Below are positions 1-64,000 of a stretch of DNA of 64,000 nucleotides, one piece after another. This DNA comes from Dyella sedimenti (GTDB lineage Bacteria > Pseudomonadota > Gammaproteobacteria > Xanthomonadales > Rhodanobacteraceae). The notes below the pieces were generated by a model. It was not told where the DNA came from, ran no database searches, and saw nothing but the letters and a program-made list of their open reading frames with translations. The stretch is taken from contig NZ_JAKWJO010000005.1 of assembly GCF_022760995.1 (NCBI RefSeq), positions 186,001 through 250,000 on the forward strand, in the 5' to 3' direction. The translations under genes and the position numbers were made by a program. Position 1 is the stretch's first letter; the number at the start of each line of letters is the position of its first letter.

Positions 1-377
1 GAGAAGCCGATCAGCCACACGCGCTTCTTGTCGTCCTGCGCCAGGATGCGCGCGACCAGGGCATCGAGGTCGGCGGCCGAATCGGCCGCGGAGCGCTCGC
101 GCCAGTAGTACTGGAGCAGGCTCACCCCCATCACCGGGATGCCATGCGAGGCGATGATCCTGCCCAGCGACTGGTCGAGGTCGCGCCAGCCTCCATCGCC
201 GGAATAGAAGATCGCCACCACGTCGTCGCGGCCGGGCAACGGCGCCGCATGGGGCGCGGCCGGCACCTTCACGATCGACTCCTCCAGCGTGGCGCGGTGC
301 CAGGGCTGCCAGGCCCACAGGCCCGCCGCAGCGGCGATCACCAGCACCAGCGCGATCCACTTCAAGATTCGTTTCAA
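1..377 (-). CDS. virJ: VirJ/AcvB-family periplasmic hydrolase, 5' part only
   Basis: Only the first 125 codons are in the window. The start is a TTG whose bases overlap the mprF stop (TTGA), so the two genes are translationally coupled. Residues 4-22 form a hydrophobic signal or anchor. They are followed by a VirJ/AcvB-like stretch with VVAIFYSGDGGW (about 53-64) and GVSLLQYYW (84-92). The visible part ends at WLIGFS, which probably leads into the serine-nucleophile elbow of the alpha/beta-hydrolase fold just outside the window. Known relatives next to aminoacyl-phosphatidylglycerol synthases (AcvB in Agrobacterium, PA0919 in Pseudomonas) remove the amino acid from the modified lipid in the periplasm. 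The same role here is inferred from family and position. Confidence 0.75.
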   Translation of the reverse strand, partial: MKRILKWIALVLVIAAAAGLWAWQPWHRATLEESIVKVPAAPHAAPLPGRDDVVAIFYSGDGGWRDLDQSLGRIIASHGIPVMGVSLLQYYWRERSAADSAADLDALVARILAQDDKKRVWLIGF

Positions 378-2980
378 CGGCGCACCATGCCCGAGAGACC
401 ACCCGAGATGAGGCTGGCCAGGTTGGCGAACACCAGCGGCAACGCAATGCCATTGGGTACCGCCAGGTAGCGAGGCTCCCACACGGGATCGAATTTATCC
501 TTGTACCTGTGCAGGCCCTGGAAGTTGTAGAAGCGTTCGCCGCGGCCGAACAGCATCGCGCCGAGGCGGTTCCACAACGGCGCGTTGCGGCGGCTCTGCA
601 AGCCGGAGAACGGTGCCATGCCAAGGTTGAACCAGCGATAACCCTGCGCCTTGGCCCACTGCATCAGTTCCACGAACAGGAAGTCCATGACGCCGGAGGG
701 GCTGTCGGGCAGGTGGCGCATCAGATCCAGCGAGGCTTCTTCCTTGTTGTCGGTAAGCAGCAGGTTGGCGAAGGCCAGCAACTGCTCGCCCTGCCACACC
801 AGGGCCATCGGCGTGCGCTGCAGGTAGCGCGCATCGAAGGCGCCCAGCGAGAAGCCTTTCTCGCGCACACCCTTGTCGCGTATCCACGCGTCGGAGATGA
901 CTTTCAGCCGCGGCAGCATCGCCGCCACCGCCTCGGCCGGGATGATCTCCAGCCGCATGCCCTCGCGGGTGAGCTTGTTGATGGTGTTGCGCAGCACCTT
1001 CTTGGACTTGCCGTCGAGGTTGAAGCTCTCCAGCGGCACGCGCGCCTCCTCGCCGATCTTGAGGAGGTTCATGCCGGTTTCCAGGTACAGGTCCAGGTCT
1101 TCCGGGCGCACCTGGTAGAACAGCGGCCAGCCGCCCGCGCGCTCGCACAGGTCGCGGAAGGTCCATACCAGCTCGCGCCGCGCGTCCTCGTCCTCGCCCA
1201 CCGGGTCGCCCATCGCCACCCAGCTGCGGCCTTCCACGTCGTACATGATGAAGGCCCTGCCCTCCGGGTCGAACAACAGCGTCTTGTCGCCCATCAGCGC
1301 CAGGTGCGCCTGCGCGGAGGAGTAGTGCTTGATCAGCGGCAAGGCCCTCTGCAGCTCCGCCTCGCCGGGCAGTTGCAGGTGCGGCCTGGCCGGGCGGATC
1401 AGGTTGGCCAGCGCGAACAGCAGGCCCGCCGCCGCCGCGCCCACCAGCGCGCGCAGCGCGCGCGGCGCGCCGCCATGGTAAAAGCTGAATTCCCACCAGA
1501 GGTTGTTGCTGTATTCGACGTGCTTGTAGCTGAAGCCCACCAGCCAGCCCGCGCACACGAACACGGCGACGATGGCGATGATCCAGCCCCACGAGAAGCT
1601 CGCGCTGAACAACGAGGCGCGCCGGTAGAACAGCTGGTGGGCCGGCGCCAGCGCCAGCGCCAGCAGCGACAGCAGGGTGGCTTCCTCGTAGTCGATGCCC
1701 TTGAGCAGCGACAGCACCGCGCCCAGCACCAGCAGCACCAGGGTGAGCACGTAGGCCGCGTCCAGCCGGCGCTGCAGGCCGCGCGCCAGGATCAGCAGCA
1801 TCATGCCCACCACGCTGGACAGGAAGTGCGATACCTCCAGCACCGCCAGCGGCAGCACGTCGCGCAGGATGGCCATGCGCGAGGGCAGCGCGGAGGTGGC
1901 GCCGGAGAACAGCAGCACCGCGCCCGACACCAGGGTCAGGCCGGCGAAGAACGGCGGCAGCAGGCCGGTGAACCACGGCGCCAGCAGCGCCTTCTGGCGC
2001 AGGCCGCGCGCCTCGCGCCACAGCACCACCACGGTCGCGGCGAACAGCGGCAGGAAGTAGTAGATCAGGCGATACGCCGCCAGGGCGCCGAGGATGGGCG
2101 CCTCCAATCCCTGGTTGCCCGCCGCGCCGAAGCCGGCCAGCATCACCGCCTCGAACACGCCCAGGCCGCCGGGCACGTGGCTCACCAGGCCGGCGATCTG
2201 GGCCAGCACGAAGATCGCCAGGAAATGCGCGAAACCGGTGTCCACCTGGTTCGGCATCAGCAGGTAGAGCACATAGGCGGCCAGCCCCCAGTCCACCGCG
2301 CCGACCAGGATCTGGCGGGCGGCGACCTGGAAGGACGGCAGACTCAGCCGCCAGCGCCAGATCCGCAACGGCCGGCGCAACAGCCGGTTGCCCACCAGCC
2401 ACAGCAGCGGCACCACGGTAAGCACGACGGCCACGGGGAAGCGCAGGCCGGCCAGCGGCAACGTCGGCGGCACCGGCACCAGCAGCAGGGTAACCCCGGT
2501 GAGCGCGCACAGGCCCAGCCAGAAGCTCAGCGTGCAATAGAGCACCACCCTCGCCACTTCGGCGGTGGACAGGCCGGCCTGGATGTAGAAGCGGTAACGG
2601 ATGGAGCCGGAAATCAGCAGCGCCATGCCCAGCGCATTGCTGAAGGCGTAGCTGATGAAGGAGATCAGGCTGACCTGCTGGCCCGGCAGGCGCTTGCCGA
2701 TGTAGGCCAGCCCGAACCAGTCGTACAGGATCATCACGCCATAGCTGCCCGCGGTGAGCAGCACCGCCAGCGCGAGGCGGTAGTTCTCCAGGCCGTGCAC
2801 GTAGCGGGCCACCTCGCGGTAGCTCACCTCGCTGGCCAGGCGGTGCAGCGCCCACAGCGCCAGGCACAGCATGGCCACCGACAGCAGGGGACCGGCGAGA
2901 CGGCGCAGCCGGGCCACCAGGCCAGGGCGAGCCGTCACCTCACCGGGAATCGAGGCGTCAGCCCCTGTCTGCTCCACCAC
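374..2980 (-). CDS. mprF: Bifunctional phosphatidylglycerol aminoacyltransferase/flippase MprF
   Basis: The product is 868 aa, the usual MprF length. The first ~530 residues are a chain of hydrophobic segments (flippase domain). The soluble C-terminal part (~545-868) is the GNAT-like DUF2156 synthase domain, with SWVAMGDPVG, LRNTINKLTREG, RWFNLGMAPFSGLQSRRN and a YNFQGLHRYKDKFDP signature near the end. MprF moves lysine or alanine from aminoacyl-tRNA to phosphatidylglycerol and flips the product, lowering surface negative charge and raising resistance to cationic peptides and acid. The start is GTG, preceded by GGAGG about 10 nt upstream. It overlaps the downstream virJ-like gene, giving a synthase-hydrolase pair. 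Whether Lys or Ala is the substrate cannot be read from the sequence. Confidence 0.93.
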   Translation of the reverse strand: MVEQTGADASIPGEVTARPGLVARLRRLAGPLLSVAMLCLALWALHRLASEVSYREVARYVHGLENYRLALAVLLTAGSYGVMILYDWFGLAYIGKRLPGQQVSLISFISYAFSNALGMALLISGSIRYRFYIQAGLSTAEVARVVLYCTLSFWLGLCALTGVTLLLVPVPPTLPLAGLRFPVAVVLTVVPLLWLVGNRLLRRPLRIWRWRLSLPSFQVAARQILVGAVDWGLAAYVLYLLMPNQVDTGFAHFLAIFVLAQIAGLVSHVPGGLGVFEAVMLAGFGAAGNQGLEAPILGALAAYRLIYYFLPLFAATVVVLWREARGLRQKALLAPWFTGLLPPFFAGLTLVSGAVLLFSGATSALPSRMAILRDVLPLAVLEVSHFLSSVVGMMLLILARGLQRRLDAAYVLTLVLLVLGAVLSLLKGIDYEEATLLSLLALALAPAHQLFYRRASLFSASFSWGWIIAIVAVFVCAGWLVGFSYKHVEYSNNLWWEFSFYHGGAPRALRALVGAAAAGLLFALANLIRPARPHLQLPGEAELQRALPLIKHYSSAQAHLALMGDKTLLFDPEGRAFIMYDVEGRSWVAMGDPVGEDEDARRELVWTFRDLCERAGGWPLFYQVRPEDLDLYLETGMNLLKIGEEARVPLESFNLDGKSKKVLRNTINKLTREGMRLEIIPAEAVAAMLPRLKVISDAWIRDKGVREKGFSLGAFDARYLQRTPMALVWQGEQLLAFANLLLTDNKEEASLDLMRHLPDSPSGVMDFLFVELMQWAKAQGYRWFNLGMAPFSGLQSRRNAPLWNRLGAMLFGRGERFYNFQGLHRYKDKFDPVWEPRYLAVPNGIALPLVFANLASLISGGLSGMVRR

Positions 2981-3201
2981 GCGTTTACCGCCTCCGCATC
3001 AATCAGCGCAGAACACCGGAATGCCGCCGGACAAGCCTGGCCCGCCACGCCAGCGAACACTGGCTCCGGGACCCACCCGGAGGCGCTGGCGCCCGGATAT
3101 CGGCGGGATGGCGGCTTGTTCGGACCATCCTTGACTGCGACCGTCTAGGATAGCCGGTCAGGACGCTCTCCTGTTCGATCGTGGCAGGGCGAAATGACAC
3201 T

Positions 3202-3229
3202 GGTTGCGGCCGCTTCAGCCGCCGCAACC
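3202..3229 (-). terminator. Hairpin downstream of the OPT gene
   Basis: A perfect 9-bp inverted repeat (GGTTGCGGC / GCCGCAACC) with a 10-nt loop lies 9 nt beyond the stop of the OPT transporter. There is no T-tract on the minus strand, so it may be a weak or Rho-assisted terminator or an mRNA-stabilising hairpin. Confidence 0.45.
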
Positions 3230-3237
3230 GCCGGCGG

Positions 3238-5235
3238 TCACACCTTGCCGTTCAGGCCCTGGGCCATCCGGGCCACCCAGCGGTACATCACGAACACGAT
3301 GGCGGCGAAGGCGATGCCGCCGATCCATTGCGCCGCCCCGGCGAAACCGTCGCCCACCAGGGCCAGCGGCGCCCCCTTGCCGGACAGGCCGACGATGAAG
3401 GCGATCACCACGCCGATCACGCTCTCGCCCACGATCAGGCCGGAGGCCAGCAGCACGCCCAGCTGCTTGGTGCTCTCGGGCCGGGCCGAGCGGTCCGCGC
3501 GGCGATCGAAATACCAGCCGACCAGCGAGCCCACCACCACCATCAGCGTGCTCACCGTGGGCAGGTAGATGCCCAGGCCCACCGCCAGCGGCGGCAGGCT
3601 CAAGCGCTTGGTGGCGCGTCGCAGCACCTCGTCCACCGCGATGATGGCGACACCGATCCAGATGCCGGTGACGATCAGGCTCCAGTCGATGTTGTTGGTA
3701 ATCACACCCTGCGCCAGCGCCGAGATCAGGCCCGCCTGCGGCGCCGGCAGCGCATGGGCGCCCGCCCCGGCCACGCCGACGAAGCCATAGGCCCTGTTGA
3801 GCAGGTCCAGCACCGGCGGGATCACCGCCGCGCCGGCCACCACGCCGATCACCAGCGCCACCTGCTGGCGCCACGGCGTGGCGTCCACCAGTTGGCCGGT
3901 CTTGAGGTCCTGCAGGTTGTTGTTGGCGATGGCCGCCACGGTGAACACCACCGAGGTGATGAACAGCGCGAACGCCACCAGCGCCTTGCCCGCCGACGGA
4001 TCGACGTGCGGCTTGACGAACGCCACCAGCAGCAGCGCCGCGGCGATCACCACCAGGATGCCCACGCCCGACAGCGGGCTGTTGGACGAACCGATCAGGC
4101 CGGCCATGTAGCCGCATACGGTGGAGACGAAGAAGCCCATCAGCACCACGAAGGCCACACCGCCGATGGCCAGCACCGCCACGTGGTCGCCCAGGCCGCT
4201 GATCGAGCCGAAATAGCCCAGCAGCCACGCGATGGGCACGAAGCAGGCCAGGGTCACCAGGCCCACGATGCCGATCGGGATGTCGCGCTCGGTGCGCGGC
4301 AGCGTGTCGGCCTTGCCGGCCTTGCGCACGCGCGAGGCGGCCATGGCGCTCGCCAGGCCGCTGATTACCGGCTTGACCAGCTTGGCCAGGGTCCAGATCG
4401 CCGAGACGCCGATGGCGCCGGCGCCGATGAAGCGCACCTTGTGGCTCCAGGTCGCCTGGGCCAGGTCCGCGACGGGCGCGGCCAGGTCGCCCAGCAGCGA
4501 GTAGTGCGGCACGCCCCAGACCCAGCCGATCACCGCGCCGACCAGCATCGCCACGCCCACCGACAGGCCCACCAGGTGACCGATGGCGAACAGCGCGAAG
4601 GACAGGTTGAAGTCGAAGCCGCTCACCGCGCCCTTGCTGCCCACGCGGAAGTACTGCACCACGTCGCTGGCGAACACCTGGGTCGCCACCACCACCGCGA
4701 ACACCGCCGACACGATGGCGCCCCACAGCACGGCCAGCAGGCCGGCGCGGCCCTCCTCCACACTGCCGGCATCCGCCTCGTCGCCGCTGCCCACCTTGAG
4801 CACCTCGGCGCAGGCCAGTCCTTCCGGGTACGGCAGGTCGGAGGTGGTGACCAGCGCGCGGCGCAGCGGGATCGAATACATCACGCCCAGGATGCCTCCC
4901 AGCGCGCACACCGCGAACGAGGTCCAGAACGGAAAGTCCGCCCACCAGCCGATCATGATCATGCCGGGCAGCACGAAGATGATCGACGACAGCGTGCCCG
5001 CCGCCGAGGCGATGGTCTGCACCACGTTGTTTTCCTGGATGGTGGAATCCTTGAATCCGCGCAGCAGGGCCATCGAGATCACCGCCGCCGGGATCGAGGT
5101 GGCGAAGGTGAGGCCGGCCTTGAGGCCGAAAAAGACATTGGCCGCGGTGAACACCACCGTGATCACCACGCCGAGGATGAGACCGCGGACGGTCAGCTCT
5201 TTGCGCACTTCGGCGCCGGGATGGTTGCCGCTCAC
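3238..5235 (-). CDS. OPT-family oligopeptide transporter
   Basis: The product is a 665-aa polytopic inner-membrane protein with about 14-16 hydrophobic segments. N-terminal landmarks match the OPT family: RGLILGVVITVVFTAANVFF, GLKAGLTFATSIPAAVISM and ENNVVQTIASAAG, then SGVGILVVIAAALLLVA further on. OPT proteins take up small peptides or metal-chelate complexes with protons. Bacterial members are mostly uncharacterised, so the substrate is unknown. The start is GTG with no strong ribosome-binding site. It lies alone on the minus strand, separated by about 260 nt from mprF and by a long gene-free region upstream. Confidence 0.88.
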   Translation of the reverse strand: MSGNHPGAEVRKELTVRGLILGVVITVVFTAANVFFGLKAGLTFATSIPAAVISMALLRGFKDSTIQENNVVQTIASAAGTLSSIIFVLPGMIMIGWWADFPFWTSFAVCALGGILGVMYSIPLRRALVTTSDLPYPEGLACAEVLKVGSGDEADAGSVEEGRAGLLAVLWGAIVSAVFAVVVATQVFASDVVQYFRVGSKGAVSGFDFNLSFALFAIGHLVGLSVGVAMLVGAVIGWVWGVPHYSLLGDLAAPVADLAQATWSHKVRFIGAGAIGVSAIWTLAKLVKPVISGLASAMAASRVRKAGKADTLPRTERDIPIGIVGLVTLACFVPIAWLLGYFGSISGLGDHVAVLAIGGVAFVVLMGFFVSTVCGYMAGLIGSSNSPLSGVGILVVIAAALLLVAFVKPHVDPSAGKALVAFALFITSVVFTVAAIANNNLQDLKTGQLVDATPWRQQVALVIGVVAGAAVIPPVLDLLNRAYGFVGVAGAGAHALPAPQAGLISALAQGVITNNIDWSLIVTGIWIGVAIIAVDEVLRRATKRLSLPPLAVGLGIYLPTVSTLMVVVGSLVGWYFDRRADRSARPESTKQLGVLLASGLIVGESVIGVVIAFIVGLSGKGAPLALVGDGFAGAAQWIGGIAFAAIVFVMYRWVARMAQGLNGKV

Positions 5236-5445
5236 GAATTCACGCCCGTCATAGTGGAGATTTCCCCTGCTCGATCATGGATGCACCGGCCCCGCCGGGC
5301 GGCGGGCCAACGCGTAGGGTTGCCGCAATCGGGCACAGAAGCAACGGGTTGGGTATTCCGTGGGACTGAAGGCTCGCCCGCGAAACGTGCTGCGTTGCAA
5401 AAGCATGTCTTACCGCGCCGTCGCAAGCCCCACCCCTCACCCCAG

Positions 5446-5468
5446 CCCTCTCCCCGGAGGGGAGAGGG
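5446..5468. repeat. GC-rich inverted repeat (CCCTCTCCCC hairpin)
   Basis: A perfect 10-bp stem, CCCTCTCCCC paired with GGGGAGAGGG, with a 3-nt loop, set in a CACCCCAGCC context. Elements of this CCCTCTCCCC / GGGGAGAGGG type are widely dispersed in proteobacterial intergenic regions. It could also stop transcription, although no T-run follows. Confidence 0.55.
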
Positions 5469-5521
5469 AGCAAGAACACGGCAGCCTCATCTGCTTTAAG
5501 CCCTCAGTGCATCGCCGCCCC

Positions 5522-5698
5522 GCGGGGTAGCCGCGGTATGTAGCGGAAGGAGACACGGATTCGGCTGGCGAGAACCTTCAAGGCTTGTATGCCGCGCAGT
5601 GCTGCGCCCCCTCACCGCCACGGCGCGTTGCGGGGTAGCGGCGCCGTTCGAGGTAGCACGTCACTGATCCGGCTGGTCTCAGGCTTCCGGGCTTGTAT
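5522..5698. repeat. Two degenerate 69-nt direct copies
   Basis: 5522-5590 and 5630-5698 align end to end without gaps. Both begin GCGGGGTAGC, share CGGCTGG at positions 41-47, and end GGCTTGTAT. The intervening parts have diverged. The spacing between copy starts is 108 nt. The origin is unknown; it could be decayed dispersed repeats. Confidence 0.5.
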
Positions 5699-5738
5699 CC
5701 AACCCATCGCTCAGAGCCTGTCAGGCCATTCTCTTTGG

Positions 5739-5774
5739 GTTACTTTTCTCTTGGGCCAGCAAGAGAAAAGTGAC
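5739..5774. repeat. 14-bp hairpin (ACTTTTCTCTT / AAGAGAAAAGT)
   Basis: A perfect 11-bp inverted repeat extends to 14 bp with one G-U pair and has an 8-nt loop. It is A/T-rich in an otherwise GC-rich region. The layout matches a dispersed intergenic repeat family (GGTTACTTTTC type) that I recall from Lysobacterales genomes. That link is from memory. Confidence 0.5.
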
Positions 5775-5858
5775 TCGGCGGCCGGCAGGACGTCGAAACG
5801 CCCGCCGCGTAGGCGGCAACCTGGCGATAAGGCGACAACCGTGACCCATCGCTACTGG

Positions 5859-5878
5859 ATCCCGGCCTGCGCCGGGAT
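5859..5878. repeat. REP-like palindrome, short variant
   Basis: The stem ATCCCGG / CCGGGAT encloses CCTGCG. This is the same architecture as the longer elements at 18382-18415 and 53366-53403, whose loops read TGCAGG and CGCAGG (the latter is the reverse complement of CCTGCG). It is the smallest of three copies in the window. Confidence 0.5.
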
Positions 5879-5902
5879 GACGTCAAAGACCGAGGCGATA
5901 GG

Positions 5903-5929
5903 AGTCGCGCATAGGGTGCGCTCCTACAG
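5903..5929. repeat. 27-nt dispersed element, single copy
   Basis: This 27-nt stretch, starting AGTCGCGCATAGGGTGCG, matches the left arm of the inverted repeat at 41223-41249 at 24 of 27 positions. It lies just beyond the deformylase stop. Confidence 0.55.
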
Positions 5930-5934
5930 GTGGA

Positions 5935-6474
5935 CTACTCGTCCACCCCCGGGTCCATCCCCGGAAACAGCACGTCGGTATAGCCAAACTTGCTGAAATC
6001 AGTGATACGCGAAGGATACAGCCGGCCGATCAGGTGATCGCACTCGTGCTGTACCACGCGGGCGTGGAAACCCTCGGCGGTGCGGTCGATCCGGCCGCCC
6101 TGGGGATCCAGACCCTGGTAGCGGATCAGCGTGTAGCGGTTCACCGCGCCGCGCAGGCCGGGCACCGAGAGGCAACCCTCCCAGCCCTCCTCCATATCCT
6201 GCGAGAGCGGCGTGATCGCCGGATTGAGCAGGATGGTGCGCGGCACCGCCGGCGCGTCGGGATAACGCTCCGAGTGATCGAAGCCGAAGATCACCAGTTG
6301 CAGGTCCACGCCGATCTGTGGCGCGGCCAGGCCCACGCCGCCGGCCTCGTGCATGGTGTCGAACATGTCCTGGATCAGCACATCCAGTTCGGCGCTGCCG
6401 ATCATCGCGTCGGGCACCGGCGGCGCCACGCGCAGCAGCCTCGGATCGCCCATCCTCAGAATCTCGCGAATCAT
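5935..6474 (-). CDS. def: Peptide deformylase
   Basis: The 179-aa product carries all three deformylase motifs: GVGLAAPQ (46-53), EGCLS (99-103, metal ligand Cys101) and HECDH (143-147, two His ligands and the catalytic Glu). It removes the formyl group from nascent N-terminal fMet at the ribosome. The ATG at 6474 opens the conserved [14 protein letters not shown] start. A longer in-frame reading upstream has no family similarity. It lies alone rather than in the common def-fmt arrangement, which suggests it may be a second def copy of the genome. This cannot be tested from the window. Confidence 0.95.
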
Positions 6475-6679
6475 GGAAAACCTCGTCCAGTCATGAACTT
6501 GCAAATGGCGAAGGCATCGCCGCCGCTCTCGCCAGTGTAACCGCCACGCCCAGCCGTGGCGCGCCGCGTCATCGCAAGGGCATTCGACCAAAGGCTAATG
6601 TTGGCCGGCGCATAATGGCATTGACCCCCGCGACGGCCGGGACGACCCTTGCCGGGGACTTGTCCAGGAGCGAACCCGC

Positions 6680-8755
6680 ATGTCAACCGTCGTCGTCAAA
6701 CCGAGCCCGGCAGGCAAGATCCTGTGGGCCGTCATCGCCATCGTGGGCGCCTGGTGCCTGGGCGTGGTCGCCCTGCGTCGCGGCGAGCCGATCAACGCGA
6801 TCTGGCTGGTGGCCGCCGCCATCGCGGTATTCGTCATCGGCTACCGCTTCTACAGCAAGTTCATCAACGAGCAGGTGCTGCGGATGGACCCCAGCCGCGC
6901 CACGCCCGCCGTGCTGCGCAACGACGGCCTGGACTACGTGCCGACCGACAAATGGGTGGTTTTCGGACACCACTTCGCGGCCATCGCCGGCGCCGGTCCG
7001 CTGGTGGGCCCGGTGCTCGCCGCGCAGATGGGCTACCTGCCCGGCACGCTGTGGATCCTGTTCGGCGTGGTGTTCGCCGGCGCGGTGCAGGACTTCATGA
7101 TCCTTGGCCTGTCGGTGCGCCGCGACGGCCGCTCGCTGGGCAACATGCTGCGCGACGAGCTCGGGCCGACGGCCGGCGTGGTCGCCATGTTCGGCGTGCT
7201 GGTGCTGATGATGATCGTGCTGGCGGTGCTGGCGCTGGTGGTGGTCAAGGCGCTCACGCACAGCCCGTGGGGCACCTTCACCGTGGCGGCGACCATCCCG
7301 ATCGCGCTGCTGATGGGCGTCTACCTGCGCTGGATCCGCCCGGGCAAGATCCTGGAAGTGTCGATCATCGGCCTGGTGCTGCTGCTGGCCTCGATCTGGT
7401 TCGGCTCCCACGTGGCCGCCTCGCCGAGCTGGTCGGCGGTGTTCGACTTCGACGCCAAGGGGCTGGCATGGCTGCTGATCGCCTACGGCTTCTGCGCCTC
7501 GGTGCTGCCGGTATGGCTGCTGCTGGCGCCGCGCGACTATCTCTCCACCTTCCTCAAGATCGGCACCATCCTGCTGCTGGCGCTGGCCATCTTCCTGGCC
7601 GCGCCGACCCTGCAGATGCCGGCGCTGACCAAGTTCATCGACGGCACCGGCCCGGTGTTCCAGGGCAACCTGTTCCCGTTCCTGTTCATCACCATCGCCT
7701 GCGGCGCGGTGTCGGGCTGGCATTCGATCATCGCCTCCGGCACCACGCCCAAGCTGCTCGCCAACGAGGGCGAGGCGCGCATGGTCGGCTACGGCGGCAT
7801 GCTGATGGAAGCCTTCGTGGCCATCATGGCGCTGGTGGCGGCCGCCTCGCTGCACCCGGGCGTGTACTTCGCGATGAACTCGCCGGCCGCGCTGATCGGC
7901 ACCACCGCGCAGGACGCCGCCACCGCCATCAGCCAGTGGGGCTTCGTGGTGACGCCGGACGAACTGCTCAACACCGCGCAGAACATCGGCGAGAAAAGCA
8001 TCCTCAGCCGCGCCGGCGGCGCGCCGACGCTGGCGGTAGGCATGGCCCAGCTGCTGCACGGCATCATCCCCGGCGAGGGCATGATGGCGTTCTGGTACCA
8101 CTACGCGATCCTGTTCGAGGCGCTGTTCATCCTCACTACGGTGGATGCGGGCACCCGCGTGGGCCGCTTCATGATCCAGGAGATCGCCGGCCTCATCCAC
8201 AAGCCGCTGCAGCACACCGAGTCGTGGACCGGCAACCTGCTCGCCACGGCGATCTGCGTGGGCCTGTGGGGCTATTTCCTGTACCAGGGCGCGGTCGACC
8301 CGCTGGGCGGCATCAACACGCTGTGGCCGCTGTTCGGCATCGCCAACCAGATGCTTGCCGCGGTGGCGCTGATGCTGGCCACGGTGGTCACGGTCAAGCT
8401 CAAGCGCGAGCGCTATGTGTGGGTGCCGGGCATTCCCGCGATCTGGCTGGTGGTGTGCACGCTCACCGCCGGCTGGGAGAAGCTCGTCGGCCCGATCAGC
8501 TTCACCGCCGCCGCGCAGAAGTACGCACAGGCCGCCGCCGACGGCAAGCTGCTGGCCCCGGCCAAGACCGCCGAGGAAATGCAGCGCATCGTCACCAACA
8601 ACTACGTCGACGCCGCGCTCACCGCCATCTTCATGCTGCTGGTGCTGGCCATGGCGGGCTTCGCCATCGCCGCCATCCTCAAGGCCTGGCGCATCAACCA
8701 TCCCACCGCGCACGAGGAGCCGTACGTGGCGCTGGGCAGCGTGCCCACCCATTGA
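6680..8755 (+). CDS. cstA: Carbon starvation protein A (CstA-type pyruvate/peptide transporter)
   Basis: The 691-aa polytopic membrane protein has the CstA signature block: RMDPSRATPAVLRNDGLDYV, FGHHFAAIAGAGPLVGPVLA and VQDFMILGLSVRRDGRSLG. About 16-18 transmembrane stretches follow. CstA/YjiY/BtsT proteins import pyruvate, and peptide uptake has also been reported. They are induced on carbon limitation. The stop lies 10 nt before a ybdD-type small gene, the usual partner, and the pair ends at a strong terminator. No CRP-type site was identified upstream. Confidence 0.95.
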   Translation: MSTVVVKPSPAGKILWAVIAIVGAWCLGVVALRRGEPINAIWLVAAAIAVFVIGYRFYSKFINEQVLRMDPSRATPAVLRNDGLDYVPTDKWVVFGHHFAAIAGAGPLVGPVLAAQMGYLPGTLWILFGVVFAGAVQDFMILGLSVRRDGRSLGNMLRDELGPTAGVVAMFGVLVLMMIVLAVLALVVVKALTHSPWGTFTVAATIPIALLMGVYLRWIRPGKILEVSIIGLVLLLASIWFGSHVAASPSWSAVFDFDAKGLAWLLIAYGFCASVLPVWLLLAPRDYLSTFLKIGTILLLALAIFLAAPTLQMPALTKFIDGTGPVFQGNLFPFLFITIACGAVSGWHSIIASGTTPKLLANEGEARMVGYGGMLMEAFVAIMALVAAASLHPGVYFAMNSPAALIGTTAQDAATAISQWGFVVTPDELLNTAQNIGEKSILSRAGGAPTLAVGMAQLLHGIIPGEGMMAFWYHYAILFEALFILTTVDAGTRVGRFMIQEIAGLIHKPLQHTESWTGNLLATAICVGLWGYFLYQGAVDPLGGINTLWPLFGIANQMLAAVALMLATVVTVKLKRERYVWVPGIPAIWLVVCTLTAGWEKLVGPISFTAAAQKYAQAAADGKLLAPAKTAEEMQRIVTNNYVDAALTAIFMLLVLAMAGFAIAAILKAWRINHPTAHEEPYVALGSVPTH

Positions 8756-8765
8756 GGGCTGCGAG

Positions 8766-8963
8766 ATGAACGTTCCCGACCTGCAAGCGATCCGGAAATG
8801 GGCGGTGCAGACCGCCCGCCTCTGCTGCGGCATCCCCGACTACGATGTCTACGTCAGGCACCTGCGCGAGCACCATCCCGAGCGCCCGGTGCCCAGCTAC
8901 AAGGAGTTCTTCCGCGAGCGGCAGATCGCCCGCTACAAGGGCACCGGCGGCCGCTGCTGCTGA
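8766..8963 (+). CDS. ybdD: YbdD/YjiX-family small protein
   Basis: This 65-aa protein follows cstA by 10 nt. It shows the family features: CCGIPDYDVYVRHLREHHPE (residues 20-39), then PVPSYKEFFRERQIARYKG and a C-terminal GGRCC. YbdD/YjiX proteins are almost always paired with CstA-type transporters and are needed for transporter activity in at least some enterobacteria. The cysteines at 20-21 and 64-65 are notable in such a short protein. It is co-transcribed with cstA up to the terminator at 8982. Confidence 0.92.
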   Translation: MNVPDLQAIRKWAVQTARLCCGIPDYDVYVRHLREHHPERPVPSYKEFFRERQIARYKGTGGRCC

Positions 8964-8981
8964 ACCGCACGGACGCGACCC

Positions 8982-9013
8982 GGGCCATGCCCTCGCCGGG
9001 GCATGGCCCTTTT
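8982..9013 (+). terminator. Rho-independent terminator of cstA-ybdD
   Basis: A perfect 11-bp stem (GGGCCATGCCC / GGGCATGGCCC) with a 6-nt loop is followed directly by TTTT. It begins 19 nt after the ybdD stop. Confidence 0.85.
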
Positions 9014-9096
9014 CATGGCCGCGGCGCTGGGCTTTCGGTGGCTTTCCCTTCATCATCGCGCGGCGATCATGCCCGATCCGCGCCGTATGCCAGACC

Positions 9097-9600
9097 ATGA
9101 CCGAACCCCACCTCAGCCGCCCCACCTCCGAGATCGAGGCGCAGCACAGCCTGGGCCTGCGCGTCATCGCCATCTACAAGGCGGTGAAGACCGTCTGCCT
9201 GATCCTGGTGGCCGCCTTCGCCTTCCATCTCGACCGCGAGCAGAACTTCGAGAAACTGGTGCACTGGCTGGAGCATCTGTCGCTGACCGACAGCAACGGC
9301 CTGCGCTGGCGCCTGGTGGAATTGCTGCAGCAGATGGGCCCGAGCAAGTTCGTGGCGATCGGCCTGGTGGCGCTGGCCTACGCGGCGATCTTCGCCACCG
9401 AGGGCACCGGCCTGTGGCTGCGCAAGCACTGGGCCGAATGGTTCACCGTGATCGCCACCGGCTCGCTGGTCCCGCTGGAGTTCTACGAGACGATCCACCG
9501 CTTCGGCTGGCTGAAGCTGGGCGCCCTGCTGGCCAATATCGCGATCGTGCTCTACCTGGTGCGGATCGCCATGCAGCCGCGGCCCGGAAGGCCCGCCTGA
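9097..9600 (+). CDS. DUF2127-type small membrane protein
   Basis: The 167-aa product has an N-terminal segment GLRVIAIYKAVKTVCLILVA (about 20-39) and three further hydrophobic helices. Its pattern IAIYKAVKT...FATEGTGLWLRKHWAEW fits the DUF2127 family of predicted membrane proteins of unknown function. The ATG at 9097 was chosen because the sequence similar to the family begins about 16 residues later. No clear ribosome-binding site precedes it. It follows the cstA terminator, so it is probably transcribed on its own or together with the acetyltransferase 97 nt downstream. Confidence 0.75.
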   Translation: MTEPHLSRPTSEIEAQHSLGLRVIAIYKAVKTVCLILVAAFAFHLDREQNFEKLVHWLEHLSLTDSNGLRWRLVELLQQMGPSKFVAIGLVALAYAAIFATEGTGLWLRKHWAEWFTVIATGSLVPLEFYETIHRFGWLKLGALLANIAIVLYLVRIAMQPRPGRPA

Positions 9601-9697
9601 CCGCGGGGAAACGGGCATCCCGGCCCCGAGGGCTACCATCCCGCGCCCCCTTGGGTGTAGAAACGGCAGACCCCTCTCGCAAGTCCGGTTTTCCCGC

Positions 9698-10168
9698 ATG
9701 AGCGACGCCACGTACCTGATCCGCCTCGCCGAAGACGACGACGACTTCATCCTGGGGCTGGTGCCCCGCTTCGTGGATTTCACCCTGCCCCCCTGGCGGC
9801 GGCGGCACGAATGCATCGAGGGCATCCGCAACGACCTCATGCGCCATCTCGACGAGCAGCCGGCCAACAGCTACCTGTTCGTGGCCGAGGACGACGGCGA
9901 AGCGGTGGGCTTCATTCACCTGCAGAAAACCCAGGACTACTTCACCGGGCGCAACAACTGCCATATCTCCGACCTGGCCGTGGCCGAGTCGTACGAGGGG
10001 CGCGGCGTGGGGCGAGCACTGCTGGAGCACGCCGAGGCCTGGGCCCGCGAGCATCGCTGCCAACTGGTGACGCTGGCGGTGTTCCCCGGCAACGAACGCG
10101 CCCGGGCGATCTACGAGAACGCGGGCTACGCCGCCGACCTGCTACGGCTGGCCAAGCCGGTGCGCTGA
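9698..10168 (+). CDS. GNAT-family N-acetyltransferase
   Basis: The 156-aa product is a single GNAT domain. It has ISDLAVAESYEGRGVGRALL (about 89-108), which contains the acetyl-CoA pyrophosphate-binding loop (E-GRGVGR-LL), and ends with a beta-strand/helix block, VFPGNERARAIYENAGY. It transfers an acetyl group from acetyl-CoA to an amine. The substrate cannot be predicted. The close of the fold (ENAGY) is intact. Confidence 0.88.
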   Translation: MSDATYLIRLAEDDDDFILGLVPRFVDFTLPPWRRRHECIEGIRNDLMRHLDEQPANSYLFVAEDDGEAVGFIHLQKTQDYFTGRNNCHISDLAVAESYEGRGVGRALLEHAEAWAREHRCQLVTLAVFPGNERARAIYENAGYAADLLRLAKPVR

Positions 10169-10246
10169 AGCGCGCCAAGGCAAGGAGAGCACGCGCGCCC
10201 ATGAGAGGCATCGCGGCGCACGACGGCGCCGCGATGCCGGCGGGCG

Positions 10247-11011
10247 TCAGTTCTTCAACGCCGCGGCCGCTTCCTCGGCCTGCTCGCGCTGGCTCAGGCG
10301 CTGCGACACGCGGTCGATGTTGCTGAGCGAGAGCAGGTGCGCATAGATCCAGCCGAGCACGCCTTCGCGCAGGAACTCGTGCGTGGTCTTCTCATCCAGC
10401 TGGCGCAGCTTTTCCTCGCTGACCACGAACAGGCCGTTGAGGTTGATGGACTTGCCGTCCTTCTCCAGGCGGATGTTGCGCGGCTCGAGCAGGTCGTGCT
10501 TGCGCAGCTGCTCCATGAACCACTGCGTGCGCGCCACGTGCTGCTGGAACTCGCCGAGGAACTTCACCGCGTTGGTGAGCAGTTCGGTGTCGCTGCCGTC
10601 CTCCTTGAACAGGCGATCGCCCTCGCTGGTGCCGAAGCCTTCGTAGGCCTCGTCCAGGAACACGGTGAAGTCGTCGCCTTCCGTGCCGGCCGGCTTCTCG
10701 GCCAGCACGAACGGATAGCGGCGCACGAAGGCCGGGATGTAGGCGTTCGCCTCCCAGCGGCCATCGGCGTCGATGAACAGGTTCTCGTTCTGGCGCAGGC
10801 CCAGCAGCGCCATCGGGCCGGCGTCCTCGGGCGTCACACCGCCGAACAGGATCGGCAGGTCGCGCGCCGCGGCGGGAAATTCCACGCCGGTCAGCGGCAC
10901 CGAATGCACCGTGCCGGCGAACTTCAGGTTCGGGATCGGCTTGATGCGCAGGTCTTTGTGTTGCGTGCGGTTGAGCGGCACAGGGCGCTCGTAGAAAAGA
11001 ACTTCAGCCAC
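10247..11011 (-). CDS. SapC-family protein
   Basis: The 254-aa soluble protein begins MAEVLFYERPVPLNRTQHKD. The GTG at 11011 is supported by GGAGAGG 8 nt upstream. SapC-family landmarks are VHSVPLTGVEFPAAARDLPI, LGLRQNENLFIDADGRW and AYIPAFVRRYPFVL. The family takes its name from a Campylobacter surface-layer locus. In Gram-negative bacteria it often lies next to TonB receptors or tryptophan halogenases, and its biochemical role is unknown. Neither neighbour is present here. It is transcribed away from the HNH gene. Confidence 0.85.
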   Translation of the reverse strand: MAEVLFYERPVPLNRTQHKDLRIKPIPNLKFAGTVHSVPLTGVEFPAAARDLPILFGGVTPEDAGPMALLGLRQNENLFIDADGRWEANAYIPAFVRRYPFVLAEKPAGTEGDDFTVFLDEAYEGFGTSEGDRLFKEDGSDTELLTNAVKFLGEFQQHVARTQWFMEQLRKHDLLEPRNIRLEKDGKSINLNGLFVVSEEKLRQLDEKTTHEFLREGVLGWIYAHLLSLSNIDRVSQRLSQREQAEEAAAALKN

Positions 11012-11096
11012 GTTTACTACCTCTCCCTTGCCGTGCCGGGGTCGCCACCCAAGCTCCCCCTCCCAAACCCGGCCTTGGGTCAACAGATGAACGGAC

Positions 11097-11124
11097 ACTA
11101 TATCAGCGCAATATGTCAGGCGAA
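11097..11124 (-). promoter_or_regulatory. Possible sapC promoter
   Basis: On the minus strand, TTCGCC (11119-11124) is followed after 16 nt by TATAGT (11097-11102), about 86 nt upstream of the sapC start. The -10 is good and the -35 is weak. The local A/T content is clearly higher than in the surroundings. Confidence 0.35.
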
Positions 11125-11265
11125 CACCCTCGCTCAGGCCAGGTTCTTCCTGACGCGACAACCATTTGCGTGTGTTCTGTCATCGAATTGGTCTATGCTG
11201 GACCGGTTACGAGCATCGTTGCAGCGCCCGAACGTTCATTCCCCTGGGTTGAAGGACGGTTTTGC

Positions 11266-11868
11266 ATGCTGATGGAAGTACCTGGCCGCGTCGTCGACCT
11301 GCACTCGACCCGCGTGCTTTCGCTGGACGCCGCCGGCCGCATTCTGGACTGGATCAGCTGGCAGGAGGCGGTTTGCCTCTACGTACGCGACGCGGTGGCG
11401 TGGACCCTGGGCGATCCCTGCCTCACCGTACACGGCGGCCATAACCGCGCCAGCGGCCGGCAGAGCCGGCTGTCGCTGCATCCGATCATCGCCAGCACCG
11501 GGCACTGCCGCGACCACGCCATCGACCCGGCCCCCGCCCTCACCAATACCGCCCTGTTCGCCCGCGACCGCTACCTGTGCCTGTACTGCGGCGAGCGCTT
11601 CAGCCGCGGCGAACTGACCCGCGACCACGTGCTGCCCATCTCCAAGCACGGCAAGGACACCTGGGAGAACGTGGTCAGCGCCTGCCTGGCCTGCAACCTG
11701 AGGAAGGCCAACCGCACCCCGCAGCAGGCCAACATGCCGCTGCTGGCGGTGCCCTACCGCCCGAGCTGGGTGGAACACCTGATCCTGTCCAACCGCAATA
11801 TCCTGGCCGACCAGATGGAGTTCCTGGTCAGCCACCTGCCGCGGGACCGGCGGGCCCAGATGGCCTGA
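11266..11868 (+). CDS. HNH endonuclease family protein
   Basis: The 200-aa protein contains an HNH module: CLYCG (105-109), the catalytic-type [19 protein letters not shown] (about 119-137) and [14 protein letters not shown] (139-152). The two CxxC pairs should bind structural zinc. The ~100 residues before it ([20 protein letters not shown]) match the N-terminal part usually found in this stand-alone proteobacterial HNH type. The ATG at 11266 was chosen because the conserved region starts there. No mobile-element or restriction-modification partner is adjacent. The cellular target is unknown. Confidence 0.85.
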
Positions 11869-11948
11869 GGGCCTGTTTGCGCCCGGCGTCCGCAGGATGC
11901 CACGACGAGGCCCTTGCCCCGCCCTCCCGCTGGGCCAACAATAGGCCG

Positions 11949-13844
11949 ATGAGCGACCTGTCCCGATTCCCCCACCTGGCAAACATCGAGTCACCGGCCG
12001 ACCTGCGCCGGATCCCTGACGAGGAACTGCCCGCCGTCGCCGACGAGCTGCGCCAGTACCTGATCGAAGCCGTGGCCAGTTCCGGCGGCCATTTCGGCGC
12101 GGGCCTGGGCGTGGTGGAACTGACCGTGGCCCTGCATCACGTGTTCGACACGCCCAACGACCGCCTGGTATGGGACGTGGGCCACCAGTGCTACCCGCAC
12201 AAGATCCTCACCGGCCGCCGCGACCGCATCACCACGATCAAGAAGAAGGACGGCCTGGCGCCCTTCCCGCGCCGCGAGGAAAGCGAGTACGACACCTTCG
12301 GCGTCGGCCACTCCTCCACCTCGATCTCGGCCGCGCTGGGCATGGCCATCGCGGCCCAGCGCCGGGGCGACACGCGCAAGTTCGTGGCCATCATCGGCGA
12401 CGGCGCGATGACCGCCGGCATGGCGTTCGAGGCGCTCAACCACGGCGGCGACGTGGAGCCTAACCTGCTGGTGGTGTTCAACGACAACGGCATGTCGATC
12501 AGCGAGAACGTCGGTGCGCTGACCAAGATGGCCGGCCGCGCCATGTCCAGCCGCACGCTCAACCAGTGGCGCGAACGCGCCAAGCGCGCGATCCCCAGGC
12601 AGTCCTACTTCGGCCGCTTCTTCAAGCGCTGGGAGGAGCACGCCAAGGGCATGTTCGTGCCGCCGAGCACGCTGTTCGAGGAGCTGGGCTTCCACTACAC
12701 CGGCCCGATCGACGGCCACAACGTGCCCCAATTGCTGGCCGCGCTGCGCACGGTGAAGGGCCTGCCCGGCCCGCAACTCCTGCACGTCATCACCACCAAG
12801 GGCAAGGGCTACGCGCCCGCCGAGCAGGCGCAGATCGACTACCACGCGGTGGGCCCGTTCGACCCGCAAGCCGGCCTGGTGAAGAAGGCCGGCCCGTCCA
12901 AGCCCACCTATACCGACATCTTCAGCGACTGGCTGTGCGACATGGCCGCCGCCGACGAGCGCCTGCTGGGCATCACCCCGGCGATGCGCGAGGGTTCCGG
13001 CCTGGTGCGCTTCTCCAAGGAATACCCGCAGCGCTACTTCGACGTCGCCATCGCCGAGCAGCACGCGGTGACCCTGGCCGCCGGCATGGCCTGCGAGGGC
13101 GCCAAGCCGGTGGTGGCGATCTACTCCACCTTCCTGCAGCGCGCCTACGACCAGGCCATCCACGACGTCTCGCTGCAGAACCTGGACGTCACCTTCGCCA
13201 TCGACCGCGCCGGCGTGGTCGGCCCGGACGGCGCCACCCACTCGGGCAGCTTCGACCTGACCTACCTGCGCTGCCTGCCTAACATGGTGATCATGGCGCC
13301 GGCGGACGAGAACGAGTGCCGCCAGATGCTCACCACCGGCTTCCAGCATCCGGGACCGGCGGCCATCCGCTACCCGCGCGGCAACGGCCCGGGCGTGCCA
13401 CTGCAGCAGGAGCTGGAAACCCTGCCGATCGGCAAGGCCGAGCTGCGCCGCCGCGGGCATGGCCTGGCCCTGCTCAGCTTCGGCGCCATGCTGGCCCCGG
13501 CCGCCGAGATCGCCGCCGAACTGGACGCCACCCTGGTCAACATGCGCTTCGTCAAGCCGCTGGACGAGGCGATGATCCTGGAACTGGCCCGCACCCACGA
13601 CGCCTTCGTCACGCTGGAGGACAACGCCGTCGCCGGCGGCGCCGGCAGCGGCGTGGCCGAGTGCCTGGCCGCGCATGGCGTCACCAAGCCGATCCTGCAT
13701 TTGGGCCTGCCCGATGCCTACCTGGAGCACGGCAGCCGCGAGGAAGTGCTGACCATGGCCGGCCTCGACCTGCCCAGCATCCGCCGAGCCATCCGCACGC
13801 GCTTCCCGCAGGTCACCGCCGTGGTGGCCGCCATCACCGGCTGA
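11949..13844 (+). CDS. dxs: 1-deoxy-D-xylulose-5-phosphate synthase
   Basis: The 631-aa product is a full-length DXS. It condenses pyruvate and glyceraldehyde-3-phosphate using thiamine diphosphate, the first step of the MEP isoprenoid pathway. Visible motifs are [20 protein letters not shown] (near residue 40), the ThDP/Mg site [18 protein letters not shown]...NDN, the catalytic-loop region [17 protein letters not shown], and a transketolase C-terminal domain. It starts 81 nt after the HNH stop. A 6-bp GC hairpin at 13852-13868 follows it, without a T-run. Confidence 0.97.
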
Positions 13845-14163
13845 GCGACACGCGGCGCTGCGCGCCGCTTCCATCCCAAAACCCGCCACCGCGCGCCGTT
13901 CCATGAACGGACGCGCGGGCATGCCGCGCGCCTCTCGCGGCCGTCCCGACTCCAGAACCCGCATCCAGGCGGCCTGGCGGGGTCTTGAGAATTTCTTTAG
14001 CTCTCCATCAGGACGCCCGGTCCACGGTCGTCCCAGGATGCGCCAGCCCGGGGCGGCGCCGGCATCGTGAGGTACGCGCGCCCCGGGTGGACGCGACGAA
14101 ACCGCCCGGCGGCATCCCCCTGGATGCACCGGCGGTTCGCCATCACCACAGGGGAAAACCATC
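13845..14163. other. Gap between dxs and the autotransporter gene
   Basis: This 319-nt gap holds a short GC hairpin (GCGGCG / CGCCGC, 13852-13868) just after dxs. The ribosome-binding site GGGGA is at its right end, 8 nt before the autotransporter ATG. No gene or convincing promoter was found. A relatively A/T-rich patch around 13988-14003 (GAATTTCTTTAGC) is the likeliest promoter area. Confidence 0.5.
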
Positions 14164-17100
14164 ATGACGAACCGCATCCATCACCAGGCGGCCGCGCACC
14201 TGCCGCTGCCTCCACGCCGCCGGCCTGCCATGCGCCGCACCCAGCTCGCGGCCGCCTTGCTGGCGACGCTGGCATGGGGCGGCAGCGCGGCCGCACAGGA
14301 CATCATCGACAACGACCAGACCGTGACCGTCGACGGCAAGGGCGGCGGCAGCCAGGCCTCGCCATGGAACGTGTCCGGTACCGGCGGGCTGTGGGTCGGC
14401 GTGGATGGACGCGGCGAACTCCGCGTGCAGAACGGCGGGCAGGTCAACGTCACCGGCAAAAGCGGCCTCCTGCTCGGCGTGGACGGTAGCGGCGCGGGCT
14501 ATGTCTACGTGGACGGTGCCGGCTCCACGCTGACCACGACGAGTACCCAGATCGGCGGCATCTCCGCTGGCGCCACGGGCTACCTCAGCGTCACCAACGG
14601 CGGCGCCCTCATCGCGCAGAACCGCCTGACACTCGGTGCCGATCTCAACGGTCCGGGCACGCTGGACGTCTCCGGCACCGGCGCCAGCGTGACCACGAAG
14701 ACGCTATCGGTCGGCTGGCTGCTCGGCCCGGGCACGCTCAACGTCAAGGACGGCGCCTCGCTCGCCAGCCAGGACAGCTACATCGGCGGCTCGCCCGACA
14801 ACGCCCAAACCGGCCCAGGCACCGGCAGCGTGACCATCTCCGGCATGGGCGCGACGTGGAGGAACGCCGGCAACCTGACGCTGGGCTATGCGTCATTCAG
14901 TCCCACCTATGCGGCGGCGCTCGGCGTGCGCAACCTCAGCCAGGGCACGCTGACCGTCGCGGACGGCGGCACGGTGTCCGTCGGCGGCGTGCTGTCGCTG
15001 GGCGGCGGCATCGGTTTCACCGCGGCCGGGGTGCCGACCGCCCAGTCGACCGTGAACCTGGACAGCGGCGGCACGCTGGAAGTGGGCGGCGCCCAGGGCA
15101 TCAAGTACGTCGGCGGCAGCTATGCCTTCAACATCGACGGCGGCACGCTGCGCGTGGTCGGCACCGACCTTACGACGGGCATCGACGCCACGCTCTCCCA
15201 CGACGCCACGCTGGATACCAACGGCCTGAACGCCGCGTGGAACGGCACGCTGGGCGGCACCGGCGCGCTCGTCAAGACCGGCACGGGCTCGCTGATCCTG
15301 TCCGGCAGCAACACCTACACCGGCGGCACCCGCGTGCAGGGCGGTACGCTGGTCGCCGGCACCGCCACGGCATTCGTGCAGCATGCCGTCTACGCCACCG
15401 GCGGCAGCGGCACGCTGGACCTGGGCGGCTACGACCTCGCCGTCTCCTCGCTCTCGGGCGATGGCGGCGGCATCGCCCTGGGCGGCGCCACGCTGACGGT
15501 CGACCAGGCGGCCACGACGACGTATGCCGGCACGCTGACCGGCAGCGGCCGCCTGGTCAAGACCGGCGCCGGCACACTCGTGCTGAATGGCGCCAACACC
15601 TATGCCGGCGGCACCGACATCGAGGCGGGCACGCTGCAAGGCACCGCCGCCGGCCTGCAAGGCAACATCGTCGACAAGGCCGACCTGGTTTTCGACCAGC
15701 CGGACGAAGGCGTGTTCGCCGGCACGCTGTCCGGCAACGGCACCATGGAAAAGACCGGCCAGGGCAAGCTCGTCTTTAATGGCGACGGCAACGGCTTCAC
15801 CGGCGTCACGGCGATCCACCAGGGCACCCTGGTGGTGGGCGATGCCGACCATGCCAACGTGGTGCTCAACGGCAACTACATCGTCGATGCCAGCGCCACC
15901 CTCGGCGGCTACGGCACCATCGGCAACCTGGACCTGAGTGGCACGCTGTCACCGGGCAACTCGATCGGCACGCTGAAGGTGGCCGGCAACGCCATCCTGC
16001 GCCCCGGCTCGGTCTACCTGGCGCAGACCGACGCCGCCGGCAACACCGACTCGCTCATCGTCGGCGGCAAGCTGACCATCGAGGCCGGCAGCAGCCTGAA
16101 GATCCAGACCGAGAACGGCCATTGGAACCCCAACGCCGACTACCAGCTGCTGCAGGCCAGCGGCGGCGTGGAGGGCCAGTTCGGCCATGTCTCCGTGGAT
16201 TCCGCCTTCCTCAACGCGCAGGTGACCTACACCGGCGACGGCTTCGCCGTATCGCTGCAACGCAACGCCCTGGACTTCGCCAGCGTCGCGCTGACGCCGA
16301 ACCAGCGCGCCATCGCCGGTGCCCTGCAACCGCAGGATGCGGACAATCCGCTGTACAAGGCCGTGGTGATGCTCGACGCGCACACCGCCGCGAATGCGCT
16401 CGACCAGCTGTCCGGCGAGATCCATGCCGACGCGCGCGGCGAACTGCTGCTGCAATCGGGCGACCTGCGCGACGCCATCTGGATGCGCACGCCGGCTCAA
16501 GCCGGCGGCTTCTGGGTACAGGGCATCGGCGTGAAGGACCATTTCGTGCAGGAGGCCAACGCAGACCGCCTGCAAGGCCACCGCGAAGGCATGCTGATCG
16601 GCGCCGATGCCCGGCTCGGCGACGACGGCTACCTCGGCGCGGCCGGCGGCTATACCGACAGCACGCAGACGATCGCGGCGAGCCGCTCGTCCACGGACGG
16701 CAAGACCGCCAGCCTCGGCATCTACGGCGGCGTCCAGCTCGGCCGCTTCGCCCTCGACGCGGGCGCCGGCTATGCCAACCACCGCCTCGACAGCCATCGC
16801 TTCGTCAACTTCGCCGACATCGCGGAGCAGTTGGGCGGCGACTACCGCGCTCACACCATGCAGTTCTTCGCGCGCGGCAGCGTCGCGCTGACCGGCATCC
16901 TCAGCGGCTTCCTCGAAGCCGCGCATGTGCAGGTCAAGGCCAATGGCTTCCACGAACAGGGCGGCGACGCGGCGCTGGCCGTGGCCGGCGGCACCGAGCG
17001 GGCCACCTATGCCACGCCCGGCCTGCGGCTGGACCTGCCGGCCGGTGATGGCGTGCGCGTCTTTGGCAGCCTTGGCCTGCGCCACCGCTTCGGCGGCGGC

Positions 17101-17307
17101 GCAAGAACGGAGGCCACTGCCACGCTGGACGGCAGCGACGCCTTTGTCGTGCAAGGCCCGCAGATCGGCCGCAACACCGTGCTGACCCACCTGGGCGTGG
17201 ACTGGCGGCTGGGACGCATCGGCGCCTTGTCGCTGGCCTACACCGGCCTCAATGGCGGTGGTGAAGGGAACAACGGCCTGAACCTTACCTATTCGGCGAA
17301 ATTCTGA
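14164..17307 (+). CDS. Type Va autotransporter with PATR passenger repeats
   Basis: The 1047-aa product has a signal peptide with a charged extension (MTNRIHHQAA..., hydrophobic core near residues 27-40, AAA-type cleavage about residue 44). A glycine-rich beta-helix passenger follows. It includes three autotransporter-associated repeats: LVKTGTGSLILSGSNTYTGG (about 369), LVKTGAGTLVLNGANTYAGG (about 463) and MEKTGQGKLVFNG (about 527). The C-terminal beta-barrel (about 770-1047) ends in Phe (LTYSAKF), as barrel-assembly substrates do. GGGGA 8 nt upstream supports the first ATG; an ATG at residue 23 is the alternative. No protease, lipase or adhesin motif is visible in the passenger, so its surface role is unknown. 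Confidence 0.92.
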   Translation: MTNRIHHQAAAHLPLPPRRRPAMRRTQLAAALLATLAWGGSAAAQDIIDNDQTVTVDGKGGGSQASPWNVSGTGGLWVGVDGRGELRVQNGGQVNVTGKSGLLLGVDGSGAGYVYVDGAGSTLTTTSTQIGGISAGATGYLSVTNGGALIAQNRLTLGADLNGPGTLDVSGTGASVTTKTLSVGWLLGPGTLNVKDGASLASQDSYIGGSPDNAQTGPGTGSVTISGMGATWRNAGNLTLGYASFSPTYAAALGVRNLSQGTLTVADGGTVSVGGVLSLGGGIGFTAAGVPTAQSTVNLDSGGTLEVGGAQGIKYVGGSYAFNIDGGTLRVVGTDLTTGIDATLSHDATLDTNGLNAAWNGTLGGTGALVKTGTGSLILSGSNTYTGGTRVQGGTLVAGTATAFVQHAVYATGGSGTLDLGGYDLAVSSLSGDGGGIALGGATLTVDQAATTTYAGTLTGSGRLVKTGAGTLVLNGANTYAGGTDIEAGTLQGTAAGLQGNIVDKADLVFDQPDEGVFAGTLSGNGTMEKTGQGKLVFNGDGNGFTGVTAIHQGTLVVGDADHANVVLNGNYIVDASATLGGYGTIGNLDLSGTLSPGNSIGTLKVAGNAILRPGSVYLAQTDAAGNTDSLIVGGKLTIEAGSSLKIQTENGHWNPNADYQLLQASGGVEGQFGHVSVDSAFLNAQVTYTGDGFAVSLQRNALDFASVALTPNQRAIAGALQPQDADNPLYKAVVMLDAHTAANALDQLSGEIHADARGELLLQSGDLRDAIWMRTPAQAGGFWVQGIGVKDHFVQEANADRLQGHREGMLIGADARLGDDGYLGAAGGYTDSTQTIAASRSSTDGKTASLGIYGGVQLGRFALDAGAGYANHRLDSHRFVNFADIAEQLGGDYRAHTMQFFARGSVALTGILSGFLEAAHVQVKANGFHEQGGDAALAVAGGTERATYATPGLRLDLPAGDGVRVFGSLGLRHRFGGGARTEATATLDGSDAFVVQGPQIGRNTVLTHLGVDWRLGRIGALSLAYTGLNGGGEGNNGLNLTYSAKF

Positions 17308-17326
17308 ATATCGCCGCCCGCGACGC

Positions 17327-17355
17327 GCCCCACCCCGCGACCGCAGGGGTGGGGC
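17327..17355 (+). terminator. Hairpin after the autotransporter gene
   Basis: A perfect 10-bp GC stem (GCCCCACCCC / GGGGTGGGGC) with a 9-nt loop starts about 20 nt after the stop. It has no T-run and is probably a Rho-assisted terminator or barrier between converging genes. Confidence 0.5.
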
Positions 17356-17457
17356 AAGACCAGGCATGCGGCTGGCTCCGCTGCCCGCAACCGGACCTAT
17401 CCTTTCAGTTCCTCCGCGCAAGGGGGGCTGTGGAGAGTTGCCGTGGTGAGCAGGCGC

Positions 17458-18282
17458 TCAGGATGCCCGCCACGCGCCGCCGCTGATCCGGTCGCGCCCT
17501 TCCAGGTCCTGCGCGGTGAAGACTTCGCCGTAGCCGGCCGCCTCCAGCAGGGCGCGCACGGCGGCCCCCTGGTTCCAGCCATGCTCCATCATCAGCCATC
17601 CGCCCGGATGCAGGTGGGCGCGCGCATCGGCCACGATGCGGCGGATGTCGTCCAGGCCGTCGGCGCCCGAGGCCAGCGCGCTGGTCGGCTCGAAGCGCAA
17701 GTCGCCCTGGCCCAGGTGCGGATCGCCGGCCTCGATATAAGGCGGGTTGGACACGATCGCATCGAAGCGCTCGCCTGGCAGCGGGGCCAGCCAGTCGCCC
17801 GGGACGAAGCGGACATTGCCGATGCCCAGCCGCGCCGCGTTGCGCCGCGCCACCGCCAAGGCCGCCTCGCTCGCGTCCGTGGCCACCACCTGGGCTTGCG
17901 GGCGCTCATGCGCGATGGAAAGCGCGATGGCGCCGCTGCCGGTGCCCAGGTCCGCCACCCGGGCCTGGGCCGGCAGGCGCGCCAGGGCCAGCTCGACCAG
18001 CAGTTCGGTTTCCGGGCGCGGGATCAGCGTGGCGGGCGTCACTTCCAGTTCCAGCGACCAGAAACCGCGATGGCCGACGAGATAGGCCACCGGCTCGCCA
18101 TCGCGCCGCCGCCGCACCAGCGCATCGAACGCGGCGGCCTGGGCATCGTCCAGCGCATCGTCGGCATGGGCGATCAGCCAGCTGCGCGGCTTGCCCAGCA
18201 CGTGCACCAGCAGCAGTTCCGCCTCCAGGCGGTCGCCCAGCGCATGGGCGGCGCCGGCAAGCGCCTGGCGGACGTCGGTCAC
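17458..18282 (-). CDS. prmC: Release factor glutamine methyltransferase PrmC (HemK)
   Basis: The 274-aa product has the SAM-binding motif [16 protein letters not shown], the catalytic NPPY motif ([12 protein letters not shown]) and the upstream [14 protein letters not shown]. PrmC methylates the Gln of the GGQ motif in release factors RF1 and RF2. The start is a GTG opening [15 protein letters not shown]. No ATG gives a sensible N-terminus and the ribosome-binding site is weak. The prfA partner is not adjacent. It converges with the autotransporter gene. Confidence 0.95.
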
Positions 18283-18381
18283 TTGCCGGCCTGCACGGGC
18301 GGAACGATGCGAAACGGAGGCATGTGCAAATCCGGAAGAAAGATGCCGATAGTGTAGGCAAGCCCAGCGCCTTGCGCTCCC

Positions 18382-18415
18382 GCTCGTCATTCCGGTGCAG
18401 GCCGGAATGACGAGC
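18382..18415. repeat. REP-like palindrome, 14-bp stem
   Basis: A perfect stem, GCTCGTCATTCCGG / CCGGAATGACGAGC, encloses TGCAGG. It lies 7 nt past the stop of the flavoprotein gene and upstream of prmC. The core GTCATTCCGG...CCGGAATGAC recurs at 53366-53403. Confidence 0.75.
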
Positions 18416-18422
18416 AGGCTTC

Positions 18423-20099
18423 TCAGCCCGCCTCCGGATGCAGGTAGCGATGCACCGCCTGGATCACCACCGAGCCCTCGCCCACGCCCGAGGCCACGCG
18501 CTTGACCGAGCCCGCGCGCACGTCGCCCACGGCGAAGATGCCCGGCCGCGTGGTCGCATACGGCGATTCCAGCAGGCGGCCCTCGGCGCAGCGGCCGGTC
18601 AGCACGAAGCCGTTAGGGTCCAGCGACAGGCAGTCCTTCAGCCAGTCGGTATTGGGTTCCGCGCCGATCATCACGAACATGTTGCCGACGGGGCGGGTGG
18701 CCAGTTCGCCGGTGTCCCGGTGGCGCCAGCTCACCTGGCGCAACCGTTCGTCGCCGTCCAGGCCGGCGACCTCGCAGCGCGTGTGCAGGGTGATCGCGGA
18801 TGACTGGGCGATGCGCTGCACCAGGTAGTCGGACATGGTGGCCGCCAATCCATCCGAGCGCACCAGCACGTGCACATGGGCGGCGATGCGCGACAGGAAC
18901 ACCGCCGCCTGCCCGGCGGAATTGCCGCCGCCCACCACTACGACCTCCTCGTTGGCACACAGTTGGCCTTCCATGGCGGTGGCGGCGTAGTGGATGCCCT
19001 CGCCCTCGTAGCGGGCATAGCCGGGCACGTCGAGCTTGCGGTAGCGCGCGCCGCTGGCCACGATCACCACGCGGGTGGTGACCACCTGGCCGTCGTCGAG
19101 CCGCAGGCGGTACGGCAACCCGGAGCAGTCGATGCCGGCGGCATGCCGCGACACCGCCAGCCGCGCGCCGAACTTCTGCGCCTGCGCCTGCGCACGCCCG
19201 GCCAGCGCCTGCCCCGAGATGCCGGTGGGAAAGCCCAGGTAATTCTCGATCTTCGACGACGTGCCCGCCTGCCCGCCGGGCGCCAGGCCTTCCACCACGA
19301 TGGTGGACAGGCCCTCGGAGGCCGCGTAGACGGCGGCGGCCAGTCCGGCCGGTCCCGCGCCGACCACCGCCACGTCGTACACGTGCGCGGGATCGATCAC
19401 CTCGGTAAGCCCCAGCTCGTCGGCCAGCTCGGCGGTGCTCGGGTTCTGCAGGAAGCAGCGCTCCGGACAGATCACCACCGGCAGTTGCTCGCGGCGCAGC
19501 TGGAAACCCTCGATGAAGCCGCCCGCCTCGGGATCGACCTCGGTGTCGATCAGCCGATGCGGATAGGCATTGCGCACCAGGAAGCGCTCGATGCGCAGGG
19601 TATCGGCGCTGTGCCCCGGTCCCACCAGCACCACCCCGCCATAGCCCATGCGGATCAGCCCCACCCGGCGCAGGATGAAGGCACGCATGACGGTCTCGCT
19701 GATGTCCGCCTCGGCCGCCACCATGCGACGGAACGCCGGCTGCGCGATGCGCACCACGCGGCTGTCGATCGCCGTGCGCCCGGAGGCCAGCACGCCGCGC
19801 TGGTTGAACAGGTTCATCTCGCCGCTGAACTGGCGGGGACCATGCATGGTGAACACGGTCGCCTGGCCGTGCGCATCAAGGTCGAACACCTCGACCAGCC
19901 CTTCCAGCACCAGGAAGAAATCCACGCCGCGCTGGCCTCGCTGGAACAGCACGGTGCCGGCGGGCACGGCCTCCTCGTGGCCGTAGGCGGCCATGCGCTG
20001 CATCATCGCGGGGCTGAGCCGCGGGAACATCTGCTCCTTGCGGTTCATCGGATCGGTGGGGTCGTAGACCACTTCGGGCGATGGCGACTGGTCCGACAT
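18423..20099 (-). CDS. Cyclic-nucleotide-binding-domain / thioredoxin-reductase-like flavoprotein lacking the CxxC pair
   Basis: The 558-aa fusion has a cNMP-binding (CAP-type) beta-roll at about 25-140 ([20 protein letters not shown]). A thioredoxin-fold-like spacer follows at about 155-225. A two-domain FAD/NADPH reductase then has GAGPAG (247-252), [17 protein letters not shown], a second nucleotide loop GGGNSAG (390-396) and the terminal GIFAVGDVR. Classical thioredoxin reductase carries CATC just before the second nucleotide loop. Here the position reads AATA (372-375), so dithiol chemistry by that site is excluded. A lone Cys a few residues later does not restore it. The ATG at 20099 is preferred over a GTG three codons upstream. 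The gene diverges from the MarR-GNAT gene. The true electron acceptor is unknown. Confidence 0.85.
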
Positions 20100-20232
20100 G
20101 CGAGGCACCTCGTCAGGTATGGCGCGTCCGCCGCTTTGCGGCAGCTTTCCCCGTTGCCCGCGATGCTGCCACCGCGAGCATCCGTCGCACCATCCTGCGC
20201 CGGCGCCGGGCCGGCGGCAAGCCGGCGGCCCA

Positions 20233-20269
20233 TTGACCTCGGCAAATTACCTATCCTAGGATAGTTAAT
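20233..20269 (+). promoter_or_regulatory. Promoter with palindromic operator of the MarR-GNAT gene
   Basis: TTGACC (20233-20238) and TAGGAT (20257-20262) are 18 nt apart. A palindrome covers the -10: a perfect 14-mer CTATCCTAGGATAG (20251-20264) inside a 24-nt dyad running 20246-20269, with only the pair at 20250/20265 mismatched. The expected transcription start falls within about 2 nt of the ATG at 20271, which has no ribosome-binding site, so a leaderless mRNA is likely. The dyad is probably the autoregulatory site of the MarR domain encoded next to it. Confidence 0.75.
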
Positions 20270-20270
20270 C

Positions 20271-21143
20271 ATGATCGATGCCCTAAAGCGGGTTCGCCGC
20301 TTCAACCGTGCCGTGACATCGGCGGTCGGCGCCCTGGATGCCTCCTTTCTCGGACGCGGACGCCCGTTGGGCTCGGCTCGCGTCATCAACGCGATCGGAC
20401 AGGGGCGGTCCGACGTGGCGGCATTGCGCGAATACCTGGGACTGGAAACCAGCCTGATGAGCCGCCTGCTGCGCACCCTGGAAGACGAGGGCCTGGTGGA
20501 AACCGCGGTCCATCCACAGGATGCGCGCCGCCGCGTGGCGCGATTGACGAAGGCAGGCAAGGCGGAATTCCGCGCCTACGAAACGCTTTCCAACGCCCAG
20601 GCCAAGGCCATCCTCGCCGCGCATCCGCGGCCGGACGAGCTGCTGGCGGCCATGGATCTCATCGCCTCCACGCTGGGACGCGACCGCGTGGAGATCCAGG
20701 AGGCCGACCCGCGCGGCGAGGCCGCCCGCTATTGTCTGGACGCGTACTATGCGGAGCTGTCGCGCCGCTTCGAACAGGGGTTCGAGGTCTCGCGTTCGCG
20801 CAACCCGGCCGCTGGGCAGATGGTTCGCCCGCACGGCGCCTTCCTGGTCGCCCTGTCCGATGGGCTGCCCGTCGGCTGCGTGGGGATGAAGGGCGTTGGC
20901 GATGGCGTCGCCGAGATCAAGCGGCTGTGGGTAGCGCCTTCCGCGCGCGGCCTGGGACTGTCCCGGCGTCTCATGCAGCGCGCCGAGGACGTGGCGCGAG
21001 AATTGTCGATCGCCACGCTGCGCCTGGATACCAATCGCGCCCTGCCCGAGGCCAAGCAGCTCTATCTCAAGACCGGCTGGCAGGAGATCGAGCGCTTCAA
21101 CGACGATCCCTATGCGGACAGCTTCTTCGAAAAGCAGCTTTAG
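20271..21143 (+). CDS. MarR-type regulator fused to GNAT acetyltransferase
   Basis: The 290-aa fusion has residues ~1-135 as a winged-helix MarR domain (LREYLGLETSLMSRLLRTLE, then DEGLVETAVHPQDARRRVARL). Residues ~145-290 are a GNAT domain with IKRLWVAPSARGLGLSRRLM, the acetyl-CoA loop, and a closing AKQLYLKTGWQEIERF. Such fusions are known as bifunctional regulators, and the acetylation target is usually unknown. A strong palindrome overlaps the promoter, and the ATG lies 1 nt beyond it. The gene is divergent from the cNMP-flavoprotein gene and may control both. Confidence 0.88.
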   Translation: MIDALKRVRRFNRAVTSAVGALDASFLGRGRPLGSARVINAIGQGRSDVAALREYLGLETSLMSRLLRTLEDEGLVETAVHPQDARRRVARLTKAGKAEFRAYETLSNAQAKAILAAHPRPDELLAAMDLIASTLGRDRVEIQEADPRGEAARYCLDAYYAELSRRFEQGFEVSRSRNPAAGQMVRPHGAFLVALSDGLPVGCVGMKGVGDGVAEIKRLWVAPSARGLGLSRRLMQRAEDVARELSIATLRLDTNRALPEAKQLYLKTGWQEIERFNDDPYADSFFEKQL

Positions 21144-21182
21144 ACGCAGCCATCTACCATGCCATCACCGGGAGTCGCCTCC

Positions 21183-21953
21183 ATGACCGTACCTGCCGCC
21201 TTCGACCTCACCGGCAAGATCGCCCTCGTCACCGGCGCCAGCCGCGGCATCGGCGCGGAGATCACCAAGCTGCTGGCCGCCCAGGGCGCGCACGTGATCG
21301 TGTCCAGCCGCAAGCAGGCCGACTGCCAGGCCGTGGTCGACGCGATCGCGGCGGAAGGCGGTTCAGCCGAGGCCCTCGCCTGCCATATCGGCGAAATGGA
21401 ACAGATCACCGCGCTGTACGCCACACTGGAAGAGACGCATGGACGGCTGGACATCCTGGTCAACAACGCGGCCACCAATCCCTACTTCGGCCCCATCCTC
21501 GACACCGACCTACCGGTGTTCCAGAAGATCGTGGACGTGAACATCCGCGGCTATTTCTACATGTCCACGCATGGCGCGCGGCTGATGGCCAGGAACGGCG
21601 GCGGCTCGATCGTCAACGTGGCCTCGGTGAACGGCGTGGTGCCCGGCCCACAGCAGGGCATCTACTCGATCACCAAGGCGGCGGTGATCTCCATGACCAA
21701 GGCCTTCGCGGTGGAATGTGCCGGACAGGGCGTGCGCTGCAACGCGCTGCTGCCCGGCCTGACCGACACCAAGTTCGCCTCGGTGCTGGTGAACACGCCG
21801 GCGATCCTCAAGCAGGCGCTGGCCCACGTGCCGCTGCGCCGCGTGGCGCGGCCCTCGGAAATGGCCGGCGCCGTGCTCTACCTCGCCTCCGACGCCGCCT
21901 CGTACACCACCGGCGCGGTGCTGAACGTCGATGGCGGCTATCTGAGCGTCTGA
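21183..21953 (+). CDS. Short-chain dehydrogenase/reductase (SDR)
   Basis: The 256-aa classical SDR has the dinucleotide motif TGASRGIG (about 16-23), NNAAT (about 94-98), the catalytic Ser in the VNVASVNG strand, and YSITK (about 161-165, Tyr and Lys). Its ending SYTTGAVLNVDGGY is typical. It is an NAD(P)-dependent oxidoreductase of unknown substrate. The ATG at 21183 has GGGAG 8 nt upstream. An earlier in-frame ATG at 21159 lacks one. It lies 39 nt after the MarR-GNAT stop on the same strand and is therefore probably co-transcribed and under the same operator. Confidence 0.92.
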   Translation: MTVPAAFDLTGKIALVTGASRGIGAEITKLLAAQGAHVIVSSRKQADCQAVVDAIAAEGGSAEALACHIGEMEQITALYATLEETHGRLDILVNNAATNPYFGPILDTDLPVFQKIVDVNIRGYFYMSTHGARLMARNGGGSIVNVASVNGVVPGPQQGIYSITKAAVISMTKAFAVECAGQGVRCNALLPGLTDTKFASVLVNTPAILKQALAHVPLRRVARPSEMAGAVLYLASDAASYTTGAVLNVDGGYLSV

Positions 21954-22021
21954 CCGGGGAAGCTACGCATAAGCTTCACTCCCCCGGCCGGGATGGCCTA
22001 TTCCTCCGCGGACAGCGGCGG

Positions 22022-22687
22022 CTAGTGATGTGCGCCATGCTCGTCGTCCAGCATCGCATGGCCGCCCAGGCCGCCGCCCAGGCCGCCCAAGCCGCCGCCC
22101 GCGCCCTTGGCGCCGCCGCCTTTCTTGCCTTCGTCGCCCTTGCCGCGCGATGCCGGCATGCGGGTGGGGCCCTGCCGTGGAATGGCGAGCTGCGCGGGCA
22201 CGGGTTCGAGGTCCAGTACCTGGCGGATGAAGTCGCGCAGGGAGACGACCAGTTCGGCGGTGTGCACGGCGCGGCCCTCCGCCAGCTCGGTCGCCGCCTT
22301 CGTCGCCAACCGCACCTGTTCCTCGGTGCCCAGCAGGATGACGTCCGACAGCGCCGCCTCCACCGCGTCGCGGATGCGCCGCGCCCGGTCGGAGCGCGCA
22401 TGCTCGCCGGCCGCGCCTTCCGCCGACGATGCCTCGCCCGCGCGCAGCAGGTCTCGCAGGTGCGTGGGGTCGACCTTCAGGTCGCCGGTGAATGAACCGC
22501 CCAGCGTCTTGTAGGCCGCGATCAGCGTGCGCAGGCGTTCGTTGATCTGGCGGTTCTCGCGCTCGCGCCGCTGTTGCACGGTATGCATGGCCAGTAGCCG
22601 CACGCCCACCATCACCAGCGTAATCAGCGCCAGGCCGAGCACGGTCGACAGCAAGGCATGCCACGAACTGAAATCCAGGTTGCGCAT
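22022..22687 (-). CDS. Small membrane-anchored protein with Gly/His-rich tail (function unknown)
   Basis: I do not recognise this 221-aa protein. It has one N-terminal transmembrane segment (about 10-33: ALLSTVLGLALITLVMVGVR), then a charged, probably helical stretch with QQRRERENRQINERLRTLI. A helical middle region (about 90-165) follows, and then a low-complexity tail of KGGG and GGLGGLGG repeats ending in a His/Asp/Glu cluster (DDEHGAHH). The ATG at 22687 is supported by GGAGCGG upstream. GC-skewed codon use is consistent with a real gene. It stands alone between the SDR and the aminopeptidase terminator. The C-terminal histidines could bind metal, but that is a guess. Confidence 0.65.
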   Translation of the reverse strand: MRNLDFSSWHALLSTVLGLALITLVMVGVRLLAMHTVQQRRERENRQINERLRTLIAAYKTLGGSFTGDLKVDPTHLRDLLRAGEASSAEGAAGEHARSDRARRIRDAVEAALSDVILLGTEEQVRLATKAATELAEGRAVHTAELVVSLRDFIRQVLDLEPVPAQLAIPRQGPTRMPASRGKGDEGKKGGGAKGAGGGLGGLGGGLGGHAMLDDEHGAHH

Positions 22688-22818
22688 GGTTCCGCTCCGA
22701 AAGTCCGCTTTCCCCTCGTCCTGTCCGCGTTCGTATAGGCGGGCCACGGTCGCCGCGGCGTGAGCGCCGGGCGAAGGCGACCTCGCCCCGCATCTTGCGG
22801 CAGGCATGCCGGGGACGC

Positions 22819-22851
22819 AAAAACGCCAGGCGACTCGCATCGCCTGGCGTT
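22819..22851 (-). terminator. Rho-independent terminator of the M1 aminopeptidase gene
   Basis: A perfect 12-bp stem (AACGCCAGGCGA / TCGCCTGGCGTT, 6-nt loop) is followed on the minus strand by five Ts. It lies 17 nt downstream of the aminopeptidase stop. Confidence 0.88.
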
Positions 22852-22868
22852 GCGTGACGACAGCAGGA

Positions 22869-25553
22869 TCAGCGCAGGATCGCGGCAGCATCCTGCTGCT
22901 GGGCCAGCGCCGCGCATAGCACCGTCGTTTCGCTGGCCTGCGCCAGGCCGCGCTCGGCGCCGCTGACCTGCTTGGCGCGGTCCTTGAAGAACGCCTGCAG
23001 GCGGTCGGCCTCTTCCTGCGAGCAGCCACCGCCGCCGACCAGGTCGGGCAGCTTGCCGCCGGAGAAGCTGCCGGTGCGGTCGAGCAACTGGTCGTAATGG
23101 CTGGTGGCCCACTGCCAGGCGGCGTCGCGTTCGGCGCGGGTGTTGCGGCCCCCGCGCAGCAGCATGGACATCTCGCCCACTTTCACCTTGCGGTCGAGGG
23201 CGAAGTCGCGCATCCGAAGGGCCAGGGCCGGATCATTCACCTCGCTCAAGCCTTCCAGGATGCCATTGCGCAGAGCCGGGTCGCTGGTCTGCGGCAGCTC
23301 GGCGATCAGCGCATCGACCGCATCCTTGCCGCGCTCCTGCACGGCCACGCCCAGCGCGGAGCCCAGCAGGTCCGGATTGGCGGCGGCCAGGTCGAGGCGG
23401 CCATCGGGCCTGCGCTTGAGCGCGGCGTCACCCTGCTTGAGCAGCTCGGCGCGCACCTCGGGCAACTTCACGGTCAGGCCCAACTCCTCGGCCAGTACGC
23501 TGCGCAGCAGCGAATCGCTGTCGGTCTCGCCGGGCTTGCGCTGGTAGCCAAGCTGGGTCAGGCGCGGCAAATAGGCATCCTTGGCCCAAGCGGCAAGCCT
23601 GGCACGCTGCGCGTCGGTCTGCGCCAGATAGCGGTGGATCCAGTCGAAGCTGGTCAACGGTGCGGTGGCGACCTCGCGCGTCCTGGATGCGGCCAGCGGC
23701 TTGAGCGCGGCGAGCACGTCGCCGGCGTCGAGGTCGCCGTGCTTGAAGCTGGCGTAGACCGCATCGGCATAGGCGAGCTGCTCGGCGTCGTCGAGCTTGC
23801 CGACCTGCTTGCCCAGGCTGGCCAGGTCGCTCTTGGCCATGGCGAAGCGATAGTAGCCGGTGCCATTGGCGTTGGGCAGCACCCAGGTGCCCTTGCCAGC
23901 GCCTTCGAGCACCATGCTGCCCTCGGCCTTGTCGAACAGCTCGCAGTTCACCTTGCTGCCGCCGGCGGTGCCGTAGCGCACGCACACCGGCACGCCCCAC
24001 ACCTGGTTCGCGTCGCCCTTGCTGCCCACCGGCAGGTAGCGGTTCTGGCTGAGCTTGAGCACGGTCTTGCCGTCCTGCTGCACCAGCTTCGTCCGCACGT
24101 AGGGCACGCCGGGCTGGTTGAGGAAGCTCTTGAAGGCCTGCTTGAAGTCGTCGCTCTTGCCGGCGGCCGTGGCGATGGCGTCGATCAGGTCGTCGGCGGT
24201 GGCGTTGCCGAACTTGTGCTGCTGGATGTAGGCGCGCATGCCCTTCTGGAAGGTGGCCTCGCCCACGTAGCCCTCGAACATGCCCAGCACCGCGGCACCC
24301 TTCTGGTAGGTGATGCCGTCGAAAGCGGTCTCGATGTCGCCGTTGCCGGTGATCGGCTGGCGGATCTTGCGCGTGGTGACCAGGCTGTCGCCGTTCATCG
24401 CGCCCTGCGCGCCGTGCACGCGGTCAAGGTCGGCGCGGTATTCCGGATGCACCTTCTGCGTCACCTTCTGCTGCATCCAGGTGGCGAAGGCCTCGTTGAG
24501 CCACAGGTCGTCCCACCAGGCCAGCGTCACGGTGTCGCCGGTCCACTGGTGCGCGAGTTCGTGCGCGGTGACGTTGAACGAGCCGCGCACGTAATTGGCC
24601 GGGGAATCGGGATCGAGCAGCAGCAGCCAGTCGCGGAAGGTGACCAGGCCCGGGTTCTCCATCGCGCCGGCGGAGAAGTCCGGCGCGGCGAGCAGGTCGA
24701 GCTTGTCCCACGGATAGCCGAAGCCGTAGTAGTTCTCCAGCGTATGGATGATGCTCGGCGTTTCGCCCAGCACATGCTGCATGCGGTGGCCCTCGCCCCT
24801 GGCGGCCACGCCGCGCAGTTCCAGCGGCTGCGCGCGGTAGTCGGTGGGCGAGATGTCCGGGCCCTTCACCACGTCCCACGGGCCGACACCGAAGGCCACC
24901 AGGTAGGTCGGCAGCGGCCTGGTGGTGGAGAAGGTCAGCGTCTTCCAGCCGTCGCCGGCCTTCTCCTCCTTCACCTGTCGGGTATTGGCCACGCCCACTT
25001 CATCGTTGGGGATGGTCAGGCGGATGTCGAACGGCGTCTTGAAGTCCGGCTCGTCGAAGCCGGGGAAGGCGTAGCGCGCGCTGATCGGCTCCATCTGCGT
25101 CATCGCATACGGCTGGCCCTCATGGCTCACCTTGTACAGGCCCTGCAGCTGCTGGTTGAGCGGCGCGGTATAGGCGATGGCGAGGGTCAGTTCCTGCGGC
25201 TGCAGCGTGCCGCCGAAGTCGATGCGCACCACGCCCTCCTGCGGCGCCGCCTCCACGTACTTGCCCGCGTGTGCCTTGCCGGCGGCATCGGTCACGACGA
25301 CCTTGTCCACCTTCAGCTCGCGGCCGTGCAGCCACAGGTGGTCGGATGCCTGCGCCAGCTTCACCTTGATGGTGGTGGTGCCCGAAAAGCCGGGCTGGCG
25401 CGGATCGACCTTGAAGTCGAGCTGGTACGACTCGGGCACCGCCCAACGCGGCAGCTTGCCATGCGGCTGGTCGTCGGTGGCCGGCACGGCCAGGGCCAGG
25501 GCGCAGCAGGCGGCCAGGGCGGTGAAAACGAGAGGACGAACGAAACGGCGCAT
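22869..25553 (-). CDS. Exported M1-family (PepN/ERAP-type) zinc aminopeptidase
   Basis: The 894-aa product has a signal peptide (MRRFVRPLVFTALAACCALA), the exopeptidase motif GAMEN (296-300), the zinc motif HELAH (331-335) and the third ligand in NEAFATW (Glu354). An ERAP1-like C-terminal helical domain follows. It trims N-terminal residues from peptides in the periplasm or outside the cell. An in-frame upstream extension to 25790 lacks similarity. The ATG at 25553 has GAAGGGAAG upstream and opens the signal peptide. The gene is divergent from oxyR and ends at a strong terminator. Confidence 0.93.
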   Translation of the reverse strand: MRRFVRPLVFTALAACCALALAVPATDDQPHGKLPRWAVPESYQLDFKVDPRQPGFSGTTTIKVKLAQASDHLWLHGRELKVDKVVVTDAAGKAHAGKYVEAAPQEGVVRIDFGGTLQPQELTLAIAYTAPLNQQLQGLYKVSHEGQPYAMTQMEPISARYAFPGFDEPDFKTPFDIRLTIPNDEVGVANTRQVKEEKAGDGWKTLTFSTTRPLPTYLVAFGVGPWDVVKGPDISPTDYRAQPLELRGVAARGEGHRMQHVLGETPSIIHTLENYYGFGYPWDKLDLLAAPDFSAGAMENPGLVTFRDWLLLLDPDSPANYVRGSFNVTAHELAHQWTGDTVTLAWWDDLWLNEAFATWMQQKVTQKVHPEYRADLDRVHGAQGAMNGDSLVTTRKIRQPITGNGDIETAFDGITYQKGAAVLGMFEGYVGEATFQKGMRAYIQQHKFGNATADDLIDAIATAAGKSDDFKQAFKSFLNQPGVPYVRTKLVQQDGKTVLKLSQNRYLPVGSKGDANQVWGVPVCVRYGTAGGSKVNCELFDKAEGSMVLEGAGKGTWVLPNANGTGYYRFAMAKSDLASLGKQVGKLDDAEQLAYADAVYASFKHGDLDAGDVLAALKPLAASRTREVATAPLTSFDWIHRYLAQTDAQRARLAAWAKDAYLPRLTQLGYQRKPGETDSDSLLRSVLAEELGLTVKLPEVRAELLKQGDAALKRRPDGRLDLAAANPDLLGSALGVAVQERGKDAVDALIAELPQTSDPALRNGILEGLSEVNDPALALRMRDFALDRKVKVGEMSMLLRGGRNTRAERDAAWQWATSHYDQLLDRTGSFSGGKLPDLVGGGGCSQEEADRLQAFFKDRAKQVSGAERGLAQASETTVLCAALAQQQDAAAILR

Positions 25554-25728
25554 GCGTGGAGGCTTCCCTTCAGGAGACAGGCAAACCCCCACGCTAGGCC
25601 CCGCCATGACCAATGACACAGTGCCAGAAGGCATGGCACGCCGTGACACGCCACCCCGTGTTTCGTACCAGGCGCTTGATGCCACAGTGGATTTGCGCCG
25701 ATGCAGCGATCCGCAAGACATTGCCAAG

Positions 25729-25768
25729 ATCGATCGATGTCCCCATGATGATCGATATCGACTATCGA
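25729..25768 (+). promoter_or_regulatory. Candidate LysR/OxyR binding region upstream of oxyR
   Basis: Clustered ATCGAT words lie 20-60 nt before the oxyR ATG: ATCGATCGAT at 25729-25738, ATCGATATCG at 25751-25760 and CTATCGA at 25762-25768. Their spacing resembles the dyads bound by LysR-type regulators, and OxyR commonly represses its own gene. The full OxyR consensus is not clearly present. Confidence 0.3.
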
Positions 25769-25788
25769 ACCGGCAGGACGGCCCACCC

Positions 25789-26762
25789 ATGAACCTGCGT
25801 GACCTGCACTACCTCGTGGCCCTGGCGGAACACCGCCACTTCGGCCGCGCCGCCGAGGCCAGCTTCGTCAGCCAGCCCACGCTGTCCACCCAGATCAAGA
25901 AGCTGGAGGACGAGCTGGGCGTGGCGCTGGTGGAGCGCACGCCGCGCAAGGTGCTGCTCACCGAGACCGGCCGCGAGATCGCACGACGCGCGCGCGGCGT
26001 GCTGTCGGAGATCGACGAGATCAAGGCGATCGCGCAGCGCACGCGCGACCCGGAATCGGGCACGCTGCGGCTGGGCATCTTTCCCACCCTCGGGCCCTAC
26101 CTGCTGCCGCACCTGGTGCCGCTGGTGCGCCAGCATTTCCCGCGGCTGGAACTGCTGCTGGTGGAGGAAAAGACCGAGCAAGTCATCAAGATGCTGCGCG
26201 AGGGTTCGCTGGACGTGGGCATCCTCGCCCTGCCCCTGCACGAGGACAGCCTGCACGCGGAATTCCTGTTCGAGGAACCCTTCGTGCTGGCGGTGCCGGA
26301 GGACCATCCGCTGGCGCACAAGCACAAGCGCCTGAAGCTGGACGACCTGGAGGACGAAAGCCTGCTGCTGCTGGAGGACGGCCACTGCATGCGCGACCAG
26401 GCGCTGGAGGTCTGCCAGCTCGCCGGCGCGGGCGAGCGCTCGGGCTTCCGCGCCACCAGCCTGGAGACGCTGCGCCAGATGGTGGCCGCGAACGTCGGCA
26501 TCACCCTGCTGCCCACGCTCGCCATCAAGCCGCCGGTGGCCCGCACCGATAACGTGCACCTGCTGGAATTCGCCGGGCATCCGCCCAGCCGGCGCATCGC
26601 GCTGGTATGGCGCAAGAGTTCCTCGCTGGGGCCGTTCCTCACGCGTTTCGCGGAAGTGATCGGCAGCCTGCCGCCGGCATTGCTGCGTCCGGACGTGGCC
26701 GAGCCGCCCGCCCCCGCCAAGCCGGCGCCCGCCGGAGCCCCGCGGGAAAGGGCCGCCCGGCG

Positions 26763-26766
<4 letters not shown>
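25789..26766 (+). CDS. oxyR: Hydrogen-peroxide-responsive regulator OxyR
   Basis: The 325-aa LysR-family regulator has an N-terminal helix-turn-helix ([20 protein letters not shown]) and a C-terminal sensor domain. The redox pair is in place: Cys200 within GHCMRDQ and Cys209, equivalent to E. coli Cys199 and Cys208, which form the peroxide-induced disulfide. This separates OxyR from generic LysR proteins. The C-terminus has an Ala/Pro-rich tail. The gene is divergent from the aminopeptidase and converges on msrA, an antioxidant repair gene. The two stops share the bases CTAG. Confidence 0.95.
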
Positions 26767-27419
<653 letters not shown>

Positions 27420-27499
27420 GGAAGACCTCCGACGTGGTGGGGTATGCCCGATATGGCGCTCCGCCAGAGGCAAATCAACGCACCGGCATCCCCCTGGCC

Positions 27500-28045
27500 T
27501 CAGTAACGCAGCAGCGCATGCAGCGGCGTACCTTCGCGCCAGCGGGCCCGTCCCTGCAGCGCGGCCAGTTCGATCACCACGCTGGCGCCCACCAGCTCGG
27601 CGCCGAGCTTCTCCACCAGAGCGCGCGCCGCCGCCACGGTGCCGCCGGTGGCCAGCACGTCGTCGACGATCAAGGCCCGCTCGCCCGGGCGCAGCGCGTC
27701 GTTGCGGGCTTCCAGGCGGTCCACGCCGTATTCCAGTTCGTAGTCGACCGCCACCACCGGCGGCGGCAGCTTGTTGGGCTTGCGCAGCGGCACGAAGCCG
27801 GCGTGCAGCTTCTGCGCCAGCGCCGCGCCGAAGATGAAGCCGCGCGACTCGATCCCGCACACGGCCTGCACGCCACTGCCCTGCCAGGGCTCGGCCAGCG
27901 CATCCACGCAGCGGGCGAAGCCGCCGGCGTCGGCCAGCAACGGCGTGATATCGCGGAACAGCACGCCGGGCTTGGGAAAGTCCGGCACGGCGCGGATCAG
28001 GGAATGGATCGGTTGCAGCGAGGTTTCCAAGGGCCTTGGCTCCAT
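27500..28045 (-). CDS. apt: Adenine phosphoribosyltransferase
   Basis: The 181-aa product has N-terminal [29 protein letters not shown] (adenine-binding region), RKPNKLPPP, and the PRPP-binding motif [17 protein letters not shown] (about 125-141). It salvages adenine to AMP using PRPP in the cytoplasm. It lies 80 nt upstream of msrA and 66 nt downstream of the DUF2007 gene on the same strand, so a three-gene transcript is possible. Confidence 0.96.
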
Positions 28046-28111
28046 TTGTGGCGCGCACGGCAGGACAACGCCCGGCGGAATCGGCCGTGCCCCGATAATA
28101 AAAGCGGAATC

Positions 28112-28390
28112 TCAACAGAAAGCGGGATACGCGGCATCCGGGTCCTCGTCCGGATCGCCCAAGGCCAGGCGCGCCTCCCTGAGGTCGCGCTCGACCTCGC
28201 GGACCACCTGCTGGGCCGCCGCGAGGCTGGCCTCGGGGACCAGCACCGCCACGTAGTCCAGGGCGGGCAGCTGGCCCACTGCCCCGGTGAGGTATTCGCC
28301 GGACACGAAGGAGGGGATCTCGGCACGCTCCAGGGCGTCCTTGACCAGGTGGGCGTCGATCAGGCTCTCGGCACGGTAGGCGATGCGCAT
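28112..28390 (-). CDS. DUF2007-type putative signal-transducing protein
   Basis: The 92-aa protein shows the DUF2007 core: [20 protein letters not shown] (6-25), then [20 protein letters not shown] and [20 protein letters not shown], ending in an acidic tail with [10 protein letters not shown]. This small ferredoxin-like fold resembles PII-like proteins and is often encoded near housekeeping genes. No function is established. It may be the promoter-proximal gene of the apt-msrA run. Confidence 0.82.
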
Positions 28391-28550
28391 GGGGCCACGC
28401 TAGCGCTGCGAAGGGGCCCGGGCAAGCTCCTGCCTGCCCCGTGTTCGCCGGGTGAAGGCGCCGCATGGGCTGGAAACGCCATGGAACACCCCCACCCCGG
28501 ACAAGGTAAACTCGCCCGTTTCCGTCACCGTGCGCGAGCTTCGAGTTCCG

Positions 28551-30335
<1,785 letters not shown>

Positions 30336-30359
30336 CGCCGGCATCACAGGGAACGCCGC

Positions 30360-30917
30360 ATGCTACGAATGCAGATTCACCTGACCCTGCCGCCGTGGAT
30401 CGGCGACGTGGTCGACGAACAGCAGCGCTACGTCACCGACGAGGAGCGCGTGGGTTTGGCGATCGAGCTTTCACGCCGCAACATCGAGCATGCGCACGGC
30501 GGCCCGTTCGGCGCCGCCGTGTTCAACGCCGAAGGACGCGTGGTGTCGGTGGGCGTGAACCGCGTGGTGCCACAGACCTGCTCCGTCGCGCATGCCGAAA
30601 TGATGGCCTACATGACCGCGCAGCAGCGCCTTGCCGCATTCCGTCTCAACCAGGATGGCGGCCGCTACACGCTCGCCACCAGCGCGCAACCGTGCTGCCA
30701 GTGCTACGGCGCCACCGTGTGGGCCGGCGTGGACGAGCTGCTGATCGGCGCGCGTGCCGGGGACGTGGAAGCGCTCACCGAATTCGACGAAGGCCCGCTG
30801 CCGACCGACTGGGTGGGCGAGCTGGAGCGCCGCGGCATCGCCGTGCGGCGCGACATCCTGCGCGAGCAGGCGCGCGGCGTGCTCGCGGCCTACGGCCAGA
30901 GCGGACAGCACTATTGA
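30360..30917 (+). CDS. Nucleoside deaminase (CMP/dCMP deaminase superfamily)
   Basis: The 185-aa product has the zinc site of the cytidine deaminase superfamily: HAE (His and catalytic Glu, about residues 79-81) and PCCQC (about 111-115). GGPFGAAVFNAEGRVV forms the preceding strand. The organisation resembles guanine deaminase or the tRNA adenosine/nucleoside deaminase group, but it is not TadA. The substrate is unknown. It starts 24 nt after glnS, and its stop TGA overlaps the TTG start of the next gene. Confidence 0.85.
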   Translation: MLRMQIHLTLPPWIGDVVDEQQRYVTDEERVGLAIELSRRNIEHAHGGPFGAAVFNAEGRVVSVGVNRVVPQTCSVAHAEMMAYMTAQQRLAAFRLNQDGGRYTLATSAQPCCQCYGATVWAGVDELLIGARAGDVEALTEFDEGPLPTDWVGELERRGIAVRRDILREQARGVLAAYGQSGQHY

Positions 30918-31648
30918 GCCGCCTGCGCTCCGCGCTGCCACTGGTCCTGCTGGTGCTGGCCGGCATCGCGCTGTTCAGCTCGGGCGTGCTCGACCGCCTG
31001 CATCCCGAGCAACTGGTGCGGCACCAGGCGCAGTTGCACGCCGACATCGAGGCCGCGCCCTGGCTGAGCCGCATTGCCTATATCGGCCTGCTGACCCTGG
31101 GCATGTCCACCGGCATCCCCGGCACGGTCATCATCATCATGGCCGGCGGCTTCGCCTTCGGCGTGCTGGAAGGCAGCATCTACGCCTCGATCGGCCTCAC
31201 CCTGGGCACGCTGATCCTGTTTCTGGCCAGCCGCTACGCCTTCGGCGCCGGCAGCAGGCATCCGCCGGCGATCGTGGACAAGCTGCACCATGGCTTCGAA
31301 CGCCATCCGGTAGCCTATACCCTGTTCCTGCGCTTCGTGCCGGTGGCGCCGTTCGGCCTGGTCACCGTGGCGCTGGCCTGGCTGCGCTGCCCGCTGTGGT
31401 TGTTCCTGGGCGCCAGCTGGCTGGGCGGCACGGTCTCCCTGGTCTTCGAGACGTCCATCGGCGCCGGCCTGGGCGAGGCCCTGGCGCATAGCCACGGCCA
31501 TTTCGGCCTCGCCATGGTGCTGCAGCCGGCGGTGTACCTGCCGCTCGGCGCGATTGCCGGGCTGGCCGCGCTGGCGCTGCTGGTCGAGCGCCTGCTGCAT
31601 CGCCGTCACTCATCCCACGCCGGCACCGATGTGCATCGCACCCCATAG
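30914..31648 (+). CDS. TVP38/TMEM64 (VTT-domain) membrane protein
   Basis: The 244-aa polytopic protein has an N-terminal transmembrane helix (PLVLLVLAGIALFSSGVL). The VTT/SNARE-associated core includes GLLTLGMSTGIPGTVIIIMA, GGFAFGVLEGSIYASIG, LASRYAFG and FLRFVPVAPFGLVTVALAWL. Members are predicted lipid scramblases or transporters related to DedA. The start is a TTG overlapping the deaminase stop (TTGA), implying translational coupling. It ends in a His-rich cytoplasmic tail. Confidence 0.85.
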   Translation: MSRLRSALPLVLLVLAGIALFSSGVLDRLHPEQLVRHQAQLHADIEAAPWLSRIAYIGLLTLGMSTGIPGTVIIIMAGGFAFGVLEGSIYASIGLTLGTLILFLASRYAFGAGSRHPPAIVDKLHHGFERHPVAYTLFLRFVPVAPFGLVTVALAWLRCPLWLFLGASWLGGTVSLVFETSIGAGLGEALAHSHGHFGLAMVLQPAVYLPLGAIAGLAALALLVERLLHRRHSSHAGTDVHRTP

Positions 31649-31745
31649 CCTCCCGCATCGGCCAATGGGCTAGCTGTCGCGGTGAGCGATTCGCGCTAGG
31701 CTGGCTTCGAGCTGGGCGCGCGAAGCGCCGCAAGGGTGGGGGCCA

Positions 31746-33650
31746 ATGGGCGCAGGGGCGAACTCCCGGGCGAGACAGTGGTGGCGGCGCACGTCGCTGA
31801 TGCAGCGGCTCGCGCTGGTCGCGATCGTGCCCACGCTGGTGACCGCCACCCTGCTGGTCGTGCTGCTCACCCAGCATCAGCTGGGTACGTTGCGCGGCAT
31901 GGCGCAGAACACTGCCGACGCCATCGCCACCCAGGCCGCCTCGGTCTCCACCGCGCCGCTGCGCGACATGCAGCGGCGCGAGCTGGTGCGCATCGCCGAA
32001 TCGATCAGCGACCTGCCCCACGTGGCGCGCGTGCAGATCCGCGCGGGCGACGGCGAGATCCTGGCTGACAACCTGGGCCGCAGCGGCGGCGGTAACGGCG
32101 ATACGCTCACCGTGGTGCGCAACGTGACCGATCCGGACCAGCCCGGCCATCCCTCGCTGGGCTCGGTGGTGGTGGATGTCAGCCTCAGCGATGCCGTCAC
32201 GGCCCAGCACGCCAGCCTGCGCAACGCGCTGCTGGCGCTGGTGCTGAGCCTGCTGGTCGCCGCGGTGATCGGCTGGCAGGCCGCGCGCTGGATCAGCGCC
32301 CCGCTGCGACGCCTGGTGGCCGCCGTGCACCAGCTCGGGCGCGGCGACCGCCATGTCGAGGTCGAGGTCACCGACCAGACCGAGATCGGCGAGCTGCAGC
32401 GCGGCTTCAACGCCGCCGCGCTGGCGCTGTTCGACGTGCAGCGCAGCATGGAGAAGGAGATCGAGCATGCCACCGTGGAGCTGGCGCGCAAGAATGCCGC
32501 GCTGGAGGCGGCCAGCGTCGCCAAGGCGCGCTTCCTCGCCGCCGCCTCGCACGACCTGCGCCAGCCGCTGTACGCGCTGACCCTGTTCTCCTCCTCGCTG
32601 GCCGAGGACGAGCGCGATCCCGTGCGGCTGGACCGCATCGCGCACATCCAGGAATGCGTGGAGGCGCTGGACCACCTGTTCAGCGAACTGCTGGACCTGT
32701 CGCGGTTGGAAACCGGCGCGATGCAGATCGAGATCAACGAATTCCCGCTCGACCAGGTCTTCCAGGAAGTGAGCCGCAACTTCCGCATGATCGCCGAGCA
32801 GCACGGCCTGCGCCTCATCATGCGCGCCACCGGCCTGTGGGTGCGCAGCGACCGCACCATGCTGGCGCGCATCCTCAACAACCTGGTCAGCAACGCGCTG
32901 CGCTACACCCAGCGGGGCGGCGTGCTGGTGGTCGCGCGCCGCCGGCAGGATGGCACGGTGCGCGTGGACGTATGGGATACCGGCAGCGGCATCGCCCCGG
33001 AACACCAGTCGCGCGTGTTCGACGAGTTCTACCGGGTGGAATGCCATGGCGGCAGCGAGCGCGACACCGGTCCCCGGCGTGGCCTGGGCCTGGGCCTGGC
33101 CACCGTGCAGCGCCTGGCCGAACTGCTGGACACCCAGGTGCAGCTCAGGTCCACCCTCGGGCGTGGCAGCGTGTTCAGCTTCCACCTGCCGGAAGTGCCG
33201 GCGCGCCCAGTGTTCCAGCCCGCCAGCGACGAGACCCCGCTGGATGTCTCGGGCATGCGCGTGCTGGTGATCGACGACGAACCGGCAATCCTCTCCGGCA
33301 TCCGCTACCTGCTGCGCAGTTGGGGCTGCGAGGTGGCGGTCGCCGAGGACCGCATCCAGGCCCTGCAGGCCACCGAGGAATGGCCGCTGCCGCCCGACAT
33401 CGTGATTTCCGACCTGCGGCTGCGCGACGGCGAGAGCGGGCTGGACGTGCTGGCCGCGGTGGAACAGCGCTACCTGCAGGATGGTCATCCGCCGTTCCCG
33501 CGCCTGCTGATCACCGGCGAGACGCGCAGCGACCGCCTCCGCGAAATCATGGCCGCGCGCATCCCGGTGCTCTACAAGCCGGTGTCGCCCGAGCAACTGC
33601 GCGAGGCCATGATGACGGCCTGGAGCACCGCCCGCGCCACGGTGGCCTGA
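31746..33650 (+). CDS. Hybrid sensor histidine kinase
   Basis: The 634-aa membrane kinase has TM1 at ~21-42, a periplasmic loop at ~43-158, TM2 at ~159-180 and a HAMP linker (WISAPLRRLVAAVHQLGRGD). A coiled region leads to the H-box ASHDLRQPLYALTLFSSSL with phospho-acceptor His269. The N-box (ILNNLVSNALRYT), G1 (DTGSGI) and G2 (RGLGLGLATVQRL) boxes are intact. A C-terminal receiver domain (LVIDDEPAILSGIRYLL) has phospho-acceptor Asp556. It ends 6 nt before the stop of the opposing TssL/TssM-like gene. The cognate output is likely the LuxR-type regulator at 35710. Confidence 0.94.
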   Translation: MGAGANSRARQWWRRTSLMQRLALVAIVPTLVTATLLVVLLTQHQLGTLRGMAQNTADAIATQAASVSTAPLRDMQRRELVRIAESISDLPHVARVQIRAGDGEILADNLGRSGGGNGDTLTVVRNVTDPDQPGHPSLGSVVVDVSLSDAVTAQHASLRNALLALVLSLLVAAVIGWQAARWISAPLRRLVAAVHQLGRGDRHVEVEVTDQTEIGELQRGFNAAALALFDVQRSMEKEIEHATVELARKNAALEAASVAKARFLAAASHDLRQPLYALTLFSSSLAEDERDPVRLDRIAHIQECVEALDHLFSELLDLSRLETGAMQIEINEFPLDQVFQEVSRNFRMIAEQHGLRLIMRATGLWVRSDRTMLARILNNLVSNALRYTQRGGVLVVARRRQDGTVRVDVWDTGSGIAPEHQSRVFDEFYRVECHGGSERDTGPRRGLGLGLATVQRLAELLDTQVQLRSTLGRGSVFSFHLPEVPARPVFQPASDETPLDVSGMRVLVIDDEPAILSGIRYLLRSWGCEVAVAEDRIQALQATEEWPLPPDIVISDLRLRDGESGLDVLAAVEQRYLQDGHPPFPRLLITGETRSDRLREIMAARIPVLYKPVSPEQLREAMMTAWSTARATVA

Positions 33651-33656
33651 GAGAGC

Positions 33657-35390
33657 CTATCCTTCCGGGGCAATGCGGCGCGCCAGCACACGGTCGGCGG
33701 GCAGGAAGCGCGCGAACAGGTCGTCGGCGAAATCGCCGCCCGGCGCCTGTGCCCGCGAGCCGCCGGTAACGTACAGCCCGCACCACGCCAGGCGCCGCCC
33801 GCCGCGCGCCTCGCCCGCACGCAACCGGTCCAGGAACGCATCCAGCCCGCGCTGCAGGCGCGGCAGCGACTGCAGCAGGGCGAAGAGTTCGCGGCGGCCA
33901 CGCGGCTGGCCCTGCACCGCCAGCGCCGCCAATGCGGCCGCGCGCATGCGCGGGATCACCATCTCGCCATGGACGTCCATGCGTCCCAACGCGTGATGCC
34001 CGCCGGGCGCGGCGCCGATGCGGCAACCCAGCGCGCGCCGGAACGCCGACGAGGGCAACGTCGTGCGGAACGTGGCGTAGCCGGGCAGCCCTTCCATGCC
34101 GGTGACCACGATGTAGAGAGGCAATTGCAGTTGCAGGCGGCGGGTAGCGGCATCGGCCATCGCATGCAGTCGGTCGGCGCACGCCTCGATCGACGGCGTG
34201 GTGCCCAGCAGGGTCTGCGCCGCGACGCACAGCACCATGCCGTCCGCCGGCAGCTTGCGGCGCTCGCGCGCCAGCTGCGCCAGGGCGTGCATCCAGGGCG
34301 ATTCGTCGTGGCGCGGGTCGCCCGGTTCACGCAACAGGCCCATGCCCGGCTCGATCGCCACCACGGCGCGGAAGACCCACCAGTACCAAGGCCGGGCGTC
34401 GCCCTGGCCCGGCGACGTGCGGGCGTGCGGCGCATGGGCGGCGGCCTGCAGCAGACCGCGGACCTCCGCCGGATCGTCGCCCAGGAAGATCAGCCAGGGA
34501 TGGCGCGACAACCGCCGCCATTCGCCGCGCCGCCGGAACGGATGCAGCAGCGCGCCGCGCAGGTGGCGCCCCGCATCGCGCAGCGTCGCCCACAGGTCGC
34601 CGATGCCGTAGCCGGCTTCGGTACTCACGGCCACGCGCGTATGCGCGCGCCTGACCACCTGCGCATGCCAGGCCAGCGCGCCGGCCCAGCCGAGCAGCGC
34701 GATGACGGTCACCGCCAGGCCCGCCAGGTACCAGGCCTGCGCCGGGGCGGCACTGCTGAATATCGGTCCCACGAAGGCCGCCAGCACCAGCCACACCACC
34801 AGCGTCGCCACCCTTTGCACCGCGCGCCGGCTGGCCCACGCCCCGGGCAGGCGCAGCAGGGGCGAGCCCGGCGCCAGGTAGGGCTGCGGCGTGATGGGAT
34901 CGCGCTGGAGCGATTGCAGGATGGCCGGCGCGGTCACGCTGGGGCGGCAATGCAGCGCCTTAATCCGCCCCAGCTCGCCGCCATCGCCACGCTCGTAGTA
35001 GTACTGGCCGGCAAAGCCCAGCAGCAGCGCCATGCCGAATACCTCGCGCACCTCGTCCGCGTCGCCGGGAAGCCCGGCCAGGTGATCGAAGAACTCGCTC
35101 GCCGCCTCCGATGTACGGAACAGGCGCTGCTGCAGCGGGTTGCCCTGGTTCTTCCAGCGGTCGTGCCGCATGACCACCTCGTCGAACCAGGCCACCGCGG
35201 CGAAGGCCGCCATCTCGACCTGGGGCAGCGGCTTGCCTTCGGCCAGCGATGCCGTGCGCGCCTCGACGACCATGCCGCTGGCCCGTGCCTGGAGCGGCGC
35301 GAGCGCCTCGAGCGGGGCGCCCGTGCGCGCCTGCTCATCGAGCTGCAGGCCGTAGGCGAATACGGGCGAGAAACATTCCAGCAGACGCAT
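33657..35390 (-). CDS. DotU/TssL - IcmF/TssM(N) fusion protein with degenerate nucleotide-binding motifs
   Basis: The product is 577 aa from the ATG at 35390; a GTG five codons upstream is the alternative. Residues ~1-150 read as a DotU/TssL cytoplasmic domain (AAVAWFDEVVMRHDRW, QQRLFRTSEAASEFFDHLA, ALLLGFAGQYYYERGDGGEL). Two transmembrane segments follow (~193-213, 219-242). The rest aligns by order of motifs with the N-terminal GTPase-like domain of IcmF/TssM. At the P-loop the protein has WLIFLGDDPAEVRG (299-312). DTAGR is replaced by VVAIEPGMG (343-351) and TKxD by VVTGMEGLPGY. The protein ends where TssM would continue, after GLYVTGG, so the large periplasmic part is missing. No other secretion gene is in the window. 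The fold assignment is inference from motif order. Confidence 0.7.
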   Translation of the reverse strand: MRLLECFSPVFAYGLQLDEQARTGAPLEALAPLQARASGMVVEARTASLAEGKPLPQVEMAAFAAVAWFDEVVMRHDRWKNQGNPLQQRLFRTSEAASEFFDHLAGLPGDADEVREVFGMALLLGFAGQYYYERGDGGELGRIKALHCRPSVTAPAILQSLQRDPITPQPYLAPGSPLLRLPGAWASRRAVQRVATLVVWLVLAAFVGPIFSSAAPAQAWYLAGLAVTVIALLGWAGALAWHAQVVRRAHTRVAVSTEAGYGIGDLWATLRDAGRHLRGALLHPFRRRGEWRRLSRHPWLIFLGDDPAEVRGLLQAAAHAPHARTSPGQGDARPWYWWVFRAVVAIEPGMGLLREPGDPRHDESPWMHALAQLARERRKLPADGMVLCVAAQTLLGTTPSIEACADRLHAMADAATRRLQLQLPLYIVVTGMEGLPGYATFRTTLPSSAFRRALGCRIGAAPGGHHALGRMDVHGEMVIPRMRAAALAALAVQGQPRGRRELFALLQSLPRLQRGLDAFLDRLRAGEARGGRRLAWCGLYVTGGSRAQAPGGDFADDLFARFLPADRVLARRIAPEG

Positions 35391-35709
35391 GGCGCCTAGA
35401 GCCACGCTGGACGATCAAGGCCATCCCTCGCCCGGGAACGGGCGATGCGCTTGTCTGCATGAGCTACCGCGGATGCCAAGTCCACCCCGTGCCACCATCG
35501 CCACCGCCCTGCCTCAAGCGCGGTCCCCATTGAGCGACTCTCCCATCGCAGTGGCGGGATTCTCCCGGCCATCCGCCCGGTCGGCCATATCACCTAGAGG
35601 CTAGGCCATTCGGGGGCTCCGCACGGTTGCCGCGCCGATGCGCCGGGGGTTATGTTGCATGAGCGGATGCGCGGCGATGGGAACGCCACGTGACGCCATG
35701 GGGAATGAC
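35391..35709. other. Divergent intergenic region with dyad
   Basis: This 319-nt region lies between the TssL/TssM-like gene and the response regulator and must carry both promoters. It holds a small dyad CCTAG-AGG-CTAGG (35593-35605) about 105 nt before the regulator ATG. This runs into TAGGCCATTCG (35602-35612), an 11-mer repeated at 38270-38280 upstream of the second kinase gene. These are possible regulator sites. No gene is seen. Confidence 0.45.
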
Positions 35710-36390
35710 ATGCGCATACTGATCGCGGACGACCACCGGCTGATCGTCGAAGGGGTCAAGCTCAAGCTGGGCGAACTGGGCCCCGACACCGAGTTTGTCG
35801 TTGCCATGGACAAGGCGGAACTGCGCGAGACGATCCACTCGCCGGAGGCGGCCGCGCTGTCGCTGGCGCTGATCGACCTGGCCATGCCCGGCGCGCAGGG
35901 CAACGAGCACCTGACCGAGATGATCGAACAGCTGCCGCACGTGCCGCTGATCGTACTCTCCGGCTCGGAGGATCCCTCGCTGATGAAAAGCCTGCTCGCC
36001 ATGGGCGTGCAGGGCTTCATTCCCAAGGCCTATTCGCCCGACGTGATGCTCTCGGCGGTGCGGCTGGTGCTGTCCGGCGGCGTCTACGTGCCGCCCCTGC
36101 TGCTGCAGGAGCATGTCGATGGCGCCGGCACCACGCCGGCTTCGCCGGCTGCCTCGGCACAGTCGGCGTTCTCCGATTCGCTGGAAGAACGCCTGCGCAA
36201 GCTGCTCACCGAGCGCCAGATCGACGTGCTGCGCCTGCTTTCGCAGGGCAAGCCGAACAAGCTGATCGCCCGTGACCTGGGCATCAGCGAGGGCACCGTG
36301 AAGATCCACCTCGCCGCCATCTTCCGCGCGCTCAACGTGCGCAACCGGGTCGAGGCGGTGGTGGCTTCGCGGCGCATCAGCGGGTTGTAG
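35710..36390 (+). CDS. LuxR/NarL-family response regulator
   Basis: The 226-aa product has an N-terminal receiver domain (MRILIADDHRLIVEGVKLKL, acceptor Asp56 in LIDLAMPG, conserved Lys in FIPKAYS) and a C-terminal LuxR helix-turn-helix (LTERQIDVLRLLSQGKPNKL, then IARDLGISEGTVKIHLAAIF). It binds DNA when phosphorylated. The ATG at 35710 has GGGGA 5 nt upstream. It lies between two kinases that share an H-box type, and 158 nt before the PhnD-like binding protein. Confidence 0.94.
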   Translation: MRILIADDHRLIVEGVKLKLGELGPDTEFVVAMDKAELRETIHSPEAAALSLALIDLAMPGAQGNEHLTEMIEQLPHVPLIVLSGSEDPSLMKSLLAMGVQGFIPKAYSPDVMLSAVRLVLSGGVYVPPLLLQEHVDGAGTTPASPAASAQSAFSDSLEERLRKLLTERQIDVLRLLSQGKPNKLIARDLGISEGTVKIHLAAIFRALNVRNRVEAVVASRRISGL

Positions 36391-36547
36391 GGCGCAAACG
36401 GCGTCGGGTGCGCCATGCGGGGGCGTGAACAGGCGCCAGGGCTTTCACCTGCGCCCCACATGGGCGGCGTATGCTGCCCCGGCCTGGGCGAGGCCCCCGA
36501 TGGCCGCGCGCCCAGCCACTTCCGACGGCCGACCAGGAGATGCCGCG

Positions 36548-37600
36548 GTGGCGAGGGGACCGAGTTCACGCCGTGGGTGCCGGCATGCCTGGCCGAGGAT
36601 GGCATGGCTGACGCTGGCCTGCCTGCTGTGCTGCGCCCTGCCGGCGCTGGCGGAGGCACCGCCACGCGCCGACACGCATATCAGCGCGCTGACCTTCGGC
36701 ATCCTGCCGATCGGCGGCCCGTCCGAATCGCTGGAAGCCTGGCGTCCCATGCTGGACGACCTCAGCCGCACCCTGCAACTGCCGATACGCAGCCTGTCGG
36801 TGAGCACCTATGAGGGCCTGGCCCAGGCGATGACCGAGGAACGCGTCGATTTCGCCTTCGTCTCCGGGCGGCTCGCGCTCGACGCGGTCACCCGCGACCA
36901 CATGCAGGTCATCGCCCAGCTCACGCGCACCAACGGTTCGCGCGGCTATTACTCGGTGCTGCTGGTCGCCAGGGACTCGCCACTGCGGACCATCGACGAC
37001 CTGTTCCGGCAACCCGGCAAGCTGCGTTACGCGCGCGGCGAAGTACTGTCGGTTTCCGGCTATCTGGTGCCCGAGACGCAGCTGTTCGCCAACCGCCGCC
37101 TCGACTCGGACACCTTCTTCGCCAACGTCACCGTGGACAACCACCAGAACAACGCGTTGGCCGTGGCCAACGACGAGGTGGACGTGGCCACCAACAACAC
37201 CGCCGACATGGAACGCTTCGCCAAGCGCTTTCCCGACCAGTACGCGCGGCTGCGCGTGCTGTGGACCTCCAGCCTGATTCCCCATGCGGTGGTGGTGATC
37301 CGCACCGACCTGCCGTCCGAGCTGCGCCGGCGGGTGGCCGCGGCGCTCACCGCCTACGGCAAGGGAAAGAATGCCGCGGCCGAGCTGGCCAAGCTGCAGC
37401 TGATCCACGACATCAGCGGCTTCGCGCCGGCCGGCAACGAAACCCTGGTGCCGTTCGCGGACATCGAGTTCAACCTCGACCGGCGCCGTGCCTACAGCGC
37501 CCAATGGGTGAGCGACGCGGCCATGCAGGCGCGCCTGCACAAGATCGACGCCGAGCACGAAGCGCTGGTCCGCCAGCTGATGGCGCCGCCGTCGCCGTGA
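36548..37600 (+). CDS. PhnD/SsuA-type periplasmic substrate-binding protein
   Basis: The 350-aa product has a signal peptide with an Arg-rich n-region (MAWLTLACLLCCALPALAEA core). The fold is that of phosphonate/phosphite-type solute-binding proteins: LTFGILPIGGPSESLEAWRP, MTEERVDFAFVSGRLALDA and LPETQ-like strands, with NNTADMERF. The GTG at 36548 is preceded by AGGAG at 8 nt. The ATG at 36599 (M18) is the alternative and would shorten the n-region. No ABC permease or ATPase gene is nearby, so it is more likely a ligand sensor for a kinase than part of an importer. Confidence 0.85.
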   Translation: MARGPSSRRGCRHAWPRMAWLTLACLLCCALPALAEAPPRADTHISALTFGILPIGGPSESLEAWRPMLDDLSRTLQLPIRSLSVSTYEGLAQAMTEERVDFAFVSGRLALDAVTRDHMQVIAQLTRTNGSRGYYSVLLVARDSPLRTIDDLFRQPGKLRYARGEVLSVSGYLVPETQLFANRRLDSDTFFANVTVDNHQNNALAVANDEVDVATNNTADMERFAKRFPDQYARLRVLWTSSLIPHAVVVIRTDLPSELRRRVAAALTAYGKGKNAAAELAKLQLIHDISGFAPAGNETLVPFADIEFNLDRRRAYSAQWVSDAAMQARLHKIDAEHEALVRQLMAPPSP

Positions 37601-37624
37601 ACGGCGGCGGCGCGGCGGCCTTGC

Positions 37625-38146
37625 TCAATGCTGCTGCATGTCCTTGATGTTCATGCTTTGCCCGTTGGGCATGACCATGTCGCCGGGCTTCTGGTCGGCC
37701 GCGCAGGGACCCACCCAGTGGCCGGCGCTGGTCAGCGCGACGTGGCTCTGCCCCATCACCGCCGGGTCGTAGGACATTTCCCCATCGGTGCGATAGGCGG
37801 TATCGCCGTCGAACTTGGTCTCGCTGTGGCTGGTCATGTTGACCGACCCGTTGGGGGTATCCAGCTTGCACACCGCGTCGGACACCACGGTGGTGCCCTG
37901 CACGCTGATGTTGAACTTGCTGCACAGCTTCCCGCTCATCTGCGTGCCCATCTTGTACATTGCCTGGTCGGTGTCCGCGTCCAGGCAGAGCTTCATCACC
38001 TGCGGGTGGCCGCCCATGCCGGTGGTCTGCATCTCCCACAGGCCGGGCTTGCGCTTGGGCATGTTGGCGGGCAGGTCCTGCGCCAGGGCGAGGCTGGCGA
38101 CGCCCAGCAGGGAAATGGCAAGCAGCGGGCGGCAACGTACGGACAT
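37625..38146 (-). CDS. DUF3617-family exported protein
   Basis: The 173-aa product has a signal peptide (MSVRCRPLLAISLLGVASLA, cleavage after ALAQ). The DUF3617 pattern is present: KPGLWEMQTTGMGGHPQV, a CLD/C-containing strand, YRTDGEMSYDP, and a C-terminal PGDMVMPNGQSMN. Four to five cysteines in the mature part suggest disulfides. The function is unknown. GGAGA 6 nt before the ATG supports this start. It converges with the binding-protein gene (24-nt gap) and diverges from the second kinase. Confidence 0.82.
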   Translation of the reverse strand: MSVRCRPLLAISLLGVASLALAQDLPANMPKRKPGLWEMQTTGMGGHPQVMKLCLDADTDQAMYKMGTQMSGKLCSKFNISVQGTTVVSDAVCKLDTPNGSVNMTSHSETKFDGDTAYRTDGEMSYDPAVMGQSHVALTSAGHWVGPCAADQKPGDMVMPNGQSMNIKDMQQH

Positions 38147-38510
38147 GGGGATCTCCAAGAGGCCCGGCGGGCCATGCGGTGTGCAAGGTAACGCCAAATC
38201 GCAACGGCGTCATGCGACCGCCGCCGCTCGGGCCGCCTGGCCCCGCGCTTTCGCGTCCACGGGTCTGGATAGGCCATTCGAACTATGGCGCCTCGCGCTA
38301 GAACGAAGTGCGTATCGTGCTGCCGGCGACGATTCCCTAAAGTGCATGCGGGACGCCGCGCCGTCGGCGTGCCCGACACGGCCGTCATCGCCATCCTCAT
38401 GCCGCAGGTCTCTCTCCATGCAGCCGACTCCTGCCATGTTCCGCCCACGGATGCCCCGGCCACGCCAGCACGCGTCGCCGGCACGGCAGTGCGCGCAGGA
38501 GGCCTGACGC
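38147..38510. other. Divergent intergenic region upstream of the second kinase
   Basis: This 364-nt region lies between DUF3617 (minus) and the kinase (plus) and holds the promoters of both. The 11-mer TAGGCCATTCG (38270-38280) also occurs upstream of the response-regulator gene. No gene or terminator was recognised. Confidence 0.4.
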
Positions 38511-39941
38511 ATGGAACCACGCCCGCACCTGCTGCCCCGCCTGTTCATCGATGTCGTCCTGCCCAGCGCGATCGCCGCGCTGGCGCTGGTGCTCGCGCTG
38601 TGCGTACAGCAGACGCACCACCTGGCCGAGCGCACCGATGCCGCGATTGCGCTGCGCCTGGAACGCCTCGCCGGCGAACTGGGCAGCCAGAGCCAGGCAC
38701 TGCCCCAGGCCACGCTGGACCGCGCCCTGCGCGACGGACAGGAGGACCAGTTGGTACGGGTGGAGCTGCACCGCCCGGACGGCAGCCTGTGGAGCAGCGG
38801 GGCGCCGGTCGCCGAGGGCGGCGCCATCTACCGCAGCGAGCTGCGCGACGCCGGCCAGGCCGCCTCGTGGCTGAGCATGCAGGTGGACATCCGTCCCCTG
38901 CGCCGCGCGCAGGGCATGGTCTGGTTGCTGGGCAGCCTGTGCGCCATGGGCATCGTCCTGCTCACCTGGCTGGCCAGGGCCACCCTGCGCCACCGGGTGA
39001 TGGAACCGCTGGCTCAGGTGCGCGAAGCACTGCACGAACTGGTCAACGCCCGCCGTCCCACCTTGGAGATAGGCGCGACCAGCGCGGAATTCGACGACCT
39101 CCAGCTGACGCTGCAGCGCCTGACCGAACTGCAGGACGAGCAGCGCCGCGACTGGAGCGCCCTGCAGCACGACAACGCCGTGGAGGCGCTCGACCGCCTG
39201 CGCCAGAGCCAGGCGGCCACGCGCAGCAAATCCCAGTTCATTGCCCTGGTCAGCCATCACTTCCGGCAGCCGCTGCAGGCGCTCGAGCTGTTCGCCGGAG
39301 GCCTGGACGGCGATGGCGAGCGGCGTCCGCTGTTTGACCAGATGCGCGCCAGCATCGCCGCCATGACCCGCCTGCTGGACGCGCTGCTGGAAATCTCCCG
39401 GCTCGACGCCGGGGTCATCGCGGTGAAGCCGGCGGGCTTCACCGCCGCCGAACTGTTCATGCGCGACCGCACCTCGCTCAACCACGAGGCGGCGCAGCAG
39501 CAGGTCACCCTGGCCTGGCGTGGCAGCCACCACCGCCTGCACGGCGACGCCGACGTGGCCGCCCAGTTGCTCTACCAACTGGCCAGCAATGCCATCGCCA
39601 GCGCGCCGCACGGACGCGTGCTGATCGCCGCGCGCCGACGCGGCCAGGCCGTGCGCATCGAAGTGCGCGACAATGGGCCGGGCATTGCGGTGATCCACCA
39701 GCAGCGCATCTTCGAGGAGTTCGTGCAATTGCAGACCGGCGAAAGCGAGCGGCGCAACGGCTACGGCCTGGGCCTGGCCATCGCCGAGCGGCTGGCCCGG
39801 CTGCTGGGCACCCGCATCGGCCTGCGCTCCGAACCCGGGCGCGGCAGCACGTTCTGGTTCGATCTGCCGCACCTGCCGGTCATGGAAATCCATTCCACCC
39901 CGCGCAGCCGTTCCTCGGCCACCTGGCGACAGGCAAGCTGA
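38511..39941 (+). CDS. Sensor histidine kinase
   Basis: The 476-aa product has TM1 at ~15-33 (VLPSAIAALALVLALCV), a periplasmic domain at ~34-125, TM2 at ~137-158 and a HAMP-like linker. The H-box VSHHFRQPLQALELFAGGL has the acceptor His249. It continues with the N-box region LLYQLASNAIASA, G1 (DNGPGI) and G2 (NGYGLGLAIAERLARLLG). There is no receiver domain. The H-box belongs to the same RQPL-type as that of the hybrid kinase at 31746. It is a candidate partner of the PhnD-like protein and of the LuxR-type regulator. Confidence 0.92.
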   Translation: MEPRPHLLPRLFIDVVLPSAIAALALVLALCVQQTHHLAERTDAAIALRLERLAGELGSQSQALPQATLDRALRDGQEDQLVRVELHRPDGSLWSSGAPVAEGGAIYRSELRDAGQAASWLSMQVDIRPLRRAQGMVWLLGSLCAMGIVLLTWLARATLRHRVMEPLAQVREALHELVNARRPTLEIGATSAEFDDLQLTLQRLTELQDEQRRDWSALQHDNAVEALDRLRQSQAATRSKSQFIALVSHHFRQPLQALELFAGGLDGDGERRPLFDQMRASIAAMTRLLDALLEISRLDAGVIAVKPAGFTAAELFMRDRTSLNHEAAQQQVTLAWRGSHHRLHGDADVAAQLLYQLASNAIASAPHGRVLIAARRRGQAVRIEVRDNGPGIAVIHQQRIFEEFVQLQTGESERRNGYGLGLAIAERLARLLGTRIGLRSEPGRGSTFWFDLPHLPVMEIHSTPRSRSSATWRQAS

Positions 39942-40099
39942 TCCCTCTCGACCGGAGCACAGGCGTCCGGAGCATGCCGGACCGTGTCTGTCGCCGCAGG
40001 CGCTTCGGCAAGCCGTCCGCGCCACGCGTCCTTGCACCGGCGGGCCGACGGGCACACGCTTCGCCGACTTCGACGATCCTGTGGTGACGAAGGCCGTAT

Positions 40100-40195
40100 C
40101 GACCCTACATGTACGCCGTATTCCGGCGCGAATTCAACTGCACGCCAAGGCAATCTCCGCCAACTGATGGCACTGAATCGGGGATGGGTCAGATG
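40100..40195 (+). pseudogene. Possible remnant of an AraC-family regulator C-terminus
   Basis: One frame reads MYAVFRREFNCTPRQ (40109-40153). This resembles the end of the second helix-turn-helix of AraC proteins (FRREF...TPRQ). After a one-base frame change the sequence continues LRQLMALNRG. Only about 25 residues remain and nothing recognisable precedes them. It lies in the 356-nt gap between the second kinase and tRNA-Lys, which otherwise holds only the terminator at 40226. A chance match is possible. Confidence 0.25.
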
Positions 40196-40225
40196 AGAGT
40201 GGACGTCACTGGATACGAAAGCCCA

Positions 40226-40252
40226 TTAAAAAACCCCGCTTGGGCGGGGTTT
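40226..40252 (-). terminator. Rho-independent terminator of tRNA-Lys
   Basis: On the minus strand the stem CCCCGC / GCGGGG (4-nt loop) is followed by six Ts, 45 nt downstream of the tRNA 3' end. Read on the plus strand it ends in TTTCTTT, so it may also stop transcripts from the second kinase gene. Confidence 0.9.
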
Positions 40253-40297
40253 CTTTACCGTATCCTGGATCGCACTGAACATCCGTGGAAGCCAATT

Positions 40298-40373
40298 TGG
40301 TGGGCCGTCCGGGACTCGAACCCGGGACCAATAGATTAAAAGTCTACTGCTCTACCGACTGAGCTAACGGCCC
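40298..40373 (-). tRNA. tRNA-Lys (anticodon TTT)
   Basis: This 76-nt cloverleaf has a 7-bp acceptor stem GGGCCGT / ACGGCCC, discriminator A and an encoded CCA. The D-arm is GCTC...GAGC. The anticodon stem GTAGA / TCTAT closes a CTTTTAA loop, giving anticodon TTT. The T-arm is CCGGG-TTCGAGT-CCCGG. It is transcribed away from queC in the same direction as the Tol/queuosine genes. Confidence 0.97.
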
Positions 40374-40433
40374 ATCTTCAAAGGCAAGCCTGCCATTTTA
40401 TGATCTGTATGGCGCGGGCACAAGCAAAGGCGT

Positions 40434-41120
40434 TCAGGCGTAGCGGGTGGGATCGGGCAGCCCGGCGGCGGCGAAGCCCTGCGCGCGCAGGCGGCAGGCG
40501 TCGCAATGGCCGCAGGCGCGGCCCTGCGCATCGGCTTGGTAGCAGCTTACCGTCTCGGCGAAATCCACCCCCAGGCGCTGGCCCTCGCGGGCGATGTCGG
40601 CCTTGCTCATGCGCATCAGCGGCGCGTGTATGCGGATGCCCGCCCCTTCCACGCCCGCCTTGGTGGCCACGTTGGCCAGGGTCTCGAACGCCTCGATAAA
40701 GGCCGGGCGGCAATCGGGATAGCCCGAATAATCCACCGCGTTCACGCCGCACCAGATGTCGGTGGAACCGAGCACCTCGGCCCAACCCAGCGCGATGGAC
40801 AGCATGATGGTGTTACGTGCCGGCACATAGGTCACCGGGATACCCTGCCCGTCGGCCTGGTCGAGCGGCACGTCGATATCGGCTGTCAGCGCCGAGCCGC
40901 CGATGGTGCGCAGGTCCACCTGCACCGTCTTGTGCTCGACCGCGCCGAGCAGGCGCGACACGCGCTCGGACGCTTCCAGCTCGGCGCTGTGGCGCTGGCC
41001 ATAGGCCACACTCAGCGCGTACACCTGATAGCCCTGCTCGCGGGCGATGGCGATGGTGACGGCCGAATCCATGCCGCCGGAGACGAGCACGACGGCCTTG
41101 CGGGGTGACGATTGAGACAT
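40434..41120 (-). CDS. queC: 7-cyano-7-deazaguanine synthase
   Basis: The 228-aa product has the ATP-pyrophosphatase P-loop [13 protein letters not shown], then [10 protein letters not shown] and [15 protein letters not shown]. The zinc-binding cluster [20 protein letters not shown] has the family's four cysteines. QueC converts 7-carboxy-7-deazaguanine to preQ0 with ATP and ammonia in queuosine synthesis. The ATG at 41120 opens [16 protein letters not shown]. It is 178 nt downstream of queE, with an inverted repeat in the gap. Confidence 0.96.
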
Positions 41121-41222
41121 CGATGTATCCACTCCAGGGTTCAGGCCGGCGATCCGGCCGAAAAGCGCTGTCGGCAACACAGGCCGGCGCGCGGAAATCT
41201 ATTGTGCGGCATCAGGCTGGCC

Positions 41223-41288
41223 AGTCGCGCACAGGGTGCGCTCCCATAGTTCGGTGCCATCCTGTGGGAGCACACCCTGTGCGCGACT
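41223..41288. repeat. Large inverted repeat, 27-nt arms
   Basis: Arms at 41223-41249 and 41262-41288 pair at 25 of 27 positions around a 12-nt loop. The arm core is GCGCACAGGGTGCGCTCCCA. It lies between queE and queC. A single diverged arm copy occurs at 5903-5929. It could act as a strong mRNA hairpin between the two que genes. Confidence 0.8.
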
Positions 41289-41298
41289 CCACCCCGCC

Positions 41299-41991
41299 TC
41301 AATGCCCCGGCGCGTCGTTCCACAGCAGCTTGTGCAACTGCAACTGGAAGCGCACGTCCAGCCGGTCGGCGATGATCCACTCGGCCAGTTCGCGCGGCTG
41401 GACCGCGCCGTGCACCGGCGAGAACAGCACCATGCAGCGCGCGGCAAGCCCGTGTTCGGCCACCGCCGCGCGCGCCCATTCGTAGTCGGCGCGGCTGGCG
41501 ATGACGATCTTCACCTGGTCGTGCGGCAGCAGATGGTCCAGGTTGGACCACAGGTTGCGCTGGGATTCGCCCGAATCCGGCGCCTTCAGGTCCATCACCT
41601 TGCGTACGCGCGGATCGACCCGCGACACGTCGAGCGCACCCGAGGTTTCCAGCGACACCTCGTGGCCGGCATCGCACAGGCGCTGGAGCAGGATCAGGCA
41701 GCGCTTCTGCGCCAATGGCTCGCCGCCGGTCACGCACACGTGCCTGGCCCCATGCGAGGCCACCTCGGCCACGATGTCGTCGATCGCGCGCCAGTTGCCG
41801 CCATAGAACGAATATTCGGTATCGCACCACACGCAGCGCAGCGGACAGCCGGTAAGGCGCACGAACACCGTGCGCCAGCCGATCGCATCGGCCTCGCCCT
41901 GGATCGAATGGAAGATCTCGGTGATGCGCAGCCGTTCGGCCGGGACCTTGGCCGGCGTGGCCATCACCACGCTGGCGTTGCTGCCGCTCAC
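41299..41991 (-). CDS. queE: 7-carboxy-7-deazaguanine synthase (radical SAM)
   Basis: The 230-aa radical-SAM enzyme has the cluster motif CPLRCVWCDT (CxxxCxxC) preceded by ITEIFHSIQGEA, and later VCVTGGEPLAQ and LETSG. It converts 6-carboxytetrahydropterin to CDG in the preQ0 pathway. The start is uncertain among GTG 41997, GTG 41991 and ATG 41964. GTG 41991 is chosen because GAGG lies 8 nt upstream at the end of cpoB. It follows cpoB within about 10 nt, so it belongs to the tol-pal transcript. Confidence 0.94.
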   Translation of the reverse strand: MSGSNASVVMATPAKVPAERLRITEIFHSIQGEADAIGWRTVFVRLTGCPLRCVWCDTEYSFYGGNWRAIDDIVAEVASHGARHVCVTGGEPLAQKRCLILLQRLCDAGHEVSLETSGALDVSRVDPRVRKVMDLKAPDSGESQRNLWSNLDHLLPHDQVKIVIASRADYEWARAAVAEHGLAARCMVLFSPVHGAVQPRELAEWIIADRLDVRFQLQLHKLLWNDAPGH

Positions 41992-42001
41992 CGCCACGAC
42001 C

Positions 42002-42883
42002 TCAGTTGGCCGTCTGCAGTTGCAGGCGGCGCAGGCGCTCCTGGGCCAGGCTGGCGGCCTTGGAACCTGGGTACTTGGCGGTGACGGACTTCAACGTGGC
42101 CTTGCCGGCATCGACCTGCTTGAGCTCGATCTGGCTGTAGCCGAGCTTGAGCAGGGCGTCGGGCGCCTTCTCGCTCTGCGGGAACTGGCTGAGCAGGGTC
42201 TGGAAGGCTTCCAGCGCCACCTGGTAGTTCATGGTGACGTAGTACGACTCGCCCAGCCAGTAATAGGCATTGGGCAGCAGCGGGCTGTCGGGGTACTGCT
42301 GGATGAAGCCGCGGAACCCACGCGAGGCGACCACGTAGTCGCCGCCCTTGAGCGCCTTGAAGGCATCGTCATAGGCCGCCTGTGCGCCTGCCGCGTTGGC
42401 GGCGGGCGCGGCGCCCTTCTTGCCGGCATCGGCGGCCGGTGCCGCCGGCTTGCCTGCCGCGGCGGCGGTGGGCGGTGGCGGCGTGGCAGCCGCAGGCGCG
42501 CCTGCCGGAGGATTGGGGGTGCTTGCGGCCTGGGCCGGATTGCCCGCCGCGCCACCGGCACCGCCCTCGAGGCGGCCCAGGCGCGAATCGAGATCCACGT
42601 ACTGCGCCTTGTTCTTGTCGTTCGCTTCCTGCAGTTGGTGCTGCAGTTCCTCGATCTGGCCCTGCATCTGCTGCAACTGGGACTGCAGCGCCTGCACCTG
42701 GTTGACCAGGGTGGTGCCGCCCTGGTTCTGGTTCTGCGCCTGCTGCTCGAGCCGGGACACGCGGTCGGCGAGGCTGAGGCGGGAATCCTGGGCCGGCGCG
42801 GGGACGGCAAAAAGCATGGCGGACGCTATCGCGCCCGCCATGCCCATCCTGGCCGTGAAACGGTTAGCCAGTCGCTGCTTCAT
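42002..42883 (-). CDS. cpoB: Tol-Pal system protein CpoB (YbgF)
   Basis: The 293-aa periplasmic protein has a signal peptide (hydrophobic core about 14-27, cleavage after PAPAQ). A trimerising coiled coil follows (about 35-100: LADRVSRLEQQAQNQNQ...LQQMQGQIEELQ). A long Ala/Pro linker leads to a C-terminal TPR domain (about 170-293: AAYDDAFKALKGGDYVVASR, YYWLGESYYV). CpoB coordinates outer-membrane constriction with peptidoglycan synthesis. The ATG overlaps the pal stop by one base (TAATG). Confidence 0.93.
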   Translation of the reverse strand: MKQRLANRFTARMGMAGAIASAMLFAVPAPAQDSRLSLADRVSRLEQQAQNQNQGGTTLVNQVQALQSQLQQMQGQIEELQHQLQEANDKNKAQYVDLDSRLGRLEGGAGGAAGNPAQAASTPNPPAGAPAAATPPPPTAAAAGKPAAPAADAGKKGAAPAANAAGAQAAYDDAFKALKGGDYVVASRGFRGFIQQYPDSPLLPNAYYWLGESYYVTMNYQVALEAFQTLLSQFPQSEKAPDALLKLGYSQIELKQVDAGKATLKSVTAKYPGSKAASLAQERLRRLQLQTAN

Positions 42884-43389
42884 TACTTCGCCGTGTAGAC
42901 GATCTCGACGCGGCGGTTCTTGGCCCAGCAGTCCTCGTTGTGCTCACGGCACACCGGCTTTTCCTTGCCGTACGAGATCACGTTGAGCTGGCTGGCCGAG
43001 CCGCCGTTCGACTGCAGGGCGCTGGACACGGCATTGCCGCGGCGCTCGCCCAGGCCGAGGTTGTACTCGCGGGTGCCGCGCTCGTCGGCATTGCCTTCCA
43101 GGCGGATCTGCGCCATCGGGCGATCCTGCAGGTACTTGGCGTGGCAAGCCATGATCTGCTGGAACTCCGGCTTGATTTCATCCTTGTCGAAATCGAAGTA
43201 CACAACGCGCTGACGCAGGCAGGCGTCGGTATCGAGATCAGCCGGGGTGTACTTGTGCTCGGTGGGAGCCGGGGTGGTCACCGGAGCCTGCTCCGGGGCC
43301 GGCTGCGGCTTGACTTCCTGCTTCTTCGAGCATGCGGCCGCGCCAACGCAGAGCAGGGCGACCAGGGCGACGCGAACGGTCTTATTCAT
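42883..43389 (-). CDS. pal: Peptidoglycan-associated lipoprotein Pal
   Basis: The 168-aa product has a lipoprotein signal MNKTVRVALVALLCVGAAAC with the lipidated Cys20. A short Pro/Ala linker follows, then the OmpA-like domain that binds meso-diaminopimelate in peptidoglycan (VVYFDFDKDEIKPEF, LEGNADERGTREYNLGLGER). It anchors the outer membrane to the wall and recruits TolB. AAGGA lies about 9 nt upstream. A 249-nt gap to tolB suggests an extra promoter in front of pal. Confidence 0.96.
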   Translation of the reverse strand: MNKTVRVALVALLCVGAAACSKKQEVKPQPAPEQAPVTTPAPTEHKYTPADLDTDACLRQRVVYFDFDKDEIKPEFQQIMACHAKYLQDRPMAQIRLEGNADERGTREYNLGLGERRGNAVSSALQSNGGSASQLNVISYGKEKPVCREHNEDCWAKNRRVEIVYTAK

Positions 43390-43638
43390 GGTGGACGTTC
43401 CTTCAAACAGGTTTGAGTTCCGACAGTCAATGATGATTGCGGTTTCGGGACAGTTTTCGCCGGTGAACCGGCTGTTATTTTGACATTTTGCTGCCGGCGG
43501 TGCGCTGTCTCGCAACCGCCTGACCCGCCGGGCGCGACGGATTGCCGCGCCTGGCAAGCTGGTAGACCCGGGGGGTCGGCGTTGGCTTCACGCCCGGATC
43601 ACATGGCCGTGACGCTCGCGCGCCACGACATGAACTGG

Positions 43639-44964
43639 TCAACGCTGCCGATAGGGACCCCAGGCCGGTTCGCGAACGTCGCCATCGGCCAGCACGAGCC
43701 GCTGCCTGACGAGTCCATCGGCGGACACGGCATAGAGGACACCGCGCCGGCCTTCGGAGGCGGCGTACAGCAACATGCTGGCGTTGGGCGCGAAACTCGG
43801 AGTTTCATCGATCGGACCCGGCGAGATGAAGCGCACCTGCCCACCCAGACTGCGATCCATAATAGCAATACGATACACGTTCCCGTTGCCCTGCACCATC
43901 GCGATCTGGTTGCCGTCGTAGCTGATCGAGGCGTTGGCGTTGAACTGGCCCTGGAAGGTGATCCGGTCGGCCGAGCCGCCGCCGGCGGGCATCTGGTAGA
44001 GCTGCGGGCGGCCGGAACGGTCGGAGGTGAAGATGATGCTCTGGCCGTCCGGGGTCCAGCGCGGCTCGGTGTCGATGGCCAGGTTGGTGGTCAGGCGGGT
44101 CTCCTGGCGGGAGGCCAGGTCCATCACGTAGATCTCCGGGTTGCCCTGGTAGGACAGGGCCAGGGCCAGCTTGCTGCCGTCCGGCGAGAACGACGGGGCG
44201 CCGTTGATGCCCTTGGCGCGGGCCGAGAGCAACTGGCGCGAACCGGTGGTGATGTCCTGCACGTAGATGGCCGAGTTGCCGCTCTCGAAGGAGACGTAGG
44301 CAATCTTGCGGCCATCCGGCGACCACGCCGGCGACAGCAGCGACTCGCGCGAACGGGCCACCACCTGCGGGTTGTAGCCATCCGAGTCGGCCACGATCAG
44401 CGAGTAGGTGGTGTTGTTGCCCAGGCCCACGGCGGTGATGTAGGCGATGCGGGTCCAGAAGGCGCCGCGCACGCCGGTGATCTTCTCGTAGATGGCGTCG
44501 GCGATCTGGTGGGCCACGCCACGCAGGTCGCCGGCCGGGGCGGTGTACGCCTGGGCCAGCAGGCTCTGCTGCTTGTTGACGTCCCACAGCTCGTACTCCA
44601 CCCGCAGCATGCCGCCACCGGCGTCGCTGATGCGGCCGACCGTGATGTAGTCCTGCTTGAGCAGGCGCCAGGTGGCGAAGTTGATGTCCGCGCCCTTGGA
44701 GGGCATCTCCACGATCTCGCTCTTGGCCAGCGAGCGGAACTTGCCGGAACGGTTGAAATCGTTGCGGATGACATCGGCCACGTCGGTGGGCAGCGGCGCG
44801 CCGCCGGCCTGGGCGAACGGCACCACGGCGATGGGCGTGGCCGTCTTCAGGCCGCCGACGATATCGACGTTGAGCGACTGGGCTGCCGCGGGACCGGCGA
44901 TCAACGCGGCCACCACGAGCAGAACGAGGGCGAGGCTTGAGCTCAGTTTGCGCATGGGCTTCAT
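43639..44964 (-). CDS. tolB: Tol-Pal translocation protein TolB
   Basis: The 441-aa product has a signal peptide (LALVLLVVAALIAG, cleavage after AAAQ). An N-terminal alpha/beta domain (about 30-165) precedes a six-bladed WD40-like beta-propeller with repeating blades such as SPDGSKLALALSYQGNPEIY, WTPDGQSIIFTSDRSGRPQL and ISYDGNQIAM. It is periplasmic and binds Pal and TolA. The ATG overlaps the tolA stop (TGATG). Confidence 0.97.
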   Translation of the reverse strand: MKPMRKLSSSLALVLLVVAALIAGPAAAQSLNVDIVGGLKTATPIAVVPFAQAGGAPLPTDVADVIRNDFNRSGKFRSLAKSEIVEMPSKGADINFATWRLLKQDYITVGRISDAGGGMLRVEYELWDVNKQQSLLAQAYTAPAGDLRGVAHQIADAIYEKITGVRGAFWTRIAYITAVGLGNNTTYSLIVADSDGYNPQVVARSRESLLSPAWSPDGRKIAYVSFESGNSAIYVQDITTGSRQLLSARAKGINGAPSFSPDGSKLALALSYQGNPEIYVMDLASRQETRLTTNLAIDTEPRWTPDGQSIIFTSDRSGRPQLYQMPAGGGSADRITFQGQFNANASISYDGNQIAMVQGNGNVYRIAIMDRSLGGQVRFISPGPIDETPSFAPNASMLLYAASEGRRGVLYAVSADGLVRQRLVLADGDVREPAWGPYRQR

Positions 44965-45904
44965 CACTGCGGCCTGAAAGTGAAATCAAGTTGGCGTTGG
45001 AATACGCTCTCGAAACCCTTGTAGGGCAAGGGTTGCGCGCGCAGCACGGCGTTCTCGATGGAGCGCTTGCCGGCTTCGTCGTAGGGACAGCTGGAGTCGA
45101 CCTTGGCACTCATCACGTCGCCGCCCGGCAGCTGCACGATATGCACGACGCACGGCGTGTCCGGCATGTTATCCGGGCGCAGCCAGTTCTGCGTGACCGC
45201 GTTCTGAATCGATGCCAAATACTGGGCGAGCAGCCCCGCGTCCGGGCCGTTGTTGCCGGTCTGCCGCTGGGCGGCGTTGGGCACGTTGGCCAGGCCGTTG
45301 TCCTGGGCGTTCTGCAGGTCCTGCATCTGCTGCTTAGCCTGCCTGGCCTTGCTGTCCGCCCGCTTGGTCTGCTGGTCGGCCGCGTCCATCTTGGCGAACA
45401 GCTCGTCGATCTGCTTCTGCTTTTCCTGCTTCTGCCTGGCCGCCTGGGCGTCCAGCTCGGCGGCGCGCTGCTTCTGCTTCTCTTCCTGTTCCTTCTTGGC
45501 GTCCTCGGCCTTCTGCAGGGCGTCGGCCACCACCTTTTCCTGGTCCTTGATGTCCGGGTGCTCGGGCGGCGGCGGCAGTGTCTTGACCTTGGGCGCTTCT
45601 TCCGAAGGCGGCGGCGGCACGGACGGCGGGGGGGGCACGGTGTCGGGCACCGGCTTGGCCTTGGCCGCCTTCGGCGGCGGCGCGCCGGTGGGGCCGACCA
45701 GGGTAGCCTCGATGATCTCGCCGGCCAGGGAAATCGGCTTGGCGCAGGTGATCGGATTCCAGCTCGCCGGCAGGTGCAGGGCGGCGAACAGCCCTTCGTA
45801 GAACGAGCACGGGATCACCGCGAGGGCCAGGAAGCCCACGATGCCAAGATGCAGGACGGCGGACAGGATGACCGCCTTGGAGGTGTCCTTGGGAGAGTCG
45901 GACC

Positions 45905-45908
<4 letters not shown>
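44964..45908 (-). CDS. tolA: Tol-Pal envelope protein TolA
   Basis: The 314-aa product has one N-terminal transmembrane helix (AVILSAVLHLGIVGFLALAV). A proline-rich stretch (VPPPPSVPPPPSEEAPKV) follows, then a Lys/Glu/Gln-rich long helix (about 125-205). The C-terminal TolA-III domain (LAQYLASIQNAVTQNWLRP) has two cysteines. It spans the periplasm and transmits proton-motive force from TolQR. It overlaps tolR by 4 nt. Confidence 0.94.
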
Positions 45909-46342
<434 letters not shown>

Positions 46343-46357
46343 CGTTCAAGCCCTCGC

Positions 46358-47044
46358 TCAGGCCGCTTCGTCGGTCTGGATCTGCCGCTGCAGCACCGAG
46401 GAGAACTCCTCCTGGAACACTTCGTAGCGGGAGGCGACGCGTTCGACCTTGTTGGCGAAGCGGTTGTACGCCCACACCGCCGGGATCGCGGCGAACAGGC
46501 CCATGGCGGTGGCGATCAGTGCCTCGGAGATGTGCGGGGCGACCACGGCGATGGTCACGTCCTTCATCTCGCCCAGGCCCTGGAAGGCGCCCATGATGCC
46601 GATGACCGTGCCGAACAGGCCGACGTACGGGCTGATCGAACCGACGTTGGCGAGGAACTCGAGGTTGCGCTCCAGGCGGCCGATCTCGCGGGTGCCGGCC
46701 ACGCGCATGGCGCGCTCGGAACCCTCGATGACCACGCGCATGTCGTGCACGCGGCGCTGGCGCTGTCGGACGAATTCGCGGAAGCCCGATTCGAACACGG
46801 TCTCCATGCCGCCGTTGCCCGCGCCGCGGTTGCTCACCTCGCGGAACAGCTGGGCCAGGTCGGCGCCGGACCAGAAGCGTTCCTCGAAACCCTCGGCCTC
46901 CTCCATCGCGGATTTCAGCTGCGCGTGCTTGCGGATGATGATCACCCAGGAGAGGAAGGAGAACACCAGAAGCACCAGCATGACCGCCTGCACCAGGATG
47001 CTCGCCTCGGCGACCAGCTTGAATATGTTCACTCCACCGTTCAT
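46358..47044 (-). CDS. tolQ: Tol-Pal protein TolQ
   Basis: The 228-aa MotA/TolQ/ExbB-family protein has three transmembrane helices: ILVQAVMLVLLVFSFLSWVI, FLANVGSISPYVGLFGTVIG, and ISEALIATAMGLFAAIPAVW. The family signature GLFGTVIGIMGAF is intact. It is the first gene of the tolQRAB run and starts 28 nt after ybgC. Confidence 0.97.
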   Translation of the reverse strand: MNGGVNIFKLVAEASILVQAVMLVLLVFSFLSWVIIIRKHAQLKSAMEEAEGFEERFWSGADLAQLFREVSNRGAGNGGMETVFESGFREFVRQRQRRVHDMRVVIEGSERAMRVAGTREIGRLERNLEFLANVGSISPYVGLFGTVIGIMGAFQGLGEMKDVTIAVVAPHISEALIATAMGLFAAIPAVWAYNRFANKVERVASRYEVFQEEFSSVLQRQIQTDEAA

Positions 47045-47072
47045 TGCTCGAAGGTTCTCCAGCGCACGTACT

Positions 47073-47495
47073 TTATTGAGGGGAAAGGCCGGGGATGAGG
47101 TCGGCCGGAATCTGCACCGGACGCATGCGGCGGACGTCGACGCACGCCACGCGCACCTTCGCGCGGACCAGCTCCGCGCCGTCCGCCCGGTGGATCGATT
47201 GGGCGAAAAGGATACTGGCTGCGCGCCGTTCTTTGACTTCCACGCTTACCGACAGTTCATCATCCAGCAGGGCCGCCTTGAGGAAATCGATCTGCATCTC
47301 CCGGACCAGGAAGGCCAGGCCGGTCGATTCCTTGACCGCCGCCTGGCTGATGCCCAGTCCGCGCAGCCATTCGCTGCGGGCGCGCTCCATGAAACGCAGG
47401 TAGCTGGCGTGGTAGACCACCCCGCCGGCGTCGGTGTCTTCCCAGTAGACGCGGACGGGCCAGGTGAAGGGAGCGGGGGCGGTTTCGACGGTCAT
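47073..47495 (-). CDS. ybgC: Acyl-CoA thioester hydrolase YbgC
   Basis: The 140-aa hotdog-fold thioesterase begins PVRVYWEDTDAGGVVYHASY and continues LRFMERARSEWLR. The catalytic Asp of the 4HBT type (DTDAGG) is intact. It sits directly before tolQ, as in most proteobacteria, and acts on acyl-CoA or acyl-ACP in phospholipid metabolism. The ATG at 47495 is chosen by homology length. The ribosome-binding site is poor. Confidence 0.94.
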   Translation of the reverse strand: MTVETAPAPFTWPVRVYWEDTDAGGVVYHASYLRFMERARSEWLRGLGISQAAVKESTGLAFLVREMQIDFLKAALLDDELSVSVEVKERRAASILFAQSIHRADGAELVRAKVRVACVDVRRMRPVQIPADLIPGLSPQ

Positions 47496-47591
47496 GAGGA
47501 TGAGGGGCCAGGGCCGGGTAGTGAGGGCGCAAGTCCGCACGGGTATCGCGGCACTGAAGCCGGCCTCCGGGAGCCAGTTTTCACGCCCTCG

Positions 47592-48641
47592 CTATTCATC
47601 CCTCGTCCCTGCCTCGAAAAGATCGGCCGCCACCGCCTGGCGGGGCGGCGGGGTCAGCCCCAGGTGGCGCCAGGCCTTGGGGCTGGCCATGCGGCCGCGC
47701 GCGGTGCGCACCAGGAAGCCCTGCTGGATCAGGTAGGGCTCGACCACGTCCTCCAGCGTGCCACGGTCCTCGCTGAGCGCGGCGGCCAGGGATTCCACGC
47801 CCACCGGGCCGCCATCGAAGTTCTCGATGATGGTGACGAGCAGGCGCCGGTCCAGCTCGTCGAAGCCCTCGGCATCGACCTTGAGCATGTCGGTGGCGGC
47901 CCGGGCGGCGTCGAGGGTGATCTGGCCGTCCGCGCGCACCTCGGCGTAGTCGCGCACGCGGCGCAGCAGGCGGTTGGCGATGCGGGGGGTGCCGCGCGAG
48001 CGGCGGGCGATTTCCTGCGCCCCTTCCGGCCCGCAGGCGATGCCCATGATGCGGGCGGAACGGCGCACGATGGCGGTGAGCTCATCGGGCGTATAGAACT
48101 CCAAACGCTGCACGATGCCGAAGCGGTCGCGCAGCGGCGCGGTGAGCAGACCGGCGCGGGTGGTGGCGCCGATCAGGGTGAACGGCGGCAGGTCGAGCTT
48201 GATCGAGCGGGCCGCGGGGCCCTCGCCGATCATGATGTCGATCTGGAAGTCCTCCATCGCCGGGTAGAGCACTTCCTCCACCACCGGCGAGAGGCGATGG
48301 ATCTCGTCCACGAACAGTACGTCGTGCGGTTCGAGGTTGGTCAGCAGCGCGGCCAGGTCCCCCGCCCGCTCCAGCACCGGGCCGGAGGTGGAGCGCACGT
48401 TGACGCCCAGCTCGTTGGCGATCACGTGGCTGAGGGTGGTCTTGCCCAGGCCGGGCGGTCCGAAGATCAGCACGTGGTCCAGGGCGCCGCCGCGCTTCCG
48501 GGCCGCTTCGATGTAGATCGACAGCTGCTCGCGCACCGCCTGCTGGCCCAGGTATTCGGCCAGCCGCTTGGGCCGGATGGAAGCCTCAAGGGCCTCGTCG
48601 TCCAGCTGGGCGGCGGCGGTGACGATGCGATGGTCGGTCAT
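47592..48641 (-). CDS. ruvB: Holliday junction branch-migration ATPase RuvB
   Basis: The 349-aa AAA+ ATPase has [11 protein letters not shown], Walker [10 protein letters not shown], Walker [10 protein letters not shown], sensor 1 GATTRAG and arginine finger LRDRFG. A C-terminal winged helix binds DNA. RuvB drives branch migration with RuvA. A tandem 14-mer repeat immediately precedes the ATG and no ribosome-binding site is visible. It is separated from ruvA by kup. Confidence 0.97.
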
Positions 48642-48646
48642 TACCA

Positions 48647-48674
48647 GGGAATAGGGAGTCGGGAATAGGGAGTC
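48647..48674. repeat. Tandem 14-mer (GGGAATAGGGAGTC x2)
   Basis: Two perfect head-to-tail copies begin 6 nt upstream of the ruvB ATG. A partly complementary stretch (CCCATTCCCTACTACCC) follows at about 48696-48712. This occupies the position of the ruvB ribosome-binding site. Confidence 0.8.
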
Positions 48675-48725
48675 GGCCGGGTGCTGCCATTCTACCCATT
48701 CCCTACTACCCGTTCCTTCCCTTCT

Positions 48726-50612
48726 TCAAATCTCCACTTGCGCGCCCAGCTCGATCAGCCGGTTACCGGGGATCTGGAAGAACGCCGTGGCCGGCAGCGC
48801 GTTGCGCGCCAGGAAGGCGAACAGCTTGTCGCGCCACAGCGCCATGCCGGGCCGGCGGGCGTCCGCGATGATGGTCTCGCGCGAGAGGAAGAAAGTGGTG
48901 TCCATCATGTCGAACGGCAGGCCCGCCTTGGAGCACTTGGAGAGGGCCAGCGGGATGTTCGGGTCCTCGGCGAAGCCGAAGCGCAGCTCCAGCCCGTAGA
49001 AGTCGCCGCCCAGTTCGGTGATGGCGATGCGCTCGCCGGCGTCGGCCGTGGGCGTTTCCAGCATGTCCACCGTCAGCAGCACGTTGCGCTCGTGCAGCAC
49101 CTTGTTGTGCTTGAGGTTGTGCAGCAGCGCGTGCGGTACGGCATGCTGGTTGGCGGTGAGGAACACCGCCGTGCCCGGCACGCGCAGTGGCGGGTGCTCG
49201 GCGATGTTCTCGATGAAGGGCTCCAACGCCAGGCCGGACTGCTTGATCTCGCGTACCACCAGCTCGCGCCCGCGGCGCCAGGTGGTCATCACGATAAACA
49301 CGCCCACGCCCAGCACCAGCGGGAACCAGCCGCCATGGGCGATCTTCAGCGCATTGGCGCCGAAGTACGACAGGTCCAGCGCCAGCAGCAGGATGCCCAC
49401 CGGCACCACCACGGCCCAGTTCCAATGCCAGTGCCGGCGCGCCACCACCAGGGCCAGCACCGTGGTCATGGTCATGGTGCCGGTCACCGCGATGCCGTAG
49501 GCCGCGCCCAGGTTGTCGGAGCTGCGGAAGCCCAACACGGCGCCGAACACCAGCACCAGCAGCATGCGGTTCACCCACGGCACGAAGATCTGGCCGGACA
49601 TCTCGCGCGAGGTATGCACCACCGCCATGCGCGGCGAATAGCCCAGCGACATCGCCTCGCGGGTCATCGAGAACGCGCCGGAGATCACCGCCTGCGAGGC
49701 GATCACCGCGGCCGCCGTGGCCAGCGCGATCATCGGGTACAGCAGCGTCTGCGGTATCAACAGGTAGAACGGACTCTCGATCGCCCTCGGGTTGAGCAGC
49801 AGCAGGGCGCCCTGGCCGAAGTAGTTGAGCAGCAGGGCCGGCAACACGAAGCAGAACCATGCCATGCGGATCGGCTTCTTGCCGAAGTGGCCCATGTCCG
49901 CATACAGCGCCTCCGCGCCGGTCAGTGCCAGCACCACGCCGCCCAGCGCGATGAAGGAGGTCTGCCCATGACTGAAGAAGAAGCGCACGGCATAGGCCGG
50001 ATTGACCGCGTACAGCACCTGCGGATGCTGCACGATCTGGCGTATGCCGAGCACCGCCAGCACCAGGAACCATACCGTCATCACCGGCGCGAACGCCTTG
50101 CCCACCGCATGCGTGCCGTGGCGCTGGAGGGCGAACATGCCGGCCAGGATCACCAGCGCGATCAGCACCACGAAACGTCCCAGCGAGGGCGCAGCCACCT
50201 CCAGGCCTTCCACGGCGCCCAGCACCGAGATCGCCGGCGTGATTACGCCGTCGCCGTAGAACAGCGCGGCGCCGAAGATGCCCACGAGGCCAAGCACCCA
50301 GCGCGCCCGCGCCGAACTGCCCATGGAGCGCTGCGCCAGGGCCATCAGCGCCATGATGCCGCCCTCGCCCTTGTTGTCGGCGCGCATCACGAAGGTCACG
50401 TACTTGAGCGAAACCACGATGATGAGCGACCAGAAGATCAGCGAGAGCACGCCGAGCACCGCCGGCGGCGTGGGCGTCATGCCGTGCGTGCCCAGCGTTT
50501 CCTTCATGGTGTAGAGCGGGCTGGTGCCGATGTCGCCGAAGACGACGCCGATCGCTCCCAGCGCAAGCTTCATAACGCGGCGGCGCAGATCCGATGCGCT
50601 GCCGTTCTGCAT
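48726..50612 (-). CDS. kup: Kup-family low-affinity potassium transporter
   Basis: The 628-aa product has the family opening LALGAIGVVFGDIGTSPLYT, followed by about 12 transmembrane helices with LFYGDGVITPAISVLGAVEG, and a C-terminal cytoplasmic domain (about 460-628). It takes up K+ with H+. The ATG at 50612 is 20 nt after the ruvA stop; a GTG at 50627 is the alternative. It lies inside the ruv cluster, probably on the same transcript. Confidence 0.95.
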   Translation of the reverse strand: MQNGSASDLRRRVMKLALGAIGVVFGDIGTSPLYTMKETLGTHGMTPTPPAVLGVLSLIFWSLIIVVSLKYVTFVMRADNKGEGGIMALMALAQRSMGSSARARWVLGLVGIFGAALFYGDGVITPAISVLGAVEGLEVAAPSLGRFVVLIALVILAGMFALQRHGTHAVGKAFAPVMTVWFLVLAVLGIRQIVQHPQVLYAVNPAYAVRFFFSHGQTSFIALGGVVLALTGAEALYADMGHFGKKPIRMAWFCFVLPALLLNYFGQGALLLLNPRAIESPFYLLIPQTLLYPMIALATAAAVIASQAVISGAFSMTREAMSLGYSPRMAVVHTSREMSGQIFVPWVNRMLLVLVFGAVLGFRSSDNLGAAYGIAVTGTMTMTTVLALVVARRHWHWNWAVVVPVGILLLALDLSYFGANALKIAHGGWFPLVLGVGVFIVMTTWRRGRELVVREIKQSGLALEPFIENIAEHPPLRVPGTAVFLTANQHAVPHALLHNLKHNKVLHERNVLLTVDMLETPTADAGERIAITELGGDFYGLELRFGFAEDPNIPLALSKCSKAGLPFDMMDTTFFLSRETIIADARRPGMALWRDKLFAFLARNALPATAFFQIPGNRLIELGAQVEI

Positions 50613-50632
50613 GCTTTCATGGCCCACGTGAA

Positions 50633-51235
50633 TCAGCTCCCGAGTGCGGCGCGCAGCGCCTTGCGGATGATGGCTTCGGCGGTGTCGCCCTCGGCGGCGA
50701 CCTTCTGCACCAGGCGGGCGACTTCCGCCGGCTTGTAGCCCAATTGCTGCAGGGCCACCGTGGCCTCGCCGGCGGGATCGAGCGCCGCGCTGTCGGCCCG
50801 CACGCCGGCGCCCGGCAGAACGGTGCCAGCCATGCCGTCCACGCGATCGCGCAGTTCCACCACCATGCGCTCGGCGGTCTTTTTGCCGATGCCGGGGATC
50901 TTGGTCAGCGCCACCACGTCGCCAGCCTGCACCAGCCGCGCGAAGTCGCCGGTGGAGACGCCCGACAGCACGGCCAGCGCGATCTTGGCGCCGATGCCGC
51001 TGACCTTCTGCAGGTTGCGGAACAGCGCGCGCTCGGCCTCGTGCAGGAAACCATAGAGGGCGACGCTGTCCTCCTTCACCGCGTAATGGGTGAGCAGGAC
51101 GACTTCCTTGCCGGTGGCCGGCAGGTCGTAGATGGTGGACATGGGCGCCTCCAGCTCGTAGCCGACGCCCCCCACCTCCACCAGCAGCCACGGCGGCTGC
51201 TTGGAGACCAGGATGCCGCGCAGGCGACCGATCAT
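50633..51235 (-). CDS. ruvA: Holliday junction recognition protein RuvA
   Basis: The 200-aa product has an N-terminal OB fold ([20 protein letters not shown]), helix-hairpin-helix pairs ([26 protein letters not shown]) and the flexible C-terminal RuvB-binding domain ([20 protein letters not shown]). It overlaps ruvC by 4 nt (ATGA). Confidence 0.97.
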
Positions 51236-51753
51236 CGGCGACGCCTCCAGGCGGTGCGCGGGATGCCCACGCGCGCGAGGCTGGCGCGGGTGTGCGCGTG
51301 CGCCACGGCGATGGCGAGCGCGTCCGCGGCGTCGGCCTGCAACGGCCCCTTGAGTCCGAGCAGGACACCGATCATGTGTTGTACCTGGGTCTTGTCGCCA
51401 CGCCCGCTGCCTACCACGGCCTGCTTGACTTCCGTCGCTGCGTACTCGTGCACCGCGATCCCCTGGCTGACGACCGCGCAGATCGCGGCTCCCCTCGCCT
51501 GCCCCAGTTTCAGTGCCGAATCGGCGTTGCGCGCCATGAATACGCGCTCCACCCCGCACTCCTCCGGTCGATGGGCGGCGATGATGGCACACAGCTCGTC
51601 AAATATGCGTTTCAGGCGCAGCGGGAAGCTGGCCTCGCCGGCCACCGCCAGCGCGCCATGGAAAACGTGGGACAGCTTGCCGCCGGCGTCGACATCGATG
51701 ATGCCGACACCCGTGCGCTGGCTGCCCGGGTCGATGCCGATGATGCGCGTCAT
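51232..51753 (-). CDS. ruvC: Holliday junction resolvase RuvC
   Basis: The 173-aa product has RNase H-like fold acidic residues in [16 protein letters not shown] (first Asp), VERVFMARN (Glu) and the C-terminal [15 protein letters not shown] pair. It cleaves Holliday junctions. It is the first ruv gene, 36 nt after yebC. Confidence 0.97.
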
Positions 51754-51789
51754 GAGCGTGGCGTCGCCGGACCGGCGGACGGCGAGCGC

Positions 51790-52524
51790 TTAGCTGTCCG
51801 CCTCGGCGGGCAGCAGCGCGTTGTGCGAGACCTCGCTCACGTCGTCGAGCGCATCGAGCTTCTCGATCAGGTCGAGCAGGGTTTCCAGTGCCTCCTCGGG
51901 CACCGGCACGCGGTTGTTCGGACGCATGCCGACGCCGGCATGCTCGGCGCTGAGGCCCGCCGCGGCGAGCGCCTGCTGCACGGCCTCGAAGTTTTCCGGC
52001 GCGCACAGCACGGTGCTTTCGCCGTTCTCATTCACCACGTCGTCGGCGCCGGCCTCCAGCGCGGCCTCCAGCACCTTTTCCTCGGCCGCCTCGTCGCCGC
52101 CGGTGGCGAACACCAGCTCGCCCACGCGGGAGAACTGGAACGCCACCGAGCCGGAGGTTCCCAGGTTGCCGCCATGCTTGGTCAATGCGTGGCGCACGTC
52201 GGCCACGGTGCGGGTCGGGTTATCGGTGAAGCAGTCGATGATGAGCGCGATGCCGCCCGGGCCATAGCCCTCGTAGCGCAGCTCTTCCATCGCGGCGCCG
52301 CCGTCGGCGCCCGAGCCGCGCTTGATGGCGCGCTCGATGGTGTCCTTGGGCATGTTGGCCGACAAGGCCTTGTCCACCGCCGAGCGCAGGCGCGGATTGA
52401 GCGCGGGATCGGGCACGCCGCCGCGCGTGGCAACGGTGATTTCGCGGATCAGCTTGGTGAACACCTTGGCGCGCTTGGCGTCTTCGGCGTTCTTGCGACC
52501 TTCGATGGACGGGCCTCTACCCAT
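51790..52524 (-). CDS. yebC: YebC/PmpR-family transcriptional/translational regulator
   Basis: The 244-aa product begins MGRGPSIEGRKNAEDAKRAK with the family's FTKLIREITVATRGG. Later blocks are NMPKDTIERAIKRG, YEGYGPGGIALIIDCFTDN and GTSGSVAFQF. YebC proteins bind DNA as regulators and were recently linked to relief of ribosome stalling at polyproline. Its position upstream of ruvC is conserved across proteobacteria. Confidence 0.96.
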   Translation of the reverse strand: MGRGPSIEGRKNAEDAKRAKVFTKLIREITVATRGGVPDPALNPRLRSAVDKALSANMPKDTIERAIKRGSGADGGAAMEELRYEGYGPGGIALIIDCFTDNPTRTVADVRHALTKHGGNLGTSGSVAFQFSRVGELVFATGGDEAAEEKVLEAALEAGADDVVNENGESTVLCAPENFEAVQQALAAAGLSAEHAGVGMRPNNRVPVPEEALETLLDLIEKLDALDDVSEVSHNALLPAEADS

Positions 52525-52619
52525 GGCACTTCCTGCAAATCTGCTGAACGGACAAGAGGTGAATTGTATCGCCTTGGAGCCTCGACCGGGCAAGCAGCCA
52601 GACCAGGACGGCCCGGCGG

Positions 52620-53258
52620 TCATCCCGCTACGTGCCCGAAACGCCCATGGTGCAGGAATTCGATGACCTGCCGCGCCGCCTCGTGGGAGAACAGCAGGCC
52701 CGTATGGTTGGTTTCCACGATGCAATGGTCGGCGATGCCCGGCAGGCGCGTTTCCTCCACCGTCACGCAGCCGTCGTTGTCGCCCTCGAACTGGCCCAGC
52801 ACGCTGCCCAGCCCCAGCGGCAGGCGCCCCGCCACCACGCCGACCTCGCGCGGTCCCTCCCAGCGCTCGAAGCCGTGCTCGATCAGTTCGCGGTTATGAC
52901 CCAGCAGCACCTCGCCGCCGCGCCCCATGCCGGCGAAGCGCCGCGCGGCCGCGCTGCCCTTGAGCGGCGCCCCCAGGCAGACCACCCGGCCCGGCGGCAG
53001 CTGCGCATCCTCGGCGCAGGCCCTGAGGGCGAGCAGCCCGCCCAGGCTGTGGCCGACCAGGTGCACGTTCGGCGCCTCCTGCGCCAGCGCGTGGATGCGC
53101 GCCTCCAGGCTACCCAGGATACGCGGCTGGGTGGCGGCCACGCTCATGTAGTCGAAGCGGTGCACGCGCAAGCCCGCCTCCATCAGGCGCCGATGCAGCA
53201 TCAGCAGCGCGAAGCCGCGCATCCACAGGCCATGCAGGAGAATGACGTGATCGGTCAT
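52620..53258 (-). CDS. Alpha/beta-hydrolase (lipase-like)
   Basis: The 212-aa product has an N-terminal HVILLHGLWMRGFALLMLHR (oxyanion region HGLW), the nucleophile elbow GHSLGG (about 74-79) and a C-terminal His in VETNHTGLLFS. These give a plausible Ser-Asp-His triad. There is no signal peptide, so it is probably cytoplasmic. The substrate is unknown. The ATG at 53258 is preferred over a TTG four codons upstream. It lies between aspS and yebC on the same strand. Confidence 0.85.
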   Translation of the reverse strand: MTDHVILLHGLWMRGFALLMLHRRLMEAGLRVHRFDYMSVAATQPRILGSLEARIHALAQEAPNVHLVGHSLGGLLALRACAEDAQLPPGRVVCLGAPLKGSAAARRFAGMGRGGEVLLGHNRELIEHGFERWEGPREVGVVAGRLPLGLGSVLGQFEGDNDGCVTVEETRLPGIADHCIVETNHTGLLFSHEAARQVIEFLHHGRFGHVAG

Positions 53259-53365
53259 GGTGCGGGACAACGGCCTTCAATGACGGGACGGGCGACCGAT
53301 CGCAACCCGGTCGTATCGACGGAGTCCATTGTGCATAAAAAGTTGCAGCGGACCGCGCCGCGGCA

Positions 53366-53403
53366 CCTGCCGTCATTCCGGCGCAGGCCGGAATGACGGC
53401 AGG
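53366..53403. repeat. REP-like palindrome, 16-bp stem
   Basis: The perfect stem CCTGCCGTCATTCCGG / CCGGAATGACGGCAGG encloses CGCAGG. It begins 4 nt past the aspS stop. It shares the core CGTCATTCCGG...CCGGAATGACG with 18382-18415. Confidence 0.8.
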
Positions 53404-53407
53404 ACAG

Positions 53408-55177
53408 TCAGGCCGGCCTGGCCTCCGCCGCCACGCGCACGTGCAGTTCCTTGAGCTGCGGCTCCGATACCGCCGATGGCGCGTCGGTCATCAGGTCCTG
53501 CGCGCTGGTGGTCTTGGGGAAGGCGATCACGTCACGGATCGACTCGGTACCGGCCATCAGCGCGGCGATGCGGTCGATGCCGAAGGCCAGGCCGCCGTGC
53601 GGCGGCGCGCCGAACTTCAGCGCCTTCAGCAGGAAGCCGAACTTCGCCTCGGCTTCCTCCGGGCCGATGCCCAGCAAGTCGAACACCGTGCTCTGCATCT
53701 CCGGGCGATGGATGCGGATGGAGCCTCCACCGATCTCGTTGCCGTTGAGCACCATGTCGTAGCCGCGGCTTACCGCGATGGCGGCGTTGGCGCGCAAGTC
53801 GTCCACGTCGTCCACCTTGGGCGCGGTGAACGGGTGATGCAGGGCGACGAAACGCTGCTCTTCCTCGTCGTACTCGAACATCGGAAAGTCGGTGACCCAC
53901 AGCGGCTTCCAGCTGTTCTCCACCAAACCACGATCCTTGCCGACCTTCAGGCGCAGCGCGCCCATGAAGTCGGTGACGGCCTTCCACTTGCCCGCGCCGA
54001 AGAACACCATGTCGCCGCTCTGCGCGCCGGTGAGCTTGAGCACGCCCTCCAGTGCCACGTCGTCGAGGAACTTGGCCACCGGCGAGTTGATGCCGTCGCG
54101 GCCCTTGGAAAGATCGTCCACGCGCAGCCACGCCAGGCCCTTGGCGCCGTACTTGGCCACGTACTCGGTGAGCTGGTCGATCTCCTTGCGGGTGAAGGTG
54201 GCGCCGCCCGGCACGCGCAGCGCGGCCACGCGGCCGCCGGCATCGTTGGCCGGCTCGGCGAACACCTTGAACTCCACGTGCTTCACCGCCTCGGCGACAT
54301 CCACCAGTTCCAGCGCGATGCGCAGGTCCGGCTTGTCCGAGCCGTAGCGGCGCATCGCCTCGGCCCAGGTCATGCGCGGGAAGGTGGCGTCCAGCTCCAC
54401 GCCCTGCACTTCGCGGAACACGTGGCGAATCAGTTCCTCCACGAAGTCCTGCACGTCTTTTTCCTCGACGAAGGCGAACTCCAGGTCGAGCTGGGTGAAC
54501 TCCGGCTGGCGGTCGGCGCGCAAGTCCTCGTCGCGGAAGCAGCGGGCGATCTGGTAGTAGCGGTCGAAGCCCGCCATCATCAGGATCTGCTTGAACAACT
54601 GCGGCGACTGCGGCAGCGCGTAGAACTGGCCTGGGTGCACGCGGCTGGGCACCAGGTAGTCGCGCGCGCCTTCCGGCGTGGCCTTGGTGAGGATGGGCGT
54701 CTCGATGTCCTGAAAGCCACGCGCGTCGAGGTAGCGGCGCAGCGCCTGCACCAGCTTGATGCGCGTGCGGATCATGCGCTGCATCTCGGGGCGGCGCAGG
54801 TCGAGGTAGCGGTAGGTCATCCGCATGTCCTCGTTGGGATTCTCGTGCAGGGCGAACGGCAGGTCCTTCGCCGCGTTGAGCACCTCCACCGTGTCGGCCA
54901 GCAGCTCCACCGTGCCGGTGCGCAGCTTGTCGTTGACCGACAGGCGCTTGCGGATGGTGCCGGTGACGCGCAGGCAGTACTCGTTGCCGATCTCGCCGGC
55001 CACCGCGAAGGCGGTGGCGTTCTCGCGCTCGATCACCACCTGGGCCAGCCCCTCATGGTCGCGCAGGTCGACGAAGGCCACGTGGCTCTGCAGGCGGAGG
55101 GTATTGACCCAGCCGCAAAGGGTGACGGTCTGGCCGACCAGCGCCTCGTCGATGAGGCCGCAGTAATGCGTGCGCAT
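53408..55177 (-). CDS. aspS: Aspartate-tRNA ligase
   Basis: The 589-aa class II synthetase has an N-terminal anticodon-binding OB fold ([20 protein letters not shown]...GWVNTLR), motif 2 ([20 protein letters not shown]), the GAD insertion domain (about 290-420), and motif 3 ([16 protein letters not shown]). The bacterial-type length is intact. Whether it also charges tRNA-Asn cannot be read directly. It is followed by a REP palindrome at its stop. Confidence 0.97.
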
Positions 55178-55289
55178 GCGCTTGGAACTCCGGGCCGCAG
55201 GGCGGCGAGATGCGTGGAAAAGACCGCGAATGTTAGCACTGGCGCGGCATTGGCGGGCGGCGTACGCGCCGGCCCACCGGAAACCGTGC

Positions 55290-55838
55290 CTACCAGCGCC
55301 GGTCCACCGAGAACAGGCCGCGGCAGCCCTTGGAGACCCACACGCCGGCGCGGTTCCAGCCCCAGCTGGCATCCTGCCGGCAGGGCGAGCCCGACAACTG
55401 CCGCAACAGGCGCACGCCGCCGTGGCCGCCCACGTCCACCTGGCAGAAGTGGTACTCGCGGTCGTTGCTCTCGCACTGCAGGCGGATCTCGCGGTTCCAG
55501 TCGGGACCTGGCCGCCAGCCGCCGCCCGAAGGCGGCGGAGGCGGCGCGTAACCGCCGCGGCGGATCTCGACGAACTGGCCGCGGCAGCCGCGGTCCACCC
55601 ACAGCCCGCCGCGATCCACGCCCCAGGTCTGCCCGCGGGTGCACGGGCTGTTGGATTCCTGCCGGATCAGCTCGGCATCGCGCCAGGGCACCTGGCAGCG
55701 CGTGAAATGGCCATCATCGCTGCCGCAGCGAACCGGGTCGCGCCCCTGCGCCCGCGCCGCCGGCGCGGCGGCCAGCCAAAAAAAGCCGGCCAACAGGCCG
55801 GCGGTCATACCCATCGAAACCGATCGCATCCGGAACAT
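55290..55838 (-). CDS. DUF3011-family exported protein
   Basis: The 182-aa product has a signal peptide ([21 protein letters not shown]) and two copies of a cysteine-containing unit: [14 protein letters not shown]...[18 protein letters not shown] (about 37-96) and [15 protein letters not shown]...[18 protein letters not shown] (about 119-182). A Pro/Gly linker separates them. DUF3011 is a periplasmic/secreted domain of unknown function, frequent in Lysobacterales. It lies between fmdB and aspS. Confidence 0.88.
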
Positions 55839-55970
55839 CGTTGCCCGCTCCTTCCAGGTCCATGGCGTGAGGCCACGCTAGCGGGCGTATCTTCAACCGG
55901 ATTTGAATATCTTGCGACCTCGCCGCAAAAACCTGCCTGTCGGCCAAGTGGCGTTCAGGCAGGCCGATTG

Positions 55971-56243
55971 TCAGCTATCGCCGCCGCTGGAAGCCGGCGC
56001 GGGCGCAGGCGCCGGGGCTGGAGCGCTGGCGTCGCCGGCCAGGTTGCGCTTCTTGTCGCCGTCCTTCTTGAAGTCGGTCTCGTACCAGCCGCTGCCGGCG
56101 AGGCGGAAGCCCGGCGCGCTCAGCCGGCGCTTCACCTCGGCCACGTCGCAAGCGGGGCAGATCGTGGGATCGGGATCGGACAGCTTCTGCAGGCGGTCGA
56201 AACGATGGCCGCAACGGCCGCATTCGAATTCGTAGATAGGCAT
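55971..56243 (-). CDS. FmdB-type zinc-ribbon protein
   Basis: The 90-aa product begins MPIYEFECGRCGHRFDRLQK with a second pair CPAC (about 29-32), giving a CxxC...CxxC zinc ribbon. It continues APGFRLAGSGWYETDFKKD and ends in an Ala/Pro tail. It is named after a regulator near formamidase genes, and its actual role is unknown. A position upstream of aspS is common. Confidence 0.92.
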   Translation of the reverse strand: MPIYEFECGRCGHRFDRLQKLSDPDPTICPACDVAEVKRRLSAPGFRLAGSGWYETDFKKDGDKKRNLAGDASAPAPAPAPAPASSGGDS

Positions 56244-56365
56244 GGGGAGACTCCGTAATTCCGGCCGGCGCGGGCACCGGCAGCCCGGCATTATTGCGTC
56301 GAAGAGGGCAAATTCAACGGCTGGGCTACCCTTGCCTGTTCGAAACCTTCGCGTGGCCCAAGCAC

Positions 56366-56459
56366 CCCCTCCCAGCCCCCCCCCTGCACGCAGGGGGAGG
56401 AGCAACAGCACACTCGCTCTTGGCTCCCTCCCCTGCGTGCAGGGGAGGGTTGGGAGGGG
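56366..56459. repeat. Paired inverted GC-rich elements
   Basis: Two ~34-nt arms (56366-56399 and 56426-56459) are near-perfect reverse complements. Each contains its own small palindrome, CCCCTGCACGCAGGGG or the equivalent. They lie between cobS and fmdB, just after the cobS stop, and could form large hairpins that end the cob transcript. Confidence 0.7.
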
Positions 56460-56477
56460 TAGCTCCGGCCATGTCCC

Positions 56478-57197
56478 TCAGCCCCCCAGCCCCAGCACCA
56501 CCAGCACCGCGGCCTCGGTCAGTTCCGTCAGGGCTCCACAGGTATCGCCCGTCATGCCGCCCAGCCGGCGCCGGCAGGCCAGCCGCCAGGGCAGGAACAC
56601 GGCCAGGACCGCCAGCAGCGCCCCGAGACCCCGCCAGCCGGCCAGCGCGCACAAGGCCAGCGCGAACACGATGCCGAGCGCGCAGGCGGCGCGCGGCGCC
56701 TCCACCAGCGCGCTGCCGAGCCCGCCGCTACGCACGTAGGGCGTGCTGACGAAGGCGAGCGTCAGGACCGCCCGCCCCAGCAGCGGCGCCAGCCACAGGG
56801 CGACATCCGGACGCGGCAGGCCGGCCAGCGCGGCGAATTTCAGCAGCAGCACGAGCACCACCGCCGCCACCCCGATCGGGCCGCTGCGCGGATCCTTCAT
56901 GATGGCGAGGGTGCGCTCGCGGTCGCCCATGCCGCCGACCCAGGCGTCCGCGCTGTCGGCCAGGCCATCCAGGTGCAGCCCGCCGGTCAGCGCGACCCAG
57001 CCGAGCAGCAGCAAGGCCGCCGCCAACAGGGGCGGCGCCCCCGACAGCAGCCAGGCCAGGCCCCACAGCAGGGCACCGACCAGCAAGCCCACCACCGGAT
57101 ACCAGGCCAGCTGGCCCGAGCGCGCCGAGTCATCGAGACTGCCCGATGGCACCGGCAGCCGGGTCAGGAAACCGATGGCGGCCAGCAGCGCGCGCAT
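56478..57197 (-). CDS. cobS: Adenosylcobinamide-GDP ribazoletransferase (cobalamin synthase)
   Basis: The 239-aa polytopic membrane enzyme has FLTRLPVPSG near the start, GGLHLDGLADSADAW (metal-binding Asp residues), DPRSGPIGVAAVVLVLLLKF and GGMTGDTCGALTELTEA. It joins adenosylcobinamide-GDP and alpha-ribazole phosphate to give the B12 phosphate ester. It is the last gene of the operon and overlaps cobC by one base (TGATG). Confidence 0.96.
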   Translation of the reverse strand: MRALLAAIGFLTRLPVPSGSLDDSARSGQLAWYPVVGLLVGALLWGLAWLLSGAPPLLAAALLLLGWVALTGGLHLDGLADSADAWVGGMGDRERTLAIMKDPRSGPIGVAAVVLVLLLKFAALAGLPRPDVALWLAPLLGRAVLTLAFVSTPYVRSGGLGSALVEAPRAACALGIVFALALCALAGWRGLGALLAVLAVFLPWRLACRRRLGGMTGDTCGALTELTEAAVLVVLGLGG

Positions 57198-57763
57198 CAG
57201 GCGCCGCCCGGCGCGGCCCAGTCGAGCGGATGCAGCGATGCGTGCGGCACCTCGATATTGGCCATGTCGCCGAAGTCGCGCCCTTCCGCCTCGCAGCGCA
57301 ACAGGCGGATCGCGCCGCCGTGGGTCACCACCAGCACGCGCTGCGTGACGGCGGCGAGGGCGACCTCGTTCAGCGCCGCGCACAGCCGCTCGCGGAAGGC
57401 TGCGAACGGCTCGCCTCCCGGCGGCGGGCAGGCCACCGGGTCGGCCCAGAAACGCGCCAGCGCCTCGCCCTGCTCCTTGGCCAGCACATCGATGGGCACG
57501 CCCTGCCAGTCGCCGAAGTGGTACTCGGCCAGTCGCGCGTCCACGCGCAGCGGTACGCGGCGCGCGCTGGCGAGGTCGTGCGCGAAATCCGCGCAGCGCC
57601 GCAACGGCGAGGTCACGATGGCGTCCCAGCTGCGGCCGAAGATCGCCGCGCGCAGCTGGGTCCATCCCAGGGGGCTGAGCGCGTCGTCCAACTGGCCGCG
57701 GTAGCTGCGCTGGCCGGTGTCGCCATGGCGCAGCAGGTCGATGCCCACGTGCTTGCCGATCAT
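57197..57763 (-). CDS. cobC: Histidine phosphatase, alpha-ribazole phosphatase type
   Basis: The 188-aa phosphoglycerate-mutase-like phosphatase has the RHG motif ([10 protein letters not shown]), [10 protein letters not shown] and the second His in [10 protein letters not shown]. In this context it most likely removes the phosphate at the end of nucleotide-loop assembly. It overlaps cobT by 4 nt. Confidence 0.9.
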
Positions 57764-58806
57764 GCGCCGCTGACCCCCGCCTGGGCGAAGGTGGCCATGC
57801 GCGCGTGCAGGTCGCAGGCAAGCCGCAGCAGGGGCACGGCGGCGGCCGCGCCGCTGCCCTCGCCCAGCCGCAAGGCGAGATCCAGCAGCGGGTCGGCATC
57901 GAGCGCGGCCAGCAAGCGGGCATGGCCGCGCTCGCGCGAGCGGTGCGCGAACAGCATCCAGTCGCGGCAGCCAGGGTTGATGCGCACCGCCACCAGCGCC
58001 GCGGCGGTGGTGATGAAGCCATCCACCAGCACGGGGATGCCGCGCTGCGCGCAAGCGATATAGGCGCCGGCCAGCGCCGCGATCTCGAAGCCGCCCACGC
58101 GGGCCAGCCAGGCCAGCGGATCGTCGTCGGCGGGATAGCGGGCCAGGGCGCGCTCGATCACCTCGGCCTTGTGCCGGATGCCCCCGGCATCCAGGCCGGT
58201 GCCCGCGCCGGCCAGGGCCGCGGGCGATTCGCCCAGCAACGCGCAGGCCAGCGCCGCCGCCGAGGTGGTGTTGGCGATACCCATCTCGCCGCCGATGAAC
58301 AACTGCGCCTGCGCCTGGCGCGCGGCCTCGGCACTGTCGGCGCCGGCGCCCAGGGCCGCCGCCAGTTGTCCGTCGTCCATCGCCGGCCGCTCGCAGAAGT
58401 TGTGCGTCTGCGGGGCGATGATGGCGCGCCGCACCTGCGGCAGCTCGCCCGGATCGTTGACCGTGCCCAGGTTCACCACTTCCAGCATGGCGCCCAGCGA
58501 ACGCGCGAGCACGCTGATCGCCGCGCCGCCGTTGGCGAAGTTGCGCACCATCTCGCCGGTCACCACCTGCGGGAAGGCCGACACGCCCTCCGCCGCCACG
58601 CCATGGTCACCGGCGAACACGCTGATCCACACCTGCTGCGCGGAGGGCTGCGCGGTGCGCTGCAGGCCGGCCAGGCGTATCGCCAGCGCCTCCAGGGTGC
58701 CGAGCGAGCCCGGCGGCTTGGTCAGTTGCGCCTGGCGTTCGCGCGCGCGCCGCGCGCTTTCCACATCGACGGCAAGACAGGGGTGACTCAGCCAATCAAG
58801 GCTCAT
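57760..58806 (-). CDS. cobT: Nicotinate-nucleotide-dimethylbenzimidazole phosphoribosyltransferase
   Basis: The 348-aa product has [20 protein letters not shown] near the N-terminus, [40 protein letters not shown], and the catalytic Glu region [16 protein letters not shown]-like (here [16 protein letters not shown]). It activates dimethylbenzimidazole as alpha-ribazole phosphate. It overlaps cobU by 4 nt. Confidence 0.97.
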
Positions 58807-59324
58807 GCAAGACTTCCTTTGAGAACTAGCGGCAGGCCCGCCGCGACAAACAGCACTCTCTCGCACCGGGTGGCCAGCGCCTGGTGCAGGCGGCCGGCTT
58901 CGTCGACGAAGCGGCGCGACAACTCGCCCATCGGCACCACGCCCAGGCCCACCTCGTTGCTGACCAGCAGCACCTGGCCTGGCAGCGTGGGCAGCGCCTC
59001 GAGCAGCGCCTCGCGCTCGCGCGCAAAGCGCTCGGGATCGTCCGCGCCCAGCAGGTTGCTCAGCCACAGGGTGAGGCAGTCGACCAACACGCAGCCCCCC
59101 GGGCGCGCATAGGCGCGCAGCGCATCGGCCAGCGCCAGCGGCTCCTCCACGCTATGCCAGTGGGCGGGGCGGCGGGCGCGGTGGTGGGCGATGCGCGCGG
59201 CCATTTCCTCGTCGTGCGCCTGCGCGGTGGCGATATAGGCCACCGGGTGCTCGGTGGCCGCGGCCAGCCGCTCGGCCAGCGCGCTCTTGCCCGAACGGGC
59301 GCCGCCCAGGATCAGGGTACGCAT
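58803..59324 (-). CDS. cobU: Adenosylcobinamide kinase/guanylyltransferase
   Basis: The 173-aa product has P-loop [12 protein letters not shown] (8-19), [20 protein letters not shown] with the guanylylated His region, [12 protein letters not shown] and [11 protein letters not shown]. It phosphorylates and then guanylylates adenosylcobinamide. Its start lies 13 nt inside the cobQ coding end. Confidence 0.97.
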
Positions 59325-60793
59325 GGGCGTTCGCCTCGCATCGACAGCAGGCGCCGCAGCGCGGCCGTGTCCAGGTGGGTCTCCACCGCATCGGCGAGAC
59401 GGTCGATGGCGGCCTCCCGCCCGGCGCGCACGTCGAACGGCGCGGCTTCGCGCAGGCCGGCCCAGGCCAGCAGCGCGGCCAGGGCCTGCGGTTCGTCGAA
59501 CAGGCCGTGCACATAGGTGCCCAGCACCTGCCCGTCCGGCGACAGCGCGCCATCCGGCCGGCCGCCGTCGAGCACGCTTGAAGGCTGCCTCAAGGCATCA
59601 CCACGGCTGACGCCGCAATGGATTTCATAGCCGCTCACCCGCACGTCTCCCAGGACCAGTTTCCCACTCACGCGTCGAAGCGCCTTGTGCGCCTCCAGCG
59701 TGGTTTCCATCGCCAACCAACCCAGTCCCTCGCTCGAGCCCGGCTCACTCTCGATACCCTGCGGATCATGCACGAAGCGCCCCAGCATCTGGAAGCCGCC
59801 GCAGATGCCGACCAGCTTGCCGCCATAACGCAGGTGGCGGGCGATGGACGACGCCCAGCCGTTGTCCCGCAGCCAGCGGAGATCGGCCCGCGTGGCCTTG
59901 GAACCCGGCAGGACGATCAGGTCGCAGGCGGGCGGCGGGCTGCCCGGCCCGACGAACGCCAGCTCCACGTCGGAATGCGCGCGCAGGGCATCGACGTCGG
60001 TGTGGTTGCTGATGCGCGGCAGCGCGGGCACGACCACGCGCAGGCGCGCAGCGGTTTTGTGATGCACATCACGCGGCAAGGCGTCCTCCGCCTCCAGCTG
60101 CAGGCCATGCAGATAGGGCAGCACGCCGAGCACGGGCTTGCCGGTCTCGCGTTCCAGCCAATCCAGTCCCGGCTGCAGCAGCGCCATGTCGCCGCGGAAG
60201 CGGTTGATCACGAAGCCGGCCACGCGCTCGCGTTCGCTGGCCGAGAGCAGGGCCAGCGTGCCGACCAGATGGGCGAACACGCCACCACGGTCGATGTCGG
60301 CGATCAGCACCACCGGGCAATCCACCGCCTCGGCGTAGCCCATGTTGGCGATGTCGCGGTCGCGCAGGTTGATTTCCGCCGGGCTGCCCGCGCCTTCCAC
60401 GATCACTGCCTCGTAGCACCCGCACAGGCGCTCGTGCGAGGCCAGCACGGCATCCATCGCGAGGCGCTTGTAGTCGTGGTAGCGGTGCGCGTCCATGTTG
60501 CCGATGGCGTGGCCGTGCACGATCACCTGCGCGCCGGTATCGCTGTTGGGCTTGAGCAGCACCGGGTTGAAATCGGTATGCGGCGGCACGCCGGCCGCCT
60601 GCGCCTGCACCGCCTGGGCACGGCCGATTTCGCCGCCGTCGACCGTCACCGCCGAGTTGAGCGCCATGTTCTGTGGCTTGAACGGCGCCACCGCCACGCC
60701 CTGCCGGCGCAGCCAGCGGCACAGGCCGGTGACCAGCGCGCTCTTGCCGGCATCGGAGGTACAGCCCTGCACCATCAGCACGCCCGCGCTCAT
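59312..60793 (-). CDS. cobQ: Cobyric acid synthase
   Basis: The 493-aa glutamine amidotransferase has a dethiobiotin-synthetase-like ATP domain ([33 protein letters not shown]) and a triad-type glutaminase domain ([14 protein letters not shown] with the nucleophile Cys, YEIHCGVS). It amidates four carboxylates of the corrin ring. It overlaps cobD by 4 nt. Confidence 0.97.
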
Positions 60794-61785
60794 GGCCGTG
60801 CCGCCACGCCGAGCCGGGCCAGGGCCGCGTCCAGGCGGTCGAACGCGGCATCGTCGGCAGGCAGGCCGAAGCGCAGGCTGCGCGGCTCGTCGAACAGGCG
60901 CGTCAGCACGCCTTGCCGCGCCAGCGCGCGATGCCAGTCCGGCGCGCGCTCGTCGCGGCACCACTGGAAGAATGCGCTGCCCGCCGTCGGGGCCAGGCCG
61001 TGCCGTTCCAGCAACATCGCCAGCCGGGCGCTGGATCGATGCAGCCACGCGCGGGCGTGTCGCTGCCAATCGAGATCGGCCAACGCACGCCGCACGACAT
61101 AGCGTGTGGGCCCGGCCAGCGTCCAGGGACCCAGTTGCTCGCGCAGCGCATCCAGCAATGGCGCCGGTGCGCACGCGAAGCCCGCGCGCGCACCGGCCAG
61201 GCCGAAGAACTTGCCCACCGAGCGCAGCACCACCAGGCCCTCGCGCCCGCTCTCGGGACACAGGCTGTGGTCCGGCGTGGCGTCCATGAAGGCCTCGTCC
61301 ACCACCAGCCAGCCGCAGCGCGTGGCCAGCGCGGCATGGCAGGCCAGCAGCGTTTCCCGCGCAAAGCATTCGCCGCCGGGATTGTTGGGATGGATCAGCA
61401 CCAGCACGTCCAGCGCCGATGCGGCATCCAGCAACGTCGCGGCGGGCATCGCCGCCACCTGGTGGCCCGCGCGGCGCCAGGCGTGCGCATGCTCGGCGTA
61501 GCCCGGCGCGATCACGCCCACCCGCGATGGCCCCCGCAACATCGGCAGGGCCTGGATGGCGGCCTGCGTGCCGGCGATCGGCAGCAATTGCGGCGCGCCA
61601 TAGTAGGCGCGCGCCGCTTCGACCAGGTCGTCGTCATCCTCGGGCAGCCGCTGCCAGGCATGGGGCGGTATCGCCGGCACCGGCCAGGCGTAGGGGCTGA
61701 CGCCGGTGGAAAGATCCAGCCAGCACTCCACGGCGATATCGTATTCGCGCGCGGCGCGGCGCACGCGCCCTCCGTGCTCAAGCAT
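60790..61785 (-). CDS. cobD: Threonine-phosphate decarboxylase (PLP-dependent)
   Basis: The 331-aa class I/II aminotransferase-fold protein has [14 protein letters not shown] near the N-terminus, PNNPGG (about 133-138), VVDEAFMD (about 161-168) and the PLP lysine Lys192 in [14 protein letters not shown]. It makes aminopropanol phosphate for the nucleotide loop. Naming varies between species (cobC in Pseudomonas). It starts 8 nt inside the cbiB coding end. Confidence 0.93.
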
Positions 61786-62704
61786 GCAGGGTTCTCCACA
61801 GCAGCGCCGCCACACACGACACGCCCAGCCAGAGCAGCACGGCATGGCGCACCAGCCGCAGCGCGCGCACGATGGCCTCGGCATCCGGCGGCACGCCCTC
61901 GCCCAGCTCCGGGCGTGCTTCCCAATGGCCATCGTAGGGCGCGGCGCCCCCCAGGCGCACCGCCAGCGCGCCGGCACCGGCGGCCATCACCGGGCCGGCG
62001 TTGGGACTGTCCCAGGTGGGCGCCTGGGTTCGCCAGCAGCGCCAGGCGCGCGCGGTATCGCCGAGCAGCGCATAGCTGAGCGCGGCCAGCCGCGCCGGCA
62101 GGTAGTTGAGCGCATCGTCGATGCGCGCCGCCGCCCAGCCGAAGCGTTCATAGCGCGGCGTGCGGTAGCCCCACATCGCGTCCAGCGTATTGGCCAGCCG
62201 GTACAGCACCGCGCCGGGCGCGCCGAGCAGCGCGAACCAGAACAGCGCGCCGAACACCGCGTCGTTGCCGTTCTCCAGCACCGACTCGGTAGCGGCCGCC
62301 GCCACCTGGGTGGCGTCGAGCCTCGGCGCATCGCGGCTGACCATGCGCGCCACGGCGGCGCGCGCGCCATCGAGATCGCCAGCACGCAGGGCCCGCGCCA
62401 CCGGCATGGCGTGCTCGGCCAGGCTGCGATGCCCGGTCGCGAGATAGAGCACCACGGCGTCGAAGGCGCCCGCCAGCCAACCGGACGCCGCATGCAAGGC
62501 CAGGCTCACTGCGCTGACCAACGCGACCGGCGGCAGCACCGCGAGGCACCAGGCCACCACGCCGGCCGGCTTCCGCTCGGCATACACCTTGCCCTCCACC
62601 GCCTGCGCCAGGCGGCCGAAGCCCACCAGCGGATGCGCCCGTCGCGGTTCGCCCAGCCAGGCGTCAAGGCCCAGCGCGAGCAGCATGGCGACCGCCGTGC
62701 TCAT
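61778..62704 (-). CDS. cbiB: Adenosylcobinamide-phosphate synthase
   Basis: The 308-aa membrane protein has [20 protein letters not shown] at the N-terminus, MVSRD...[13 protein letters not shown] in the centre, [13 protein letters not shown] and [16 protein letters not shown]. It attaches aminopropanol (phosphate) to cobyric acid. It overlaps cobB by 4 nt. Confidence 0.95.
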
Positions 62705-63999
62705 GGCAGGAACAGCCGCAGCGCCGCCGTGGGATCGGAGGGGAAATAAAAATGCACGAAGCTGGCGGTGAGGCGCCGGTGCCGGTACACCGCCTCGCGG
62801 CTCGGTCCACCATCGGGATTGGCCGCCAGCGCCAACGGTTCTTGCGCCAGTTCAGCCTTGGCGTAGTGGAAAGTGTGGCCGCGCAGTTCGCCCTCGGGCA
62901 CGGCGACCGACTGCAGGCCCAGGCCGCTCAACCTCGCCTGCATGCGGGCGGAACCTCGCAACAGGCCCGCCATCGGATAGGCCGGGCCATCGCGCCCGGC
63001 CAGCGTCTCCAGCGCGTAGAGCAGGCCGCCGCATTCGGCCAGCAGCGGCTTGCCGGCCTCGACATGGCGATGCAGCGCCTCGCGCAGATGCGTTTGCCGC
63101 GACAACGCCGGCAGGTGCAACTCCGGATAACCACCCGGTAGCCAGGCCGCATCGCACCCGGGCAGCGGCTCGCCCGCCAGCGGCGCGAAGAAGCGCAGCT
63201 CCGCACCGGCGGCGCGCAGCACGTCGAGGTTGGCCGGATAGAGGAAGCAGAAGGCCGCGTCGCGCGCGATGGCGATGCGGCGGCCACGCAGCAGCGGCGG
63301 CACCTGCGCCAGGGCCGCTTCCGGAAAATCCACCGGCGGCGGCAGCGCCGGCGAGGCATGCGCCTCCCAGGCATCGGCCAGCGCATCCAGGCGCGCGTCG
63401 ATATCGTCCAGCTCGTGCGCGGCCACCAGGCCGAGGTGGCGCTCCGGCAGCGCGAGTTTCTCGTCGCGCGGCAACGCGCCCAGCCAATGCAGGCCAGGCG
63501 GCAGGCTGCCGGCCAGCAGCTGCGCGTGATACGCGCTGCCCACGCGGTTGGCCGCCACGCCGTGCAGGTGCAGGCCCTCGCGGTAATGGGCGAGTCCCTG
63601 CGCGAGCGCGCCGAAAGTCTGCGCCATCGCCGAGCCGTCGATCACCGCCAGCACCGGCAGGCCGAAGCGCTGCGCGAGATCCGCGCTGGACAGGCGCCCA
63701 TCGAACAGGCCCATCACGCCCTCGATGAGGATCAGGTCCGCCTCGCCGGCCGCCGCGTGGAGACGTGCGCGCACGTCCGCCTCGCCGTTCATCCACAGGT
63801 CGAGCTGGTAGACCGGCGCACCGCTGGCGCGCTCCAGCACCATCGGATCGAGGAAGTCGGGGCCGGTCTTGAACACCCGCACGCGCTTGCCGCGACGGGC
63901 GTGCCAGCGCGCCAGCGCGGCGGTGACGGAGGTCTTGCCCTGGCCCGAGGCCGGAGCCGAGACCATCAGGGCGGGACAATGCCGCGAAAGGTCGCTCAT
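62701..63999 (-). CDS. cobB: Cobyrinic acid a,c-diamide synthase (CobB/CbiA)
   Basis: The 432-aa product has an N-terminal ATP domain ([40 protein letters not shown]) and a C-terminal class I glutaminase-like domain ([24 protein letters not shown] with the nucleophile Cys, GHTFHYAK). It amidates the a and c side chains of the corrin ring. The ATG lies one base from the window edge, so the ribosome-binding site and promoter are not visible. All downstream cob genes overlap in series. Confidence 0.95.
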
Positions 64000-64000
64000 C

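What the first reader, a model, noticed from the sequence alone, without database searches (positions are those of the whole stretch)
33657..35390. Stand-alone TssL-TssM(N) fusion with dead nucleotide site
The protein joins a DotU/TssL-like domain, two membrane helices and the N-terminal IcmF/TssM GTPase-like domain in one 577-aa chain, then stops before the periplasmic part. Each nucleotide-binding motif position carries a non-consensus sequence (GDDPAEVRG for the P-loop, VAIEPGMG for DTAGR, TGMEGL for TKxD). No tss genes flank it. It could be a repurposed membrane scaffold or regulator rather than part of a secretion machine.
Basis: partly seen in the sequence, partly recalled or inferred. 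Interest (0 to 1): 0.78.

Follow-up and report, generated by a model that had tools for sequence, protein, structure and literature searches.

The report
Leftover secretion-machine gene kept by Dyella
One group of soil bacteria appears to have lost a molecular weapon but kept two of its membrane-anchor pieces welded into a single protein that natural selection still protects, which suggests the fragment has found a job of its own.

Summary
The minus-strand gene 33657-35390 (577 aa) joins a DotU/TssL cytoplasmic domain, a two-helix membrane hairpin and the TssM/IcmF cytoplasmic GTPase-like domain, and ends just before TssM's third membrane helix. Its genome (a Dyella) has no TssC, no TssK, no other DotU and no other IcmF-N.

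By origin it is a type VI secretion (T6SS) relic: in Dyella tabacisoli, placed in another genus by GTDB, a T6SS cluster lies at the same place, between the same histidine kinase and response regulator, with separate tssL and tssM that are the fusion's closest relatives found.

All 20 genus genomes held carry the fusion, unbroken and in the same place; 14 of them lack both TssC and TssK. The tree gives one origin; dN/dS is 0.07-0.16 in the five closest pairs.

The 'dead' nucleotide site is real but inherited: the five nearest T6SS TssMs lack the same motifs.

Best reading: an in-place T6SS deletion left a single-chain inner-membrane platform that was then exapted. Its present job is not shown; a role with the flanking two-component system is plausible and untested. 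New variant of a known kind.

The parts
33657..35390 (-). TssL-TssM(N) fusion gene, 577 aa
   Evidence: ORF; start conserved 20 of 20; Pfam DotU and IcmF-related_N
34836..35390 (-). DotU/TssL-like cytoplasmic domain, about aa 1-185
   Evidence: Pfam; 46% identity to D. tabacisoli TssL; TssL fold, Z 17.8
34755..34811 (-). first membrane helix, aa 194-212 (the TssL/TssM junction lies near here; not pinned to the residue)
   Evidence: hydropathy; both TssL and TssM alignments reach this part
34671..34727 (-). second membrane helix, aa 222-240, from TssM
   Evidence: hydropathy; TssM alignment
33660..34523 (-). TssM/IcmF GTPase-like cytoplasmic domain, about aa 290-577, without nucleotide motifs
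   Evidence: Pfam; small-GTPase fold, Z 11-12.5; motif columns
31746..33650 (+). HK1, hybrid histidine kinase with HAMP and receiver domains
   Evidence: Pfam; beside the fusion in 20 of 20 and beside the T6SS in D. tabacisoli and G046
35710..36390 (+). RR, LuxR-type response regulator
   Evidence: Pfam; synteny; start read from sequence
36515..37600 (+). PhnD-like periplasmic binding protein
   Evidence: Pfam; synteny
38511..39941 (+). HK2, second histidine kinase
   Evidence: Pfam; synteny
35583..35612 (.). conserved element between fusion and RR, possible operator
35531..35565 (-). leader stretch that aligns with DNA on the T6SS side in D. tabacisoli, G046 and Rhodanobacter sp. L36
   Evidence: alignment, read by eye

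Best explanation
A T6SS cluster sat between HK1 and RR in an ancestor of Dyella and was removed in place. What is left of it here is an in-frame fusion of tssL (cytoplasmic domain) with tssM (membrane hairpin and cytoplasmic GTPase-like domain); the TssL periplasmic part and TssM from its third helix onward are gone [origin: strongly supported by comparison]. The product should be an inner-membrane protein with both soluble domains in the cytoplasm: the baseplate-facing half of the T6SS membrane complex as one chain, without the trans-envelope half [domains shown; topology inferred]. It is kept by selection in genomes without TssC and TssK, so it has a function outside a T6SS [strongly supported]. 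Most likely mechanism [inferred]: a nucleotide-independent inner-membrane docking platform that holds or modulates a cytoplasmic partner. Candidate partners are the flanking kinases and regulator, which bracketed the T6SS and next to which the gene still lies, sharing a conserved divergent control region with RR; I put that link at about 0.3. The confidence below is for 'exapted relic of an in-place T6SS deletion'.
For: Same place: HK1 - T6SS(-) - RR - PhnD in D. tabacisoli (G021) and G046; HK1 - fusion(-) - RR - PhnD - DUF3617 - HK2 in 20 of 20 genus genomes. The separate tssL and tssM there are adjacent, in the fusion's order and strand, and align at 46% and 36%. Tree: one branch for the 20 fusions (99/100), joined to the five TssMs of this T6SS type (100/100) and apart from the other Dyella T6SS TssMs. 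Upstream DNA on the T6SS side is retained. Selection: 0 stops in the fusion frame in 20 of 20; changes mostly at codon position 3; dN/dS 0.066-0.164 for the five closest pairs. TssC absent in 14 of 20, TssK in 15 of 20. Mostly vertical descent: 13 of 17 splits shared with neighbouring genes. Of 45 TssL-domain positions invariant both in the 20 fusions and in 5 T6SS relatives, 43 carry the same residue.
Against: No expression, protein or phenotype data. The fusion changes faster than its neighbours (median dN/dS 0.27 against 0.11 for HK1 and RR), which also fits a loosely constrained relic. HK1 and RR lie side by side with neither fusion nor T6SS between them in 12 of the 15 outside-genus genomes where both were found, so they do not need it. 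The fusion clade sits beside all five T6SS relatives, not inside them, and the tree tool warned of long branches, so the donor cluster is not pinned down. The AF2 model is moderate (mean pLDDT 64.7) and Foldseek alone had no hit at E 0.001 or less.
Confidence: 0.8

Rival explanations
1. Exapted, but with a partner outside this locus: the platform serves another envelope or cell-cycle process, and the kinase and regulator are only old neighbours. (This rivals the mechanism step, not the origin, and lies inside the 0.8 above.)
For: HK1 and RR occur without the fusion in other genera; no gene at the locus is specific to genomes that have the fusion among those compared.
Against: Position between HK1 and RR is kept in 20 of 20, and the shared control region has a conserved element.
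Confidence: 0.5
2. A slowly decaying relic without a function of its own; the apparent constraint is what is left of the past.
For: Faster change than its neighbours: median dN/dS 0.27 over the 184 of 190 pairs with dS under 1.5.
Against: The closest, most recent pairs show 0.066-0.164; no stop in its frame in 20 of 20 genomes.
Confidence: 0.08
3. It acts on other T6SSs in trans, as an assembly helper or a dominant inhibitor.
For: Six of 20 genus genomes carry a TssC, hence probably another T6SS.
Against: Fourteen of 20 have neither TssC nor TssK yet keep it; the other Dyella TssMs are far away in the tree.
Confidence: 0.07
4. The fusion arose elsewhere and entered the HK1-RR interval ready-made.
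For: Its clade is sister to, not nested in, the T6SS TssMs; HK1-RR without T6SS is the commoner arrangement in the relatives.
Against: Orientation, position and upstream DNA match the T6SS-bearing locus; no fusion was found outside the genus.
Confidence: 0.05

Closest known systems
TssL (DotU family, PF09850 / TIGR03349)
   Same: N-terminal cytoplasmic domain by sequence and fold; 46% identity to D. tabacisoli TssL; Z 17.8, rmsd 3.5, 149 aligned to TssL 6y4r
   Different: No periplasmic part; joined to TssM; most genomes with it lack TssC and TssK
TssM/IcmF N-terminal region (PF14331 / TIGR03348)
   Same: Membrane hairpin and GTPase-like domain; 36% identity to D. tabacisoli TssM
   Different: No third helix and no periplasmic region; no nucleotide motifs, a lack shared with its five nearest T6SS relatives
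T6SS cluster of Dyella tabacisoli L4-6 at the same locus
   Same: Position, orientation, flanking HK1, RR, PhnD and HK2; tssL next to tssM
   Different: tssE, hcp, tssC, tssB, tssA, tssM, tssL, tssK, tssF, tssG, clpV and vgrG are there; no TssJ among the 14 proteins scanned
IcmF3 (PA2361) of Pseudomonas aeruginosa
   Same: An IcmF without Walker A whose deletion has pleiotropic effects (PMC4589678, abstract and section 20)
   Different: An IcmF counted with the T6SSs of that species (abstract); no TssL fusion is mentioned in the parts I saw

Membership tests
DotU/TssL | DotU cytoplasmic domain | tested here: met
   Pfam 73.6 bits, cut-off 27; TssL fold; but TIGR03349 56 bits, under its cut-off of 89.95
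DotU/TssL | Works with the other components of a T6SS or T4BSS | tested here: not met
   No TssC, TssK or separate IcmF in this genome; T4BSS parts other than DotU and IcmF-N not searched
TssM/IcmF | IcmF-related N-terminal domain | tested here: met
   PF14331 88.8 bits, cut-off 25
TssM/IcmF | Third membrane helix and periplasmic region | tested here: not met
   Alignment ends at TssM residue 391; TssM's third helix is near 402-420; TIGR03348 78.3 bits, cut-off 388
TssM/IcmF | Walker/GTPase motifs (in many members, not all) | tested here: not met
   Absent here and in 5 of 5 nearest T6SS TssMs; P-loop present in 14 of 14 other TssM rows aligned
Type VI secretion system | Sheath and baseplate genes in the genome | tested here: not met
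   TssC and TssK absent; Hcp, VgrG, ClpV not searched genome-wide
Two-component system partner | Interaction with HK1, HK2 or RR | not testable with these tools
   Only position and shared control region

The most novel reading that the evidence does not exclude
The cytoplasmic docking platform of a T6SS membrane complex was cut out of the machine, fused into one chain and domesticated as a membrane-bound signalling part of the very two-component system that once bracketed the weapon: the base of a secretion machine turned signal relay.
Probability: 0.27. Interest if true: 0.82.

Novelty: new variant of a known kind. Interest (0 to 1): 0.62.

Why it matters
T6SS parts are usually thought useful only as a machine. 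Here a genus appears to have kept one welded fragment at the ancestral site after the weapon was lost. Related genomes show the locus without the T6SS, with it, and with only the fusion. That makes a concrete test case for what the TssL/TssM cytoplasmic platform can do without baseplate and trans-envelope parts, and whether TssMs without nucleotide motifs have a signalling role.

Tried and rejected
Fusion as an ordinary T6SS gene: rejected, no TssC or TssK in the genome. Dead nucleotide site as a mark of repurposing: rejected, ancestral. A 44-aa ORF ending 5 nt before the fusion ATG in the window as a leader gene: its sequence and frame are not kept across the 20. The antisense ORF (476 aa, 33969-35399 on +) as the constrained frame: rejected; of the five other frames only one (minus frame 0) is free of stops in any species, in 4 of 20. 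G028's 2.8-kb HK1-RR gap as a second T6SS relic: no relic seen; the main ORF reads by eye like a cation antiporter. RR35 of Xanthomonas oryzae (PMC7698356, passages): a CheY-type regulator, not this one.

Phages, viral contigs and metagenomes were not searched.

Fold search: Foldseek alone had no hit at E 0.001 or less, the best being TssL 3u66 at 6.1e-3; the VIA re-alignment gave the Z values. A chance-level PDB sequence hit (9uwz, E 0.45) was set aside.

Literature: the phrase search for a TssL-TssM or DotU-IcmF fusion gave 0 papers. Wider searches listed 15 of 99, 15 of 32, 15 of 16, 17 of 17, 2 of 2 and 12 of 15 papers; I saw no such fusion in the titles and abstract starts. Opened as passages only: PMC6653060, PMC7698356, PMC2660368, PMC3213119, PMC3953482, PMC4604203, PMC8508121. 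PMC4589678: abstract, outline, section 20 (72, 73).

Left out of counts: L025 gave no TssM row at the threshold used and is not in the tree or motif comparison; G056 has HK1 but no RR at the threshold and is not among the 15; the neighbour-gene dN/dS for queE rests on 19 of 20.

Full report
WHAT IS THERE. The minus-strand ORF 33657-35390 encodes 577 aa from an ATG conserved in all 20 genus genomes held. Pfam finds DotU (E 2.3e-20) and IcmF-related_N (E 4.7e-25), both above cut-off. NCBIfam's TssM and DotU models also match, but under their cut-offs. Hydropathy gives two helices, 194-212 and 222-240. An AF2 model from the 20-row alignment A1 has mean pLDDT 64.7 and pTM 0.62. In the VIA re-alignment its N-terminal part matches TssL 6y4r (Z 17.8, rmsd 3.5, 149 aligned, model 1-157), and its C-terminal part matches small GTPases (best Z 12.5, rmsd 3.3, 160 aligned, model 296-573). 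Plain Foldseek had no hit at E 0.001 or less. By profile, PDB relatives are TssL 3u66 (E 4.8e-9) and 6y4r (E 1.6e-7).

WHERE IT COMES FROM. The genome (4.31 Mb, 22 contigs, rated 100% complete) has one IcmF-N match and one DotU match, both this gene, and no TssC; TssK is absent too. The 19 other genomes held for the genus carry the fusion over its whole length at 56-67% identity. In 20 of 20 the order is HK1(+), fusion(-), RR(+), PhnD(+), DUF3617(-), HK2(+). RR, PhnD, tssF, tssG, clpV and vgrG follow on plus, with HK2 further on (clpV named from its Clp and AAA domains, the regulator by eye). G046 is arranged alike as far as its contig goes. The tssL and tssM there are adjacent, in the order and strand of the fusion, and align to it at 46% (fusion 2-215) and 36% (fusion 194-570 to TssM 15-391). 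The third helix of that TssM lies near 402-420, so the fusion stops about ten residues short of it. In Rhodanobacter sp. L36 and Lysobacter sp. ISL-50, HK1 relatives (73% and 52%) lie on the same contig, a few kb from such a T6SS.

THE SITE WITHOUT A T6SS. Fifteen genomes outside the genus gave both HK1 and RR at the thresholds used. In 12 the two matches lie 87-216 bp apart, in 2 the T6SS lies between them (G021, G046), and in 1 (G028) there is a 2.8-kb insert in which I saw no T6SS relic. So the locus is seen without the T6SS, with it, and with only the fusion.

ONE ORIGIN, MOSTLY VERTICAL DESCENT. A maximum-likelihood tree of 39 TssM N-terminal regions puts the 20 fusions on one branch (99/100). 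They join the five TssMs of this T6SS type (100/100), away from seven TssMs of other T6SSs in Dyella and seven of other relatives. Cautions: the tool flagged long branches meeting, and the fusion clade is sister to all five, not nested in them. The fusion tree shares 13 of 17 splits with a tree of five neighbouring genes; 3 of its 15 well-supported splits are not shared.

DEAD SITE. The five T6SS TssMs of this type lack them as well, while 14 of 14 other TssM rows keep a P-loop. The lack is therefore ancestral. TssMs without Walker A are known: IcmF3 of P. aeruginosa, whose deletion has pleiotropic effects (PMC4589678, abstract and section 20). In A. tumefaciens the ATPase cycle of TssM is described as important for Hcp recruitment (PMC3953482, passages).

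SELECTION. The fusion frame has no stop in 20 of 20. Of the other five frames one is stop-free in 4 of 20 species and four in none. The five closest pairs have dN/dS 0.066-0.164 at pS 0.28-0.41, and in the seven pairs looked at most differences fall at codon position 3. By part (TssL, membrane, GTPase-like) the same five pairs give 15 values: 14 lie at 0.033-0.185, one (membrane part, L048/L049) is 0.248. Over the 184 of 190 pairs with dS under 1.5 the median is 0.27, against 0.11 (HK1), 0.11 (RR), 0.14 (PhnD), 0.16 (HK2) and 0.23 (DUF3617). The gene is thus constrained, less so than its neighbours. TssC is absent in 14 of 20 genus genomes and TssK in 15 of 20; G005, a fragmented assembly, has TssC but no TssK match.

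CONTROL REGION. Fusion and RR are divergent, 319 bp apart in the window; the gap is 301-585 bp across the 20. A 30-bp element (35583-35612) is recognisable in all 20, in four T6SS relatives and more weakly in ten other genomes without the T6SS there. Its 28-bp consensus, with up to 2 mismatches, occurs once per genome in 20 of 20, at this place, and the reversed-pattern control gives none. The consensus was made from these loci, so the telling part is the absence of other copies. Next to it, a leader stretch aligns by eye with DNA on the T6SS side in D. tabacisoli, G046 and Rhodanobacter sp. L36, which fits inheritance in place.

HOW IT MAY WORK. What is kept is the cytoplasmic half of the TssL-TssM pair plus a membrane hairpin. 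In the T6SS that half faces the baseplate; for instance TssG co-precipitates with the TssM cytoplasmic domain (PMC4604203, one passage). Of 45 TssL-domain positions invariant in both groups, 43 carry the same residue in fusions and T6SS relatives, and 45 of 53 in the GTPase-like part. The fold and perhaps some old contacts persist. I infer a nucleotide-independent inner-membrane docking platform. A link to HK1, HK2 or RR rests on position and the shared control region alone, and is weakened by the kinase and regulator existing without the fusion in other genera.

NOVELTY. I found no TssL-TssM or DotU-IcmF fusion in the searches of the held open-access library (most subscription papers are not in it). 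I rate it a new variant of a known kind.

Noticed in passing
window 35583-35612: A 30-bp element in front of the response regulator; its consensus is found once per genome in 20 of 20 Dyella genomes and recurs in related genera. It looks like a dedicated operator of the HK1/RR system.
   Followed up: partly
L052, L053, L054 (D. tabacisoli, G021:C11 about 105085-135730): A T6SS cluster with no TssJ among the 14 proteins scanned, a TraB/GumN-like gene beside tssK and its own kinase and regulator; its TssM matches the TssM model only over the first 369 residues.
   Followed up: partly
window 36515-37600 and 38511-39941: A PhnD-like periplasmic binding protein lies between a response regulator and a second histidine kinase; I noticed no ABC transporter genes next to it, so it may be a sensor part rather than an importer part.
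   Followed up: no
L100-L106 (G002, G005, G011, G016, G018, G019): Six of 20 Dyella genomes carry TssC and other TssMs (7 seen) that keep the P-loop and fall in two separate groups of the tree.
   Followed up: partly
window 33650-33657: HK1 and the fusion converge with 6 bp between their ends here; in G012, G014 and G019 about 0.3-1 kb lies between them, so the tight spacing is not universal.
   Followed up: no
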